Source: Buchnera aphidicola (Sipha maydis)
Lineage (GTDB): Bacteria; Pseudomonadota; Gammaproteobacteria; Enterobacterales; Enterobacteriaceae
Reading direction: 5' to 3'
NCBI RefSeq assembly: GCF_024029855.1
Contig: NZ_CP097205.1
Span: 124,001 to 188,000 of the forward strand
DNA: 64,000 nt
Position 1 is the first letter of the stretch; every line of letters begins with the position of its first letter. A program made the position numbers and the translations under genes. Below the pieces are notes generated by a model. It did no database searches. It was not told the DNA's origin and worked only from the letters and a program-made list of their open reading frames with translations. This document shows, piece by piece, positions 1 through 64,000 of this stretch.

Positions 1-992
1 TTTTTTTGAGAAAAATTTTTATTTAAAAATAATTTTTCATTTGTATGATAGCTTTTTTTTTGTTTTTTTAAATTTAGCATTTTAAATAATTTAATATCTT
101 TTTTTTCACTTTGATTTTTTGTAGTCAGTAGTTTACATCCGTAAAAAATTGAATTTGCTCCAGCCATGAAACACATAGCTTGTGTTTGAAAATCCATTTT
201 TTCTCGTCCTGCTGAAAGTCTAATATAAGATTTTGGAATCATAATTCTCGTTAAAGAAATTATTTTTATAAAATCAAATTTATTTACTTTCTTATTATTT
301 TCTAATGGAGTTCCAGGAACTTTTACTAATAAATTTATTGGTATACTTTCTGGAGGTTGAGATAAATTCGCTAATTCAATTAAGAATTCTAATCTATCTT
401 TTTTTTTCTCACCTAATCCAATAATACCTCCAGAGCAAATTTTCATACCTGATTTACGAATTCTTTTTAATGTTTTTAATCTACTTTGATATGTTCTTGT
501 AGAAATAATTTTAGAATAAAAATTTTCTGAAGTATCAATATTATGATTATAAAAATTTAATCCAGCTTCGTATAATTGATTAGCTTGTTTTTGCGTTAGT
601 TCACCTAATGTCATACACGTTTCTAATCCCATTTTTTTTACTTTTTTAATTATTTTTTGTAAGTAAGGAATATTTTTATCTTTAGGATTTTTCCATGCAG
701 CTCCCATGCAAAAACGATTTGCTCCAGATTTCTTTGCTTTTTGTGCTGCTTTGAGAATTTCTTCTTCTTTTAATAATGGTTCTTTTTTTAAATTAGTTTT
801 ATACCTTGCACTTTGAGGACAATATTTACAATCTTCTGGGCATGCTCCTGTTTTAATAGAAAGTAATGTACTAATTTGTATTTCATTTGGGTCAAAATTT
901 TTTCTATGTACAGTTTGAGCTTGATAAATTAAGTCAAAGAATGGTTTATTAAATAATTTTTTTGTTTCTTTTAAAGTCCAATGTTTTTTCAT
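1..992 (-). CDS. bioB: Biotin synthase BioB, 3' end cut by window edge
   Basis: Radical-SAM enzyme that inserts sulfur into dethiobiotin, the last step of biotin synthesis. Reading the minus strand from ATG at 992 gives about 330 open codons running off the left edge; E. coli BioB has 346 residues, so only the extreme C-terminus is missing. The 4Fe-4S motif CPEDCKYC lies at about residues 51-58 (C51, C55, C58). Later conserved cysteines are seen in FCMGAAW, ETCMTLG and KICSGG, and the arginine of SYIRLSAGR is present, as expected for the 2Fe-2S sulfur-donor cluster. All catalytic residues seem intact, so it is probably functional. It needs reduced flavodoxin; fldA lies 5 kb away. Identification is very secure. 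Confidence 0.96.
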
Positions 993-1361
993 ATACTTTC
1001 CTACGAAAATAATATTTTATAAAAATTTGAAAAAATTAGAATTTGGAAATTTTAATATTTTTATACATTTATATTGTATAAATTTTTTATTTTAATTAAA
1101 AATAAAAATATTTTTTTAAAAATGAAAATAATTTTAATTAAATGTAATTTTTTAATTATCTATATAAAAGTTAAATGTTTCCTTAATTTAGAAAAAATTT
1201 TTAAATTTTTAATAGATTTAATAAAATTAATTTATTAAATGCGTATTTTAATAAAGATTTTTTTTAATATTTTTTATTATTCATAAATATTTAAAAAAAT
1301 AAATTTAATTCTTAATTCTTTTTAAGAAATTATGTAATAAATTTTTTAAATAAGTAATTTT
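993..1361. other. Gene-free AT-rich spacer upstream of bioB
   Basis: This 369-base stretch lies upstream of bioB and downstream of pgl. I see no reading frame with recognisable homology and no RNA gene. In E. coli bioA lies near this position; nothing resembling it is visible here. The only ordered element noticed is the short dyad at 1061-1081. Presumably it carries the bioB promoter on the minus strand, but no convincing -35/-10 pair could be chosen. Confidence 0.6.
1061..1081. repeat. Short dyad in the bioB leader region
   Basis: TTATACA and TGTATAA form a perfect 7-base inverted repeat around a 7-base centre, 70-90 bases upstream of the bioB start. The arms do not match the BirA operator known from E. 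coli (TTGTAAACC and its complement), so a repressor site is not claimed. In AT-rich DNA such a dyad can arise by chance; it may overlap promoter sequence. Confidence 0.3.
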
Positions 1362-2360
1362 TTAATATAATAAAAATGTTTCAATCCATAAAGGTTCTTT
1401 ATTAGTTTTTATTTTTTTGATTTTTTTTAAAGATCCACAATTTTTGTTAATTCTATAAATAGAAATTGAATGTGATTTTTGACCAGAGATAATTAAATAT
1501 TTTCCTTTTTGATCAATATTAAAACTTCTTGGTTGAATTTCAGTATTATATATTTTAATTAATTGTAAAATTCCCGTTTTTTTATTGATTACAAATACAG
1601 AAATAGAATTTGATGTTCTTTCACAAGTATATAAAAAGTTTCCACATGGAGAGATATGAATATCAGCAGCCCAATTTTTTTTCAAAGATTTTGGTAAAAT
1701 ATCAATTGTTTGTATTGAATTAAAATTTTTTTCATATAATATTTTTTTTATATCCCATACTTCAATAGTATTATTGAGTTCGTGTAAGACATATAAATAT
1801 TTTTTGTTCGGATGAATGTCTAAATGTCTAGGACCACTATTTTTTTTAGATTTTAAATAGTATTTTTTTTCTTTATGATTATGAAAATTTTTTATTTTTT
1901 CAAAAAATACTTTATCTGATTTCAAAGATGTAAAAAATAAAATTTTGTATTTTTCATGAAAAATAGAAGAATGACAACCTAAAATATTTTTTTTAATTAT
2001 ATATTTTTCTTGTGGGATTCCTTTATCATTTAATTTATGATAGGTAAGACAATTTCCACTATATGAACTGTTAAATAAATATTTTTTAGAAGAATCTAAT
2101 GAAATATGGTTAGGATTTCCAAATGTTTTTGTTTCATTTATTTTTTTTAATAACCCATCTTTTTGTATTTTATATGTAATAATTCTAGGAATATCTCTGA
2201 CACCTGCATATATAATTTTTTTTTCATAAAAAATTTTTAATGGTTGTATTTCACTTTTAATATCTATTTGTTGAATTTTTTTAATATTATTTTTATTGAA
2301 CTGAAATACTTCAATAATATTTTTTCGAGGTAGAGAAATATAAATAATATATTTTTTCAT
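1362..2360 (-). CDS. pgl: 6-phosphogluconolactonase (YbhE type)
   Basis: Cytosolic seven-bladed beta-propeller lactonase that hydrolyses 6-phosphogluconolactone, the second step of the oxidative pentose phosphate pathway after Zwf, which is also in this window. At 332 residues it matches E. coli Pgl (331). Conserved blade segments are easy to see: GPRHLDIHPN near 177, AADIHISPCGNFLYTCERTS near 232-251 and QPRSFNIDQKGKYLI near 279. The protein is highly lysine- and isoleucine-biased, as are its neighbours. There is no clear Shine-Dalgarno sequence; the start is preceded by a T-run on the plus strand (A-run in the message). It lies 41 bases downstream of mfd on the same strand and may be co-transcribed. 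Confidence 0.93.
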   Translation of the reverse strand: MKKYIIYISLPRKNIIEVFQFNKNNIKKIQQIDIKSEIQPLKIFYEKKIIYAGVRDIPRIITYKIQKDGLLKKINETKTFGNPNHISLDSSKKYLFNSSYSGNCLTYHKLNDKGIPQEKYIIKKNILGCHSSIFHEKYKILFFTSLKSDKVFFEKIKNFHNHKEKKYYLKSKKNSGPRHLDIHPNKKYLYVLHELNNTIEVWDIKKILYEKNFNSIQTIDILPKSLKKNWAADIHISPCGNFLYTCERTSNSISVFVINKKTGILQLIKIYNTEIQPRSFNIDQKGKYLIISGQKSHSISIYRINKNCGSLKKIKKIKTNKEPLWIETFLLY

Positions 2361-2401
2361 TTTTTTTTTTTATTAAATTTTTTTTAAAATATTATTGTAT
2401 T

Positions 2402-4459
2402 TTATAATTGATTTTTTTTTAATTTTAATAAAAATTTTACAATCCATTTAATTTTTTTTGAATCTTTTTTAAATTTTTTATTAAAATGTAAAATATCTTT
2501 TTTTAGAAACCAGTATTTTGAATTTTTTTTTAAAAATTTTATGAGCCATTTTATATTAATTTTCTTTGGACAAATAAATTTAATTATTCCGCCTAAAATG
2601 TTATATTTAATCGTTTTTATTTGACATTTTTTAGAAATAATTTTGATTTTTGTAATTGATATAAGATTTTTAGCTAATTTAGGTAACTTTCCAAAATTTT
2701 TTATTAAATTTAATTTAATTAATTTTAATTCCTGTATCGTACGTGCAGATGATATCTGAAAATAAAAAGATAGTCTTTTATTGACATGTGGAATATAACT
2801 TTCTGGTAATATTGCAGGAATTTGTAATTTAATTTCAGTATCTTGGTTTAATAAATCTTGTATTGATTTTTTATTTCCTGTTTTTAAAATTTTAACAGCT
2901 TTTTTTAATAAATTCATATATACTTCAATACCAATATTTTTTATATATCCACTTTGTTTGTTTCCTAAGATTTCACCTACTCCTCGAATTTCTAAATCAT
3001 GATTAGCTAATATAAATCCAGAACTAAAATCTTGAATAGAGCAAATTGATTGTAATCTTTTTTTAGAATTTTTAGATATTTTTTTAACGTTTGAAACTAA
3101 TAACCATGCGTATGCTTGTTGAGAAGATCTTCCTACTCTTCCACGCAGTTGATGTAATTGTGATAACCCAAAATGATCTGCATTTTCAATGATTATTGTA
3201 TTAGCTAAAGGTATATCTAATCCATTTTCTATAATTGTTGTACATAAAAGAATATTAAAACGATTATGAGAAAAATCATGAATAATTTTTTTTAATTCTT
3301 GTTTTTTCATTTTTCCATGGCCAATTCTAAAATTTCCTTTTGGTATCAGTTTAGATAAATATTTTAATTTTCTTTCAATGTGTTGAACTTTATTATATAC
3401 GTAATATACTTGTCCTCCTCTATTAATTTCTTTTAAAATAGCTCTTTTAATTATTTTTTTGTTTTTTTTTTTTATAAAGGTTTTTATTAACAATTTTTTA
3501 TCTGGCGGTGTATTAATAATTGATAAATCACGTATTCCTAAAAGAGACATGTTTAAAGTTCTAGGAATTGGAGTAGCAGTTAAAGTTAATATATCAATGT
3601 TATTAAATTTTTGTTTAATATGTTCTTTATGAGATACTCCAAATCTATGTTCCTCATCGATAATTAATAATCCTAAATCATGCCATTTTATTTGATTAAA
3701 TAAAATTTTATGAGTACCAATAAGAATATTTATTTTTCCTTTTTTAATATTTTTTAAAATAGATTGATGTGTATTTTTTTTTTGAAAACTGGAAAAAACT
3801 TCTATTGATATAGAATATTTTGAAAATCTTTCTAGAAAATTTTTATAATGTTGTTGTGCTAATAAAGTTGTTGGTACGAGAATAACAACTTGTTTTTTAT
3901 TACAACTTGCGATAAAAGCAGCTCGCATTGCTACTTCAGTTTTTCCGAATCCTACATCACCACACACTAAACGATCCATTGGTTTAGAAGAATACATATC
4001 ATTTAAAACAGAGTTAATAACTTTAGATTGATCTGGTGTAGTTTTGAATGAAAAATCTTTACAAAATTGTAAATATTTTTTTTCATATTTTTTAAAAGAA
4101 AAACCTAACTGAGAGGCACGATTAGCATAAATATTCAACAAAATTGATGCATTATCAAAAATTTTTTTAGATATTTTTTGTCGTTCTTTTTTCCAACTTT
4201 TCCCTCCTAATCTATGTAAAGGAATTTTGTTTTCATTAATGTTATAATATTTATTAATTAAATGTAATGATGTAACAGGTACATATAATTTATCATTATT
4301 AACATATGAAATAATTAAATATTCAGATTTTGTTCCTGCAATTTCTATTGTTGTTAAACCTTTATATCGTCCTATTCCATGTTTAGCATGAATAATTGGT
4401 TGATTAATACTTAAATTACATAAATCATTTTTTAATAACGTATTTTTTTTTTTTTTCAT
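2402..4459 (-). CDS. mfd: Transcription-repair coupling factor Mfd lacking the UvrB-like half
   Basis: DNA translocase that pushes stalled RNA polymerase off damaged DNA. The 685 residues correspond to roughly residue 470 to the end of the 1148-residue E. coli protein. Present are the RNA-polymerase-interacting (CarD-like) domain at about 15-75 (HAKHGIGRY), Walker A GDVGFGKT at 167-174, DEEH at 268-271, the TATPIPRT motif, and the helicase C domain with QLRGRVGRS. The final C-terminal domain is also recognisable. The N-terminal UvrB-like region that recruits UvrA is absent, and the upstream intergenic DNA shows no trace of it. The start codon runs straight into an A-run coding four lysines. 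All motor motifs are intact, so it is likely a working translocase rather than a pseudogene. Confidence 0.92.
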   Translation of the reverse strand: MKKKKNTLLKNDLCNLSINQPIIHAKHGIGRYKGLTTIEIAGTKSEYLIISYVNNDKLYVPVTSLHLINKYYNINENKIPLHRLGGKSWKKERQKISKKIFDNASILLNIYANRASQLGFSFKKYEKKYLQFCKDFSFKTTPDQSKVINSVLNDMYSSKPMDRLVCGDVGFGKTEVAMRAAFIASCNKKQVVILVPTTLLAQQHYKNFLERFSKYSISIEVFSSFQKKNTHQSILKNIKKGKINILIGTHKILFNQIKWHDLGLLIIDEEHRFGVSHKEHIKQKFNNIDILTLTATPIPRTLNMSLLGIRDLSIINTPPDKKLLIKTFIKKKNKKIIKRAILKEINRGGQVYYVYNKVQHIERKLKYLSKLIPKGNFRIGHGKMKKQELKKIIHDFSHNRFNILLCTTIIENGLDIPLANTIIIENADHFGLSQLHQLRGRVGRSSQQAYAWLLVSNVKKISKNSKKRLQSICSIQDFSSGFILANHDLEIRGVGEILGNKQSGYIKNIGIEVYMNLLKKAVKILKTGNKKSIQDLLNQDTEIKLQIPAILPESYIPHVNKRLSFYFQISSARTIQELKLIKLNLIKNFGKLPKLAKNLISITKIKIISKKCQIKTIKYNILGGIIKFICPKKINIKWLIKFLKKNSKYWFLKKDILHFNKKFKKDSKKIKWIVKFLLKLKKNQL

Positions 4460-5863
<1,404 letters not shown>

Positions 5864-5899
5864 TTTGATTATGAAACATTAAAATTTTTTATAAAAATA

Positions 5900-5930
5900 T
5901 AGGTATATATTTTATTCATATATATACCTA
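5900..5930. terminator. Bidirectional terminator between gapA and fldA
   Basis: TAGGTATATAT at 5900-5910 and ATATATACCTA at 5920-5930 form a perfect 11-bp stem with a 9-base loop, in the short gap between two convergent genes. The right side is followed shortly by a nine-T run; the left flank is A-rich, giving a U-rich tail for the opposite strand. The GG/CC pairs stand out in this AT-rich spacer. Confidence 0.65.
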
Positions 5931-5946
5931 ATTAAATTATTTTTTT

Positions 5947-6456
5947 TTAAAATAAGTTTTTTAAATGTTTTTTAATCCAAGTATGAATTCTTATTTTTGT
6001 TAATTCAGGCTGTCTATCTTCATCAATTACTAGACCTAAAAAATTTTTTTTATCAATTAATGCTTTAGAACAATCAAAACAATAATTTTTTGCTGGCCAT
6101 TTTCCGATTACTTGTGCTCCATTTAAAGAAACTATATCGTATATAAATTTCATTCCATCACAAAAATATTCTCCATAATCTTCTTGATCACCGCATCCAA
6201 ATATAGCAACTTTTTTATTTTTAAAATTTATTTTTTTTAATTCTGGTAAAAAATCATCCCAATCAGATTGAATTTCTCCATAATACCATGTTGAAACACC
6301 TAGAATTAAAATTTCATATTTTAAAATATCTTTTATACAAGATTTAGAGATATCATATAAATCTGATTGATCTTTTCCTATGACTTTATAAATAATTTTA
6401 GAAACTTTTTCTGTATTTCCAGTATCAGTTCCGAAAAAAATTCCAATTTTCTTCAT
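5947..6456 (-). CDS. fldA: Flavodoxin 1
   Basis: Small FMN electron carrier; in enteric bacteria FldA supplies electrons to BioB and other iron-sulfur enzymes. The 169-residue product (E. coli 176) has the FMN phosphate loop TDTGNTE at 10-16, the stacking tryptophan in [12 protein letters not shown] near residue 57 and the aromatic loop [14 protein letters not shown] near 87-100. It ends a few residues early but otherwise looks complete. Its usual reductase gene fpr is not in the window. It is a single gene transcribed toward gapA. Confidence 0.97.
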
Positions 6457-6630
6457 GAGTTAAAATTATCCTTATAAATTTAATAATTTTTTATTCTAAA
6501 ATTTTTAATAGAGATAAAATATAAAAAAATATATTTATCTATATTTTAAATATATTTATAGAGTATGGATATTTTTTTTTTATTTCTTTTAAAAAAAAAT
6601 TTTAATTTATATATTAATGGAAATCTTATA

Positions 6631-8055
6631 ATGAATAATTTAGTATGGTTTAGAAATGATTTAAGAATTGAGGATAATAAAGCTTTATATTTTTCTTGTA
6701 AAAATAAAAAAAAAAATGTAATAGCATTGTTTATTGCAACTCCTGAACAATGGAAAATACATGATATGTCTTATAGACAAGCTTTTTTTATTCATAAAAG
6801 ATTAATTTATTTAAAAAAAAAATTAAAAAAGATTAATATTTCTTTTTTTTATAAAGAAGTAAAAACTTACATCGATTGTATTGAATATCTTTTAAATTTT
6901 TGTAAAAAATATAATATTAATAATGTTTTTTATAATTATCAATATGAGTTAAATGAAACTCATAGAGATAAAAAAATAAAAAAAATATTGTTATTAAATA
7001 AAATTTTTTTCAAAGGGTTCCATGATAATGTTTTGATTAATCCAAAATTGATAAAAAATAATGATGGTTTGTCATATAAAATTTTTCGATTTTTTAAAAA
7101 AAAATCTTTAAAAATTTTAAAAAATCATAAAATAAAATTATTTAAAACTCCGAAAATAAGAAAAAAAAATATTATGATTAATAATCACATCTTATTCTTT
7201 TCCTATAAATATGAAAAATTTCATGAAAAAACTTTTCCTTATAAAGATAATCAGATTAAAAAAAAAATAAAAATTTTTTTTGATAAAAAGATATATACTT
7301 ACTTGAAAAGTAAAGATTATCCTATTTTCAATAGTACAAGTAAATTTTCTTTGTATTTGTCCTTGGGAATATTTTCTATTAGAAAATTTTTTTATTATAT
7401 AATAAAAAAAAAAATAAAAAATAAAAAAAATTTATTTATTTTATTAGAAAAAATATTATGGAGAGATTTTTTTAAACATTTGTTCTTCCAATATCCAATT
7501 TTATCTCAAAATAAATCTTTTAAATTTTGGGAAAAAAAAATAAAATGGAATAATAGTGAAAAATATTTAAAATCATGGGAACAAGGAAAAACAGGTTATC
7601 CTATAGTAGATGCAGGAATGAGAGAACTGAACTTAACTGGATGGATTAATAATCGTATTCGCATGATAACTTCTAATTTTTTAGTAAAAAATTTATTTAT
7701 TGATTGGAAATTAGGAGCAAAATATTTTATGCTAAAATTGATAGATGCAGATTTTTCTTTAAATACAGGAAATTGGCAATGGATATCATCAATTGGAACA
7801 GATTCAGTTCCTTATATTAGAACATTTAATCCATATATTCAATCTAAAAAATTTGATTTAAACGGAGATTATATTAAAAAATATATTCCTGAACTAATAA
7901 AAGTTCCTATAAAACACATACATAATCCGCAATTTTGGTTAAAAAAAAATGATCCACATTCTAAATATCCTCAACCAATTGTAGAATATAAACTTGTAAA
8001 AAAAATTTTTATAAAAAAAATTAAAAAAATAATTCAGAATAAAAAATATGAATAA
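6631..8055 (+). CDS. phrB: Deoxyribodipyrimidine photolyase
   Basis: FAD-dependent light-driven repair of cyclobutane pyrimidine dimers. The start was placed at ATG 6631 because the product then begins MNNLVWFRNDLRIEDN, aligning with E. coli MTTHLVWFRQDLRLHDN; the open frame extends 22 codons further upstream with a low-complexity sequence that does not belong to the family. The 474 residues match the usual 472. The photolyase domain (about 1-130) is followed by the FAD-binding domain with GYPIVDAGMRELNLTGW, FSLNTGNWQW and the YIRTFNP segment. Its last codons overlap the start of ybgI by 8 bases, the same neighbour as in E. coli, so the pair is probably one transcript. Confidence 0.95.
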   Translation: MNNLVWFRNDLRIEDNKALYFSCKNKKKNVIALFIATPEQWKIHDMSYRQAFFIHKRLIYLKKKLKKINISFFYKEVKTYIDCIEYLLNFCKKYNINNVFYNYQYELNETHRDKKIKKILLLNKIFFKGFHDNVLINPKLIKNNDGLSYKIFRFFKKKSLKILKNHKIKLFKTPKIRKKNIMINNHILFFSYKYEKFHEKTFPYKDNQIKKKIKIFFDKKIYTYLKSKDYPIFNSTSKFSLYLSLGIFSIRKFFYYIIKKKIKNKKNLFILLEKILWRDFFKHLFFQYPILSQNKSFKFWEKKIKWNNSEKYLKSWEQGKTGYPIVDAGMRELNLTGWINNRIRMITSNFLVKNLFIDWKLGAKYFMLKLIDADFSLNTGNWQWISSIGTDSVPYIRTFNPYIQSKKFDLNGDYIKKYIPELIKVPIKHIHNPQFWLKKNDPHSKYPQPIVEYKLVKKIFIKKIKKIIQNKKYE

Positions 8056-8794
8056 TCAATTTTTAGAAAACCTTATTAATACAAAATTAAATTCTTCATT
8101 TTTTAATGATTGTACTTACAATGGATTACAAATAGAAGGTTGTCAAGAAATTAATAAGATAATTACAGGAGTTACCGCTTGTCAAATTTTATTACAGAAA
8201 GCAATTTTTTATAATGCTCAAGCGATTATTGTACATCATGGATATTTTTGGAAAAATGAACCTAAATATATCAAAGGATATATTAAAGAAAGATTAAAAA
8301 CAATTTTACTAAATAATATTAATTTATATAGTTGGCATTTACCTTTAGATGCACATAAAAAATTAGGAAATAATGCGTATATTGCGCAAGTCTTAAACAT
8401 AATTCAAAAAGGATATATCAATCCTTATTTATGGTGGGGAATGTTAAAAAAACCTATTTCAGGAAAAAAATTATTTAAAAAAATAAGTAAAATTTTTTCG
8501 AAAAAACCAATATATATTTCCGGAGAAAATAATAAGAAAATTTTAAATATCGCTTGGTGTAGCGGAAAGGGGCAAAAATTTATTCATGAAGTGATTCAAA
8601 GAAATATTGATTGTTTTATTACTGGAGAAATTTCTGAAGAAATAACTCATTATGTACGTGAATCAAATATGCATTTTTTTGCAGTAGGTCACCATGCTAC
8701 AGAGATCGGAGGAGTGCAACTTTTAGGTGAATGGTTAAAATCTGTTGATAAAAAATTAGATATAAAATTTATTAATGTCGATAATCCAGCTTAA
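8048..8794 (+). CDS. ybgI: Nif3-family dinuclear metal protein YbgI
   Basis: Member of the Nif3/NGG1p family (old name GTP cyclohydrolase I type 2). The E. coli protein forms a hexameric ring with two metals per subunit; its physiological role is not settled. The 248 residues equal E. coli YbgI (247). Metal-ligand motifs are present: the double histidine in IIVHHGYFW, LDAHKKLGNN, and the C-terminal VGHHATEIGG. The start codon lies inside the end of phrB, suggesting translational coupling. All ligand motifs are intact, so the protein is probably active. Confidence 0.93.
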   Translation: MNNQFLENLINTKLNSSFFNDCTYNGLQIEGCQEINKIITGVTACQILLQKAIFYNAQAIIVHHGYFWKNEPKYIKGYIKERLKTILLNNINLYSWHLPLDAHKKLGNNAYIAQVLNIIQKGYINPYLWWGMLKKPISGKKLFKKISKIFSKKPIYISGENNKKILNIAWCSGKGQKFIHEVIQRNIDCFITGEISEEITHYVRESNMHFFAVGHHATEIGGVQLLGEWLKSVDKKLDIKFINVDNPA

Positions 8795-8882
8795 TTTTTT
8801 TAAAAAAAATAAAATTATTTTTTTTTAAATAATTTTTAAAACTATTTTTCACAGTTTATAAATTAATATATTATGAGAAAAT

Positions 8883-11654
8883 ATGAACAAAAATAAAGAC
8901 AATAAAATGTTTAACGAATCATGGATAAATTTTATTAATTATCATTATATTCAAAATATGTATAAAAATTTTTTAAAAGATAAAAATTCTGTTAATAAAT
9001 TTTGGAAAAATAAATTTATTTTACTTAAAAATAGTTCTTATCAAAAAAAAAATATTAATAATCAATATTTAGATACACAATTAAATCAAGAGATAAAAAA
9101 AAAATATTTAAATAAAAAAAAAATTTTAAAAATATTAAATTTTTTTCGATTAAATGGATTTCGTTATGCTAATATTAATCCTTTAAAAAAAAATATAAAA
9201 AAAAAAATATTTGATTTAGATAAAAAAATTTTTAAATTTAAAGAAAAATATCTAAAGAAAAAAATTAAATGGCGAATAGATAATAAAAAAAAAAAATTTT
9301 TAAATTTAAATTTTTTTTTAAAATGGTTAAAAAAAAAATATTGTCATACTATTGGATTTGAATTTTCGCATATTTATAAAAAAAAAGAAAAAGAGTGGAT
9401 TCAAAAATATATTGAAAATCAATGGACGAAAAAAAAAATTAGTGATGAAAAAAAAATAGAAATATTAAATGCAATCATTTCAGCTCAAACATTTGAAAAA
9501 TATATAAATTCTAAATATCCAAGTTATAAAAGATTTTCTTTAGAAGGAAATGATTCTTTAATACCTATGTTATATGAAATTATTTCACAATCTCTTCAAA
9601 AAAAATTTTGTTATTTTTATATTGGAATGGCTCATCGAGGAAGATTAAATGTTTTAATAAATGTTTTAGGAAAACCATCTAATTTACTTTTTCAAGAATT
9701 TTCAGATAAAGACATGCGTAATTTAAATACTGGAGACGTAAAATATCATTTTGGATTTTATTCAGATATTTATATAAAAAATTTTAAAAAAGGAGATATC
9801 AATTTAGAATACAATCCCTCTCATTTAGAAATAATTAATCCTGTTATTATGGGTATTTCTAGATATAAATATGATTCTTTACAATCTAAAAATTTTCATC
9901 ACATAATACCAATTATGATACATGGTGATGCAGCTTTTACTGGACAAGGAATAATACAAGAAATTTTAAATATGTCACAAACTCCAGGATACGGTATTGG
10001 AGGTTCAATTCATATTATTATAAATAATCAAATTGGTTTTACTACATCAAATATTAAACATATTCGATCTAGTAAATATTCCACTGATTTAGCTAAATCA
10101 ATTAATGCATTAATATTACATGTAAACGCTGATGATCCAGAAGCTGCTTTTTTTGCAGCTAAAATGAGTGTAGATTATAGAAATAAATTTCAAAAAGATA
10201 TTTTTATTGATTTAATAGGATATCGAAGAAATGGACATAATGAAGTTGATGATCCATTTGTAACACAACCTTTAATGTATAAAAAAATTAAATCTCATCC
10301 AACTGTTCAGGACATATATTCTAAAAAATTAATAGATCAAAAATTAATTAATAAAAGAACTATTCAAAAAAAAATTATACTTTATCAAGATCGATTAAAT
10401 CAAGGGAAAAAAATTTTACCAAATTATTCTTATTTAAATTTTAAAAAAAAAAATATAGATAATCATCTTAAAATCAAAAAATTTATCAAAATATCTCAAA
10501 AATTTACTGAAAAAAAAATAAAAAAAATTTTTAAAAAAATTAATTTTTTACCAAAAAAAATAAATTTACATCCTTTAGTCAAAAAAATCTACTCGAATAG
10601 ATTAGATGTAATTAATAAGAATCAAAAATTTGATTGGGGAACGGCTGAAAATTTCGCATATGCTTGTTTATTAAATCAAGGAATTTCTTGTAGAATATCT
10701 GGAGAAGATATTTCTCGAGGAACTTTTTTTCATCGTCATGCAATTATTTATGATCAAATCACTGGCGAAAAATATATTCCTTTAAAAAAAAGTATAAAGA
10801 ATTCGAAACTTTTTTTAATAGATTCAGTTTTATCAGAAGAATCTGTTCTTGCTTTTGAATATGGATATAGTTTACGTAATAGTAACACTTTAACAATTTG
10901 GGAAGCTCAATTTGGAGATTTTGCTAATGTCTCTCAAGTAGTGATTGATCAATTTATTAGTTCCAGTATGGAAAAATGGAATCAAAGTTCTAGAGTTATT
11001 TTATTATTACCTCATGGTTACGAAGGTCAAGGACCAGAGCATTCATCAGCTAGAATTGAAAGATATTTGCAATTATGTGCAAATAAAAATATGAATGTTT
11101 GTATTCCAACTACTGCATCACAAATTTTTCATTTGTTATATCAGCATATTTTTCACCAAAAATCTTTTCCATTAATAATTTTTTCTCCTAAATCTTTATT
11201 AAGAAATCCCATGTCACAATCATCTTTTTCAGAAATTTATGAAGGAAAGTTTCAAAAAATAATATGTGAAATAGATTTTTCTATTAAACAAGATTTTAAA
11301 AAAATTATTTTTTGTACAGGTAAGATATATTATGAGTTATTAGAAGCTCGAAGAAAAAAAAATATTTATCAAATTATGTTAATACGTATAGAGCAATTAT
11401 ATCCTTTTCCAAAAAAGAAAATATTAAAAATAATTAATAAATATTCTATGATAAAAAATATTTTTTGGTGTCAAGAAGAGCCAAAAAATCAAGGTGCATG
11501 GAATTATATTAAAAATACTTTTGAAAAACTTACTTATAATAAAATAAATATTCAATATATTGGACGAAAAAACTCATCTTCTCCAGCTACTGGAAATTTT
11601 TATATTCATAAAAAAGAACAAGAAAAAATTATCCATTCCGCTTTAAATATATAA
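8883..11654 (+). CDS. sucA: 2-oxoglutarate dehydrogenase E1 component
   Basis: Thiamine-diphosphate-dependent decarboxylase, first component of the 2-oxoglutarate dehydrogenase complex. The 923 residues compare with 933 in E. coli. The N-terminal E2-binding helix region (about 1-60) is recognisable but very lysine-rich, and a poorly conserved linker (60-160) is degraded to lysine-, asparagine- and isoleucine-rich sequence. The catalytic core is well kept: the TDP motif HGDAAFTGQG followed by INNQIGFTT, YRRNGHNEVDDP, then GEDISRGTFFHRH and HGYEGQGPEHSSARIERYLQ. SucB follows after 17 bases, so the two form an operon. An in-frame ATG at 8907 is an alternative start. Confidence 0.97.
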   Translation: MNKNKDNKMFNESWINFINYHYIQNMYKNFLKDKNSVNKFWKNKFILLKNSSYQKKNINNQYLDTQLNQEIKKKYLNKKKILKILNFFRLNGFRYANINPLKKNIKKKIFDLDKKIFKFKEKYLKKKIKWRIDNKKKKFLNLNFFLKWLKKKYCHTIGFEFSHIYKKKEKEWIQKYIENQWTKKKISDEKKIEILNAIISAQTFEKYINSKYPSYKRFSLEGNDSLIPMLYEIISQSLQKKFCYFYIGMAHRGRLNVLINVLGKPSNLLFQEFSDKDMRNLNTGDVKYHFGFYSDIYIKNFKKGDINLEYNPSHLEIINPVIMGISRYKYDSLQSKNFHHIIPIMIHGDAAFTGQGIIQEILNMSQTPGYGIGGSIHIIINNQIGFTTSNIKHIRSSKYSTDLAKSINALILHVNADDPEAAFFAAKMSVDYRNKFQKDIFIDLIGYRRNGHNEVDDPFVTQPLMYKKIKSHPTVQDIYSKKLIDQKLINKRTIQKKIILYQDRLNQGKKILPNYSYLNFKKKNIDNHLKIKKFIKISQKFTEKKIKKIFKKINFLPKKINLHPLVKKIYSNRLDVINKNQKFDWGTAENFAYACLLNQGISCRISGEDISRGTFFHRHAIIYDQITGEKYIPLKKSIKNSKLFLIDSVLSEESVLAFEYGYSLRNSNTLTIWEAQFGDFANVSQVVIDQFISSSMEKWNQSSRVILLLPHGYEGQGPEHSSARIERYLQLCANKNMNVCIPTTASQIFHLLYQHIFHQKSFPLIIFSPKSLLRNPMSQSSFSEIYEGKFQKIICEIDFSIKQDFKKIIFCTGKIYYELLEARRKKNIYQIMLIRIEQLYPFPKKKILKIINKYSMIKNIFWCQEEPKNQGAWNYIKNTFEKLTYNKINIQYIGRKNSSSPATGNFYIHKKEQEKIIHSALNI

Positions 11655-11671
11655 ATTTAAAAGAGATTACA

Positions 11672-12811
11672 ATGAATAAAAAAAAAATAAGAATTCCTGA
11701 ATTACCTGAATCTGTTTATCATGCAACAATTATTAAATGGCATAAAAATATTGGAGATTATATTAATAAAAATGATTTACTTATTGATTTAGAAACAGAT
11801 AAAATTATGATTGAAGTTCCATCCTTAACAAATGGTATTTTAAATAAAATTTTAAAAAATGCAGGTGATCTAGTAAAATCTAATGATATTATAGGATATA
11901 TAAAAAAAGAAAATACAGAGAAATTTGTTCAAAAAAATAAAGAAAAAAAATATTTTTCTCCTTCTTTAAGAAGAAAAAAAAATATTTCTCTATATCAAAC
12001 TAAAAATCTCAAAACAGAAGTTTCAAAAAAAATTGATAATTCTCAACAAAAAACTAAAAAAAAAAAGACTATTAAATTTTCTGATAACAAACTAAAAAAT
12101 TCAAAAAATTTAAAGATTAAAAAAATCATAAATATGTCTTCTTTGAGAAAAAAAATTTCTGAAAGATTAGTAAAATCAAAAAATGAAACTGCTATGTTAA
12201 CTACTTTTAACGAAGTTAATATGCAATCTATTATTAAAATTAGAAAAAAATTTGGTCATGATTTTGAAAAAAAATATCAAGTAAAACTAGGATTTATGTC
12301 ATTTTTTGTAAAATCAGTAATTTATGCAATAAAAAAATATCCGATTATTAATTCTTCAATTATAAAAGATAAAATTTTTTTTTATAAAAATATAAATATT
12401 AATATTGCTATTTCTACAGATAGAGGATTAGTTGCTCCTGTTCTGTTTAATGCAAATAAAATGGATATGTTTGAAATTGAAAAAAAAATAAAATTTTATA
12501 TTTTACAATCTCACGAAAATAAATTAACTATAGATGATTTAGAAAATGGAACATTTACAATTACAAATGGTGGTGTATTTGGATCGTTAATGTCTACGCC
12601 TATAATAAATCCACCTCAATCAGCAATATTAGGAATTCATGCAATAAATAATAGACCTATAGTTAAAAAAGATAAAATAATATCAGCTCCTATGATGTAT
12701 ATTTCTTTATCTTATGACCATAGATTGATTGATGGAAAAGATTCTGTTGGATTTTTAAAATGTATTAAATTTACTTTAGAAAATTTTATAAATGTTATTT
12801 TAAAAGTTTAA
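11672..12811 (+). CDS. sucB: Dihydrolipoamide succinyltransferase E2, shortened
   Basis: E2 core of the 2-oxoglutarate dehydrogenase complex. 379 residues compare with 405 in E. coli. The lipoyl domain (1-77) keeps the lipoylated lysine, K44 in DLETDKI. The catalytic domain (about 150-379) is complete, with NEVNMQS, GGVFGSLMSTPI and the active-site SYDHRLIDG. Between them, about residues 80-150 are lysine/asparagine/serine-rich. Only SPSLRR (96-101) survives of the peripheral-subunit-binding domain; the glycine-rich loop and the following DV helix are not visible. That domain normally docks E3, so complex assembly may be altered. A ribosome binding site (AGAG) precedes the ATG. Confidence 0.95.
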   Translation: MNKKKIRIPELPESVYHATIIKWHKNIGDYINKNDLLIDLETDKIMIEVPSLTNGILNKILKNAGDLVKSNDIIGYIKKENTEKFVQKNKEKKYFSPSLRRKKNISLYQTKNLKTEVSKKIDNSQQKTKKKKTIKFSDNKLKNSKNLKIKKIINMSSLRKKISERLVKSKNETAMLTTFNEVNMQSIIKIRKKFGHDFEKKYQVKLGFMSFFVKSVIYAIKKYPIINSSIIKDKIFFYKNININIAISTDRGLVAPVLFNANKMDMFEIEKKIKFYILQSHENKLTIDDLENGTFTITNGGVFGSLMSTPIINPPQSAILGIHAINNRPIVKKDKIISAPMMYISLSYDHRLIDGKDSVGFLKCIKFTLENFINVILKV

Positions 12812-12908
12812 TTTTTTCTTAAATTCTTTAATAGAAATTCATTTTTAAATATAGTAAAATAAAAATAATTTGTTTATATATTTTTATGAATATCTTAATT
12901 CTGTTTGT

Positions 12909-12950
12909 CTAATATAATTCTTTACAAGAAAGACAAAAGAATTATATTAG
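12909..12950. terminator. Long hairpin after sucB
   Basis: CTAATATAATTCTTT (12909-12923) and AAAGAATTATATTAG (12936-12950) form a perfect 15-bp stem with a 12-base loop; TGTTT and AAACA just outside extend it after a small mismatch. It lies about 100 bases after the sucB stop and 110 before gpmA. There is no clear T-run on either side, so it may be a 3'-end stabiliser or a processing site rather than a classical terminator. Confidence 0.45.
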
Positions 12951-13062
12951 TAAACAAAATATTTTAAATAAATTATAAGATAAAAATATTTCTTTATATC
13001 ATATCAAAAAAAAATATATTTAATTTTTTTCTATATATCTAATTTTTATAGAAGGAGTTTGT

Positions 13063-13758
13063 ATGACATTTAAAATAGTTTTCTTAAGACATGGAGAAAG
13101 TGAATGGAATAAATATAATAAATTTACAGGATGGTATGATGTAAATTTAAATGATAAAGGAAAAAAAGAGGCAAAAAAAGCAGGATTATTATTAAAAAAA
13201 AAAAATATAACATTTGATTTAGCATATACTTCTGTTTTAAAGAGAGCTATTTTTACTTTATGGAGTGTGTTAAAAAAAGTTAATCAGCCATGGCTAAAAA
13301 TTTATAAAACATGGAGATTAAATGAAAGACATTATGGTTGTTTACAGGGATTAAATAAAGATAGTGTGATTCAAATATATGGTAAAAAAAATATTTTTAA
13401 TTGGAGAAGAAGTTTTTCTGTTGTTCCTCCTTATATAAGTAAATTTAACGATTATTGGTCAGGATATGATTCTCGTTATTCCCATATGAATAAAAATGAT
13501 ATTCCTTTAGGAGAAAGTTTAAAATTAACTTTAAAAAGAATTCTTCCGTATTGGGAAAAAAATATTATTCCAAAGATAAAAAAAAATAAAAAAATTCTTA
13601 TTGTTGCGCATGGAAATACTTTACGATCATTAATAAAATATTTATCCAAAATTCCAGAAAAAGATGTTCCAGATTTAAATATACCAACAGGTCAACCTAT
13701 TATATATGAGTTTAATAAAAATTGTGAACCTATAAAATATTATTTTTTAAAAAAATAA
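13063..13758 (+). CDS. gpmA: 2,3-bisphosphoglycerate-dependent phosphoglycerate mutase
   Basis: Glycolytic enzyme interconverting 3- and 2-phosphoglycerate through a phosphohistidine. The 231 residues are slightly short of the E. coli 250, mainly at the C-terminus. The phosphorylated H10 lies in LRHGESEWN, E89 in LNERHYG and the second catalytic H183 in VAHGNTLRSL. A strong GAAGGAG ribosome binding site precedes the ATG. It is followed after 52 bases by pfkA on the same strand, so a glycolytic pair may be co-transcribed. Confidence 0.97.
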   Translation: MTFKIVFLRHGESEWNKYNKFTGWYDVNLNDKGKKEAKKAGLLLKKKNITFDLAYTSVLKRAIFTLWSVLKKVNQPWLKIYKTWRLNERHYGCLQGLNKDSVIQIYGKKNIFNWRRSFSVVPPYISKFNDYWSGYDSRYSHMNKNDIPLGESLKLTLKRILPYWEKNIIPKIKKNKKILIVAHGNTLRSLIKYLSKIPEKDVPDLNIPTGQPIIYEFNKNCEPIKYYFLKK

Positions 13759-13810
13759 TATATTTTAAATCATTTTAATACAACAAAAATATTTATATAT
13801 TAAGTAAAAT

Positions 13811-14794
13811 ATGAAATTAAAAAAAAATTATATAATAAAAAAAATAGCAGTACTGACTAGTGGAGGCGATGCTCCAGGAATGAATGCTGCTATTAGAAGT
13901 ATAGTGCGTACGTCTTATAACAATAAAATTCAAGTGATAGGAATTTTAAATGGTTATCGTGGATTATGCAAAAATAAAATGATTAACTTAAATAATAATA
14001 AAGTATCTAATATTATTAATCGAGGTGGAACATTTTTAGGAACAGCTCGTTATATGAATTTTTTTGAAAAAAAAATAAGAAAAATTGCAATAAAAAATAT
14101 GCAAGATAAAGGAATTGACGCATTAATTGTTATTGGAGGAAATGGAACATATGCAGGAGCAAACGCATTACACAAAATGAATTTTCCATGTATTGGTATT
14201 CCAGGAACGATAGATAATGATGTTTTTGGAACAGATTATACTATTGGATATAGTACTGCTTTAGAAACTATTGTAAAATCAATAGACCAACTAAGAGATA
14301 CATCTTTTTCGCATCAGAGAATTTCAATTGTAGAAATTATGGGAAGAAAATGCGGAGATTTAACTCTATCAGCTGCTATTGCTGGAGGTTGTGAATTTAT
14401 TGTTATACCTGAAATTAAATATGATGAAAAAAAATTAATACAAAATATTAAAAAAAGTATAAAAAAAGGTAAAAAGCATGCAGTAGTGGCTATTACTGAG
14501 CACATTTGTAATGTTAAAAAATTAGCTAAAAAAATTGAATTTTATACAAAAAAAGAAACTAGAGCTACAATTCTTGGACATATTCAAAGAGGTGGATCTC
14601 CAGTTGCCTTTGATCGTATTCTAGCTTCAAAAATGGGATTTTTTTCTATTGAATTATTATTAAAAAAAAAATTTGGAAAATGTATTGGAATTAAAAATGA
14701 TAAAATAATATATCATGATATTGAGAAAGCTTTAAATTTTATGAAAAAAAAAATAAATAAAAAATTAATAATTATTTCAAAAAATTTATATTAA
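13811..14794 (+). CDS. pfkA: 6-phosphofructokinase I
   Basis: ATP-dependent committing step of glycolysis. 327 residues compare with 320 in E. coli. The ATP-binding loop [13 protein letters not shown] is at 16-28, and the catalytic aspartate is about D135 in [17 protein letters not shown]. The hexose phosphate-binding MGRKCGDL and the HIQRGGSP segment are also present. It converges with tpiA over only 17 bases. In the Buchnera strains I know, a ferredoxin reductase gene (fpr) follows pfkA; it is absent here. Confidence 0.97.
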
Positions 14795-14811
14795 TTAATT
14801 TTCTATACATT

Positions 14812-15582
14812 TTATTTTTTTTCTCTAAAACTAATTTTTTTAAGAATTTTTAAAAAAATTTTATAATTTAAAGATGCAGATCCAACTAATACACCATCAA
14901 TATATTTTTCTTCTATAATTTTATGAACATTATTATCAGACACGGATCCTCCATATTGTAATTTAAATTTAATATTTTTATTTAAACTTTTTTGCATAAT
15001 ATAATTTTTTATAAACTTCATAATTTTATTAATATTATTTGGAGATTCATTTTTCCCGGTTCCAATAGCCCATATAGGTTCATAAGCAATAAACGTTTTA
15101 TTGAAAGCATCATTTCCACAAGTTAAAAATATTTGATTAATTTGGTTAATTAGAACTTCTTTTGTTAAACCTTTTTCTTTTTCTTTTTTTGTTTCCCCAA
15201 TACATAATATTGGAATTAAATTATTCTTTTTTATAGAAAAAAATTTTTTAGCTATTAAAGTATTATTTTCAAAATGATTTTTTCGTCTTTCTGAATGACC
15301 TAATATAACATATTTCGCTCCAATTTCATTAATCATATAAGGAGAAATTTCTCCAGTAAACGCTCCTTTATCATGATAATCAACATTTTGAGAAGCAAAA
15401 AAAATTTTTTTATTGTTAATTTTTTTAAACATATAATTAATGTATATAATTGGAGGAGAAAGAATTATTTGTATATTTTCAAAAATTTTTTTTTGAGTTG
15501 AATTAATTTTTTTAATAAAATCCTTTACAAAAGTTTGATCTCCATTTAATTTCCAATTAGCAATAACAATTTTTTTATTCAT
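14812..15582 (-). CDS. tpiA: Triosephosphate isomerase
   Basis: Interconverts dihydroxyacetone phosphate and glyceraldehyde-3-phosphate. 256 residues match the usual 255. The active-site residues are visible: N and K in IANWKLNG near 8-13, the electrophilic histidine in ILGHSERR near 95, the catalytic glutamate in AYEPIWAIGTGK near 167 and the phosphate-binding QYGGSV near 209. GGAGAAAG precedes the ATG as a ribosome binding site. The gene is isolated from rpsA upstream by a strong hairpin. Confidence 0.97.
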   Translation of the reverse strand: MNKKIVIANWKLNGDQTFVKDFIKKINSTQKKIFENIQIILSPPIIYINYMFKKINNKKIFFASQNVDYHDKGAFTGEISPYMINEIGAKYVILGHSERRKNHFENNTLIAKKFFSIKKNNLIPILCIGETKKEKEKGLTKEVLINQINQIFLTCGNDAFNKTFIAYEPIWAIGTGKNESPNNINKIMKFIKNYIMQKSLNKNIKFKLQYGGSVSDNNVHKIIEEKYIDGVLVGSASLNYKIFLKILKKISFREKK

Positions 15583-15655
15583 AACTTTCTCCTATTAAAT
15601 TGAACAAATATAATAAATTTTTTATATATATTTTATAATTTTTTATAAAAAACTT

Positions 15656-15710
15656 AAATTTATAGTATTTAAAAGTATAAAAAATTTTTACTTTTACGTA
15701 CTATAAATTT
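15656..15710. terminator. Long composite hairpin terminator after rpsA
   Basis: Outer arms AAATTTATAGTA (15656-15667) and TACTATAAATTT (15699-15710) are perfectly complementary. Inside them TAAAAGTA (15670-15677) and TACTTTTA (15689-15696) add eight more pairs after a 2x2 internal loop. Both outer sides run into T-rich tails when read outward: a T10 run on the plus strand and a T6 run on the minus strand. It most likely ends the rpsA transcript before tpiA. Confidence 0.6.
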
Positions 15711-15834
15711 TTTTTTCATTTTTTATTTTATTGTATGAAATGTATTTTCGTATAAAAAATTTTATTTTTTATTAAACATTGATATTTATCATTTTAAATA
15801 GAACTTTTGAATTTTTTTTATCAAAAATATTTAT

Positions 15835-17433
15835 TTATGATATTTTTTCTTTTTTTAAAGTATGAAATTTTTCAAAAGATAAATATATCATTCTTTTTTT
15901 ACGATCAATATTTTTAATTAAAAAATTCATATTTTTTTCATTTTTTAAAATAGATATTTGTTTTGGAATATCCATATTTTTAAAATTAGAAAATACAATG
16001 TATCCCAGAACTCCTTTTTTTAAAAATATACTCGCTTTTTCTTGAAAATAAATTTTTTGAACAGTACCTTGAACTACAGATCCCTTTTTATGTTTTTTAA
16101 TAAACATATGAAATTTATCTTTGATCATATGTTTAATACTTAAAGATACTCTCTCTCTCTCTGAATCAACTTGTAAAACAATCGCAGATATTTTTTCTCC
16201 TTTTTTATATTTTTTAACTGATTCTTCTCCAGATGTTTCCCAATCTATATCAGATAAATGAATTAAACCATCGATCCCTCCTTCTAATTCTACGAAAATT
16301 CCAAAATCAGTAATAGATTTTATTTTTCCATCTACTTTTGTTCCTTTTTTATGAATTTTCGAAAACTCTTTCCAGGGATTTTTTGTACATTGTTTTAATC
16401 CTAAAGAGATTCTTCTTCTTTCTTCATCAATATCTAAAACCATAACTTCTATCATATCATTTAATTTCACTACTTTAGAAGGATGAATATTTTTATTTAT
16501 CCAATTCATTTCTGAAACATGAACTAAACCTTCAATACCTTCTTCTATTTCAACGAAACATCCATAGTCTGTCAAATTAGTTACTCTTCCTATAATTTTT
16601 GATTTTTCTGGATATCTTTTAGATATATTAATCCAAGGATCTTGACTTAATTGTTTTAATCCTAAAGAAACTCTTATTTTTTCTTTATCAAATTTTAATA
16701 TTTTAACTGTAATTTCATCTCCAATATTAACTATTTCACTAGGATGTTTAACTCTTTTCCAAGCCATATCTGTAATGTGTAATAACCCATCAACACCCCC
16801 TAAATCAATAAACGCACCATAATCTGTTAAATTTTTTACAGTTCCAAGAATTTTTGATCCTTTTTGAATATTATTTAATAATTTATTACGTTCAAGACTA
16901 TTTTCAGATTCTATAACTGCTCTTCGCGATACAACAACATTATTTCTTTTTTTATCTAATTTAATAACTTTAAATTCTAATTTTTTTCCTTCAATATGTG
17001 ACGTGTCTCGTATTGGTCTTACATCGACTAATGATCCAGGTAAAAAAGCTCGAATATCATCTAATTCTACTGTAAATCCTCCTTTTACCTTGCCAGTAAT
17101 TTTTCCAATAATATTAGTAGATTCTTCATAAGTTTTTTCTAACATTAACCATGATTGATATCTTTTTGCTTTTTCTCTTGATAAAATTGTTTCTCCGAAA
17201 CCATCTTCAACTGTATCTAATGCTAATTCAACTTGATCTCCTATTTGAACTTCTATTTTTCCTTGAGAATTTTTGAATTGCTCAATTGGTATTTTAGATT
17301 CTGATTTTAATCCAGAATCTATCAATATGTTATCTTTATTAATTGCAATTACTATTCCTTGAATTATTGATCCAGGTTTAGTTGTTATTGATTTTAATGA
17401 ATCTTGAAATAATTTTGCAAAAGATTCTTTCAT
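15835..17433 (-). CDS. rpsA: 30S ribosomal protein S1
   Basis: RNA-binding ribosomal protein that draws mRNA to the 30S subunit. The start at 17433 gives [14 protein letters not shown], lining up with E. coli MTESFAQLFEESLK; an upstream in-frame ATG (17439) adds only Met-His and cannot be excluded. Six S1 repeats follow. The first two are divergent ([18 protein letters not shown]), then three are canonical ([35 protein letters not shown]). The sixth is degraded ([10 protein letters not shown]). 532 residues compare with 557, the loss being the C-terminal tail. It is last in the serC-aroA-cmk-rpsA order shared with E. coli. Confidence 0.97.
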
Positions 17434-17539
17434 ATGCATTATTCTTTTTTGTATTAAAATTATATTAACTTTGTAAACATCAATGTTTTAAAAGCTGTTA
17501 AATTGTTCTTCAACTATATTCCATATTAAAGAAATTATT

Positions 17540-18220
17540 TTATTTATTTAATAATTTTTTATAAATTATATTCATAGATTTTTTTAATGTTTTTTCTAAA
17601 CTCATTGAAGTAGAATCAATAATTATAGCATCTTTTGCTGGAAATAAAGGACATAAAATACGATTTTTATCCCGATAATCTCTTTTTTTAATGTCTTTAA
17701 TGATTTTTTCTATCTTCATTTTAAAACCTCTTAATCTTAAATCTAATTTTCTTTTTTTTGCTCTTTCCAATAAACTTTTTTTTAAAAATATTTTTACAAT
17801 TGCATCAGGAAAAACCATTGTCCCCATATCTCTTCCATTGGTAACTAATCCTGGAAACCGTCTAAATTTTCTTTGTTTATTCAAAAGCCAATTTCTTACA
17901 TATGGAAAAATTGCAATTTTTGATGCCATCATAGAAATTTTTTCAGAATGAATTTCATTTGAAATATCTTTATTTTTAAAAAAAACTTTGATTCCATTAT
18001 TCATGTATTTGAAATCAAAATTTATATAAGGAAATAATGAAATTATATTTTTTTTTTTCAAAGATAAATCATATTTTATGATATAATAAGCCATTATCCT
18101 ATACATATATCCTGACTCTAAAAAATTCCAATTTAATTTCTTAGATATAGAATAAGATAAAGTGCTTTTTCCTACACCGCTTGCTCCATCAATTGTAATA
18201 ACAGGATATTTTTTAATCAT
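17540..18220 (-). CDS. cmk: Cytidylate kinase
   Basis: Phosphorylates CMP and dCMP in pyrimidine nucleotide synthesis. 226 residues equal the E. coli length (227). The P-loop GASGVGKST lies at about 13-21, the CMP-binding segment around TNGRDMGTMVFPDA near 127-140 and the LID region KKRDYRDKNR near 183-192. It sits between aroA and rpsA, as in enteric bacteria, and probably shares their transcript. Confidence 0.95.
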   Translation of the reverse strand: MIKKYPVITIDGASGVGKSTLSYSISKKLNWNFLESGYMYRIMAYYIIKYDLSLKKKNIISLFPYINFDFKYMNNGIKVFFKNKDISNEIHSEKISMMASKIAIFPYVRNWLLNKQRKFRRFPGLVTNGRDMGTMVFPDAIVKIFLKKSLLERAKKRKLDLRLRGFKMKIEKIIKDIKKRDYRDKNRILCPLFPAKDAIIIDSTSMSLEKTLKKSMNIIYKKLLNK

Positions 18221-18273
18221 AAATTTCTTTTAATTTGTTTGAAATAAAATTTTTTTTATATTGTGTATGATGA

Positions 18274-19560
18274 TTATTTATACTGGCATATTGAAAAAAA
18301 ATCTAAAAAATAATTCGGAAATGTTTTATTCACACATTCAGGATTAATTAAAGTTACTGGTACTCCAGATAAAGAAATTAATGAAAAACACATAGCTATT
18401 CTATGATCATTATATGTATTAATTTCTGATTTTTTGAAAATTTTAGGAGGATTAATTTTTAAATAATCTTTACCTTCTTCAATGATTGCTCCTACTTTTC
18501 TTAATTCGGTAGCCATTGCAAATAATCTATCAGTTTCTTTTACACGCCAATTATATATATTTCTAATTGTAGTAATTCCTTTTGCAAAAAGAGAAGTTAC
18601 AGCAATAGTCATGGCTGCATCTGGAATGCTATTCATATCCATATTAATACTTTTTAATTTATTTTTTTTACAAATTATTTTGTTTTTTTTAAAAAAAATT
18701 TTAGCTCCCATTTTTTTTAAAACATCATTGAATTTTATATCTCCTTGTATACTATTTTTTCCTACACCAATAACGCTGACTTGCCCTCCTTTAATTGCTG
18801 CAGCTGCCAAAAAGTAAGATGCAGAAGAAGCATCACTTTCTATATAATAATTTTTTGGAGAAATATAATTTTGTTTGTTTAAAATATAAAATTTCTTATA
18901 TTTTTTATTCTTCACATATACTCCAAATGATTCCATCATTTTTATAGTCATTTTAATATATGGTTTAGAAACTAATTCACCTTTAATTAATATTTTTGTT
19001 TTTAATGGAGCATAAGGAGATGCTATTAGTATAGCTGTTAAAAATTGACTAGATATATTTCCATTTAAAATTATTTTTCCACCAAGAAATCCTCCCTGTG
19101 TTTGTATTGGTAAAAATCCTTTCTTTTTTAAATATTTTAATGTAGATTTTCCTTGTACTAATGCATTTACTAAATGTTTAATAGGTCTTTCTTGCATTCT
19201 TTTATCACCTGTAATAATAATATTATTATTTTTTATAGATAAAACAGATAATAATGAACGCACAGCAGTACCTGCATTTCCTAAATATAAAGTAATATTT
19301 TTATTTTGAGGAAATTCTCTTCCTTGACCGTAAATATAACAAGTTCTTTTTTTAGAAGAAAAAATATATTTGACACCTAAAATTTTTAAAGCATTCAACA
19401 TATATTTTACATCGTCACTATATAAAACATTCTTCAGATGAGTAATTCCAGTTGACATAGATGCCATTAATAATGCTCTATTAGTAATACTTTTAGAACC
19501 TGGAAGTAATATTTCTCCTTTTACTTTATAGGGAGAGCTTAATAACATTTTTGTTTGCAT
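18274..19560 (-). CDS. aroA: 3-phosphoshikimate 1-carboxyvinyltransferase (EPSP synthase)
   Basis: Joins phosphoenolpyruvate and shikimate-3-phosphate on the way to chorismate, hence phenylalanine, tyrosine and tryptophan for the aphid. 428 residues match the E. coli 427. The signature LPGSKSITNRALL is at about 19-31, LGNAGTAVR at about 92-100, the glutamate/aspartate pair in YIESDASSASYFLAAAA and SIPDAAMT follow, and RVKETDRLFAM with NDHRIAMCFSL is at the C-terminus. It is intact and lies between serC and cmk. Confidence 0.97.
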   Translation of the reverse strand: MQTKMLLSSPYKVKGEILLPGSKSITNRALLMASMSTGITHLKNVLYSDDVKYMLNALKILGVKYIFSSKKRTCYIYGQGREFPQNKNITLYLGNAGTAVRSLLSVLSIKNNNIIITGDKRMQERPIKHLVNALVQGKSTLKYLKKKGFLPIQTQGGFLGGKIILNGNISSQFLTAILIASPYAPLKTKILIKGELVSKPYIKMTIKMMESFGVYVKNKKYKKFYILNKQNYISPKNYYIESDASSASYFLAAAAIKGGQVSVIGVGKNSIQGDIKFNDVLKKMGAKIFFKKNKIICKKNKLKSINMDMNSIPDAAMTIAVTSLFAKGITTIRNIYNWRVKETDRLFAMATELRKVGAIIEEGKDYLKINPPKIFKKSEINTYNDHRIAMCFSLISLSGVPVTLINPECVNKTFPNYFLDFFSICQYK

Positions 19561-19613
19561 AAATAATAAACCAACATTTATAATTGTATAGAAAGATTTA
19601 TATATATTTCGTG

Positions 19614-20702
19614 TTAAAAATATTTTTTTTCAAATAATAACATGAAATTAATTAATTTTTTTACACCTTCAATTGGCATAGCGTTATAGATAGATGCTCG
19701 CATTCCTCCAGCAATTTTATGATTCTTTAAAGCATATAAACCATGTAAGCGAGATTCATGTAAAAATATATTATTTAATTTCTCGTTTTTTAAAGTAAAA
19801 ATAACATTCATGCAAGATCGATTATTTTTATGTATTTTATTTCTATAAAGTTTACTTTTATCTATAAATTTATATAAAATTTTAGATTTTTTTATATTTA
19901 TTTTTTCTATTTCTTCTATTCCACCGATTTTTTTTAACCATTTAAATACTAAACTAGATAAATACCATGAAAAATTTACTGGAGTGTTAAAAAGTGAATT
20001 ATTTTTTAAAGCAATTTTATAATCTAAAATTGAAGGTACTAAAAAATTTGACTTTTTAATAAGTTTTTTTTTAATAATAACAATCGTAATTCCTGATGTT
20101 CCTATATTTTTTTGTGCGCTTGCGTAAATTAAAGAATATTTTTTAATATTGATTTTGCGGGATAAAAGAGTGGAAGAAAAATCTCCAATAATATTTTTAT
20201 CTTTAAAATTTGGTTCTTCATAAATAGCTAAACCTTCAATGGTTTCATTAGGGCAATAATGTATATAATCAGATTGATTATTTATTTTCCATTTATTCAT
20301 TGGAAGAACTATTTTTTTATTATTAATTTTTGAAACAACGTTTATAAAATTAGGACAACAATATTTTTGCGCTTCGATAGCAGCTTGATTCGACCAATGT
20401 CCGCTACAAATATAATCTGTAAAATTTTTTTTTTTTGTTAAATTCATAGGAATAGCTGAAAATTGTCCTCTTGCACCTCCTTGAAAAAAAAGTATTTTAT
20501 AATTTTCTGGTATTTTTAAAAGATTTCTTAAATGTTTTTTTGAATTTTTTATTAAATGTAAAAATTCTTCACTTCTATGACTAATTTCTAAAACAGATAC
20601 TCCTAAATTGCACCAATTTTTAAATTCTTGATGCGCTTTATTCATTACTTCTATTGGTAACATAGAAGGACCAGCGCTAAAATTATAAATATAATTTTTC
20701 AT
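19614..20702 (-). CDS. serC: Phosphoserine aminotransferase
   Basis: PLP-dependent transaminase making phosphoserine in serine synthesis; the family also serves pyridoxal synthesis. 362 residues equal E. coli SerC. Conserved features are FSAGPSMLP at the start, the phosphate-binding FQGGARGQF near 74-82, and the PLP lysine in YASAQKNIGTSG near 198. The C-terminal GGMRASIYNAM is also seen. It is upstream of aroA with a 53-base gap, preserving the enteric serC-aroA operon. Confidence 0.97.
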   Translation of the reverse strand: MKNYIYNFSAGPSMLPIEVMNKAHQEFKNWCNLGVSVLEISHRSEEFLHLIKNSKKHLRNLLKIPENYKILFFQGGARGQFSAIPMNLTKKKNFTDYICSGHWSNQAAIEAQKYCCPNFINVVSKINNKKIVLPMNKWKINNQSDYIHYCPNETIEGLAIYEEPNFKDKNIIGDFSSTLLSRKINIKKYSLIYASAQKNIGTSGITIVIIKKKLIKKSNFLVPSILDYKIALKNNSLFNTPVNFSWYLSSLVFKWLKKIGGIEEIEKINIKKSKILYKFIDKSKLYRNKIHKNNRSCMNVIFTLKNEKLNNIFLHESRLHGLYALKNHKIAGGMRASIYNAMPIEGVKKLINFMLLFEKKYF

Positions 20703-20771
20703 AATTTACCATCTATTTAAAATATTTTAAATAAAAATTATTTATTCTAAAAAAAATACGTAATAAAAAAA

Positions 20772-22058
20772 TTACTTAATAAATTTTAATCCATTCATAT
20801 ATTTACGTAAAATTTTTGGTATTTTAATTGACCCATCTTTCATTTGGTAATTTTCAAGTATTGCAGCTAATGTACGTCCTATCGCTAAAGCTGATCCATT
20901 TAATGTATGAACAAAAATATTTTTTTTTTTAATTGAATCATAATATCTTGATTTCATTCTACGCGCTTGAAAATCTAACATATTTGAACAAGAAGAAATT
21001 TCACGATAAGATTTTTGGGAGGGAAACCATACTTCTAAATCATATGTTTTTGCAGATGAAAAGTTTGTTTGTCCTGTACATAATAATACTTTTCTATATG
21101 GAAGTTTTAAAAGTTTTAAAATTGTTTCTGCATGTAAAGTAATATTTTCTAATGCTTGATTAGAATCTTTTGGAAGTGTAATTTGAACTAATTCTACTTT
21201 ATCAAATTGATTTAATCTAATTAATCCTTTAAAGTTTTTTCCATATGAATTAGATTCTGCTCGAAAACAGGGAGTATTTGCAACAAATTTGAATGGAAGA
21301 TCTTTTTCATTTAAAATAATATTTCGTACTAAATTTGTTAGAGGAACTTCAGCAGTAGGAATCAAAAAATAATTATTTTTATTACAATGTTTGGAAAAAT
21401 TAATACTAAATAAATTAGAATTAAATTTTGGAAGTTGTCCTGTTCCATACAAACTGTCTTGGTGAACAATATAAGGTATATATATTTCTTGGTATTTATG
21501 TTTATCAATATGTAAATCTAACATAAATTGACTTAATACTCGATATAGTTTAGCAATTTTATCTTTTATAACTACAAAATTTGTTCCTGAAATTTTTGCA
21601 GCAGATTTCCAATCAAAAAAATTATTTTCTTTACCTAATTCTATATGATTTTTTACTAGAAAATCCATTTTTTTTATTTTTCCCCAAGAATAAATTATTT
21701 TATTTTCAGAACTTTTTATTCCAAAAGGAACATCTTCTAAAGTGATATTTGGAGTTTTTAGAGAAAAAATAAAAAGTTTTTTTTGAATTTTTTTAAGTTT
21801 TTTATGATATTTTTTTATTTTAATGCTTAATTTAAAGCATTCTTCTTGTAAAGATTTTTTATCTATATTTAATTTTTTTTTTCCAATTAATTTTGATATT
21901 TTTTTTTGAATAGATTTTAAATTTTCAGTTTTGACTTGTATTTTTTTTCTTTTTTTTTCTAATTTTTGAAATTTTATAATATTTAATTGAAATCCTTTTT
22001 CCAATAATTTTAATGCAATTTCTTTAATATTTTTTTTTAATAATTTTGGATTAATCAT
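20772..22058 (-). CDS. serS: Seryl-tRNA synthetase
   Basis: Charges tRNA-Ser; one substrate, tRNA-Ser(UGA), is encoded in this window at 37687. 428 residues compare with 430. The N-terminal antiparallel coiled coil (about 25-105) is strongly lysine-rich but keeps its length. Class II motif 2 (FRAESNSYGKNFKGLIRLNQFDKVELV) and motif 3 (NGSALAIGRTLAAILEN) are clear. It starts the minus-strand run that continues with serC. Confidence 0.97.
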   Translation of the reverse strand: MINPKLLKKNIKEIALKLLEKGFQLNIIKFQKLEKKRKKIQVKTENLKSIQKKISKLIGKKKLNIDKKSLQEECFKLSIKIKKYHKKLKKIQKKLFIFSLKTPNITLEDVPFGIKSSENKIIYSWGKIKKMDFLVKNHIELGKENNFFDWKSAAKISGTNFVVIKDKIAKLYRVLSQFMLDLHIDKHKYQEIYIPYIVHQDSLYGTGQLPKFNSNLFSINFSKHCNKNNYFLIPTAEVPLTNLVRNIILNEKDLPFKFVANTPCFRAESNSYGKNFKGLIRLNQFDKVELVQITLPKDSNQALENITLHAETILKLLKLPYRKVLLCTGQTNFSSAKTYDLEVWFPSQKSYREISSCSNMLDFQARRMKSRYYDSIKKKNIFVHTLNGSALAIGRTLAAILENYQMKDGSIKIPKILRKYMNGLKFIK

Positions 22059-22279
22059 ATCTATTTTTCATAATAATGTATTTTTTATAATATAATTTTG
22101 GATTAATGTAAAAAATTTGTAGATTAATAAAATAAAAAATATTATATAAATGAATATTTATCCTAGTAATAAATAAAATATTAAATATATTCACTTTATA
22201 TATATTAATTTATTCAATTATATTATACTATAATTTTAAAAAACATATATAAATATAAAAATAAACAACATCAATATAT

Positions 22280-23266
22280 ATGAAAAAAAATAAAAAAAAA
22301 TATATATATAATAAAATTATTATTTTAGGCTCAGGTCCAGCTGGATATACTGCAGGAATATATTTAGCGCGAGCTAATCTTAGTCCGATTATTATTACTG
22401 GAAATAATCCAGGTGGGCAATTAACTAATACAAATACTATTGAAAATTGGCCAGGCGATTACAATACTTTAACAGGATTAGAGTTTGTCGAAAGATTAAA
22501 AAAACATGCAATAAAATTTAATACAAAAATTATTCATGATCAAATAATTAAAGTAAATTTAAAAAAAAAACCATTTAAATTAATTGGAGAAAATAAAAAA
22601 TATCAAGCGCATGCAATAATTATTGCTACTGGTTCTACACCAAGATATTTAGGATTAAAATCTGAATCTAAATTTTTAGGAAAAGGAATTTCTACTTGTG
22701 CTATTTGTGATGGATTTTTTTATAAAGAAAAAATTATTGCTATTGTTGGTGGAGGTAATACAGCTTTAGAAGAATGTTTATATTTATCAAATATTGTAAA
22801 AAAAATTCATTTAATTCATCGAAAAAAATATTTCACTGCAGAGAAAATTTTGATTAAAAAAATATATCAAAAAATAGAACAAAAAAAAATTGTCTTTCAT
22901 AAAAATTCTGTAATAAAAAAAATTATCGGAGAAAAAAACAAAATAAAATATTTAATAATAGAATCAGTTATAAAAAAACAAATTTTAAAAATTGAAATTT
23001 CTGGATTATTTATTGCTATAGGGAATACACCTAATACACAAATATTTTCCAATAAAATAAAAATGAAAAATGGATATATTGTTGTATCAAAAAATTCACA
23101 AAAATATTCTTCACAAACTAATATTCCTGGAATTTTTGCTGCAGGAGATATTATATACAATACTTATAAACAAGCTGTTATTGCTGCTTCTAGCGGTTGT
23201 ATTTCTGCTTTGGATGCAGAAAAATATTTAGAATCGCAAGAAAAACAAATATCTTCCAAAAAATAA
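22280..23266 (+). CDS. trxB: Thioredoxin reductase
   Basis: FAD/NADPH enzyme reducing thioredoxin. 328 residues compare with 321 in E. coli. The FAD fingerprint LGSGPAGYTAGIYLARA is at about 15-31, the redox-active disulfide is CAICDGFFY (CxxC, near 143-146), the NADPH-binding GGGNTALEECLYLS follows, and FAAGDI is near the C-terminus. The N-terminus carries a few extra lysines. infA follows after 36 bases on the same strand. Confidence 0.97.
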   Translation: MKKNKKKYIYNKIIILGSGPAGYTAGIYLARANLSPIIITGNNPGGQLTNTNTIENWPGDYNTLTGLEFVERLKKHAIKFNTKIIHDQIIKVNLKKKPFKLIGENKKYQAHAIIIATGSTPRYLGLKSESKFLGKGISTCAICDGFFYKEKIIAIVGGGNTALEECLYLSNIVKKIHLIHRKKYFTAEKILIKKIYQKIEQKKIVFHKNSVIKKIIGEKNKIKYLIIESVIKKQILKIEISGLFIAIGNTPNTQIFSNKIKMKNGYIVVSKNSQKYSSQTNIPGIFAAGDIIYNTYKQAVIAASSGCISALDAEKYLESQEKQISSKK

Positions 23267-23302
23267 ATAAATATCAATTTTTTATTTTTAAAGAGAAAAT
23301 TT

Positions 23303-23521
23303 ATGACTAAAGAAAAAAATATTGAAATGCAAGGAAAAGTAATAGATACCTTACCAAATACTATGTTTCGTGTCGAATTAGAAAATAAACATATTATTAC
23401 CGCTCATATATCTGGAAAAATGCGAAAAAACTATATTAGAATTTTAACAGGAGATAAAGTAACAGTAGAAATTACTCCTTATGATTTAACTAAAGGGAGG
23501 ATTATTTTTCGTAGTAGATAG
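23303..23521 (+). CDS. infA: Translation initiation factor IF-1
   Basis: Binds the A site of the 30S subunit during initiation. 72 residues, the exact enteric length, forming a single OB fold: [52 protein letters not shown]. The ATG follows AAGAGAAAATTT, a moderate ribosome binding site. It is very conserved compared with neighbours. Confidence 0.98.
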
Positions 23522-23629
23522 AAATATTTTTATTAGTTTAATATTTCTAAATAATTAAACATTAATTGCAATTTTCAATATTTTTATTAAAAAATTTTAT
23601 TTTTAATAAATTTATTTTTAGGATTTTTT

Positions 23630-25345
23630 ATGCGCACTCATTATTGTGGTCACATTAAGAAAAAAGATATTTCTCAAAAAATCACTATTTGTGGTTGGAT
23701 ACATAAAAAAAGAAACATTGGAAAAGTATTATTTATTGATGTCCGAGATAGATCAGGTATTATACAAGTAGTATTTATTTTTCAAAAAAATAATAAGTTA
23801 TTCCAATTAGCAGAAACATTAAAAAATGAATCTTGTATTAAAATTTTTGGAAAAGTCCAAGAACGTTCTTTTAAAAATAAAAATTTAAATATAAAAACAG
23901 GAGAAATAGAAGTTATTGCTATTAAATTAAAAATTTTTAATTATTCCAAAAAACTACCATTCGATATAAATAATATTACTTCGAAAAAAAATAAATTAAA
24001 ATTCCGATATTTAGATATTAGACAAACAAATATTCTTAATAATTTAAAAATAAGACATTTAATAGTAAATAATATTATTAGTTTCTTGAATAAAAATAAA
24101 TTTTTAAATATTGAAACACCTTTTTTAACCAGTTCAACCCCAGAAGGAGCTAGAGATTATTTAGTTCCAAGTCGTATTTATCCAAAAAAATTTTATGCTT
24201 TACCACAATCTCCTCAATTATTTAAACAATTACTTATGATTTCAGGAATTGATAGATATTATCAAATTGTTAAATGTTTTCGTGATGAAGATTTACGAGC
24301 AAACAGACAACCTGAATTTACACAAATTGATATAGAAGTATCATTTATGAGTGAATCAAAATTACGATATCTTATGGAAAAGATGATTAGTCAATTATGG
24401 TTAAAAATAAAAAATGTAAAATTAAAAAAGATGAAAATAATGTCTTTTCATGAATCTATAAAAAAATTTGGAACAGATAAACCCGATTTAAGAAATCCTA
24501 TCAAATTATTTGATATTCATAATTTCTTAAAAAAAGAATTTATTTTTAAAGATTTTGATATTAAAAAACATAGAATTATTTCTTTTAAAATACCGAATGG
24601 AATGAAAATTAAATCTCAAAAAATTAATTTATATGTAAAAGAAATAAAAAAAAATAATGTTAATTCAATACATATTCTTGAAATTAAAAATTTTACAATT
24701 TTTAATTTTCATACAAAAAAAATAATTTTTGAAAACATAAATAAAAATGAAATAAAAAAAATTATTCAAAAAAATCAACTCGAAAAAAATGATCTTCTTG
24801 TGGTAATATATGGATTTTCTGATTTAGTAAATAAAATTTGCGCAAAAATCAGAGATATAATAGCTCGAGATTTAAAAATAATAAATTCATCAGATTGGTC
24901 TTTTGTTTGGATAAAACATTTTCCTTTATTTAAAAAAAACAATAAAAATAGTTTTTCTTCTGTGCATCATCCTTTCACTTCTCCATTAAATAATAATATA
25001 GAAGAGTTAATAAAAAATCCAAAAATTGCCCTATCAAATTCATATGATATGATTATTAATGGACAAGAAATAGGAGGTGGATCTATAAGAATTCATAAAA
25101 AAAAAATACAAGAAATTGTTTTTAAAATTATTGGATTAAACAAAAAAATACAAAAAGAAAAATTTGGATTTTTTTTAAGATCATTAAAATATGGAACTCC
25201 TCCACATGCAGGAATAGCATTTGGATTAGATCGAATAACTATGTTATTAACTGATAGTAAAAATATTAGCGATGTAATCGCTTTTCCTAAAACGACTTCA
25301 GCTCGTTGTTTAATAACAGGAGCTCCACATTATTTAAAAAAATAA
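23630..25345 (+). CDS. aspS: Aspartyl-tRNA synthetase
   Basis: Class II synthetase charging tRNA-Asp. 571 residues compare with 590. The N-terminal OB anticodon-binding domain (GWIHKKRNIGKVLFIDVRDRSG) spans about 20-100. Catalytic motif 2 is FRDEDLRANRQPEFTQIDIE, near 218-237. A bacterial GAD-type insertion domain lies around 285-410, and motif 3 (GIAFGLDRITMLL) is at the end. The GAD insertion is the most lysine-rich and divergent part. AGGA precedes the ATG. It converges with znuB over 18 bases. Confidence 0.97.
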   Translation: MRTHYCGHIKKKDISQKITICGWIHKKRNIGKVLFIDVRDRSGIIQVVFIFQKNNKLFQLAETLKNESCIKIFGKVQERSFKNKNLNIKTGEIEVIAIKLKIFNYSKKLPFDINNITSKKNKLKFRYLDIRQTNILNNLKIRHLIVNNIISFLNKNKFLNIETPFLTSSTPEGARDYLVPSRIYPKKFYALPQSPQLFKQLLMISGIDRYYQIVKCFRDEDLRANRQPEFTQIDIEVSFMSESKLRYLMEKMISQLWLKIKNVKLKKMKIMSFHESIKKFGTDKPDLRNPIKLFDIHNFLKKEFIFKDFDIKKHRIISFKIPNGMKIKSQKINLYVKEIKKNNVNSIHILEIKNFTIFNFHTKKIIFENINKNEIKKIIQKNQLEKNDLLVVIYGFSDLVNKICAKIRDIIARDLKIINSSDWSFVWIKHFPLFKKNNKNSFSSVHHPFTSPLNNNIEELIKNPKIALSNSYDMIINGQEIGGGSIRIHKKKIQEIVFKIIGLNKKIQKEKFGFFLRSLKYGTPPHAGIAFGLDRITMLLTDSKNISDVIAFPKTTSARCLITGAPHYLKK

Positions 25346-25363
25346 AAAAAAAATTTAATTTCT

Positions 25364-26146
25364 TTACTTTGAATATATCAAACTGAATAAAAAAAATATT
25401 GATAAAATTAAAACAATTATTGGACTGATAAGAATATGAAAATAATATGAAATTAATAATCCTACAGTAAAAGAAAATACGCTAATCATAAATGACATAG
25501 CAACAGAATGTTCAGGAGATGAAGAAAATCTTTGTGAAATAGATACAGGTATAATCAACAAAGAAGTCATTAATAAGACTCCAAAAAATTTTATTGCTAA
25601 ACAAATAACGAAAGAAATAAGAAATAATAATAAAAATCTCATAAAAAAAGTATTGACTCCTTGTATTTGAGCTAATTCTGGATTAATAATAATTAATAAA
25701 AAATTTTCCCAAAAGAAACTTAATATTAATAAAATAATACTACTCATTAAAAAAACTCTCAAAATATCATATATAATAATATGAGAAAAATCTCCAAAAA
25801 AATAATGCGGAATATCTACTTTTTTATTTTTAGAAATAATATCTAAAAAAAGTGTTCCTAAAGATAAAGAGATATTCATTAATATGCTAATTATAGCATC
25901 TATTTCAATATAAGAATATTTTTCTATAATCAGAATACATGATAAAAAAATTAATACCAAAAAAAAATTTATATAAAGATAATCTATATTTATCATATAA
26001 CTAATTGCTATTCCTAAAATCGATGCATGAGATAAAGAATCTCCAAAAAACGATATTCTTTTCCAAACTATTAAAGATCCTATTGGACTTGTTAAAAAAA
26101 TTATAAAAATTCCAAGTATCCAGGAAAAAAAAAAGTTTTCATTCAT
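25364..26146 (-). CDS. znuB: Zinc ABC transporter membrane protein ZnuB
   Basis: Permease of the high-affinity zinc importer ZnuABC in the inner membrane. 260 residues match the E. coli 261. About seven to eight hydrophobic segments are visible, with the family motif GDSLSHASILGIAI near 35-48 and LLMTSLLIIPVSISQRFSSS near 190-210. It sits downstream of the ATPase gene znuC with a 41-base gap. The periplasmic zinc-binding partner ZnuA is not encoded next to it or elsewhere in this window. Confidence 0.93.
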   Translation of the reverse strand: MNENFFFSWILGIFIIFLTSPIGSLIVWKRISFFGDSLSHASILGIAISYMINIDYLYINFFLVLIFLSCILIIEKYSYIEIDAIISILMNISLSLGTLFLDIISKNKKVDIPHYFFGDFSHIIIYDILRVFLMSSIILLILSFFWENFLLIIINPELAQIQGVNTFFMRFLLLFLISFVICLAIKFFGVLLMTSLLIIPVSISQRFSSSPEHSVAMSFMISVFSFTVGLLISYYFHILISPIIVLILSIFFLFSLIYSK

Positions 26147-26187
26147 AGAATTTTAGACTCCAGAAAAAACTTATTTAATAAAATATT

Positions 26188-26895
26188 TCAAAAATTATGT
26201 TGATGATTATGATGATGATTATAAAAAGAAAATCTTTGACTTTCTAATTTACCAAAAATTTTTATGAAACGCCTATCCTGAGATATTGATTCTGGAGTTC
26301 CTGAGCAACAAATATGTTTATTTAAACAAATTACTTTATTTGTTTTACGCATAACAAAATTTAAATCGTGCGAAACAATTAAAATTGTACATTGTAAATA
26401 TTTTTTTATTTGATTAATTAAATTATACAACTTCATTTGACCAGAAATATCTAATCCTTGTGTAGGTTCATCTAAAACTAAAAATTCTGGTTTATTCAAA
26501 AAAGCATAAGCTAATAAAACTTTTTGAATTTCTCCTCCAGATAAATTATTTAAATTTCTATATATTAATTTTTTCGCTCCTAATTGTTCTAAACTAAAAA
26601 GAATTTGATTATCTGTATATGGATTTATTAATTTCATAAATCTATAAACTGTAATAGGAAAAGGAGTATTAAAACAAAAATTTTGAGGTATATATCCTAT
26701 ACGTTTTTTATGAGAATAAATCACTTTCCCAGAAGTTGGTTGTTCTAATTTTAGAATAATTTTAATTAATGTAGATTTTCCAGCTCCATTTGGACCTATT
26801 AATGTAATTATTTCATTTTTTTCTAAAGAAAATGATATGTTTTTTAATATATTCGTTTTATATCTTCGAAAATAAATATTTTTAATTTTAATCAA
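26188..26895 (-). CDS. znuC: Zinc ABC transporter ATPase ZnuC
   Basis: Cytoplasmic ATPase of the zinc importer. 235 residues compare with 251. Walker A GPNGAGKST is at about 34-42, the ABC signature LSGGEIQKVLLA near 119-130, Walker B LVLDEPTQGLD near 139-149, and the switch histidine in VSHDLNFV near 173. The tail ends in a histidine cluster (HHHNHQHNF), as in E. coli ZnuC, and stops right there, having lost the remaining residues. It is transcribed with znuB. Confidence 0.95.
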   Translation of the reverse strand: MIKIKNIYFRRYKTNILKNISFSLEKNEIITLIGPNGAGKSTLIKIILKLEQPTSGKVIYSHKKRIGYIPQNFCFNTPFPITVYRFMKLINPYTDNQILFSLEQLGAKKLIYRNLNNLSGGEIQKVLLAYAFLNKPEFLVLDEPTQGLDISGQMKLYNLINQIKKYLQCTILIVSHDLNFVMRKTNKVICLNKHICCSGTPESISQDRRFIKIFGKLESQRFSFYNHHHNHQHNF

Positions 26896-26937
26896 AACAA
26901 TCTCTCTAATTTTTATTCAATAAAAAATTTTATATAT

Positions 26938-28395
26938 TTAAACATTTTTTAAATTCTTTACCACTAATATTCTACTAGTATTAGTATTTCCAGTCACACC
27001 TCTCACATCTGCTTGTGTAATAATAACTATATCATGAAGTTTTAAGAATTTCTTTTTATATAATAATTTAATTGCTTCTTGTGAAGCTAATAAACCTTTA
27101 CTTTTTGTATTAAAAAAAATTGGTGTCACACCTCGATATAAAGATGTTAAACGTAAAGTTTTTTTATTTTTAGATAAAGCAAAAATAGGTAATCCAGAAC
27201 TAATTCTTGAGGTAATTAAAGCTGTTCTTCCTGATTCAGTCATAGTAATAATAGCTTTTACTCCTTTTAAATGATTCGCTGAATACATAGCAGACATAGA
27301 AACAATTTCTTCAATACTATCACAAGAAATATTAATACGATGCTTAGATATATTTATACTAGGAACTTTTTCAGCACCCTGACAAACTTTTGCCATTGCT
27401 CTAACAGTTTCAACTGGATTATTCCCAGAAGCTGTCTCTGAAGAAAGCATTACAGCATCACTTCCATCTAAAACAGCATTTGCAACATCCATAACTTCAG
27501 CACGGGTTGGAATAAGATTAAAATTCATAGATTCCATCATTTGAGTTGCAGTAATAACTACTCTATTTAATCTTCTTGCTGTTCTAATTAATTTTTTTTG
27601 CATACCAGCTAACTCAGCATCTCCAATTTCAATACCTAAATCACCGCGTGCAACCATAATTGCATCGGATTCTAATATTATTTCTTCTATTACTTGATCA
27701 GATTGAACCGCTTCTGCTCTTTCAATTTTTGCAATTATTTTTGCTTGACTGCCAGATTTATGCATTAATTTTTTTGCTTTTTTTAAATCTTTTGCGGATT
27801 TTGGAAAAGAAATAGCTAAATAATCTATTCGAATTTTAGATGCAATTAATATATCTTTTTTATCTTTTTTTGTAATAGATCCAGCGTTCAATCCTCCTCC
27901 TAATTTATTAATTCCTTTATTATTTTTTAATAAACCTCCTATTAAAACTTTTGTAAAAATTTTTAAGTGATTAACATTTAAAACGATTAACTGAATTCTA
28001 CCATCATCTAATAATAAAATATCATTAATTTTTAAATCTAAAGGTAAATTTTTATAATTAAAACCTATTTTGTTTTTATTTCCTAATTTATTTTTATACT
28101 TATAATCTAATGTAAATAAGTTTCCTTTTTTTAAATATACTTGATCGTGTATAAATTTCGATATTCTAATTTTAGGTCCTTGTAAATCACCTAAAATAGC
28201 TACATTTTTTTTTGTATCTTCAATAATTTTTATCGCTTTGGAAATTCTTTCATAATGTTCTTTTTCTGTTCCATGTGAAAAATTTAACCTTAAAACATTC
28301 GCTCCAGATAAAATAATTTTTTTTAAAACTTTATCAGAATCTGTTGATGGTCCTAAAGTTACAACAATTTTTGTTCTTCTTATACTATTTTTCAT
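26938..28395 (-). CDS. pykA: Pyruvate kinase (PykA type)
   Basis: Last glycolytic step, making pyruvate and ATP. 485 residues; the sequence follows E. coli PykA (480) more closely than PykF, for example [14 protein letters not shown] at the start and [16 protein letters not shown] near 164-179. The catalytic lysine and glutamate lie in [11 protein letters not shown], metal ligands in [11 protein letters not shown], and ATQMMESM is intact. It lies upstream of znuC and diverges from zwf, as pykA and zwf are close in E. coli too. Confidence 0.96.
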
Positions 28396-28598
28396 TATAA
28401 ATAACCTTTAAAGCTATTAAAATATTTTTTAATACAAAAATATTAAAAAAATTTTTTATACAAATTTTAAAAATTTTTAATTTAAAAATTGATTTAAATA
28501 TAAAAATATAATTTCTAATGATTATTTTTATATAAATATTATATTATCAAATAATAAAGTCTATATATAATATATAATATAATTTAATTAAAAAAAAA

Positions 28599-28620
28599 TT
28601 TTACTAAAAAAATAGTAAAA
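28599..28620 (+). repeat. Hairpin in the zwf leader
   Basis: TTTTACTA (28599-28606) and TAGTAAAA (28613-28620) are perfectly complementary around six A residues. The hairpin ends about 12 bases before the AGGA ribosome binding site of zwf. It could affect mRNA stability or initiation, but may be fortuitous. Confidence 0.3.
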
Positions 28621-28643
28621 AATTTAAAAATAGGAAATAAATA

Positions 28644-30116
28644 GTGTTTTCTCAAAAAAAAATATCATATGATTTAGTTATCTTTGGTGCAAAAGGAGAT
28701 TTATCTAAAAGAAAACTGATCCCTTCTTTATATCAGTTAGAAATATTAAATCAACTTTCTGAAAATACGAGAATCATTGGAGTAGGGCGAGCAGAATGGA
28801 AGAAAAAAGATTATAGAAAAATAGTTAAATCTTCTATCAAAGAATTTTTGAATAAAAAAATTATAAAAAAAATCTGGAAAAAATTTAAATCAAGATTATA
28901 TTTTTGTAATATTGATGTTAATCACATATCCCATTTTTCTAAATTGAAAAAAATTCTATTTAAAAAAAAAAAAAATATTATTCATTATTTTGCAATGCCT
29001 CAAAATACTTTTGGAAAAATTTGTAAAGGTTTAGGAAAATATAAATTTAATTCTTCTCAAGATCGAGTAATTTTAGAAAAACCTGTTGGAAATTCTTTAA
29101 AAACTTCAAAAAAAATTAATAATATAGTAGGAAATTATTTTCAAGAAAAACAAATATTTAGAATAGATCATTATTTAGGAAAAGAAACTATATTAAACTT
29201 AATTGCACTAAAATTTTATAATTCGATTTTTTTTAATAATTGGAATAAAAATACTGTAGATCACGTACAAATTACAGTTGCAGAAGAAGTTGGTATAGAA
29301 GGAAGATGGGGATATTTCGATAAAATAGGACAAACTAGAGATATGGTTCAAAATCATTTACTGCAAATATTATCAATTGTTGCTATGTCACCTCCTCATA
29401 ATTTAAAAGCAGATACTATTAAAAAAGAAAAATTAAAAATTTTACGATCATTAAGGATGATTAATAAAAAAAATGTAAATCTTTATACAGTGCGAGGTCA
29501 ATATACTCAAGGATTTTATCAAGGAAAAAAAATTCCAGGATATATAGATGAAATAGGAGCTATTAAAAATAGCAATACAGAAACATTTATTGCAATTCAA
29601 GCTAATATAGATAATAAAGAATGGAATGGAGTACCTTTTTACTTAAGGACAGGTAAAAGATTACCAATTAAACATTCTGAAATAGTTATTTATTTTAAAC
29701 CTGTAAATTATTTATTCTCAGAGAAAATCAATAATATTCCATTAAATAAAATCGTCATTCGCTTACAACCTAACGAAGGTATAGATATTTTTATTATAAA
29801 TAAAATTCCTGGATTAGATTCTAATTATAAATTAAGAGAAGTGAAATTAAAATTTGATTATAAAAAAAGTTTTAAAAAATTTCGTTTATGTGATTCATAT
29901 GAAAGATTATTATTAGAATGTTTTTTAGGTATACAATCTTTATTTGTTAGCAGAAATGAAATAGAAGCTTCATGGAAATGGATAGACTCAATTTTAAATG
30001 CTTGGGAAAATAATAAATCTAAATTAGAATTATATAAAGCAGGTACTTGGGGACCAAAAGCTTCTAGTAATCTTTTAAAGAAAAATAATAAAAGTTGGAA
30101 TAAAATAATTTGTTAA
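28644..30116 (+). CDS. zwf: Glucose-6-phosphate 1-dehydrogenase, GTG start
   Basis: First enzyme of the oxidative pentose phosphate pathway, a source of NADPH. 490 residues match E. coli 491. The coenzyme-binding GAKGDLSKRKLIPSLY is near 15-30, the substrate motif RIDHYLGKE near 176-184 and the VQNHLLQILS and FYLRTGKRL segments follow. Translation begins at GTG preceded by AGGA eight bases upstream; no ATG fits. It works with pgl at the left end of the window. Confidence 0.96.
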   Translation: MFSQKKISYDLVIFGAKGDLSKRKLIPSLYQLEILNQLSENTRIIGVGRAEWKKKDYRKIVKSSIKEFLNKKIIKKIWKKFKSRLYFCNIDVNHISHFSKLKKILFKKKKNIIHYFAMPQNTFGKICKGLGKYKFNSSQDRVILEKPVGNSLKTSKKINNIVGNYFQEKQIFRIDHYLGKETILNLIALKFYNSIFFNNWNKNTVDHVQITVAEEVGIEGRWGYFDKIGQTRDMVQNHLLQILSIVAMSPPHNLKADTIKKEKLKILRSLRMINKKNVNLYTVRGQYTQGFYQGKKIPGYIDEIGAIKNSNTETFIAIQANIDNKEWNGVPFYLRTGKRLPIKHSEIVIYFKPVNYLFSEKINNIPLNKIVIRLQPNEGIDIFIINKIPGLDSNYKLREVKLKFDYKKSFKKFRLCDSYERLLLECFLGIQSLFVSRNEIEASWKWIDSILNAWENNKSKLELYKAGTWGPKASSNLLKKNNKSWNKIIC

Positions 30117-30324
30117 AATAAATTAATTCATTTTATAAAATATTAATATGATGTGATATACAAAAATAAATACTTAAAAATAATCTTATAATTAAAAAAC
30201 TTTTTAATAGACAATGTTTATAAAAATATTATATTAAATATATATGATATAATTAGAAAAAATTACAATTTTTATTGTACAAAAAAATTATAAGAATTTT
30301 TTTTTAAAATAAATATTGGGGATA

Positions 30325-30344
30325 TTTTTTTTTTTTTTTTTTTT
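30325..30344 (+). repeat. T20 homopolymer upstream of htpX
   Basis: An uninterrupted run of 20 T residues ends 13 bases before the htpX ATG, just upstream of its AAGG ribosome binding site. In the mRNA it is a U20 tract. It would be prone to length variation and, if read as coding, gives only a phenylalanine run before the real start. Sequencing error in exact length is possible. Confidence 0.8.
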
Positions 30345-30357
30345 ACAAGGAAAATTT

Positions 30358-31230
30358 ATGATACGAATTTTTTTATTTTTATTAACAAACTTTTCAATTA
30401 TAATTCTTTTGTTTATTTTATCTGTTTTATTTGGACTGCATAATCGCAGTTTATTATATATTATATGCTCAACAATTATAACCGGTTTTACTGGATCAAT
30501 TATATCTCTTTTACTATCTAAGAAAATTGCTTTGTTTACAGTCGGAGGGAAAATAATTACTGAACCAAAAAATGAACTAGAAGAATGGGTTTTAAAAATA
30601 ATTAAAAAACAATCTTTACGATTAAATGTTTCAAATCCAGAATTTGCAATATATGATTCTGAAAGTGTTAATGCTTTTGCTACAGGATATTCAAAAAATT
30701 CTTCTTTAATCGCTATTTCTTCTATGTTATTAAAAAATATGAATAAAAAAGAAATAGAAGCTATTATCGCTCATGAAATGTCTCATATTTCGAATGGTGA
30801 TATGGTAACGATGACTTTAATACAAGGTGTTGTAAATACTTTTACAATATTTTTATCTCGTGGTATTGCTTATATAATTTGTAACATATTTTTAAAATCA
30901 GATACAACATCAAATAAAAATAAAACAGATTATGTTATTTTAACGTTTATTCTAGAATTAATCTTTGGAATAGCAGCAAGTTGTATTACTATGTGGTTTT
31001 CTAGAAAAAGAGAATTTTATGCAGATGCAAGTGCGGCTAAATTATCTAGCACTAAAAATATGATTTCTGCTTTAAAATCTTTACAAAATTATACAGATTT
31101 ATCAAATGAACCTAAAAATGTTCATGCTCTATGTATTAATGGAAAAATAAATTCATTTCTAGATCTTTTTTCAACACATCCACCAATAAATGTTAGAATA
31201 CAAGCATTAAATAAAAAAAAATATATGTGA
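30358..31230 (+). CDS. htpX: Membrane protease HtpX
   Basis: Zinc metalloprotease (M48) of the inner membrane involved in quality control of membrane proteins. The start at 30358 is preceded by AAGG and gives MIRIFLFLLTN, aligning with E. coli MMRIALFLLTN; the frame stays open further upstream only through the T20 run. 290 residues compare with 293. Two N-terminal membrane segments (about 3-22 and 32-52), the zinc motif HEMSH near 141-145, two more segments around 155-220 and the third ligand region FSRKREFYADASAAK are all present. Confidence 0.96.
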   Translation: MIRIFLFLLTNFSIIILLFILSVLFGLHNRSLLYIICSTIITGFTGSIISLLLSKKIALFTVGGKIITEPKNELEEWVLKIIKKQSLRLNVSNPEFAIYDSESVNAFATGYSKNSSLIAISSMLLKNMNKKEIEAIIAHEMSHISNGDMVTMTLIQGVVNTFTIFLSRGIAYIICNIFLKSDTTSNKNKTDYVILTFILELIFGIAASCITMWFSRKREFYADASAAKLSSTKNMISALKSLQNYTDLSNEPKNVHALCINGKINSFLDLFSTHPPINVRIQALNKKKYM

Positions 31231-31311
31231 TTATAAAATTTTTTATAAACAATGGAATTTTTTATAAAATATATAAAATATTTTAATAAAAAAAAGACGT
31301 TTGGTTAAACA

Positions 31312-31340
31312 TTGTTTTTTCATGAAAAATCCTCTATGAT
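31312..31340 (+). promoter_or_regulatory. Predicted promoter of cspC
   Basis: TTGTTT (31312-31317) and TATGAT (31335-31340) are separated by exactly 17 bases, the best-formed sigma-70-like pair noticed in the window. Transcription starting near 31347 would give a leader of about 140 bases before the cspC ATG, in line with the long leaders known for some enteric cold-shock genes. Confidence 0.5.
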
Positions 31341-31489
31341 ATTAAAATAAATAAAAAAAATGAAAAACTTATGATAAATATTTTATAAAAAAAATTTTTA
31401 TTAAATTTCTTAAATGATTAATATCATAAAGAAATTTTATAAGTTTATATAAATATTTTTAAGAAATGCATTTCAAAGGGAAAGTAAAT

Positions 31490-31699
31490 ATGTCAAAAAT
31501 TAAAGGGCAAGTAAAATGGTTTAATGAAGCAAAAGGCTTTGGATTTATTACTCCAGAAGATGGAAGTAAAGATGTTTTCGTGCATTTTTCTTCTATTCAA
31601 GGAGAAGGTTTTAAAACTTTATCTGAAGGGCAAAATGTTGAATTTGAAATACAAGAAGGACAAAAAGGTCCATCAGCTATCAATGTTTTTGCAATTTAA
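31490..31699 (+). CDS. cspC: Cold-shock-like protein CspC
   Basis: Small RNA-binding protein acting as an RNA chaperone and antiterminator. The ATG at 31490 (preceded by AAAGGGAAAG) gives 69 residues, the exact family length, starting [19 protein letters not shown]1 (KGFGFITP) and RNP2 (VFVHFS) are intact. The sequence is closest in memory to E. coli CspC/CspE, almost unchanged, and is far less AT-driven in composition than its neighbours. An eight-codon upstream extension of the frame is not part of the family. It has its own probable promoter and terminator, so it is likely monocistronic. Confidence 0.97.
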
Positions 31700-31757
31700 T
31701 AAAAAAAATTTTTGAAAATTTTATTAAAAATTTTTAATGCATATAAAAATTTTTAAA

Positions 31758-31786
31758 AGACCTCTGTCTATCCAATACGGAGGTTT
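31758..31786 (+). terminator. GC-containing terminator after cspC
   Basis: GACCTCTGT and ACGGAGGTT pair (with two G-T wobbles) around a 9-base loop; this is the most GC-rich hairpin of any spacer here. A T6 run follows after nine bases. Position 60-90 bases after the cspC stop fits transcription termination. Confidence 0.55.
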
Positions 31787-31877
31787 AAATAAATTTTTTA
31801 AATATATTAAATTTATTTAATATATTTTACTAACCAATTTAAAATATTATAATTAAATAAAATTCTTTTTTTATTTT

Positions 31878-33449
31878 ATGGAGTGTTTAATGGGATTACA
31901 TTTAGACCCTTCTACTTTCATGAATTTATTAGTATTAATAATTATTGAAGTGGTTTTAGGTCTGGATAATCTAATTTTTTTGACTATTCTAGTAAAAAAG
32001 TTACCCCCGCAATATAGAAAACAAGCAAGAGTTGTTGGTTTATTTCTATCTCTATGTATAAGAATAGTTTTTTTATCCTTTCTTTCTTGGTCAACGTCGC
32101 TCAAAAACCCTTTTTATTCAAGTACGTATATTACATGTTCTGTTAGACAAGTAATTTTCTTTTGCGGTGGATTATTTTTGTCTTCTATGGCTCTTATAGA
32201 ATTATATAATAAAGCTTTTCATATAGATAAAAGAAAAGTAATAAGTAAAAAATATTCAAAATTACTACCAATAGTTTTTCAGTTAGTTGCATTAGATGTA
32301 ATTTTTTCATTAGATTCTATTATTACTGCAATTGGCATAATGAATAACATAATATTAATGAGTGTTGCAGTAACAATATCAATGTTTTTCATGCTGTTAG
32401 TTGCCAAACCATTAAAAAGATTCATGGATAAATATCGTGCAATTTTTGCAGTTTGTTTAAGTTTTTTAGTTATGATTGGTGTAAGTCTTATATTAGAATC
32501 TTTTACACTTATTGTTCCAAAAAATTATTTATATTTTGCTGTTGGATTTTCAATATTTATTGAATTTTTTAATCAAATCTCTAAATATAATCTTGCTCTA
32601 TATCAACATAGCAGACCAATTCGAACAAGGATATTAGAAAAAGTTTTTAAAATTCTAAAAAGCACAAAAAAAAATAAAAAATTTTTACATTTACGAAATA
32701 AAATAAATAATATAAAAAATTCATCGATAGAAATGGTTCTTGATAAAGAAGAAGAATATATGATTTATAGTCTCTTAAATTTAGCAATAAGACCTATAAA
32801 AAGTATTATGACTCCAAGAGAAGAAATTTCTTGGATTAATATTAATGATCCAGAATCAAAAATTAAAAAAAAATTGTTAAAAACACCACATAATATTTTT
32901 CCTGTTTGCCAAGAAAAATTAGATAATATAATAGGTGTTATACAAGCTAAAAAACTTTTATCTGTATTTGAAAAAAAAGAGAATGTAATAAAATTCGCAT
33001 CAAAAACTTTACCAATAATTATTTTAGATAATATTAATCCGATTAATTTATTAAAAATATTAAAAAAATCTAGAGGAAATATAATAATTGTAAAAAATAA
33101 ATTTAATATAGTACAAGGTTTAATTACTCCATTAGATTTTTTAAAAGCGATTGCTGGAGATTTTCCAGATTCTGATGAAACTCCAGATATTGTAAAAGAA
33201 AAAAATAGTTGGTTAGTAAAAGGAAATACAAATTTACATGCTTTACAACAATTCTTAAATTGTAAAAAACTATTTATCAAGAAAAAAATAGTACATGCTT
33301 CAATAGCAGGATTATTACTTGAAAAAAAAGGATCTATTCCTATTCCTGGAGATGTTATAAAAATTTCTTCTTTTTATTTTAATATTATAAAAGTAAAAAA
33401 TTATAAAATAGATTTAATTAGAATTACAAAAAAAAAAAAAAAAAAATAA
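31878..33449 (+). CDS. yoaE: TerC-family membrane protein with CBS and CorC domains (YoaE)
   Basis: Inner-membrane protein of the TerC family joined to a CBS pair and a CorC/HlyC-type C-terminal domain; related proteins are linked to metal ion homeostasis, but the substrate of YoaE is not established. 523 residues compare with 518. The N-terminal half has about seven membrane segments with the family's acidic motif VLGLDNLIFL near 28-37 and its repeat ALDVIFSLDSIITA near 141-154. CBS motifs lie around 308-430, and the last 80 residues form the CorC domain. A second ATG at 31890 is preceded by GGAG at good spacing and may be the real start. The 3' end is an A19 run coding six lysines before the stop. 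Confidence 0.94.
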   Translation: MECLMGLHLDPSTFMNLLVLIIIEVVLGLDNLIFLTILVKKLPPQYRKQARVVGLFLSLCIRIVFLSFLSWSTSLKNPFYSSTYITCSVRQVIFFCGGLFLSSMALIELYNKAFHIDKRKVISKKYSKLLPIVFQLVALDVIFSLDSIITAIGIMNNIILMSVAVTISMFFMLLVAKPLKRFMDKYRAIFAVCLSFLVMIGVSLILESFTLIVPKNYLYFAVGFSIFIEFFNQISKYNLALYQHSRPIRTRILEKVFKILKSTKKNKKFLHLRNKINNIKNSSIEMVLDKEEEYMIYSLLNLAIRPIKSIMTPREEISWININDPESKIKKKLLKTPHNIFPVCQEKLDNIIGVIQAKKLLSVFEKKENVIKFASKTLPIIILDNINPINLLKILKKSRGNIIIVKNKFNIVQGLITPLDFLKAIAGDFPDSDETPDIVKEKNSWLVKGNTNLHALQQFLNCKKLFIKKKIVHASIAGLLLEKKGSIPIPGDVIKISSFYFNIIKVKNYKIDLIRITKKKKKK

Positions 33450-33471
33450 CGAAAAAATAAAAAAATAATAA

Positions 33472-33508
33472 ATATAATTTATTCATGAAGTTCATGAATA
33501 AATTATAT
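33472..33508. repeat. Perfect 18-bp inverted repeat between yoaE and tsaB
   Basis: ATATAATTTATTCATGAA and its exact reverse complement TTCATGAATAAATTATAT are separated by one G (33490). The centre is also a direct repeat of TTCATGAA, itself a palindrome. It begins 23 bases after the yoaE stop and ends about 30 before the tsaB start. It could act as a terminator (no strong T-run), a protein-binding site, or a cruciform. Confidence 0.7.
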
Positions 33509-33539
33509 CAAGTTTTATTAAAAAATTTTGGAAAAAAAA

Positions 33540-34196
33540 TTGAAATTATTAACTATTGAGAGTAGTACTAATGAAATATGTTCTGTAGCACTTAGAAAAA
33601 ACCAAGAAATAGATTTTTTACAGAAGTTTTCCTATAATAATCATAGCCAAATCATTCTTAAAATAATTCACAAAATTCTAATTAGAAAATCTATTTCTTT
33701 AAAAGATATTAGTTATCTTGCTATTTCTAAAGGTCCTGGATCATTTACAGGACTTAGAATATCTATTAATATTGCTCAAGGATTTTCTACTGGATTGAAA
33801 ATTCCATTAATTGGAGTGTCTACATTAAAAATTTTAGCAGAGCATGCAAGAAGAAAAACATTATATAACAATTTTATTGTTATTTTACAAGCTAATAAAA
33901 AAAATATATATTGGGGAAAATATTCTTTTTACAAAAAAAAATGTTTTCTTCATAAAAAAGAATTATATATTTCTAACGAATTAGCAATAAAAAAAATTGA
34001 AAAAATACAAACAAAATGGAAAATTATTGGCAAAATAAATTCAAACATGTTAAAAAAAATTAATTTAAAAAATTTTATTTCTGATATTTATCCAACAGCA
34101 TTAGATATAATCCCATTTGCTATGGAAATTATTAAAACACACAGAAAAATAAAACAACAAATATTTCCGAATTATTTAAATAATAAAGTTATATAA
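33540..34196 (+). CDS. tsaB: tRNA threonylcarbamoyladenosine protein TsaB, TTG start
   Basis: Partner of TsaD in forming t6A37 on ANN-decoding tRNAs; formerly YeaZ. The start chosen is TTG at 33540, preceded by GGA eight bases upstream, giving MKLLTIESSTNEICSVAL, which aligns with E. coli MRILAIDTATEACSVAL. A second TTG at 33528 would add four residues. About 218 residues compare with 231. The ASKHA-type fold is recognisable from GPGSFTGLRISINIAQG near 65-81 and IPLIGVSTLKILAEHA. The C-terminal part is short and lysine-rich. Confidence 0.9.
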   Translation: MKLLTIESSTNEICSVALRKNQEIDFLQKFSYNNHSQIILKIIHKILIRKSISLKDISYLAISKGPGSFTGLRISINIAQGFSTGLKIPLIGVSTLKILAEHARRKTLYNNFIVILQANKKNIYWGKYSFYKKKCFLHKKELYISNELAIKKIEKIQTKWKIIGKINSNMLKKINLKNFISDIYPTALDIIPFAMEIIKTHRKIKQQIFPNYLNNKVI

Positions 34197-34255
34197 AAAA
34201 CATAAAATTTATAAAATATTTTTCTTTTTTACTTTTTCTTTAATAAAAAATATTT

Positions 34256-34507
34256 TTAATTTGGTAATATAACATTTAATTCTAATATTGAAATATTTTT
34301 TTTATTCTTTTCTAATTGTACTTTGATAGAATTTTGATCAATATTTATATATTTACAAATTACCTTTAATATATCTTTTTTTAATTTAGGAATATAATTC
34401 GGTTGAATAATATCTTTGTTTTGTTCTGCAATAATGATTTGTAATCTTTTTTTTGCAACAAATGCAGTTTTTTTTTCTCTAGATAAAAAAAAATCTAATA
34501 AAGTCAT
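34256..34507 (-). CDS. minE: Cell division topological specificity factor MinE
   Basis: Stimulates MinD ATPase and drives Min oscillation. The start at 34507 gives [16 protein letters not shown], matching E. coli [16 protein letters not shown], for 83 residues (E. coli 88). The N-terminal MinD-interacting helix ([12 protein letters not shown]) and the C-terminal topological domain ([24 protein letters not shown]) are conserved. It begins four bases after the minD stop, so the two are translationally coupled in the conserved minCDE order. Confidence 0.96.
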
Positions 34508-34511
34508 TTTT

Positions 34512-35321
34512 TTACATTCCAAATAAACGTTGAAAAAAATTTTTTTTTTGTTTAATAAATCGATGTGGAAGTTTTTTACCTAATAATCTTTTTACAACAT
34601 CAGAGTATGCTTTTCCTGAATTTGAATTGGAATTTAATATAATCGGAGTTCCTTGATTGGAAGCTTTTAAAACACAAGAATCTTCTGGAATAACTCCTAT
34701 TAATGGAATTCTTAAGATTTCTAAAACATCTTTCATACTTAACATATCTCCAGAACTAACTTTTTCAGGAGAATACCGTGTTAATAATAAATATTCTTTT
34801 ACAGGTTTTTGTTTATTTTCTGATCTTTTAGATTTAGAAGAAATTATTCCTAAAATTCTATCTGCATCGCGTACAGAAGAAATTTCAGGATTTGTTGTAA
34901 TAATTGCTTCGTCAGCAAAATATAAAGCTAATAAAGCACCTCTTTCTATTCCAGCAGGTGAATCACAAATAATAAAATCAAAATTCATATTTAATAATTC
35001 TTGAAAAACTAAAGATACTCCTTCGTATGTTAATGAATCTTTATCTTTGGTTTGAGAGGCTGGTAAAATAAATAAATTTTTTGTATTTTTATCTTTAATC
35101 AATGTTTGATTAACAGTTGATTCTCCTTGAATAATATTGATAAAATCGTATACTACACGACGCTCACATCCCATTACTAAATCTAAATTTCTTAATCCGA
35201 CATCAAAATCAATAACTACAGTTTTTTTTCCTTCTTTCGCTAATCCCGTTGATATAGATGCACTTGAAGTTGTTTTTCCAACGCCTCCTTTTCCAGACGT
35301 CACAACAATAATACGCGTCAT
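34512..35321 (-). CDS. minD: Septum site-determining ATPase MinD
   Basis: Membrane-binding ATPase that carries MinC to the cell poles. 269 residues compare with 270. The deviant Walker [10 protein letters not shown] is at 10-18, the switch region [11 protein letters not shown] near 38-48 and the [11 protein letters not shown] segment near 118. The C-terminal amphipathic membrane anchor (FFQRLFGM) is intact, implying membrane cycling still works. It is less lysine-biased than neighbours, showing strong constraint. Confidence 0.98.
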
Positions 35322-35363
35322 GAATTTTATTTTCCTTTAAAAATAAATTTTTTAAAAACATAA

Positions 35364-36047
35364 TTATAACTTTTTTATATTGACAATTCCATTTTTAAAA
35401 ATTACTTGTGCAGATTTATTAAAAATGTTTTTTGGAATAGAATCCATTAAACAATATTCTCCTGAAATAGATAATAATTCTGAACATAAATTTGTGCAAA
35501 ATATTCTTCTTGTATTATCTCCATGGGCGCCTGCTAATGCTCTACCACTTAATTTTCCATATACATGAATGTTTCCATCAGAAATCAATTCTGATCCTTC
35601 ATTGACATTATTAGTAATGATTAAATCTGAATTTTTTGCATAAATTGTTTGTCCTGAATGAATAGTATTTTTATAAAAAATACTTTTGTGAAATCTTTTT
35701 TGATTATTTTTTTTTTCATTAATTAAACTTTTAGTATTTGAAAAAATTGGAAATCCTGATTTTTGAATAATATCTTTTAAATAAAAATCGTAACAATCTA
35801 CCACTCCTATAATTTTTAAACCATGAGAAGTGATCACATCTTTTATTTTATTCCAATTAGAATTTTTTGGTAATAAAGATAAATTAATCATTACTGGAGC
35901 ATTTTCAAAAAATTCAGGTGATTTTTTTATTTCTCTAGTTAAAAAATAACTGATAATATTTATTTTATTACTAGTTAAATATAAAACCAAAGTAGTAAAT
36001 ACACTTCCCTTGAATTTTATAGGTGTTTGTTCATATTTTATATTCAT
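35364..36047 (-). CDS. minC: Division inhibitor MinC
   Basis: FtsZ antagonist positioned by MinD. 227 residues compare with 231. The N-terminal FtsZ-interacting domain (about 1-105) is divergent, with IKFKGSVFTTLVLYL at its start. The C-terminal beta-helix (about 125-227) keeps the MinD-binding GRALAGAHGD and TRRIFCTNLCSELLSISGEY. First gene of the minus-strand minCDE operon, 42 bases before minD. Confidence 0.95.
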   Translation of the reverse strand: MNIKYEQTPIKFKGSVFTTLVLYLTSNKINIISYFLTREIKKSPEFFENAPVMINLSLLPKNSNWNKIKDVITSHGLKIIGVVDCYDFYLKDIIQKSGFPIFSNTKSLINEKKNNQKRFHKSIFYKNTIHSGQTIYAKNSDLIITNNVNEGSELISDGNIHVYGKLSGRALAGAHGDNTRRIFCTNLCSELLSISGEYCLMDSIPKNIFNKSAQVIFKNGIVNIKKL

Positions 36048-36231
36048 AATAATTATTTTTAATTATTTTATTTTTTAAGACAGATTGAATTTTTTTATAC
36101 GATTAAATAAAATTTTATCATATTTTTTACTTACAAATAAATTTAAAAACTTTTATTTAAAATGTACAATAAAATTATAAAATTTGAATATAGAAAATGA
36201 ATATTTTATTAATAAAATAAAGGAGATTGCA

Positions 36232-37242
36232 TTGAATTTAACCAATCCTAGTAAATTAATTTTAGATCATAAAAAAATATTTTTAAATAAAAAAATTTTA
36301 TTTTCTGGAAATATACAAGATTCTTTACCAGAAATTTTACAAACAAAAAAAAGTATTATACATATTCAAAAATATAACTTTTTAAAATTTATTAAAAAAA
36401 TTAAAAAAAAAAATATTTTTTTAAACTTTTTAATAAAAAAAAAAATGATCAAAAAATGCAATACTATTATTTATTTTTTTTCTAAAGATAAAAAAGAAGT
36501 TTATTTCCAGTTAAAAAAAATTTTATCTTTAGCAAAGAAAAAAAAAATTTTCGTCGTTGGCGAAAATAAAAGCGGAATAAAAAGTTTTATGAATTTTTTC
36601 AGGAAAGAAATTAATTTTAAAAAATTTTTATATGGGAAAAAATCCATTATTTATTATAAAAAAATAAATCATAAACTTCTATTTAATTTAAAATCATATT
36701 ATAAAATAAATTATTGGAAAAATATTCCTATTAAATTTTTACCAGGTGTATTTGGTTATAAAAAAATTGATTCTGGGAGTGAATTATTAATATCTACTTT
36801 CTATAAATATAGATTTTTTAATAAAAAAGTATTAGATCTGTGTTCAGGTTCGGGAATTCTATCTATAGCTATTCAAAGTATAATGCAAAATAATGAAATA
36901 ACTCTCTCTGAAAGTTGTTTAACATCTTTATCTTGTTGTAAAAAAACATTTTTATTAAATAAACTAAAAATACATGTGAAACGTAGTGATATATATTCAA
37001 ATATAAAAGAAAAATTTAATGTAATTATATCTAATCCACCAGTTCATAACAATTTTAAAAAAACTAACTATTTTATTAAAAAAATAATTTTTGAATCAAA
37101 ATTTTATTTAAAACCAAACGGAGAACTAAGAATAGTTTCAAACAATTCTATTTCATGTTTAAAGTATTTTAAAAAAAATTTTCAAAAATATAGAGTTTTA
37201 AAAAAAAACAAAAATTTTACAGTATATCAAGGTTTTAAATAA
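36232..37242 (+). CDS. rsmC: 16S rRNA m2G1207 methyltransferase RsmC, TTG start
   Basis: SAM-dependent methyltransferase of the 30S subunit. The start is taken as TTG at 36232: it follows a strong AAGGAG six bases upstream, and the product MNLTNPSKLILDHKKIFLNKK aligns almost gap-free with E. coli [21 protein letters not shown]. The frame extends 16 codons upstream without homology. 336 residues compare with 343. The N-terminal pseudo-catalytic domain is worn but recognisable (VVGENKSGIKS). The C-terminal domain has SAM motif VLDLCSGSGILSI and the target-base motif, where the usual NPPF reads NPPV. Activity is likely but the substitution is odd. Confidence 0.92.
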   Translation: MNLTNPSKLILDHKKIFLNKKILFSGNIQDSLPEILQTKKSIIHIQKYNFLKFIKKIKKKNIFLNFLIKKKMIKKCNTIIYFFSKDKKEVYFQLKKILSLAKKKKIFVVGENKSGIKSFMNFFRKEINFKKFLYGKKSIIYYKKINHKLLFNLKSYYKINYWKNIPIKFLPGVFGYKKIDSGSELLISTFYKYRFFNKKVLDLCSGSGILSIAIQSIMQNNEITLSESCLTSLSCCKKTFLLNKLKIHVKRSDIYSNIKEKFNVIISNPPVHNNFKKTNYFIKKIIFESKFYLKPNGELRIVSNNSISCLKYFKKNFQKYRVLKKNKNFTVYQGFK

Positions 37243-37262
37243 AAAATTTTATATAAAAAATT

Positions 37263-37348
37263 TACCCGAAGCGGGACTTGAACCCGCAAAGTTATAAATA
37301 ACCGAGGGATTTTAAGTCCCTTGTGTCTACCAATTTCACCATTCGGGC
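37263..37348 (-). tRNA. leuZ: tRNA-Leu (anticodon UAA)
   Basis: On the minus strand, GCCCGAA pairs with TTCGGGT in the acceptor (first pair G-U, as in E. coli leuZ). The anticodon stem AGGGA/TCCCT encloses CTTAAAA with anticodon TAA, a long variable arm follows, and the T-arm has GGGTTCAAGTCCC. The 3' CCA is not encoded. It lies next to tRNA-Cys, as leuZ and cysT do in enterics. Confidence 0.96.
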
Positions 37349-37397
37349 ATTTTTAAAAAATATATAAATAATCTAATATGTATAAAATAAATTTTTC

Positions 37398-37470
37398 AGG
37401 TGCACCTCGGAATCGAACCGAGTTATACGGATTTGCAATCCGCTGCATAATGCCAATCTGCCAATGCACC
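37398..37470 (-). tRNA. cysT: tRNA-Cys (anticodon GCA)
   Basis: Minus-strand cloverleaf with acceptor GGTGCAT/GTGCACC, anticodon stem CGGAT/ATCCG around TGCAA context giving anticodon GCA, and T-arm CTCGGTTCGATTCCGAG. The discriminator base is U, the known cysteinyl-tRNA synthetase identity element. CCA is not encoded. It is the only gene for tRNA-Cys in the window. Confidence 0.96.
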
Positions 37471-37686
37471 AAAAATTTTTTTTATTTTTTGTATTTTTTT
37501 AAATATACTGATATAGTATAACAAATATTGATAAAATTTCAATAAATCTTTTTTTTTAAAATAATATTTTTAAAAAAAAATTTATTCCAATATATGCGCA
37601 TATTTTTGACATAATAAAAAATAGACTATATAATAATATATGATTATTTAAAAATATTTTTTTAAATAATTTTATATTTTATAAAA

Positions 37687-37771
37687 GGAGGGGTGGCCGA
37701 GTGGTTTAAGGCAGCGGTCTTGAAAACCGCCGACAAGAAATTGTCCGAGAGTTCGAATCCCTCTCCCTCCA
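37687..37771 (+). tRNA. serT: tRNA-Ser (anticodon UGA)
   Basis: Acceptor GGAGGGG/TCCCTCC, D-arm TGGCCGAGTGGTTTAAGGC, anticodon stem GCGGT/ACCGC with anticodon TGA, and a long variable arm (GACAAGAAATTGTC) typical of serine tRNAs. The T-arm contains GAGAGTTCGAATCCCTCTC. CCA is not encoded. The gene runs directly into an A18 tract. Confidence 0.96.
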
Positions 37772-38089
37772 AAAAAAAAAAAAAAAAACTAAAAAAATAG
37801 AATACCAAACGAAATTATATTAAAAAATAAAATTTATTAAATTTTACTCATCAAATTCTAATCTTTTTTCCCTCTTTTTCGTATTTATAAAAATTTTATT
37901 TTATTATTTATAAAATTTCTTAAAATAAAAAAATTTCATAAAATTTAAAAAAAGAGAGAAAAAATTAATTTCTAATACACTTCGTGTTCTTTATTTTTTA
38001 TATTTTTTTATAGAAATAAAAAAATTTAATAGTTCAATCCATAAAAATTTTATTCTAAAAAAAAAGATATTTCATTGTAGAAATACCTA
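37772..38089. other. Spacer after tRNA-Ser with complementary C/T and G/A arms
   Basis: 318 bases without a gene. It starts with the rest of an A18 run. TTTTTTCCCTCTTTTT (37864-37879) and AAAAAGAGAGAAAAAA (37949-37964) are complementary at 15 of 16 positions across 69 bases. A small hairpin ACAC-TTC-GTGT at 37977-37987 is followed by a T-rich stretch and could end transcription from tRNA-Ser. No coding homology was seen. Confidence 0.5.
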
Positions 38090-38962
38090 TTATATAGTCC
38101 AAAAAAGATTGATTTTAAAAGAAGGATTAGGGAAAGTCTTTTCTTGTGGATTATTATTAATAAATAATTTTTTTAGTTCGATGCTAGCTGAAGCATATTT
38201 GTTAAATTTATATTCTATACCACATGCTAAAACTGGATGAAAACCTTGGCGCTGAAATTCTACTTTTTGAACAAAATTATTATACTTTGTGATATTTTCA
38301 ACTATATTTACAGATACACCACAACGAGCATATAAATCTACATGATATCTCGTAGGACATGAAAATTTTGTTGATAAAGAAAAAATATTATTAAACTTTT
38401 TCTTTACAGGTTCAAAAAAAATTTTTTTCTGTAAAAGAAAATTTTTTCTATTTTTTGTGACAGTTTCTGAATTAGACTGTTGAGATTTTTTTTCTGGAGA
38501 AGGAATTTTTGCATCAACAGATTTTGGTATATTTTTATGAATATTATTTTGGTCTACATCGTCTTTTGCAAATTCTTTTTCTATGTCATCATCATTTTTT
38601 TTATTCATGTTTCTGACATATTTTTTTTGTTCTTCTAAACTATTTACATTTACATCATTTGATTTATTCTTAATATTCTTATCTTCATGTACTTCATTTC
38701 GCCCTTCATAACTCAACTCTATTGAAATACATGAGTTATATCTATGATCCATAAAAAGTCTAGATATTTGTTCCTGAGAATAACTTTTTGTATCTGTATT
38801 CTTTTTTTTTATTAAAATATTATTAATAGGATTAAAAATTTTTTTTTCAATATTACATTGTGCTACATAACGAAATAAATGATCAGGATTTTTTTCAGAT
38901 GCATGTGCTACAGAACAAAAAGTACCTAATAAAAATGATAATGCAAGATATTTTTTTTTCAT
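38090..38962 (-). CDS. ompA: Divergent OmpA-type outer-membrane barrel with long inserted loop
   Basis: A signal peptide (MKKKYLALSFLLGTFCSVAHA, cut after A21) precedes a sequence that aligns piecewise with the OmpA eight-strand barrel. Examples are YNSCISIELSYEGR (76-88, E. coli NPYVGFEMGYDWLGR), HVDLYARCGVSV (207-218, LDIYTRLGGMVW), GFHPVLACGIEYKFNKYASASIEL (240-263, [24 protein letters not shown]) and NPSFKINLFW near the end. Between the fourth and fifth predicted strands about 100 charged, asparagine-rich residues (88-185) are inserted. The peptidoglycan-binding OmpA domain is absent. The position between tRNA-Ser and flagellar/rne genes fits Buchnera ompA. The assignment is by eye and is the least certain of the named genes. 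Confidence 0.7.
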   Translation of the reverse strand: MKKKYLALSFLLGTFCSVAHASEKNPDHLFRYVAQCNIEKKIFNPINNILIKKKNTDTKSYSQEQISRLFMDHRYNSCISIELSYEGRNEVHEDKNIKNKSNDVNVNSLEEQKKYVRNMNKKNDDDIEKEFAKDDVDQNNIHKNIPKSVDAKIPSPEKKSQQSNSETVTKNRKNFLLQKKIFFEPVKKKFNNIFSLSTKFSCPTRYHVDLYARCGVSVNIVENITKYNNFVQKVEFQRQGFHPVLACGIEYKFNKYASASIELKKLFINNNPQEKTFPNPSFKINLFWTI

Positions 38963-39643
38963 TCAAAACTCCATAACATAAGTTATTAAGTAATTTTAAA
39001 TTATATTGAAAAAAAATTATTTATATTTAAAATGTATTAAACATTTTTTTAAAAAACTTTTTTAAAATATATTTTATGAATTCTAGTTTTCTAAAAATTA
39101 TTCTTTAATTAAGAGTATTATACAATAAAATTGTAAGCTTATAAAATATATAAAATTAAAAATCTATTTCTTTAAAAGAGAATATATTAATATTTATTTT
39201 TCTAATCAATAATCTTATTAGATTAATAGAAATTTTTTTATTTTATTGTACACTGAAATTACATATATAATATAATAATTTTTTAAAAAATATCAATTTT
39301 ATTTCACAAAAATACCATACATTCTTTATAATAACAGTATTCATATATTTAAAAAAAATTATAGAAAAATAAGATATAAAAAAATTAATCAAGATAATTT
39401 AATTTTTTTTAATCTTAAACAAAAATAACATTTTATTTTATAAAAATATTCTATAAAAAATACATTTCAAATTTTTTAAAAAGAGATATAATATGTTGTG
39501 ATTCAAAAATTTTTTAACTCAATATTTTTTTTAAAAAAATATTTTATAAATATTTTAAAAAAAAGAAAATAAATTTCATCTATATATTTTATATTCTCTA
39601 TATAAAATCATAAATGAAATAAATAAAATAAATAGGTTGAAAA
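38963..39643. other. Eroded spacer where flagellar genes would be expected
   Basis: 681 bases between the ompA-like gene and flgD, the longest gene-free stretch here. In better-preserved Buchnera the flgA-flgC genes precede flgD in this region. I see only A/T-rich sequence with stop codons in all frames and no recognisable remnant. It must also hold the promoters of both divergent neighbours; TATATAAAAT about 40 bases before flgD is a possible -10 region. Confidence 0.6.
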
Positions 39644-40336
39644 ATGAATATAATTCCATTTAAATGTATTTTAAACAATTTAAATACCATTAACTGTTCT
39701 GAAAACCATCAGAAAAAAGAAATTTTTTCAACAAACAAAATAAATAGTAATTTTTTTAATTTCTTTATAGAAAGACTTGAAAAAAAAAAATTATATGGAA
39801 AACAAAAAAACAAAATTTCTTTTCAAAACCCTCAAATTCAATTTAATAAAAATAATACTCCACTTTTTTCTTATCAAGAAATTACAACAAAGCAAGAAAA
39901 TAATTCACGTACTTTTAATTATACACTCTTTAAAGATAAAGATGTTTTAGTTAAAATTCCAAAAATAATTTTAGAAAAATCACCTATTATTATAGGAGCA
40001 AGCTTTCCAGTAGATGTAGAATCAGTACGTGTAATTATTTCAGATCATCAAAGAAACATTATTTTTCAAAAAGATCTTGGTCCAGCTAAAAAAGGTGAAA
40101 ATATATTTAAAATTAATTCTCAAGAAATTGATAAAAAATATTTTAGTAAAGATAATAAAAATCCAAAAACATATCATTTGAGTATTGTAGCAAAAACAAG
40201 TACTACTATTGTGCCAAATATAATTTTTACAAAAGGACATGTCAAAGATGTATTTATTTCTTCTGCCAATGATGTGTTTTTAAACATTGATGGATTAGGA
40301 ATATTTTCATTATTAGATATTATTCGAATTTTATAA
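39644..40336 (+). CDS. flgD: Flagellar hook-capping protein FlgD, solitary
   Basis: FlgD is exported through the flagellar apparatus and caps the growing hook. 230 residues equal E. coli FlgD (231). The C-terminal two-thirds aligns along its length: VESVRVIISDHQRNIIFQKDLG (E. coli ADKVTATITDKNGAVVRTIDIG), TYHLSIVAKTS (SYNVAISASNG), GHVKDVFISS, and the final LNIDGLGIFSLLDIIRIL (LDLGTYGTTTLDEVRQII). The N-terminus retains NFFNFFIERLEKK where E. coli has SFLTLLVAQLKNQ. The frame is intact and preceded by TAGG. No other flagellar gene lies beside it; the next genes are an OmpA-like gene and rne. Its role without hook genes in cis is unknown. Confidence 0.88.
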   Translation: MNIIPFKCILNNLNTINCSENHQKKEIFSTNKINSNFFNFFIERLEKKKLYGKQKNKISFQNPQIQFNKNNTPLFSYQEITTKQENNSRTFNYTLFKDKDVLVKIPKIILEKSPIIIGASFPVDVESVRVIISDHQRNIIFQKDLGPAKKGENIFKINSQEIDKKYFSKDNKNPKTYHLSIVAKTSTTIVPNIIFTKGHVKDVFISSANDVFLNIDGLGIFSLLDIIRIL

Positions 40337-40440
40337 ATTTTAAAATCTACTTGATATAAAAATATTTTATAAAAAGTAAAAAAAATTTTTTAAAATTCAA
40401 AATTTCTAAAGTAAATAATTTATACTGAACTTAAAATTTA

Positions 40441-40494
40441 TTATTGGTACTTAAAATAAAATATTTAAATAAGAAAAAATTTAAGTATCAATAA
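40441..40494. terminator. Hairpin between convergent flgD and rne
   Basis: TTATTGGTACTTAAA (40441-40455) and TTTAAGTATCAATAA (40480-40494) pair over 15 positions with one G-T wobble, around a 24-base A-rich loop. The outer flanks can extend it with a bulge. It sits in the 289-base spacer between the 3' ends of flgD and rne and could terminate both. No coding homology, including no trace of the missing rne zinc-link segment, is seen in this spacer. Confidence 0.5.
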
Positions 40495-40625
40495 TAAAAT
40501 TATTCAAATCAGAGAGAATTTAAATATTTATTAAAAAAATAATATTTAGAAAATTCATTTAGAAAATTTTTATTTATTTTTGTAAATCAATATAGAAATT
40601 TATTAATATTATAAAAAATAAAAAA

Positions 40626-41855
40626 TTATTTTCGGAATAAAAATAATTTTTTAATTATTTTTTTTTTTACTATGTATGATAAATTATAAATTTTTCTTCT
40701 CGAAATTTCTAATAATCCAAATTTCGAAATTTTTCCTATGATAATTCTAGAAAATTCTTTTTTAGCATGAAATTTAAAATTTTTTTCTACTATTTTTTTA
40801 TTTATTTTTTTTCTCATAGAAATAAAATCTATTATTATAATTCCTCCAATATCTTTTAATCGGATTTGTCTAATTATTTCAGGAATAATGAAAAAATTTA
40901 TATTAAAAGCTGTATTTTCAAGCGTATTAAAATTCTTAAGAGAAGAAGAATTAATATCTATTACAGTCAAAGCTTCAGTAAAATCAATATATAAAGATAT
41001 GTTAGATGATAATTTTATTTTTTGATCAAAAATAGCAGAAATTTTATTTTGCAAATTGTAATAATGGAAAATAGAAATATTTTTTTTAAATAATTTTATC
41101 TTATTAAGATAATCTAAAAGATTAAATAAAATAAGAAAACTTTTTATTCGTATAAAAAAAATGTTATTATCAATAATAATTTGAGATATTTTATAACAAA
41201 TTATTTCTCTTAGTAAATTTATAAAAATATTATCTATTTGCAAGCTTTTTAATAATAAAATATTTTTTCTATTTTTGCATATTAAATTCCATTTTTTTAT
41301 TTGTATCGTACAATCTTTTTGTAATTCTTGTATTAACTTTCCAGAAGCAGATGTACGCAAAATTATTCCCATATTTTTTGGAATTTTTAATAACTTTATT
41401 AAAAATTTTAATTTTTTACGTTTTTCTCCTTGAATTTTATTAGATATTTTTCTTATATGAGGTTTATTTATAATTAAAATAACATATACTCCTAAAAGAG
41501 TAATAAATGTAGTTAATAATCCTCCTTTATTTTTTTTTTCTAATTTTAATATTTGAATTAATATTTTTTTTTTATTTTTTATAAAATAATTTTTATCTAA
41601 TAAAAAAAAATTTATTTTTATATTTGAAAATAATTTTTTAGAAATATTTTTAAAAGGTAATAAACCTAATTTTTTTCCTCCATAATCTACAAAAATAGCT
41701 TCTAAACTATGTGAAATTTTTTTTAAACTACATAAGTAAATATTGTTTACAGATTTGAAACTCATTTTATTTATATTAATATTGTATATTTTTTTTTTTT
41801 TTACTATAACAAAAAAAATTTCTTTTGTATTGACTTTAATAAACATTTTTTTCAT
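40626..41855 (-). CDS. rne: Ribonuclease E reduced to its large catalytic domain
   Basis: Endoribonuclease of mRNA decay and rRNA/tRNA processing. At 409 residues it covers only about residues 1-410 of the 1061-residue E. coli enzyme. The S1 domain (about 37-120, SLEAIFVDYGGKKLGLLPF) and the 5'-sensor residues in ILRTSASG (R167, T168) are seen. The DNase I-like core has the metal aspartates D300 (VIDINSS) and D343 (IIDFISM), matching E. coli D303 and D346. It stops just after FGLLEISRR, before the CPRCxG zinc link that joins protomers, and has neither the small domain nor the degradosome scaffold. Surface segments are very divergent and isoleucine/lysine-rich. Confidence 0.92.
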   Translation of the reverse strand: MKKMFIKVNTKEIFFVIVKKKKIYNININKMSFKSVNNIYLCSLKKISHSLEAIFVDYGGKKLGLLPFKNISKKLFSNIKINFFLLDKNYFIKNKKKILIQILKLEKKNKGGLLTTFITLLGVYVILIINKPHIRKISNKIQGEKRKKLKFLIKLLKIPKNMGIILRTSASGKLIQELQKDCTIQIKKWNLICKNRKNILLLKSLQIDNIFINLLREIICYKISQIIIDNNIFFIRIKSFLILFNLLDYLNKIKLFKKNISIFHYYNLQNKISAIFDQKIKLSSNISLYIDFTEALTVIDINSSSLKNFNTLENTAFNINFFIIPEIIRQIRLKDIGGIIIIDFISMRKKINKKIVEKNFKFHAKKEFSRIIIGKISKFGLLEISRRKIYNLSYIVKKKIIKKLFLFRK

Positions 41856-41952
41856 TTAAATCCTCTTAATATAATTTAATAAATTTTTTTTTAATATTAA
41901 ATATTTTAAATATAAATATTAATAATAAAATTTTTTATATAATGGATATCTT

Positions 41953-42897
41953 ATGATTTTAAAAACAACAAATCTATGTTTTATTAAAATTCATAAAACG
42001 CATCTTTATCAAAGAATAGATAATTTTTTAATAAAAAAATTTAAAAATATTCCTAAAAGTAAATTGTATAATATAATTAGACGAGGAAAAATAAGAATAA
42101 ATAAAAAAAGAGTAAAACCCAAATATAAATTAAAAATCGGAGATATAGTTAAAATCCCTCCTTTAAAAATTCAAAAAGTAAATTCTCGAAAAAAAAAAAT
42201 TGATAAAAAATATTGTAAAATTATATTAAAAAATACTTTATATGAAGATAAGCATATTTTAATAATTAATAAAATCTCAGGAATTTCTGTTCATGGAGGT
42301 AGCGGAATTAATTTTGGAATTATTGAAATTTTAAGATTATTAAAGCCGCAAGAAAAATATTTAGAATTAATTCATCGTTTAGATAGATATACTTCTGGAA
42401 TTTTAATGATTGCTAAAAAAAAATCCTCTTTACTATATTTTCATAAAAAATTTAGAGAAAAAAATATTCAAAAGGAATACATTGCTATTGTACATGGAAA
42501 TGTATTTTTTAAGAAAAAAACTGTAAATAATTTTTTATTAAAAAAAAATGTTTTAAATAAAAAAAAAATTGTAATTGTAAATAATACAGGAAAACTATCT
42601 AAAACAATTTTTATAAAAAAAAAAACAACATTAAATTTTAGTTTAATATCTATTGTCCCTTGCACTGGAAGAATGCATCAAATCAGAGTTCATGCTGCAT
42701 ATATAGGTCATCCAATTGTTTTTGATGATAGGTATGGAAAAAAATTTTTAGATAAAAAAATCATGTTTAACAAAAATAATAATCTTTTATTGCATGCAAA
42801 AAAAATTACTTTTATACATCCTATATCTAAAAAAAAGATCACTATTTCCGCTCCTTTAGATAAAAAATTTAAAAAAATTATTAAAAAATTATTTTAA
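41953..42897 (+). CDS. rluC: 23S rRNA pseudouridine synthase RluC
   Basis: Makes pseudouridines 955, 2504 and 2580 in 23S rRNA. 314 residues compare with 319. An N-terminal S4 domain (about 18-75, RIDNFLIKKFKNIPKSKLYNIIRRGKIRIN) precedes the RluA-type catalytic domain with the active aspartate in HRLDRYTSG near residue 140. CTGRMHQIRVHAAYIGHPI is intact. It diverges from rne, as in E. coli. Confidence 0.95.
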   Translation: MILKTTNLCFIKIHKTHLYQRIDNFLIKKFKNIPKSKLYNIIRRGKIRINKKRVKPKYKLKIGDIVKIPPLKIQKVNSRKKKIDKKYCKIILKNTLYEDKHILIINKISGISVHGGSGINFGIIEILRLLKPQEKYLELIHRLDRYTSGILMIAKKKSSLLYFHKKFREKNIQKEYIAIVHGNVFFKKKTVNNFLLKKNVLNKKKIVIVNNTGKLSKTIFIKKKTTLNFSLISIVPCTGRMHQIRVHAAYIGHPIVFDDRYGKKFLDKKIMFNKNNNLLLHAKKITFIHPISKKKITISAPLDKKFKKIIKKLF

Positions 42898-42961
42898 ATT
42901 TCTCCTTTTTTTAACAAAAAAATTAAAATATTTTAATATTTTTGAAAAGAAAATTTATTTC

Positions 42962-42991
42962 TTGAATAATATTTGAAATTAAATATATAAT
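42962..42991 (+). promoter_or_regulatory. Predicted promoter for rpmF-fabD-fabG-acpP
   Basis: TTGAAT (42962-42967) and a perfect TATAAT (42986-42991) are 18 bases apart, with the expected start about 26 bases before the rpmF ATG. AGGA at about 43014 serves as ribosome binding site. The genes downstream are closely spaced on one strand, as in the E. coli rpmF-fab cluster. Confidence 0.45.
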
Positions 42992-43023
42992 AATAAAAAT
43001 TATTATGCATAATAGGAAAAAAA

Positions 43024-43200
43024 ATGGCAGTTCAAAAAAGCAAACCTACAAGATCAAAAAGAGGAATGCGCCGTTCTCATGATTTTTTAAAAAAAAAAAA
43101 TAATATATCAATAGATAAAACTACAAATGAATTTCATATTAGGCATCATATGACAAAAAAAGGATATTATAAAGGAAAAAAAATATTATTTAATAATTAA
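43024..43200 (+). CDS. rpmF: 50S ribosomal protein L32
   Basis: A 58-codon frame encodes [20 protein letters not shown], the L32 signature, then a lysine-rich tail ending [18 protein letters not shown] (enteric L32 ends similarly with a GYYRGRKV-type motif). E. coli L32 has 57 residues. AGGA eight bases upstream is the ribosome binding site. It heads the fatty-acid cluster, but plsX and fabH, which follow rpmF in E. coli, are missing. Confidence 0.95.
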
Positions 43201-43230
43201 TTTTTTAAACATTATATTTAAAAATAAAAA

Positions 43231-44121
43231 ATGATTAAATTTGCAATGATATTTCCAGGTCATGGATTTCAAAATTTTAAAATTATAAAAAAATTACATA
43301 AAAAATATACTATCATTCAAAAAACTTTTTCTAAAGCTTCTGAATATTTAAATTGCAACTTATGGAAAAAATTTCTAAAAAACACATACCAAAAAAACAA
43401 ATATCAATATTTCTCGCAAATAGAAATTTTAATAATCTCTATATCTTTATACAAGTTATGGAAGAAAAAAATTGGCATATATCCTTACATAATGACAGGA
43501 CATAGTTTAGGGCAATATTCTGCATTAGTATGTAGTAATGTTTTAACTTTTTCAGATGCTTTAAAAATAGTTTACTATAGACAAAAATTAATGAAAAAAA
43601 AAATAGGAATAATGTATGCTGTAATAGGACTAAAAGAAAAAATAATAACAGAAATTTGTCAAAATTTTGGTAATAAAAATTTTTTTATCGCCTGTATTAA
43701 TTCTCATGATCAGATTATTATTACCGGGAAAAAAAAATATTCCAAAAAAATAATTTTTCAATGTAAAAAAAATGGCGCTAAACATGTCATTAAATTACCA
43801 ATAAAAAACATTTCTCACTGTCCATTAATGAAAGAAATTAAAGAAAAAATGTTTTCTAAATTTTCTAAAATTAATTTTCATCAACCAAAAAATTTCATTA
43901 TGGATAGTACTTTAGTAAAAATTTTATATAAACCTCAAGATATTAAACATGCATTATTTAATCAAATTTGCAAACCAGTTTATTGGGAACATACAATAAA
44001 CTTTTTAATTTCTAAAAAAATAAAATATTTTTTAGAAATGAATACAGGAAATTTTTTAACAAAATTAAGTAATAATAAAAAAAAATATCATGCATTATAT
44101 ATAAAAAAAATTTTTTATTAA
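43231..44121 (+). CDS. fabD: Malonyl-CoA:ACP transacylase
   Basis: Loads malonyl groups onto acyl carrier protein. 296 residues compare with 309. Catalytic serine is in GHSLGQYSALV near 90-100, arginine in YYRQKLM near 117, and the active-site histidine in NISHCPLM near 195. The C-terminal EVGPG segment of E. coli is EMNTG here and the tail is shortened. Key residues are intact. It overlaps nothing and is 24 bases before fabG. Confidence 0.94.
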   Translation: MIKFAMIFPGHGFQNFKIIKKLHKKYTIIQKTFSKASEYLNCNLWKKFLKNTYQKNKYQYFSQIEILIISISLYKLWKKKIGIYPYIMTGHSLGQYSALVCSNVLTFSDALKIVYYRQKLMKKKIGIMYAVIGLKEKIITEICQNFGNKNFFIACINSHDQIIITGKKKYSKKIIFQCKKNGAKHVIKLPIKNISHCPLMKEIKEKMFSKFSKINFHQPKNFIMDSTLVKILYKPQDIKHALFNQICKPVYWEHTINFLISKKIKYFLEMNTGNFLTKLSNNKKKYHALYIKKIFY

Positions 44122-44145
44122 TAAAAAATTTTTATAAGAGTAATT

Positions 44146-44880
44146 ATGAAAAAATTTAGAAAAAATATATTAATTACCGGAGCTAGTCAAGGAATAGGAA
44201 AATCTATTTTAAAAAAATTTTTAAAAAAAAAATATAAAATTATCGGAACCTCAAGAACAAAGAAAGGAGCTTTAAAAATTCAAAAAAAAATAAAAAAAAA
44301 TGGTTACGGAATGGTTTTAAACGTTAAAAATTTTCAATCAATTAAAACTTTTTTAAAAAAAATAAAAAAAAAAATTCCGAATATAGACATATTAATTAAT
44401 AATATAGGAGTTATTTCAGATAATTTGATAACAAAAATGTCTTATGAATCTTGGAATCAAATAATTCAAATAAATTTAACATCTGTTTTTTATATTACTA
44501 AAAAAATAATAAAAAAAATGATTCAAAATCGTTATGGAAGAATTATAAATATAGGATCTATTTCTGGATTCATAGGAAATCCAGGACAAATTAATTATTC
44601 TGCTTCTAAATCAGGATTAATTGGTTTTACTAAATCTTTAGCTCTAGAAGTTGCAATGAGAGGAATTACTGTAAATTTAGTTTCTCCTGGATTTATCAAA
44701 ACAAAAATGTTAAACACTCTTACAAAAATACAATTACGTAAATGTCTTAAAAAAATTCCTATGAAAAAATTTGGAAAACCTCAAGATATTGCAAATATAG
44801 TTGAATTTTTAGCATCCAAAAAATCATCATATATTACTGGTCAAACTTTACATGTTAATGGAGGAATATGTATATTATAA
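44146..44880 (+). CDS. fabG: 3-oxoacyl-ACP reductase
   Basis: NADPH-dependent reductase of the fatty-acid elongation cycle. 244 residues equal E. coli FabG. The coenzyme motif TGASQGIGKSI is at about 11-21, NNIGV near 85, and the catalytic triad S/Y/K in NIGSISGF and YSASKSGLIG. GFIKTKM and the C-terminal TGQTLHVNGG are also conserved. Closely spaced between fabD and acpP. Confidence 0.97.
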   Translation: MKKFRKNILITGASQGIGKSILKKFLKKKYKIIGTSRTKKGALKIQKKIKKNGYGMVLNVKNFQSIKTFLKKIKKKIPNIDILINNIGVISDNLITKMSYESWNQIIQINLTSVFYITKKIIKKMIQNRYGRIINIGSISGFIGNPGQINYSASKSGLIGFTKSLALEVAMRGITVNLVSPGFIKTKMLNTLTKIQLRKCLKKIPMKKFGKPQDIANIVEFLASKKSSYITGQTLHVNGGICIL

Positions 44881-44913
44881 AATTTTTTAAAAATTAAAAT
44901 TTTAGGAAAATTT

Positions 44914-45147
44914 ATGAAAATAGGTAAAGAAATTAAAAAAATTATTATGAAATGTTTATCTTTAAAAAAAAAAATTAAAAAAGAACAATCTTTTAAAAAT
45001 GATTTAGAAGCAGATTCATTAGATATGATTGAATTAATTATGACAATAGAAGATAAATTTAAAATAAATATTTCTGATATAGAAATGGAAAAAATTGATA
45101 CAGTTCAATCTTTGCTTTTTCTTGTGAAAAAAAAATTTAAAAAATAA
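44914..45147 (+). CDS. acpP: Acyl carrier protein
   Basis: Carries growing acyl chains on a phosphopantetheine arm. 77 residues (E. coli 78). The attachment serine is S39 in [13 protein letters not shown]. Helix II and the C-terminal [13 protein letters not shown] are recognisable. The protein is unusually basic for an ACP: helix I and the following loop are lysine-rich ([15 protein letters not shown]), whereas E. coli ACP is strongly acidic. AGGA precedes the ATG. Confidence 0.96.
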
Positions 45148-45312
45148 GATTGTTTATAATTTAAAAAAAAAAATTATTAAAAAAATTTTTTTTAAATAAA
45201 TAATTAAAAATATATGTATTATAAAAAAAATTAGAAATAATAATTAAAGAAAATATTTTTTCTATAATTGGAAAATAAAATTAATATAAAAAAATTACAT
45301 ATTGAAATTTTT

Positions 45313-45975
45313 ATGAAAAACAAATTTATCGTTATAGAAGGATTAGAAGGTGCAGGAAAAACTACTATTTGTAAAAAAATAAGAAATTTACTTTTTTACA
45401 AAAAAATAAAAAATATAATTATTGTTAGACAACCTGGTGGTACATATATTTCTGAAAAAATTCGAAAAATAATAAAATCTGAAAATAAAGATGAAAAATT
45501 AAATATTTATGCTGAATTATTATTATTATATTCAGCTCGTTTACAACTTATGGAAAATATTATTTATCCTAAATTTAAACAAGGTGCTTGGATTATTTCT
45601 GATCGTCATAATTTATCTTCTATAGCTTATCAAGGTGGAGGAAGAGGTTTAAATCAAAATTTAATAAAACAACTCACGAAAATAACTAATAATTTTATTA
45701 AACCAGATTTAACAATATTTTTAGATGTTCATCCTAAAATTGGTATAAAAAGAGCTATTTTAAGAAAAAAATTAGATAGAATAGAAAAAAAATCTATTAA
45801 TTTTTTTAAAAAAGTAAGAAAATGTTATTTAAAATATTTATCTTTTCAATCTAAAAAAATAATTATTAATGCAAATTCTACAATTAAGCAAGTAAATAAA
45901 ATAATTAAAAATAAATTATACAAATGGTTAAAAAACCAAGATGAAACTGTATCCATGGCTGAAAAAAAAATATAA
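45313..45975 (+). CDS. tmk: Thymidylate kinase
   Basis: Phosphorylates dTMP to dTDP. The ATG at 45313 gives MKNKFIVIEGLEGAGKTT, matching the family; the frame is open 15 codons further upstream from a TTG without homology. 220 residues compare with 213. P-loop GLEGAGKT at about 10-17, RQPGG near 40, and SDRHNLSSIAYQGGGRG near 97-113 are all present. The LID region is lysine-rich. Its end overlaps the start of holB by 35 bases, suggesting coupled translation. Confidence 0.94.
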   Translation: MKNKFIVIEGLEGAGKTTICKKIRNLLFYKKIKNIIIVRQPGGTYISEKIRKIIKSENKDEKLNIYAELLLLYSARLQLMENIIYPKFKQGAWIISDRHNLSSIAYQGGGRGLNQNLIKQLTKITNNFIKPDLTIFLDVHPKIGIKRAILRKKLDRIEKKSINFFKKVRKCYLKYLSFQSKKIIINANSTIKQVNKIIKNKLYKWLKNQDETVSMAEKKI

Positions 45976-46921
45976 AAAAATAATTTTGCAATATTTAAAT
46001 AAGAAATTACACCATGCAATTATAATTCGTTCTAATATTTACATAGGATCGAATAAATTGATATTTTTTCTATGTAAAAAAATTCTCTGTACTAACTCTA
46101 AAAACTTATTTAGTTGTAATGAATGTCAACACTGTAAATTAGTAGAATCAAATAATTATCCAGATTTACATATTATTAATACAGAAAATCATAAAAAAAC
46201 TATCGGAATTGATTATTTTCTAAGTTTTATCAATCAAGTTTATAATACTTCAAAATTAGGAAAAAAAACTATAGTTTGGATTTCTAAAACTCATTGCTTG
46301 ACAGAAGCAACCGTAAATTCTTTTCTAAAAATTTTAGAAGAACCTCCATTAAATACATTATTTTTTTTAGAATATAATAGTTTCTTCAAATTAAAAAAAA
46401 CATTAAGAAGTAGGTGTATTATCTATGATATACATCCTCCTTCCCAAAAACAAGGAATTATTTGGTTAAAAAAAAAAAGTAACACATTTTCTACCAAAAA
46501 TTTACTTATATCTTTAAAATTATCAGAAAATTCTCCTCTCTTAGCTAAAAAAATTCTTTATAGTTCTTTATGGATAGAACGAAAATTTTTTTTTAAAAAA
46601 GTTAAAAAATCTATTAAAAAAAAAAATTTATTAAATTTATTAAATTATTTTCCAAATCATACTAAAAAAAAAGTTTTTTGGATTTATTCTTTAGTTTTAG
46701 ATACCATAAAATTTTATTATGATAAAGATTTAAAATTAATTAATTCCGATCAAAAAAAACTAATAAAAATAATACAAAAAAAAAATAAAATTAAAGATTT
46801 GTATATTATAATAAATTCATGGAAAAAATGCTTTTTTTGTCTAAATAATATTGCTAAAGTTAATAAAAAATTTATTTTATTAGAACCATTAATTCTTTGG
46901 GAAAATATTTTTCATTTTTAA
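45941..46921 (+). CDS. holB: DNA polymerase III delta prime subunit
   Basis: Clamp-loader subunit. 326 residues compare with 334. The start MKLYPWLKKKYKK matches E. coli MRWYPWLRPDFEK, although it lies inside tmk. The zinc-module cysteines are seen in ILCTNSKNLFSCNECQHCKL near 50-69, and the LKILEEPP and LRSRC motifs are conserved. Like E. coli delta prime it lacks a functional Walker A. The C-terminal third is very divergent. Confidence 0.93.
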   Translation: MKLYPWLKKKYKKIILQYLNKKLHHAIIIRSNIYIGSNKLIFFLCKKILCTNSKNLFSCNECQHCKLVESNNYPDLHIINTENHKKTIGIDYFLSFINQVYNTSKLGKKTIVWISKTHCLTEATVNSFLKILEEPPLNTLFFLEYNSFFKLKKTLRSRCIIYDIHPPSQKQGIIWLKKKSNTFSTKNLLISLKLSENSPLLAKKILYSSLWIERKFFFKKVKKSIKKKNLLNLLNYFPNHTKKKVFWIYSLVLDTIKFYYDKDLKLINSDQKKLIKIIQKKNKIKDLYIIINSWKKCFFCLNNIAKVNKKFILLEPLILWENIFHF

Positions 46922-46948
46922 TATTTTAAAAAAATACAGAGGAAAGCC

Positions 46949-47733
46949 ATGTTCTTAATCGATTCACATTGTCATCTTAATAAAATTCATAATAATAAAT
47001 CTCAAAATAAAATTTTAAAGACACTTAAAGAAGCATATAAAAAAAAAATAAAAATGATATTATCCGTTGCAACTTCTATAAAAGATTTTCAAGATATGCA
47101 AATCTTGTATAAAAATATTCCTTATAATATTTTATATTCTTGCGGTATACATCCATTATATTGTTGTAAAAAAAAAACTCTTATAAAAAATTAAAAAAAT
47201 TATCACAACATAAAAAAGTAATTGCCATTGGAGAAACTGGATTAGATTATTTTTATAAAAAAGAAGAATCTAATTTACAAATAAAATCACTTTATCAACA
47301 TATATCTATTAGTAAAAGTTTAGAAAAACCATTAATAATACATTCTAGAAACTCAGGAAAAGATATATTAAAAATTTTAAAATCAGAAAAAAAAGGATTT
47401 TTAAAAGGAATTTTTCATTCGTTTAATGATAATTACGAAATAGCAAAGAAAATATTAGATCTCGGTTTTTATATCTCCATTTCTGGAATGATTACATTTA
47501 AAAATTCTATTCAACTGCGTTCCGTATTAAAAAAAATCCCTTTAAATCGTTTACTGTTAGAAACTGATTCTCCTTATTTAACTCCTGTACCTCATAGAGG
47601 GAAAAAAAATAAACCTTCTTATATTGAATATATCGCAAAATGTGTTTCTGATATTAAAAAAGTTAGTTTAGAAAAATTAATTTATATTACAAAAAAAAAT
47701 TTTTTTAAATTATTTAAATTAAAAAAAATATAA
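46949..47733 (+). pseudogene. ycfH: TatD-family nuclease YcfH, split by a -1 frameshift at A10
   Basis: TatD-type metal-dependent DNase. The first part (46949 to 47194) encodes DSHCHLN to CGIHPLYCCKKK and then stops. The rest continues in another frame from about 47170 without a break to 47733: AIGETGLDY, IIHSRN, GIFHSF, LDLGFYISISG and ETDSPYLTPVPHRGK. The junction is a run of ten A (47168-47177). One extra A in the transcript, or a -1 ribosomal slip, restores a 261-residue protein (E. coli 265) with every metal ligand kept. That conservation argues that the gene is still expressed through slippage, as has been reported for Buchnera poly(A) tracts. The formal annotation is a disrupted gene. 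Confidence 0.88.
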
Positions 47734-47797
47734 ATAAATTTTTTATTTTTTTGATTAATTTAATTTTATTAATAATTTTTTGTCAAAAGGTTAAAAT

Positions 47798-49237
47798 ATG
47801 TTCAAAAATTCATTTGCCAATCTTCAAAAAATTGGAAAATCTTTAATGCTCCCAGTATCTGTTTTACCCATTGCTGGAATTTTATTAGGAATTGGATCAG
47901 TAAACTTTACATTTATTCCTGATTTTTGTTCAAAAATTATGGCAGAAACAGGGGGTTCTATATTCTCAAATATGCCATTAATTTTTTCTATCGGAGTATC
48001 ATTAGGTTTTACAAAAAATGATGGAGTTTCAGCATTAGCTGCAGTTATATCATATAATATTATGAAAAAAACTACTCATTTAATGATTCCATTTTTTTCT
48101 CATAATTCATTTTTTATTAAAGATTCTATAAAAAATTTAAACGATACGGGAATATTAGGAGGAATACTTTCTGGAGCAGTTGCAGCTTATTTATTTAATA
48201 AGTTTTATAAAATTCAATTACCAGAATATTTAGGATTTTTTTCTGGAAAAAGATTTATTCCTATTATTTCAGGACTATCATCTATTATATTAGGTTTAAT
48301 ATTATCTTTTATTTGGCCTCCTATTGGTTATGTTATACAAAAATTTTCTATTTGGGCAGCATATCAAAATCCCATTATTGCTTTTGGAATTTATGGATTT
48401 GTTGAACGTGCATTAGTTCCATTTGGATTACATCATATATGGAATGTCCCTTTTCAAATGCAAATTGGAGAATATATAAATAAATCTGGACAAATTTTTC
48501 ATGGTGATATAGCTAGATATATGGCAGGAGATAAAAGTGCTGGAATGCTTTCTGGAGGATTTATTTTTAAAATGTATGGATTACCTGGTGCTGCTTTAGC
48601 AATTTGGAAAACTGCAAAGAAAAAAAATAAAACAAAAGTAGGTGGAATAATGATTTCTGCTGCTTTAACTGCGTTTCTTACAGGAATTACAGAACCGATT
48701 GAATTTTCTTTTTTATTCGTTTCACCTTTTTTATTATATCTTATACATGCGATATTATCAGGACTTGCTTTTTCAATATGTATTTTTTTAAAAATGACAG
48801 CAGGAACAAGTTTTTCTCATGGATTAATAGATTTTATTTTATTAAGTGGAAATAGCCATAAAATTTGGCTTTTTCCAATTGTTGGGATTTTTTATACATT
48901 TTTATATTACATTATATTTTATATTTTAATAAAAAAATTTCATTTAAAAACATTAGGAAGAGAAAAAATTTTTAATAAAACATCAAATCAAAACATAGAT
49001 ATTAAAATACCAAAAATTATAAAATATTTAGGAGGTAAAAATAATATCACGAATATAGATGCATGTATTACTAGATTACGAATAACAGTAATAAATTCTC
49101 ATTTAATAAATAAAGAAAGTTTAGAATCTTTAGGAGCATCAGGAGTTTTTATTTCTGGTTCAGGTATTCAAATAGTCTTTGGAACAAAATCAGATTATAT
49201 TAAAACTTTAATAGAAAAATATATTAAAAAAAATTAA
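47798..49237 (+). CDS. ptsG: Glucose-specific PTS permease EIICB
   Basis: Inner-membrane phosphotransferase permease importing and phosphorylating glucose. 479 residues compare with 477. The membrane EIIC domain (about 1-385) contains the [20 protein letters not shown] and [13 protein letters not shown] motifs. The EIIB domain has its phosphorylated cysteine near residue 423 in DACITRLR. No EIIA is fused, so it depends on a separate Crr protein outside the window. It is the carbon entry point for the glycolytic genes found here. Confidence 0.96.
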
Positions 49238-49295
49238 AAAAACAAAAAAAAAATAAGAAATAATTCTTTAAAAATATTGGAAATAAAAAAATTAT

Positions 49296-49637
49296 ATGAA
49301 TAAAAAAAATATTTTTGAAAACATTTTAAAAAAAAAAATTCCTGCAAATATTCTTTATCAAGATAAAAAAGTAACAGCTTTTACAGACATTTCTCCAAAA
49401 GCTCCTGTACATATTTTAGTTATTCCCAATTTTTTTATTAAAAATCTTAATGAAATTAATAAAAAAAATTTAAATATCTTAAGTCATATGATGTACGTTT
49501 CAATTAAACTTGCTAAAATAAATAATATTCATGAATCAGGTTATAGAATAATAATAAATTGTAATAAAAATAGTGGACAAGAAATTCAATATCTACATAT
49601 TCATATACTAGGAGGAAAAAAATTAAAAAAAATATAA
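49296..49637 (+). CDS. hinT: HIT-family nucleotide hydrolase HinT
   Basis: Purine nucleoside phosphoramidate hydrolase. 113 residues compare with 119. [24 protein letters not shown] at the N-terminus and [16 protein letters not shown] are typical. The histidine triad, HIHMHLLGG in E. coli, reads YLHIHILGG here: the first histidine is tyrosine, while the nucleophilic second and the third histidines are kept. The C-terminus is cut a few residues after the triad. Identity is secure; activity may be changed. Confidence 0.92.
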
Positions 49638-49665
49638 AAAAGAACATAAATAATAAATAAATAAT

Positions 49666-49708
49666 TGTAATAAGTTTGTAAGAAATTTATTTCTTACAAA
49701 CTATTACA
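49666..49708. terminator. Strong hairpin between hinT and the porin gene
   Basis: TGTAATAAGTTTGTAAGAAA and the complementary TTTCTTACAAACTATTACA pair with a single bulge around a few bases, in the spacer between convergent hinT and ompF. Two further small palindromes follow (AAAGAATTATTCTTT just downstream, and ATGAATT/AATTCAT near 49758-49778). Together they probably terminate transcription from both sides. Confidence 0.6.
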
Positions 49709-49876
49709 AAAGAATTATTCTTTGATAGAAAAAAATAATAGAACTTCTATTCTTTATATGAATTTTTTATAATTCATAAATAAAACTTTTTAATAAAATT
49801 CTATGCTGTATTTAAAAAATATTTATTGCAAAAATTTTTAAAAAAATATCTTTTATATATATCTTTATTATACAAA

Positions 49877-51004
49877 CTAAAAAGTATATTTAAAACCCAT
49901 TCCAAAAGTATTTTCAGAATAATGCAAATACTCTCTATCCGGAGTATCAGAATCTTTCATAAAATTTATTTTGTAATGAAAATTAGCAATAAAATTAGGA
50001 TGCAACGTATAGTTAACAATGACATTGAAATGATTATTTAATGTTACAGGATTAGAAACAACTAAATTACGCATATAATCATATTTTGTTCCAGAAGATT
50101 TCACATATCCTAAAGATGCTTTAACTCCATTTTGAAAATCATACTGTCCAACAACTTCAAATGTGTCTAATAAGTCATATCTTACAGAATCTTTCATATA
50201 AGGAAAAGCTGATTCTTTTAAATAACCGTAAAAACCTGAAAGAGTAATATTTTGTATATTATAATTACAACCTATTGCATAAGATTTTGCCCAATGACTT
50301 GTTAAATCTGCTCTATTTCTAGAATTATCATATGGACTAAAGAAAGTTGAACCAATTATTGTTAATCCATAATCATTAACATATTTTAAAGAAGCGCCCC
50401 ATGAATCATTATATTTATTACTTAAATAATAATTTTGTCTTTGATAATGCGTCTGATGTTGAAGAGTTAAACCAAAATCTTTCATAGATCCAAAAAGTGA
50501 TTTCATTTTATAAGTTAAAACACCATCTGCACGACCAACTAAAAAATTGTTATCTTCATGTAATACTAAATTTTCCGTTTCATCAAAAAATTTTTCAGTA
50601 AACTGCTTAGAATAATGTATAACTCCATAATTTCTTCCATAATCTAATGTTCCAAACATACCTAAATCTAATCCAACATATGATAAACTAATACAATTAT
50701 CAGTTGGATGACTATAACTATTTGGATTATATCGTGTAAATTTTGGAAGATATTCAAATCTTGCATATCCTGCTACAAAAGGATTAATATAGTGTTTAGT
50801 AAATATTCCAAACTTAATATTCGAATAATTTCCTAAAGAATTTAAAATCAATGGATCACTAGTATGAGAAGTAAAGTAAAGTGGATTAATATGATAATAA
50901 AAATTTATGCGATGCCCATGTTTATAATATATCTCTCTAGCATGAACATTTCCAGAATACAAACACAAAGGAATTAATATCGCTAAAGAACGATGATTTA
51001 TCAT
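49877..51004 (-). CDS. ompF: Outer-membrane general porin
   Basis: Trimeric 16-strand porin for small solutes. The ATG at 51004 gives MINHRSLAILIPLCLYSGNVHA, a signal peptide close to those of enteric porins. A GTG four codons upstream overlaps the GGGAG ribosome binding site and is less likely. 375 residues compare with 362 for E. coli OmpF. Porin hallmarks are SYVGLDLGMFGTLDYGRNYGV near 111-131, alternating beta strands throughout and the C-terminal phenylalanine of FGMGFKYTF needed for outer-membrane insertion. OmpF and OmpC cannot be separated by eye; the position beside asnS favours ompF. It is much less lysine-rich than cytosolic neighbours. Confidence 0.92.
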   Translation of the reverse strand: MINHRSLAILIPLCLYSGNVHAREIYYKHGHRINFYYHINPLYFTSHTSDPLILNSLGNYSNIKFGIFTKHYINPFVAGYARFEYLPKFTRYNPNSYSHPTDNCISLSYVGLDLGMFGTLDYGRNYGVIHYSKQFTEKFFDETENLVLHEDNNFLVGRADGVLTYKMKSLFGSMKDFGLTLQHQTHYQRQNYYLSNKYNDSWGASLKYVNDYGLTIIGSTFFSPYDNSRNRADLTSHWAKSYAIGCNYNIQNITLSGFYGYLKESAFPYMKDSVRYDLLDTFEVVGQYDFQNGVKASLGYVKSSGTKYDYMRNLVVSNPVTLNNHFNVIVNYTLHPNFIANFHYKINFMKDSDTPDREYLHYSENTFGMGFKYTF

Positions 51005-51147
51005 GATAAATATCACTCCCTTATTGTCTTGTAAAATGTAACAAATTGAAAAAAATTTTTTTAATATTTTTTTGTTTAAAATATATATTAATATTTTTTT
51101 AAAAAAATTTCATGTTTTCAAAAAAAAAAATTTTTTTTAAAAAAATA

Positions 51148-52509
51148 TTAAAAATCAGCATTTCGAACAGTTCTTGGAAAAGGAATCACATCTTTTATAT
51201 TTTGTATTCCCGTAATATACATAATTAACCTTTCTAAACCTAAACCAAAACCAGAATGAGGAACCGTTCCATATAACCTTAATTCTCTATACCATTTATA
51301 ATCATCTTTGCTTAAATTCAATTCTTTTATTCTTTGATCTAAATATTCTACTCTTTCTTCTCTTTCTGATCCACCTATTATTTCTCCTATGTCAGGAAAC
51401 AAAATATCTATAGCAGAAACAGTTTTTTTATCATCATTTATTCTCATATAAAATGGTTTAATTTCTTTAGGATAATTTTTAATAATTACAGGCTCTTTAA
51501 AATATTCATTTACAAGAAATTTTTCATGATCTGTAGATAACTCTATTCCATAAAATATAGGTTGTGAAAACAAACTTTTATTTTTTTTTAAAATTTCTAT
51601 TGCTTCTAAATATTCAACTTTTTTAATCGTTGATTTGATAAAATTTTTTAATCTCTTAATCACTTTTAATTTTAAAACATTTTGTAAAAAAAATAAATCA
51701 TTATAATTTTTTTTTAAAATAATCTTAAAAAGATATTTCAAAATTTTTTCAATTAATTCAATAATATTTTCTAAATTAGAAAACGCTAATTCTACTTCAA
51801 GCATCCAAAATTCAGATAAATGACGTGTAGTATTTGAATTTTCTGCACGAAATATTGGTCCAAAAGTATAAACTTTAGATAAAGAACAAGCATACGCTTC
51901 AATTGTTAATTGTCCAGAAACTGTTAAAAAAACATTTTTTCCAAAAAAATTATTTGAGTCAATATTTTTATTGAGAACAGAAAACATATCTCCTGCTCCT
52001 TCTGCATTTAAAGATGTAATAATCGGAGAAGAAACCCAATAAAAATTATTTTTATAAAAAAAATTATGAATTGATTGAAATACAGTACTTCTAATTCTTG
52101 CAATTGCTCCAATAATATTCGTTCTCGGTCTTAAATGAGCGAATTTACGTAAATGCTCCATTGTATGTTTTTTTGCTGACATAGGATAAGTGTCAGAATT
52201 TTTAAGCCATCCAATTACATTAAGTTTTAAAACATGAATTTCAAATTTCTGTTTTAAGTTCAATGAACTTACTAATTTTCCTTCAACATGTATAGAACAT
52301 CCAGAAGTTAATTTTAAAACATCGTTACGATTTATCAAATTATTTTTTATAACTAATTGCAATGTATTTAAACATGAACCATCATAAATATCAATAAAAA
52401 ATAAATTAGATTGAGAACTTCTTTTATTTTTTACCCAACCTTTAATTTGAATGTTTTTACCGATAATAATTTTGTCTTCAAAAATATCTTTTATAAATAC
52501 ATGCAACAT
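51148..52509 (-). CDS. asnS: Asparaginyl-tRNA synthetase
   Basis: Class II synthetase. 453 residues compare with 466. The N-terminal OB domain has IKGWVKNKRSSQSNLFFIDIYDGS. Catalytic motif 2 FRAENSNTTRHLSEFWMLEVE is near 219-239, and motif 3 GFGLGLERLIMYITGIQNI is near 418-436. AEGAGDMFSV distinguishes it from AspS. It neighbours ompF, as in E. coli. Confidence 0.97.
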   Translation of the reverse strand: MLHVFIKDIFEDKIIIGKNIQIKGWVKNKRSSQSNLFFIDIYDGSCLNTLQLVIKNNLINRNDVLKLTSGCSIHVEGKLVSSLNLKQKFEIHVLKLNVIGWLKNSDTYPMSAKKHTMEHLRKFAHLRPRTNIIGAIARIRSTVFQSIHNFFYKNNFYWVSSPIITSLNAEGAGDMFSVLNKNIDSNNFFGKNVFLTVSGQLTIEAYACSLSKVYTFGPIFRAENSNTTRHLSEFWMLEVELAFSNLENIIELIEKILKYLFKIILKKNYNDLFFLQNVLKLKVIKRLKNFIKSTIKKVEYLEAIEILKKNKSLFSQPIFYGIELSTDHEKFLVNEYFKEPVIIKNYPKEIKPFYMRINDDKKTVSAIDILFPDIGEIIGGSEREERVEYLDQRIKELNLSKDDYKWYRELRLYGTVPHSGFGLGLERLIMYITGIQNIKDVIPFPRTVRNADF

Positions 52510-52653
52510 ACAATTTCCTTCAGAAATAATATTTATATATTAATCTCAATTTTTAAAAAATTTATAATAATATTATAATACAAATCTCTTGTATTTAAAT
52601 AAATATTTTTCTTATATATAAATTTATTTTTAAAAGATATAAATAAAAAAAAA

Positions 52654-53601
52654 TTATAATAAAGATTGATGAAAAATATGAAAACATTTTTTTGAACAAA
52701 AAGATTTATATTTTTTAGAACATGAAATACATTGTATAAATAATAAATTACATTTCGAATTCATACAATTAACATAATAATCTGATTTATTCAAACATTG
52801 ATTACAATGAGACAGAATTTTTTTAGAAATATATTCTCTTAATCTATAATCAAAAACAAAATTTTTTCCAAAAAATTTAATAGGTATATTATTATTTTTA
52901 CATTCATTAATATATCCTATAATTCCTCCAAAAATTTGATAAACTTTTTTATATCCTTTATTATAAATTAATGAAGCGGCTTTCTCACATCTAATTCCTC
53001 CTGTGCAGTATAAAACTATTTTTTTGTTTTTATAAAAATTAATATAATTCAAAAGACTTTTTAATTGGTCACGAAATGTGAATGTATATGTTGAAATAGA
53101 ATTTTTAAAATGACCAATTCGATATTCATAATAATTCCTCATATCGAAAAAAATTACATTTTTTTTTTTTAAATATTTATTTACTTGCTTTGCATGTAAA
53201 TATTTTTTTTTATATATTTTTTGGAAAAAATTATTTTTTAATCCATCCGATACAATTTTTTTTTTAATTTTGATTTTTAATTTAGAAAAAGATCGAGATG
53301 TATTGTCTATTCCAATATTAATATTAATATTATTTAATTGTGGATCTAATTGAGAAATAAAATATTTCATTTTGTTAAAAAATTTTTTTAAAATATCACC
53401 TTGAGCATTAATTCCTTCATGTGATATATAAATACGCCCAAAAATATTTAACTCATTAAAACATTTTTCTAATTTATTCTTAAATAATAAAGGTTCATCA
53501 ATATAAAAATATCTATAAAAAGAAAAATTAATTCTTAAATATTCTTTAAAAGAATTATTTATAAATTTTTTATTAGTAATAAAATTTATTATACCAGACA
53601 T
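52654..53601 (-). CDS. trhO: tRNA uridine(34) hydroxylase TrhO (YceA)
   Basis: Rhodanese-fold enzyme that adds oxygen to U34 of some tRNAs (5-hydroxyuridine), working without prephenate-derived carriers. The start at 53601 follows TGGAA; an ATG at 53619 would add six residues. About 315 residues compare with 350. The N-terminal domain has FGRIYISHEGINAQG, the rhodanese domain DMRNYYEYRIGHF and the catalytic cysteine in YCTGGIRCEKA near 203, and the C-terminal cysteine-rich zinc region (CNQC, CNLLFIQCISCSKKY) is intact. The E. coli basic tail is lost. Confidence 0.93.
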   Translation of the reverse strand: MSGIINFITNKKFINNSFKEYLRINFSFYRYFYIDEPLLFKNKLEKCFNELNIFGRIYISHEGINAQGDILKKFFNKMKYFISQLDPQLNNININIGIDNTSRSFSKLKIKIKKKIVSDGLKNNFFQKIYKKKYLHAKQVNKYLKKKNVIFFDMRNYYEYRIGHFKNSISTYTFTFRDQLKSLLNYINFYKNKKIVLYCTGGIRCEKAASLIYNKGYKKVYQIFGGIIGYINECKNNNIPIKFFGKNFVFDYRLREYISKKILSHCNQCLNKSDYYVNCMNSKCNLLFIQCISCSKKYKSFCSKKCFHIFHQSLL

Positions 53602-53649
53602 ATATAATTTCCATAACATATAAAATAATATAAAAAATTTTAAAAATAT

Positions 53650-56508
53650 TTATAATGATAATAACAAATTTTTATAATCTTTTAAATTTTGTAAATTTTT
53701 TCTAAAAGTATTTAATTTTTTTTTCTGAGCAAAAATTATATTTTTTGGTGCATATTTTAAAAAATTTTTATTTAATACTTTTTTTTCAAAAATATATTTT
53801 TTTCGTAAGAGAAGATTAATTTTTTTTTCTATTTTCTGTAATTCATCTTGTTTATTTAAAACATCTTTCATAGGAAATAATATTTCAGATTCACCTATAT
53901 CTCTAATCAGAGAACTGTGTAAAATATTTTTATTTTTTTCAGAAAAAAATTTTATATCTTTTAAATACATAATTTTTTTTAAAAAAAATTGATTTTTTTT
54001 TAAAAAACATAAAAATTTATAATTACTATTTTTAAATATAACAGGAATTTCTTTATTATACTTTATTTTAATTAAACTTCTTATTGATCTAACTGTGGTA
54101 AAAATTTTTTTTAAATACAGCATGTTTTTTATAGATTTTATATAAAAAAGTTTTTTTTCATAAATTGGAAATATTTCATTAGTAATACTTCTAAAATTAG
54201 AAATATCTTTTAAAAGATTTATTTTATTCCAAATATACTCAGTAATAAAAGGAAGGAAAGGATGAGATAATTTTAATAAACATTCTAAAACATAGAATAA
54301 AACATATTGAGTATTTTGTTTGTTTTTTAAAAAATTTTCTTTTATAATTATTTTTGAAATTTCTAAATACCAGTCACAAAATTTATTCCATATAAAATCA
54401 TATATCAAATAAGAAACAATATCAAATCTATAATTTTCAATAAATTTTTTATATTTTTTAATTAATATTTGTAATTCAGATATAATCCATTGATCTAAAA
54501 AAGACAATTTTATATCAAATATTTTAATGTTTTTTTCATTTTTATGAAAATTTTTTATAACAAAAACACTTGCATTCCATATTTTATTACAAAAATTTCG
54601 ATATCCCTGTAGACGATTCATATCCCAAGAAATATTTCTAGAATGATTAGAAAGTGAAGTACATGTAAAACGTAAAGCATCTGCTCCAAAAGCTTTTATT
54701 CCATTTGGAAATAGTTTACTTATATTCTTTGATATGACATCATTTTCTTGTAAATTATTTTTTACTTTTTTATTTATTAAGTTTTTTAAACTAATACCAT
54801 CAATTAAATCAATAGGATCAACAATATTTCCTTGAGATTTTGACATTTTATTGCCTTTATCATCCCGGATTAATCCAGTAATATAAACATTCTGAAAAGG
54901 AATTGGAATTTTTTTTTTGTTCTTTAAAATATTTGTAGTTAGCATAATCATACGAGCAATCCAAAAAAAAATAATGTCAAAACCACTAACAACAACATCT
55001 GTTGGATGGAAAATTTTTAATGCTTTAGTATTTTTAGGCCAACCTAAAGCAAGAAAAGTCCATAGTCCAGATGAAAACCATGTATCTAAAACATCTTTTT
55101 CCTGTTTAAGAAAAATTTCTTTAGATAAATTATTTTTTTTTCTAATATCTTCTTCATTTTTTCCAACATATATATTTTTTTTTATGTCATACCATATAGG
55201 TAACCTATGACCCCACCATAATTGTCTTGAAATACACCAATCTTCTAAATTATACATCCAAGATAAATACATTTTTTTATATTTTTTTGGAAAAAATTTA
55301 ATTTCTTTATTCTGAACAGCTAATATAGCTTTTTTAGACAAAATAGATGTTTTTAAAAACCATTGGTTTGTTAACATAGGTTCTAAAATAGTCCCACTTC
55401 TTTCTCCATATGGAATAATTGATTTTATTAATTTATTTTTTGTAATAAAATTATTACTCTCTAATAACTCTAAAATTTTCTTTCGTGCTAAAAATCTATC
55501 TAAAAGTTGAAATTCTTTTAAAACAAATCTACTATATACTTTCTTTTTTTCCCCTTTATAATTATATATTAATAATTTTCGTCTTATTCTCCCATCTTTA
55601 TGAAAAATTTTAATTATCGGAAGAAAATTTTTAATACCTATCTTATAATCAAGAAAATCATGTGCAGGAGAAATTTTTACACAACCAGTTCCCTTTTCTA
55701 TTTCAATTTCTTGATCACAAATAATAGGAATAACTCTTTGAATGATAGGAACAATAACTTTTAGTCCAACATATTTCATATATCTTGTATCATTAGAATT
55801 AACAGCTATTGCAGAATCTCCAAAAATTGTTTCTGGTCTTGTAGTTGCTACTACAAGATAATTTTTCCCTTGATAAAAAATATTTTTATCTAAAAAAAAA
55901 TATTTTATATACCACATTTTCGTTAAAACATCTTTATTTTTGACTTCTAAATCTGATATTACAGTTTGTAATTGTATATCATAATTAACAATTTTCTTTT
56001 TCTTATAAATTAATTTTTTATTATATAACATTAAAAATGCTTTTCTAACACCATAAGAAATATCTGGATCTAAAGTGAATTTTTCGCGTGACCAATCTAT
56101 TGAGTTTCCTAAACGTTTCATTTGATAAAAAATTTTCTTTTTATATTTTAAAACCCATTTCCATGCTTTTTTTAAAAAATATTTTCTATTGTATTCTTTT
56201 TTTAATTTACCTTGTTTTTTATATATTTTTTTTTCTATTAATAACTGTGTAGCTATTCCAGCATGATCAATCCCAACTTGCCATAAAGTATTTTTTCCAT
56301 TCATTTTATTATAGCGAATTAAAACATCCATAATAGTTTGCTGAAATGCATGACCCATATGTAATACTCCAGTAATATTTGGAGGAGGCATCATAATACA
56401 AAAAGATTTTTTCGATGATTGATCATACAATGTTTTAAAACATTTATTTTTTTCCCAAAGGTGATATAATTTTTTTTCAATCAATTTAGGATTATATTTT
56501 TTTTTCAT
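53650..56508 (-). CDS. valS: Valyl-tRNA synthetase
   Basis: Class I synthetase. 952 residues equal E. coli 951. HMGH at 50-53 (PPPNITGVLHMGHAF), the CP1 editing domain with VVATTRPETIFGDSAIAV, WCISRQLWWGHRLPIW and KMSKSQGN near 555 are all present. The anticodon domain (about 680-880) and C-terminal coiled coil (last 65 residues) are lysine-rich but complete. It lies upstream of trhO and downstream of pepA; the holC gene found between pepA and valS in E. coli is missing. Confidence 0.97.
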   Translation of the reverse strand: MKKKYNPKLIEKKLYHLWEKNKCFKTLYDQSSKKSFCIMMPPPNITGVLHMGHAFQQTIMDVLIRYNKMNGKNTLWQVGIDHAGIATQLLIEKKIYKKQGKLKKEYNRKYFLKKAWKWVLKYKKKIFYQMKRLGNSIDWSREKFTLDPDISYGVRKAFLMLYNKKLIYKKKKIVNYDIQLQTVISDLEVKNKDVLTKMWYIKYFFLDKNIFYQGKNYLVVATTRPETIFGDSAIAVNSNDTRYMKYVGLKVIVPIIQRVIPIICDQEIEIEKGTGCVKISPAHDFLDYKIGIKNFLPIIKIFHKDGRIRRKLLIYNYKGEKKKVYSRFVLKEFQLLDRFLARKKILELLESNNFITKNKLIKSIIPYGERSGTILEPMLTNQWFLKTSILSKKAILAVQNKEIKFFPKKYKKMYLSWMYNLEDWCISRQLWWGHRLPIWYDIKKNIYVGKNEEDIRKKNNLSKEIFLKQEKDVLDTWFSSGLWTFLALGWPKNTKALKIFHPTDVVVSGFDIIFFWIARMIMLTTNILKNKKKIPIPFQNVYITGLIRDDKGNKMSKSQGNIVDPIDLIDGISLKNLINKKVKNNLQENDVISKNISKLFPNGIKAFGADALRFTCTSLSNHSRNISWDMNRLQGYRNFCNKIWNASVFVIKNFHKNEKNIKIFDIKLSFLDQWIISELQILIKKYKKFIENYRFDIVSYLIYDFIWNKFCDWYLEISKIIIKENFLKNKQNTQYVLFYVLECLLKLSHPFLPFITEYIWNKINLLKDISNFRSITNEIFPIYEKKLFYIKSIKNMLYLKKIFTTVRSIRSLIKIKYNKEIPVIFKNSNYKFLCFLKKNQFFLKKIMYLKDIKFFSEKNKNILHSSLIRDIGESEILFPMKDVLNKQDELQKIEKKINLLLRKKYIFEKKVLNKNFLKYAPKNIIFAQKKKLNTFRKNLQNLKDYKNLLLSL

Positions 56509-56607
56509 TTTGTTTTATTATTTATCTTCTTATATAGTAAAATTAAGTTAATAAAGTTTTTTAAATTTATTTTTCAAGTATATTAATAAAAATTCAAATA
56601 TAAAAAA

Positions 56608-58116
56608 TTATAATTTTTTATATTTTTTTAAAATATTTAAAAAATATTGACATATTAACGTTACAGGTTTTCCAGTAGCAGATTTTTTTTTTCCTGAATT
56701 CCAAGCTGTTCCTGCTATATCTAAATGCAACCATTTATATTTTTTTGCGAAATATGATAAAAAATAAGATGCTGTACTTGCTCCGGCATATTTTTCTCCT
56801 ATATTTGATAAGTCAGCTACATTCGACTGTAAATATTTCTTATACACTTTAAATTTCGGTAAATTCCATACTTTGTCATTTATATTTTTACTAGCTTTCT
56901 TAATTTTTTTCGCTAAATTTTTGTTATTAGAAAATAATCCACTTGCAGCATTACCTAAAGTTGCTACGCAAGATCCAGTTAAAGTAGCAATATCAATTAC
57001 TATTTTAGGATTAAAACGTTCTACATATGTTAAAATATCACATAATATTAATCTTCCTTCAGCATCAGTATTTAAAATTTCTATAGTTTTTTTAGACATG
57101 GTAGAGATAATATCTCCTGGTTTATAAGAATTACCATTAATCATATTTTCACAAGTTCCAATAATACCAATAACATTTAATGGCAAGTTAAGTTCTGCAA
57201 GAAATTTCATTATTCCTATGACCGATGCTGCACCACACATATCATATTTCATTTCATCCATAAGGTATGAAGATTTAATAGAAATACCTCCTGAATCAAA
57301 AGTAACTCCTTTTCCTATTAAAACAAAAGGACGATGGTTTATTGCATCTTTATTTTTATAATACATAATAGACATATATGCTTTTTGAGAAGATCCTCGA
57401 GCAACTGTCAAAAAAGCATTCATACCTAATTTTTTAATATCTTCCTGATTAAATATTTTTACTTCAACATTTTTTTTATATTTTTTAAATATTTTGTAAG
57501 ATTTTTTTACTAAGTATTTCGGTGTGCAAATATTAGAAGGAGTATTACTAATATCTTTGGTTAACTTTATTCCTTTAGAAATAGATAAACCGTGAAAAAC
57601 TGCTTTTTTAAAATCTAATAAATGTTTTTTAATATTTATTTTTATAAAAATTTTTTTAACAAAAATATATTTTTTTATTTCTGTCTTATATTTATTAAAA
57701 AGATAAAAAACTTCTGTATATGAATCTATAATATTTCTTATTTTCCAATATATGTTCTTTTTATAATATTGAAAATCAGAAATATTGATATAAATATATT
57801 CTATGGAATTTTCTTGACATAAAATAAAAATTTTTTTTATTATTGAAAAAAATGAATTTCTACAAAATTTATTTTTATTTCCACAATTTATTAAAATTAC
57901 ACGATTATATTTAGATTTCAAATCTGTATATAATAAAATTATTTTTCCAAAATTTTTTTTCCAATCATTAATCTTTAATATATTTTTTATATCATATGTT
58001 ATATATTTATTTATTTTATGGAAAATAGAAAAATAATTTTCATCTTCATATATTCCAAAAACAATGCAATTATTTTTTAATATTTTATAAGTTTTTTCAT
58101 ATTGAATAATTTCCAT
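56608..58116 (-). CDS. pepA: Leucyl aminopeptidase PepA
   Basis: Cytosolic two-zinc M17 aminopeptidase; in E. coli it also binds DNA. 502 residues equal E. coli 503. The N-terminal domain is highly divergent, but the catalytic domain is intact: KGVTFDSGGISIK, MKYDMCGAASVIG, and NTDAEGRLILCD carrying the metal ligands and catalytic arginine. Its retention probably serves peptide turnover. Confidence 0.96.
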   Translation of the reverse strand: MEIIQYEKTYKILKNNCIVFGIYEDENYFSIFHKINKYITYDIKNILKINDWKKNFGKIILLYTDLKSKYNRVILINCGNKNKFCRNSFFSIIKKIFILCQENSIEYIYINISDFQYYKKNIYWKIRNIIDSYTEVFYLFNKYKTEIKKYIFVKKIFIKINIKKHLLDFKKAVFHGLSISKGIKLTKDISNTPSNICTPKYLVKKSYKIFKKYKKNVEVKIFNQEDIKKLGMNAFLTVARGSSQKAYMSIMYYKNKDAINHRPFVLIGKGVTFDSGGISIKSSYLMDEMKYDMCGAASVIGIMKFLAELNLPLNVIGIIGTCENMINGNSYKPGDIISTMSKKTIEILNTDAEGRLILCDILTYVERFNPKIVIDIATLTGSCVATLGNAASGLFSNNKNLAKKIKKASKNINDKVWNLPKFKVYKKYLQSNVADLSNIGEKYAGASTASYFLSYFAKKYKWLHLDIAGTAWNSGKKKSATGKPVTLICQYFLNILKKYKKL

Positions 58117-58344
58117 TTAATTTCCTTAAAATACAATATTTTAAAAAAAATTTTTCATGTTATATATTTGATATACATTAAATTATTTTATCTTATTCTA
58201 ATAAGAAATAATATTTAAAAATATTATTTTTATAAAATTATTAAAAATTTCATTTTCATAAAATAATTTGAAGATATTTATTTAATATAAATTAATAGAT
58301 AATTTTTCATCTTTTTAATATAATAAACTGAAATGTTCATGCAT

Positions 58345-58364
58345 CATATATATTAATATATATG
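58345..58364. repeat. 20-bp perfect palindrome upstream of argI
   Basis: CATATATATTAATATATATG equals its own reverse complement. It lies about 46 bases before the argI ATG, inside the divergent pepA/argI spacer, where a promoter or operator would sit. It does not match the ArgR box (TNTGAATWWWWATTCANW). Alternating AT sequence makes chance symmetry plausible. Confidence 0.5.
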
Positions 58365-58410
58365 TTATGAAAACTTAACTAAAAAAAATTTTTAATTAAT
58401 TAGAGAAAAT

Positions 58411-59433
58411 ATGAATTCATGTTACTTAAAAAACCTATTAAGATTATGCGATTTCTGTAAAGAAGATATTTTATTTTTAATAAAATATGCAAAAAAATTA
58501 AAATTTAAAAAAAAAATTAATAAAGAAAAAAAATTATTAAAAAATAAGAATATTGTTTTACTCTTTGAAAAAGAATCTACAAGAACTCGATGTTCATTTG
58601 AAATCGCTGCCTTTAATCAAGGAGCAAAAACAACATATTTAGGACCTGGGAATACACATTTAGGTTATAAAGAATCCATCGAAGATACAGCTATAACATT
58701 AGGAAAGATATATGACGGAATAATTTATCGTGGACATCAACATACTAATATAGAAAAACTTGCACAATATGCAAAAATTCCAGTTTGGAATGGATTAACA
58801 GAATCTTTTCATCCAACTCAAATTTTATCTGATTTATTAACAATACAAGAAATTTTTATAAATACTCCGTTAAAAAAAATAAAAATTGCATATATTGGAG
58901 ATGCTAGAAATAATATTGCAAATTCTCTTGTAGAAGCATCACAAATATTAAATTTTAATTTAACATTAGTTTCTCCAAAAAAATATTTTCAAAAAGAAGA
59001 ATTTTTTAAAAGATATAATGTGAATAATTCTTATCCAAAAAATATTTTATATACAGAAGATATTGAAAAAGGAGTGAAAAAAGTTGATTTAATATATACA
59101 GATGTTTGGATCTCAATGGGTGAAAAAATTGAATTACAAGAAAAAAAAATTGAACTTTTAAAAAATTATCAAGTAAATCAAAAAGTACTACGACTTACTG
59201 AAAATCCACTAATTAAAGTCTTTCACTGTCTTCCAGCTTTACATGATCAAAAAACAAAATTTGGAAAAAAAATTATTAAAAAGTTTAATTTAAAAAATGG
59301 AATAGAAATTTCACATGATGTATTTGAATCTAACAAAAAAATTATTTTTCAACAATCGGAAAATCGAATACATATAGCAAAAGCTTTATTGATAAATTGT
59401 TTAATAAATAATTTTAATAAAAAAATTAAATAA
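58411..59433 (+). CDS. argI: Ornithine carbamoyltransferase
   Basis: Makes citrulline from ornithine and carbamoyl phosphate in arginine synthesis, an amino acid supplied to aphids. 340 residues compare with 334. Carbamoyl-phosphate motif ESTRTRCSF is at 55-63, HPTQILSDLLTI near 134-145, and the ornithine-binding FHCLPALHD near 271-279 contains the reactive cysteine. DVWISMGE is intact. It is monocistronic or joined to ridA, which follows 90 bases later. Confidence 0.97.
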   Translation: MNSCYLKNLLRLCDFCKEDILFLIKYAKKLKFKKKINKEKKLLKNKNIVLLFEKESTRTRCSFEIAAFNQGAKTTYLGPGNTHLGYKESIEDTAITLGKIYDGIIYRGHQHTNIEKLAQYAKIPVWNGLTESFHPTQILSDLLTIQEIFINTPLKKIKIAYIGDARNNIANSLVEASQILNFNLTLVSPKKYFQKEEFFKRYNVNNSYPKNILYTEDIEKGVKKVDLIYTDVWISMGEKIELQEKKIELLKNYQVNQKVLRLTENPLIKVFHCLPALHDQKTKFGKKIIKKFNLKNGIEISHDVFESNKKIIFQQSENRIHIAKALLINCLINNFNKKIK

Positions 59434-59525
59434 TTTTTTTATTAATAAAAAAAAATCTCAAAATATATTTTTATTTAAAAAAAAATAAAATATTTATATT
59501 TCAATCATTGTCGATAAAACTAATT

Positions 59526-59921
59526 ATGAAAAACTTTATGCAAATTTATACTAAAAAAGCACCACCAGTACTTGGCCCATATTCTCAAGGAATAAAAATA
59601 AATAACTTATTAATAACTTCTGGACAAATTCCTATTAATCCGAAAACTAAAATGATTCCAAAAAAAATATTTGATCAAACAACATTAGTATTAGAAAATA
59701 TTAAATCTATAATTTTAGCATCTAATTTTCATATCAAAAATATTGTTAAAACAACAATTTTTACAACTCGTTTAGATAAAATTCATAAAATTAATGGTGC
59801 ATATGAAAATTTTTTTATTAAAAACAAAGTTTCTATTTTCCCTGCTCGATCATGCGTAGAAGTATCTAAACTTCCTTTAAACGTAAAAATTGAAATTGAA
59901 GCTATATCTTATAAAAAATAA
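59526..59921 (+). CDS. ridA: Reactive intermediate deaminase RidA
   Basis: YjgF/RidA trimer that removes enamine/imine intermediates produced by PLP enzymes, protecting branched-chain synthesis. The start is uncertain: ATG at 59526 is chosen, ATG at 59538 would give the closest match to the 128-residue E. coli protein, and a TTG lies at 59508; none has a good ribosome binding site. ITSGQIPINPKT, and the conserved arginine in PARSCVEVSKLP, are present, with KIEIEAIS at the end. In E. coli it neighbours pyrBI near argI, so the synteny fits. Confidence 0.94.
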   Translation: MKNFMQIYTKKAPPVLGPYSQGIKINNLLITSGQIPINPKTKMIPKKIFDQTTLVLENIKSIILASNFHIKNIVKTTIFTTRLDKIHKINGAYENFFIKNKVSIFPARSCVEVSKLPLNVKIEIEAISYKK

Positions 59922-59927
59922 AATTTA

Positions 59928-59973
59928 TTAAAGAGTGCACAATTTTATTTTTATTGATAAGTGCGCTCTTTAA
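59928..59973. terminator. Terminator between ridA and deaD
   Basis: TTAAAGAGTGCAC (59928-59940) and GTGCGCTCTTTAA (59961-59973) pair over 13 positions with one G-T wobble around a 20-base loop. The GC-containing stem stands out, sits seven bases after the ridA stop and is followed within 15 bases by a T-rich stretch. It faces the 3' end of deaD on the other strand, so it may serve both genes. Confidence 0.65.
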
Positions 59974-60011
59974 TTAAATATTTTTTAAAATAATTATATT
60001 TTTAAAAAAGT

Positions 60012-61823
60012 TTATTTTTTAAAATGTACTTTTGATTTCATCAAATATGATCTTTTTGTACGAAAATTTTTTATATGCTGGGAACGTTGAAGAATTTTAT
60101 TTGGAAAATTATTTTTATAGAAAATACGTTTTTTACTTTTTATATTATAATTTGATTTATTATATGACTTTAAGGATTTTAACAACCTTAAATTAATAAA
60201 TTTATTAAAAATTTTCGTTGTGTTAAAGTTTTCTAAAATTCCCTTTTGAGATAAGTACTTTGGTAATTCTATTGTAGAATAAGAAGAAAATATATTAATA
60301 TTACCAATTTCTTTATTATTTAAATTTCCCTCATTAGCAATTGCTCCGACAATATGTCTTACTTCAATTTTATCATTTTTTCCTAAATCTAATTTATAAA
60401 TATCCATATTCTTTTGATAAAAATTTTTAATATGCTTATTTTTATTATAAAGATTTTTTCTACGCTCATTATTAGTCCAACGAGTTCTAATTTTAGGAAT
60501 TTTAATATCTTCTTGAACGATTAAAACACGTTCTCCTTGAGCTATCTTTAATAAAGCTGCAGCTAAATTATCAATGCTAACTGGATTCTCTTGATTAATT
60601 TTTTTTAATAAAGATTTGTAACTTTCTAAATCTTTACTTTTTAATTCTTTCTGTATTTTTTTAGACACATCATTTAAACGACGTTGACATAATAATTTTG
60701 AATTTGGTAAACATACTTCCTTGATAGATTGTCTCATAGTTCTTTCAATATTTTTTAACAATCTCATTTCTCTATATTCAACAAACATTAAAGCTTTTCC
60801 CTTTCTTCCAGCTCTTCCTGTACGTCCAATTCTATGAACATAGGATTCTACATCCATAGGTATATCATAATTAATAACAAAACTAATACGATCTACATCT
60901 AAACCTCTAGCAGCAACATCTGTTGCAATTAAAATGTCTAAATTTCCATTTTTTAATCGATCTAATGTTTTTTCTCTCAGTGTTTGATTCATATCTCCAT
61001 TCAATGCAGCGCTATTATATCCATTTCTTTCTAGAACTTCAGATACTTCAACCGTAGCATTTTTAGTACGTACAAAAATAATTGCGGCTGAAAAATCTTC
61101 TGTTTCAAGAAATCTAATCAATCCATCAGTTTTTTTACCATGAACTAACCAATACATTTGATTAATATCAGGTTTATTTCTAATATTTGATTGAATTTTG
61201 ATTTCTTTTGGATTCTTCATAAATTTTAGAGATATTTTCTTAATTGGATTAGGCATAGTTGCAGAAAATAAAGCAGTTTGACGTACTTTTGGTATTTGCA
61301 AAAGAATATCTTCGACATCTTCAAGAAATCCCATTCTTAACATTTCGTCAGCTTCATCTAATACTAAATAATTTAAACGAGAAAAATTTACAGTTTTTCT
61401 TTTTAAGTGATCTAAAAGTCTTCCTGGAGTTCCTACAATAATTTGCACACCTTGTCTTAAAGATCTTAACTGTAAATCATATCTTTGACCTCCATATAAA
61501 GGAAGTACTCTAACTCCATAAAGATATTTTGCAAATAAAGAAAAAGCTGAAGATACTTGTATCGCTAATTCACGCGTAGGAGTTAAAACTAAAACTTGAG
61601 GTGATTTTAAAAACTTATTCAATTTCTGCAATATAGGTAAAGCAAAAGCTGCAGTTTTCCCACTTCCTGTTTGCGCTGTTCCTAAAACATCATTTCCTTT
61701 CATTAAATATGGAATGCATTTTTTCTGAATTGGAGAAGGTTCTTTATAGCCTATTTCTGTTAAAACTTTTAAAATTAAATTATTTAACCCGAAATCTGAA
61801 AATTTATTTTGATTACAAATCAT
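60012..61823 (-). CDS. deaD: Cold-shock DEAD-box RNA helicase
   Basis: ATP-dependent RNA helicase (CsdA) for ribosome assembly and mRNA decay. The start at 61823 makes [13 protein letters not shown] the same length as E. coli MAEFETTFADLGL; ATGs at 61832 and 61841 are alternatives, the latter overlapping the GAGG ribosome binding site. About 603 residues compare with 629. [11 protein letters not shown] (I), VLDEADEML (II), SATMP (III) and [11 protein letters not shown] (VI) are intact. The RNA-binding domain ([13 protein letters not shown], about 480-550) is kept, and the glycine/arginine tail has become lysine/asparagine-rich. Confidence 0.96.
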
Positions 61824-62149
61824 GTAACACATATACCTCATTTGATTAATAAGAAATTAAGTATATAAATTTATAAATAAATATTTTTTTTTATATTAAT
61901 AAATATACTAAATCAAAAATTACATTTAATTTTTTTTAAAACATATTCTTTTAATTCTACCAATTATTTGATAAAAATAAAATATTTCACTAAACTTAAT
62001 ACATTTCACAAATAAAACATAAAATATAATATAAAAAATTCATAATTTTCTTTACATTAAAAGTAAATGTGAAAAGATAAAAAATTTATAAACTCTATAA
62101 AAAATAGAATTATAAAATTCTATTTTTCAATAATCTTTATCGTATACTA
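61824..62149. other. Spacer between pnp and deaD
   Basis: 326 bases with no recognisable gene. In E. coli nlpI lies between pnp and deaD; nothing like it remains. It contains the pnp terminator hairpin at its right end and, presumably, the deaD promoter on the minus strand, for which no unambiguous hexamers could be selected. Confidence 0.6.
62100..62127. terminator. Terminator after pnp
   Basis: AAAAATAGAATT (62100-62111) and AATTCTATTTTT (62116-62127) form a perfect 12-bp stem with a four-base loop, 22 bases after the pnp stop. Read on the minus strand the stem ends in T-rich sequence, as expected for intrinsic termination. Confidence 0.55.
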
Positions 62150-64000
62150 TTAAATATTTTTCATAGTTAATCTCAATCTTTTTTGTCTATCTATATCTAA
62201 AACTTTAACTTTCACCACTTGATTCACTTGCAAACAATCATTAACTCTTTCTATATGACTTTTAGAAATTTGAGAAATATGAACTAATCCTTCTTTTCCT
62301 ATTCCTATAGAAACAAATGCTCCAAAATCTACTATTCTTGTTACTTTTCCGGTATATATTTTTCCTATTTCTATTTCAGAAGTAATCTCTTGAATCCTAC
62401 GAATAGCATCTTTTGCTTTTTCTTTAATAATAGCTGAAATTTTTACCATACCATTGTCTTCTATCTCAATTGTTGTTCCTGTTTCTTCTGTTAACATACG
62501 TATAATAGAGCCACCTTTTCCGATAACATCTTTTATTTTTTCTGGATTAATTTTAATAATATGAACACGCGGCGCAAATCTAGAAATTTTTTTGTTAGGA
62601 GCATTAATTGTTTCTGACATTTTCTGTAAAATAAATAAAAGAGCAATATTTGCCTTTTTTAGAGATTCTTGAATTATTTTATGAGATACTCCTTCAATTT
62701 TCATATCCATTTGAATCGCAGTAATTCCTATTTTACTCCCAGAAACTTTAAAATCCATATCACCAAAATGATCTTCATCTCCTAGAATATCTGTCAAAAC
62801 AACATAATTCTGATTCTCTTTGATTAATCCCATAGCAATTCCAGCAATCGGTTCTTTTATTGGAACTCCAGCATCCATTAAAGCTAAAGAAGCTCCGCAA
62901 ACAGAAGCCATAGATGAAGAACCATTGGATTCTGTAATTTCAGAAACTATACGTATAGTATATGGAAAAATATCTACAGTAGGCATAACAGGTAATATAC
63001 TTTTTTTAGCTAATCTTCCATGTCCAACTTCTCTTCTTTTAGGAGAATTAATAACTCCTATTTCTCCAACAGAATAAGGTGGAAAATTATAATGAAATAA
63101 AAAATTATCAGTTTTATCACCTAATAATTCGTCTAAATTTTGAGCATCTCTTGAAGTTCCAAGAGTAACAGAAACTAAAGACTGAGTTTCTCCACGAGTA
63201 AATAAAGAAGAACCATGCGTTCTATGTAAAACATTTGTCTTCATATCTAAATCTCGTATCATATCCTGACTTCGACCATCAATTCTTAAATTATTTTTTA
63301 AAATATTTTGTCGAACTAAATTTCTTTCAATGTCTAAAAAAATTCGATTTGCCTGAAAAACATCAAAATCTAAATTTTTAGATAAAAAATAATTAATAAC
63401 AGATTCTTTATAAATTTTTAATTTTCTAATTCTTTTTTTTTTACTAAAAATTGCATATAAATCTTGAATTTTTTTTTTAGACATTTGATAAATTTTTTTA
63501 TATATTACACTATTAAAAGAAAAATCAATATGTTTCCATTTCTTTTTTTTAATCGAAAACAATAAATTCTTCATATTTTTAATTAATTTTTTTTGTTTTC
63601 GAAATCCATATATCAAACCATTAAAAATAATATCTGCACATAATTGCTGTGCTTCTCCTTCAATCATTAAAATATTTTTCTCTGTTCCGGAAACAATTAA
63701 ATCTAATGTACTAAATTTCATTTCATCTGTTGTTGGATTTAAAACATATTTATTTTTAATAAATCCAATACGAGCAGCACCAATCATATTATTTACAGGT
63801 ATTCCAGAAATATATAATGCAGCAGAAACTCCAATCATAGAAACAATATCTGGATTAATTTTCGGATTTAGTGAAACTACAGTAGCAATAATCTGTACTT
63901 CATGATGAAAATTTTTTGGAAAAATAGCACGAATAGGTCTATCTATCAATCTTCCAATTAATATTTCATTTTCACTAGGACGACCTTCTCTTCTAAAAAA
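62150..64000 (-). CDS. pnp: Polynucleotide phosphorylase, 5' end cut by window edge
   Basis: 3'-5' phosphorolytic exoribonuclease. The frame is open to the right edge; the most upstream sequence visible is [21 protein letters not shown], matching E. coli near residue 80, so about 80 N-terminal residues lie outside. Two RNase PH cores are joined by an alpha-helical linker that is lysine-rich here. The second core has the FTRGETQ and [13 protein letters not shown] segments with the catalytic aspartates. KH ([13 protein letters not shown]) and S1 ([23 protein letters not shown]) domains follow. The C-terminus ends at LRLTMKNI, about 20 residues shorter than in E. coli. With RNase E lacking its scaffold, it probably acts outside a degradosome. 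Confidence 0.97.

Follow-up and report, generated by a model that had tools for sequence, protein, structure and literature searches.

The ompA-derived gene and its genomic setting

The window, a stretch of 64,000 nucleotides from Buchnera aphidicola (Sipha maydis), belongs to a genome of 462,390 bases in a single contig. Its reverse strand carries an ompA-derived gene that starts with an ATG codon (Table 1). The gene was compared within a genus set of 11 genomes, namely that of the window and G001-G010; one genome per species was used throughout. Among these, G007 and G008 are Buchnera of Periphyllus koelreuteriae 22 and of Periphyllus lyropictus, and G009 (locus L083) is Buchnera of Chaitophorus viminalis, with G004 and G006 as its clade-mates. 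Further genomes include those of Buchnera of Cinara confinis (G020, locus L027) and of Cinara tujafilina (G345, locus L059). Alignment A1 comprises 12 rows, the 11 genus members and G020, and A21, at the end of the signal peptide as read by eye, is the same residue in all 12.

Table 1. Features of the ompA-derived gene in the window
Feature	Position	Strand	Basis
ompA-derived gene, 290 aa + stop	38090..38962	(-)	ORF; PF01389 above cut-off; hhalign to other OmpAs
Putative signal peptide, residues 1-21 (MKKK..AHA)	38900..38962	(-)	by-eye reading
Predicted barrel strands 1-3, residues 22-87	38702..38899	(-)	A5; alternating in/out hydropathy
Enlarged loop L2, residues 88-193, 106 aa, polar, net positive	38384..38701	(-)	A5, composition, length comparison
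Tyr115, sole insert residue invariant in 11/11 genus members	38618..38620	(-)	alignment
Predicted barrel strands 4-8, residues 194-290	38093..38383	(-)	PF01389, A5, in/out hydropathy

In each of the other 10 genus genomes, the 20-kb region analysed has rsmC adjoining ompA, with spacers of 608-825 bases; rsmC likewise lies near ompA in G020. The window gene, which shares the ompA neighbourhood of related Buchnera, is an OmpA orthologue by descent. The ompA frame is intact in 11/11 genus genomes. In neutral walks of 0.3 substitutions per site, none of 200 runs was free of nonsense hits (mean 20.9); this load, together with the rsmC neighbourhood, indicates that the open frame is not due to chance.

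Other features of the surroundings were also observed. RNase E is 409 aa long in the window (40626-41855), and matches of 354-411 aa are kept in eight other relatives; within the 20-kb region of G003, the closest relative, all that is left of it is a 70-aa tblastn relic (L074 13593-13802, E 2e-5). The gene flgD (window 39644-40336) is kept in six other relatives; the 20-kb regions of three more, G004, G005 and G006, gave no flgD match, and the G009 contig ends near the flgD position. Downstream of ompA, at 37874-38089, the match to the genus OmpA profile continues past the stop codon and crosses six in-frame stops, counting that of the gene itself; either chance or a remnant of the lost C-terminal domain may account for it.

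Homology and predicted fold of the barrel

OmpA consists of an eight-strand barrel and a C-terminal domain that holds peptidoglycan. The Pfam OmpA_membrane profile (PF01389) matches residues 191-262 of the window protein with an E-value of 2.9e-5 (24.3 bits vs a cut-off of 21), and all 12 rows of A1 are matched at E 0.01 or better. When the genus profile, built from the 11 members and G020, was aligned by hhalign with a profile of 15 other OmpAs, a probability of 100 and an E-value of 6.2e-45 were obtained over 345 columns, a span that includes the C-terminal columns of those members keeping that domain. The original prediction of an OmpA barrel, which had left room for OmpA profiles failing to match, is thus supported at the level of sequence profiles. 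All eight strands can be placed in alignment A5, whose 21 rows are the 11 genus members and 10 chosen from, and not exhausting, the other fetched OmpA loci.

With the register taken from A5, the lipid-facing positions of the window strands differ in hydropathy from the inward ones by 3.38, compared to 2.50-3.64 in the other 20 rows, and this value was reached by 0 of 20,000 shuffles. Neutral walks from the G003 gene to equal strand identity (0.30) gave a mean of 1.76, and only 3 of 400 runs reached 3.38, which implies that the barrel pattern has been maintained despite residue change. The equivalents of E52, K82, R96, E128 and E140, which we take to be inward OmpA residues, are retained. Like the putative signal peptide and the eight predicted strands, they are shared with the OmpA of Enterobacteriaceae (PF01389 + PF00691).

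On the other hand, several features count against the preferred reading, in which the protein survives as an outer-membrane barrel. The equivalents of R138, K12 and G10 are missing in the window copy; R138 and K12 are residues of the Enterobacteriaceae OmpA, and the last Phe of that protein is not kept either. The frame terminates at the column of strand 8 in A5, so that the protein ends with the last barrel strand as foreseen, and the Trp two residues before the strand-8 terminus is retained. However, strand 8 closes with Ile in the window and with Phe in the other 20 of the 21 rows, so the terminal aromatic of the C-terminal assembly signal is gone.

Other searches gave the following results. 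The two-domain NCBIfam OmpA equivalog NF008071 (PRK10808) scored 26.1 bits vs a cut-off of 277. AlphaFold2, run with alignments of only two rows (window and L083), gave pLDDT values of 28.4 and 30.3. A PDB sequence search with the window protein returned one chance match (E 0.85). A contig search with the window protein alone found no relative, and with alignment A2 it found one, L083. In viral contigs scanned with the OmpA alignments, 14 loci matched the C-terminal half of the query only, and none matched the barrel. Judged by its sequence, the window gene is an OmpA orthologue cut down to the eight-strand barrel.

The enlarged loop L2, predicted to be extracellular

The insert is charged and Asn-rich; the original prediction of about 100 hydrophilic residues is borne out, and an insert is present in all 11 genus genomes. 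Its proposed start at residue 88 is confirmed, whereas the proposed end at 185 must be moved to 193, which gives 106 residues. The insert had also been placed between strands 4 and 5; in A5 it lies between strands 3 and 4, that is, in extracellular loop L2. A periplasmic insert, as expected for the 4/5 position, which corresponds to a periplasmic turn, is ruled out by this alignment. In the E. coli protein, four residues (Arg81, Lys85, Glu89 and Lys94) presumably fall in L2. In PMC10695831, these four are described as extracellular-loop residues. Alignment of the insert with L2 means that, by OmpA topology, the loop is expected to point outward, towards the host-derived membrane; of the two directions originally considered, the outward one therefore stands and the periplasmic one does not. 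From these alignments, we infer that the enlarged L2 is exposed on the outer face, on the host side.

The loop measures 95-116 residues in 10 of the 11 genus members and 263 in G005, vs 19-24 residues in each of the 10 comparison rows selected outside the genus, so the excess over a normal L2 is about 85 residues in the window. The hydrophobic fraction of the insert is below the prediction from base composition in all 11 members (0.23 vs 0.36 in the window), and the net charge is positive in every one. With G005 excluded, the coefficient of variation (CV) of insert length is 0.066 in the 10 remaining genomes (0.41 with G005), compared to 0.11, 0.23 and 0.18 for three intergenic spacers, a contrast weakened by the fact that the least variable spacer contains tRNA genes in the window.

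The insert sequence, by contrast, is barely conserved across clades. As many invariant columns as in the real inserts, where Tyr115 is the only one, occurred in 1 of 100 shuffles with 11 rows and in 3 of 100 with eight representatives; columns at 75% identity or more were not in excess, being matched by 23 of 100 and 10 of 100 shuffles, respectively. The conservation signal at Tyr115 is only suggestive.

G005 (loci L034 and L076) has the longest OmpA loop and is also the only one of the 11 genomes with no Porin_1 match, the family matching the other 10; the OmpF of the window lies at 49877-51016. OmpA may be the only porin-like protein of G005.

Loss of the C-terminal domain and probable loss of wall genes

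A search of the complete genome for PF00691, the C-terminal peptidoglycan-binding domain, gave no match at E 0.001, in agreement with the original prediction. In the genus it is present in 4 of 11 genomes, each time in the ompA frame, and absent in 7, including the window; this corresponds to 4 of the 12 rows of A1. On the best tree, which was computed from 10 neighbour proteins (3194 columns; outgroup G020, 1943 columns) and in which three internal nodes have 74-83% support, four domain losses are counted: in the window and G003, in G008, in G004, G006 and G009, and in G007. If nodes with 100% support alone are counted, there were at least two. In the four retained domains, the Asp that we take to be the diaminopimelate binder is changed in two (the sisters G001 and G002), and the Arg is kept in all four. 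It was also observed that L041 (G008), L036 (G004) and L038 (G006) have tails beyond strand 8 with no PF00691 match, and that the tails of G004 and G006 look by eye like the beginning of the G010 C-terminal domain, as if truncated.

Two wall families and one LPS family were searched, and wall loss and LPS loss are to be read on that scope. Mur_ligase_M had matches in 0 of 11 genus genomes and in 12 of 14 controls; the Transpeptidase family in 0 of 11 and 10 of 14; and LpxC in 0 of 11 and 4 of 14. These results suggest that the ligand of the C-terminal domain is probably gone in this genus. Peptidoglycan genes are described as almost entirely lost in Buchnera of Chaitophorinae by Smith 2022 (PMC9116674), whose main text has no occurrence of "ompA". 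The Omp85/BamA family is matched in 11/11 genus genomes; three of the matches contain a single in-frame stop, which is probably the terminal codon.

Elsewhere, Mur ligase matches were found in 10 of 17 other genomes tested. G227, G301, G366 and G421, which are presumably Buchnera of Aphidinae aphids, have Mur ligase matches and an OmpA of 340-350 aa ending in CL(A/S)PDRRVEI. However, G107, of the same genus, has no Mur ligase match and yet a full-length OmpA with a similar ending. This counts against the preferred reading and implies that the absence of wall genes is not always accompanied at once by domain loss. In the genus of the window, the absence of wall genes came first and domain loss followed.

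Selection on the barrel, insert and retained domain

Omega was estimated for six pairs with a codon model that takes base composition into account, the synonymous distance being taken from neighbour genes. NG86 dN/dS values (0.96-1.25 for the insert in G004/G006/G009; 1.16 for the window/G003 barrel) were rejected as inflated by AT-biased codons, and the codon model that replaced them gave overall ranges of 0.08-0.22 (barrel) and 0.09-0.94 (insert). In G004/G006/G009, omega is 0.11-0.16 for the barrel and 0.94, 0.60 and 0.67 for the insert, whose alignment is gappy in these genomes, with 37-41% identity, which can inflate omega. For G001/G002, the values are 0.13 (barrel), 0.18 (insert) and 0.60 (C-terminal domain). 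G007/G010 gave 0.08 and 0.09 for barrel and insert, respectively, rough values because dS is saturated at about 4.4. The barrel is thus constrained, while the insert is nearly neutral in the Chaitophorus viminalis clade and constrained in G001/G002, and the retained C-terminal domain of the latter is the least constrained part of the gene, as for a relic. The highest omega of all pairs is 0.94 (upper bound 1.22), and no point estimate exceeds 1, so positive (diversifying) selection on the loop is unsupported.

For window/G003, omega is 0.22 for the barrel and 0.35 for the insert, again rough with dS saturated at 4.35, whereas 14 neighbour genes range over 0.01-0.09 (OmpF 0.05), all slower than the ompA barrel. 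The OmpA barrel of the window may be sliding towards loss.

Candidate function and alternative explanations

Based on the results presented above, the gene most probably represents a stranded OmpA whose barrel survives in the outer membrane and whose flexible outer loop is kept more for its length and polarity than for its sequence. OmpA would have gained a long hydrophilic L2 in the ancestor of the genus. With peptidoglycan lost, the C-terminal domain would have been left with no ligand, decaying where kept and being deleted repeatedly. The barrel would still be inserted in the outer membrane, presumably via BamA, and could have a structural role or form a small pore. The loop would serve as a spacer or as a hydrophilic coat, the outer membrane beneath it being probably devoid of LPS. 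In G001/G002, the constraint on the insert comes close to that on the barrel, which speaks against a pure spacer, for which no such constraint would be needed.

An artefact of sequencing or assembly, or a wrong frame, is barely conceivable: long homopolymers and an AT-rich genome speak for it, but the same architecture recurs in 11 genomes, one of them also a named public record (L083), and the signal peptide and last strand share one frame. The original prediction had allowed for an insert missing in close relatives or caused by a sequencing error; its presence in all 11 genus genomes argues against both. Relaxed selection alone, which had also been suggested, would make the insert a junk sequence that a disappearing protein tolerates in one of its surface loops, and we consider this rather unlikely. 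It is favoured by the near-neutral insert of G004/G006/G009, by the speed of the window/G003 barrel relative to its neighbours, and by the loss of OmpA already recorded for Buchnera of Baizongia in PMC3246468. The suggestion fits the insert in those three genomes but not in G001/G002, and the near-constant insert length in 10/11 genomes, the depletion of hydrophobic residues and the intact frames also oppose it. The insert was lost in none of the 11 genomes, whereas the C-terminal domain was lost repeatedly; even so, stops arise more easily than in-frame internal deletions.

A host-interface protein, whose L2 would act in the symbiosome space by binding or repelling a host factor, is improbable as the main explanation. 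Its merits are the extracellular position of L2 (the residues of PMC10695831, which presumably fall in this loop), the presence of a long L2 with one invariant Tyr in all 11 members, the constrained insert of G001/G002, and two precedents: changes in the Sodalis OmpA loops alter tsetse tolerance according to PMC4553611, and a Nasuia porin is bound by host vitellogenin according to PMC7667026. By analogy with such precedents, a host-interface role of the OmpA loop is possible. Omega, however, does not exceed 1 as a point estimate in any pair and is 0.60-0.94 in G004/G006/G009, the insert sequence is hardly conserved across clades, and the Tyr signal is weak (3/100, representatives). It is similarly unlikely, though conceivable, that in Buchnera lacking wall and LPS the enlarged L2 forms the main hydrophilic surface layer towards the host-derived membrane, a protein brush replacing LPS, in which the conserved Tyr motif might offer a docking site. 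Among the matches listed in a search of open-licence PMC articles, no title concerned the enlarged loop or the domain loss in Buchnera.

Comparison with known OmpAs and implications

The window protein can be set beside several known OmpAs. Compared to the Enterobacteriaceae OmpA, in which L2 has 19 residues (L002) vs 106 here, the window protein lacks the C-terminal domain. The Buchnera comparison loci L048 (Aphis helianthi), L050 (Artemisaphis artemisicola) and L052 (Macrosiphoniella sanborni), whose hosts we take to be Aphidinae aphids, encode an orthologous barrel as in the window. Unlike the window, they have an L2 of 19-20 residues and a C-terminal half aligned to the end, and all three genomes have Mur ligase matches. 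Buchnera of Cinara (L027 and L059), on the other hand, resemble the window in their barrel-only OmpA (by eye for L059) and in having no Mur ligase matches, but their L2 is short (19 in L027; L059 by eye). Domain loss and loop growth are therefore separate events. The OmpA of Sodalis glossinidius, also an insect symbiont, has insertions in exposed loops like the window protein; its effect on host tolerance was tested there, and the likeness is drawn from its description (PMC4553611).

The finding shows a possible fate of a two-domain envelope protein after one ligand vanishes: the wall-binding half decays and is repeatedly deleted, and the barrel remains, with a long loop on its outward side. 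With a marked gene, a set of 11 genomes and the clear contrast between Aphidinae-, Cinara- and Chaitophorus-type Buchnera, one can ask how an outer membrane is held together in a symbiont with no matches to the wall and LPS families, and what part of such a symbiont is visible to its host.
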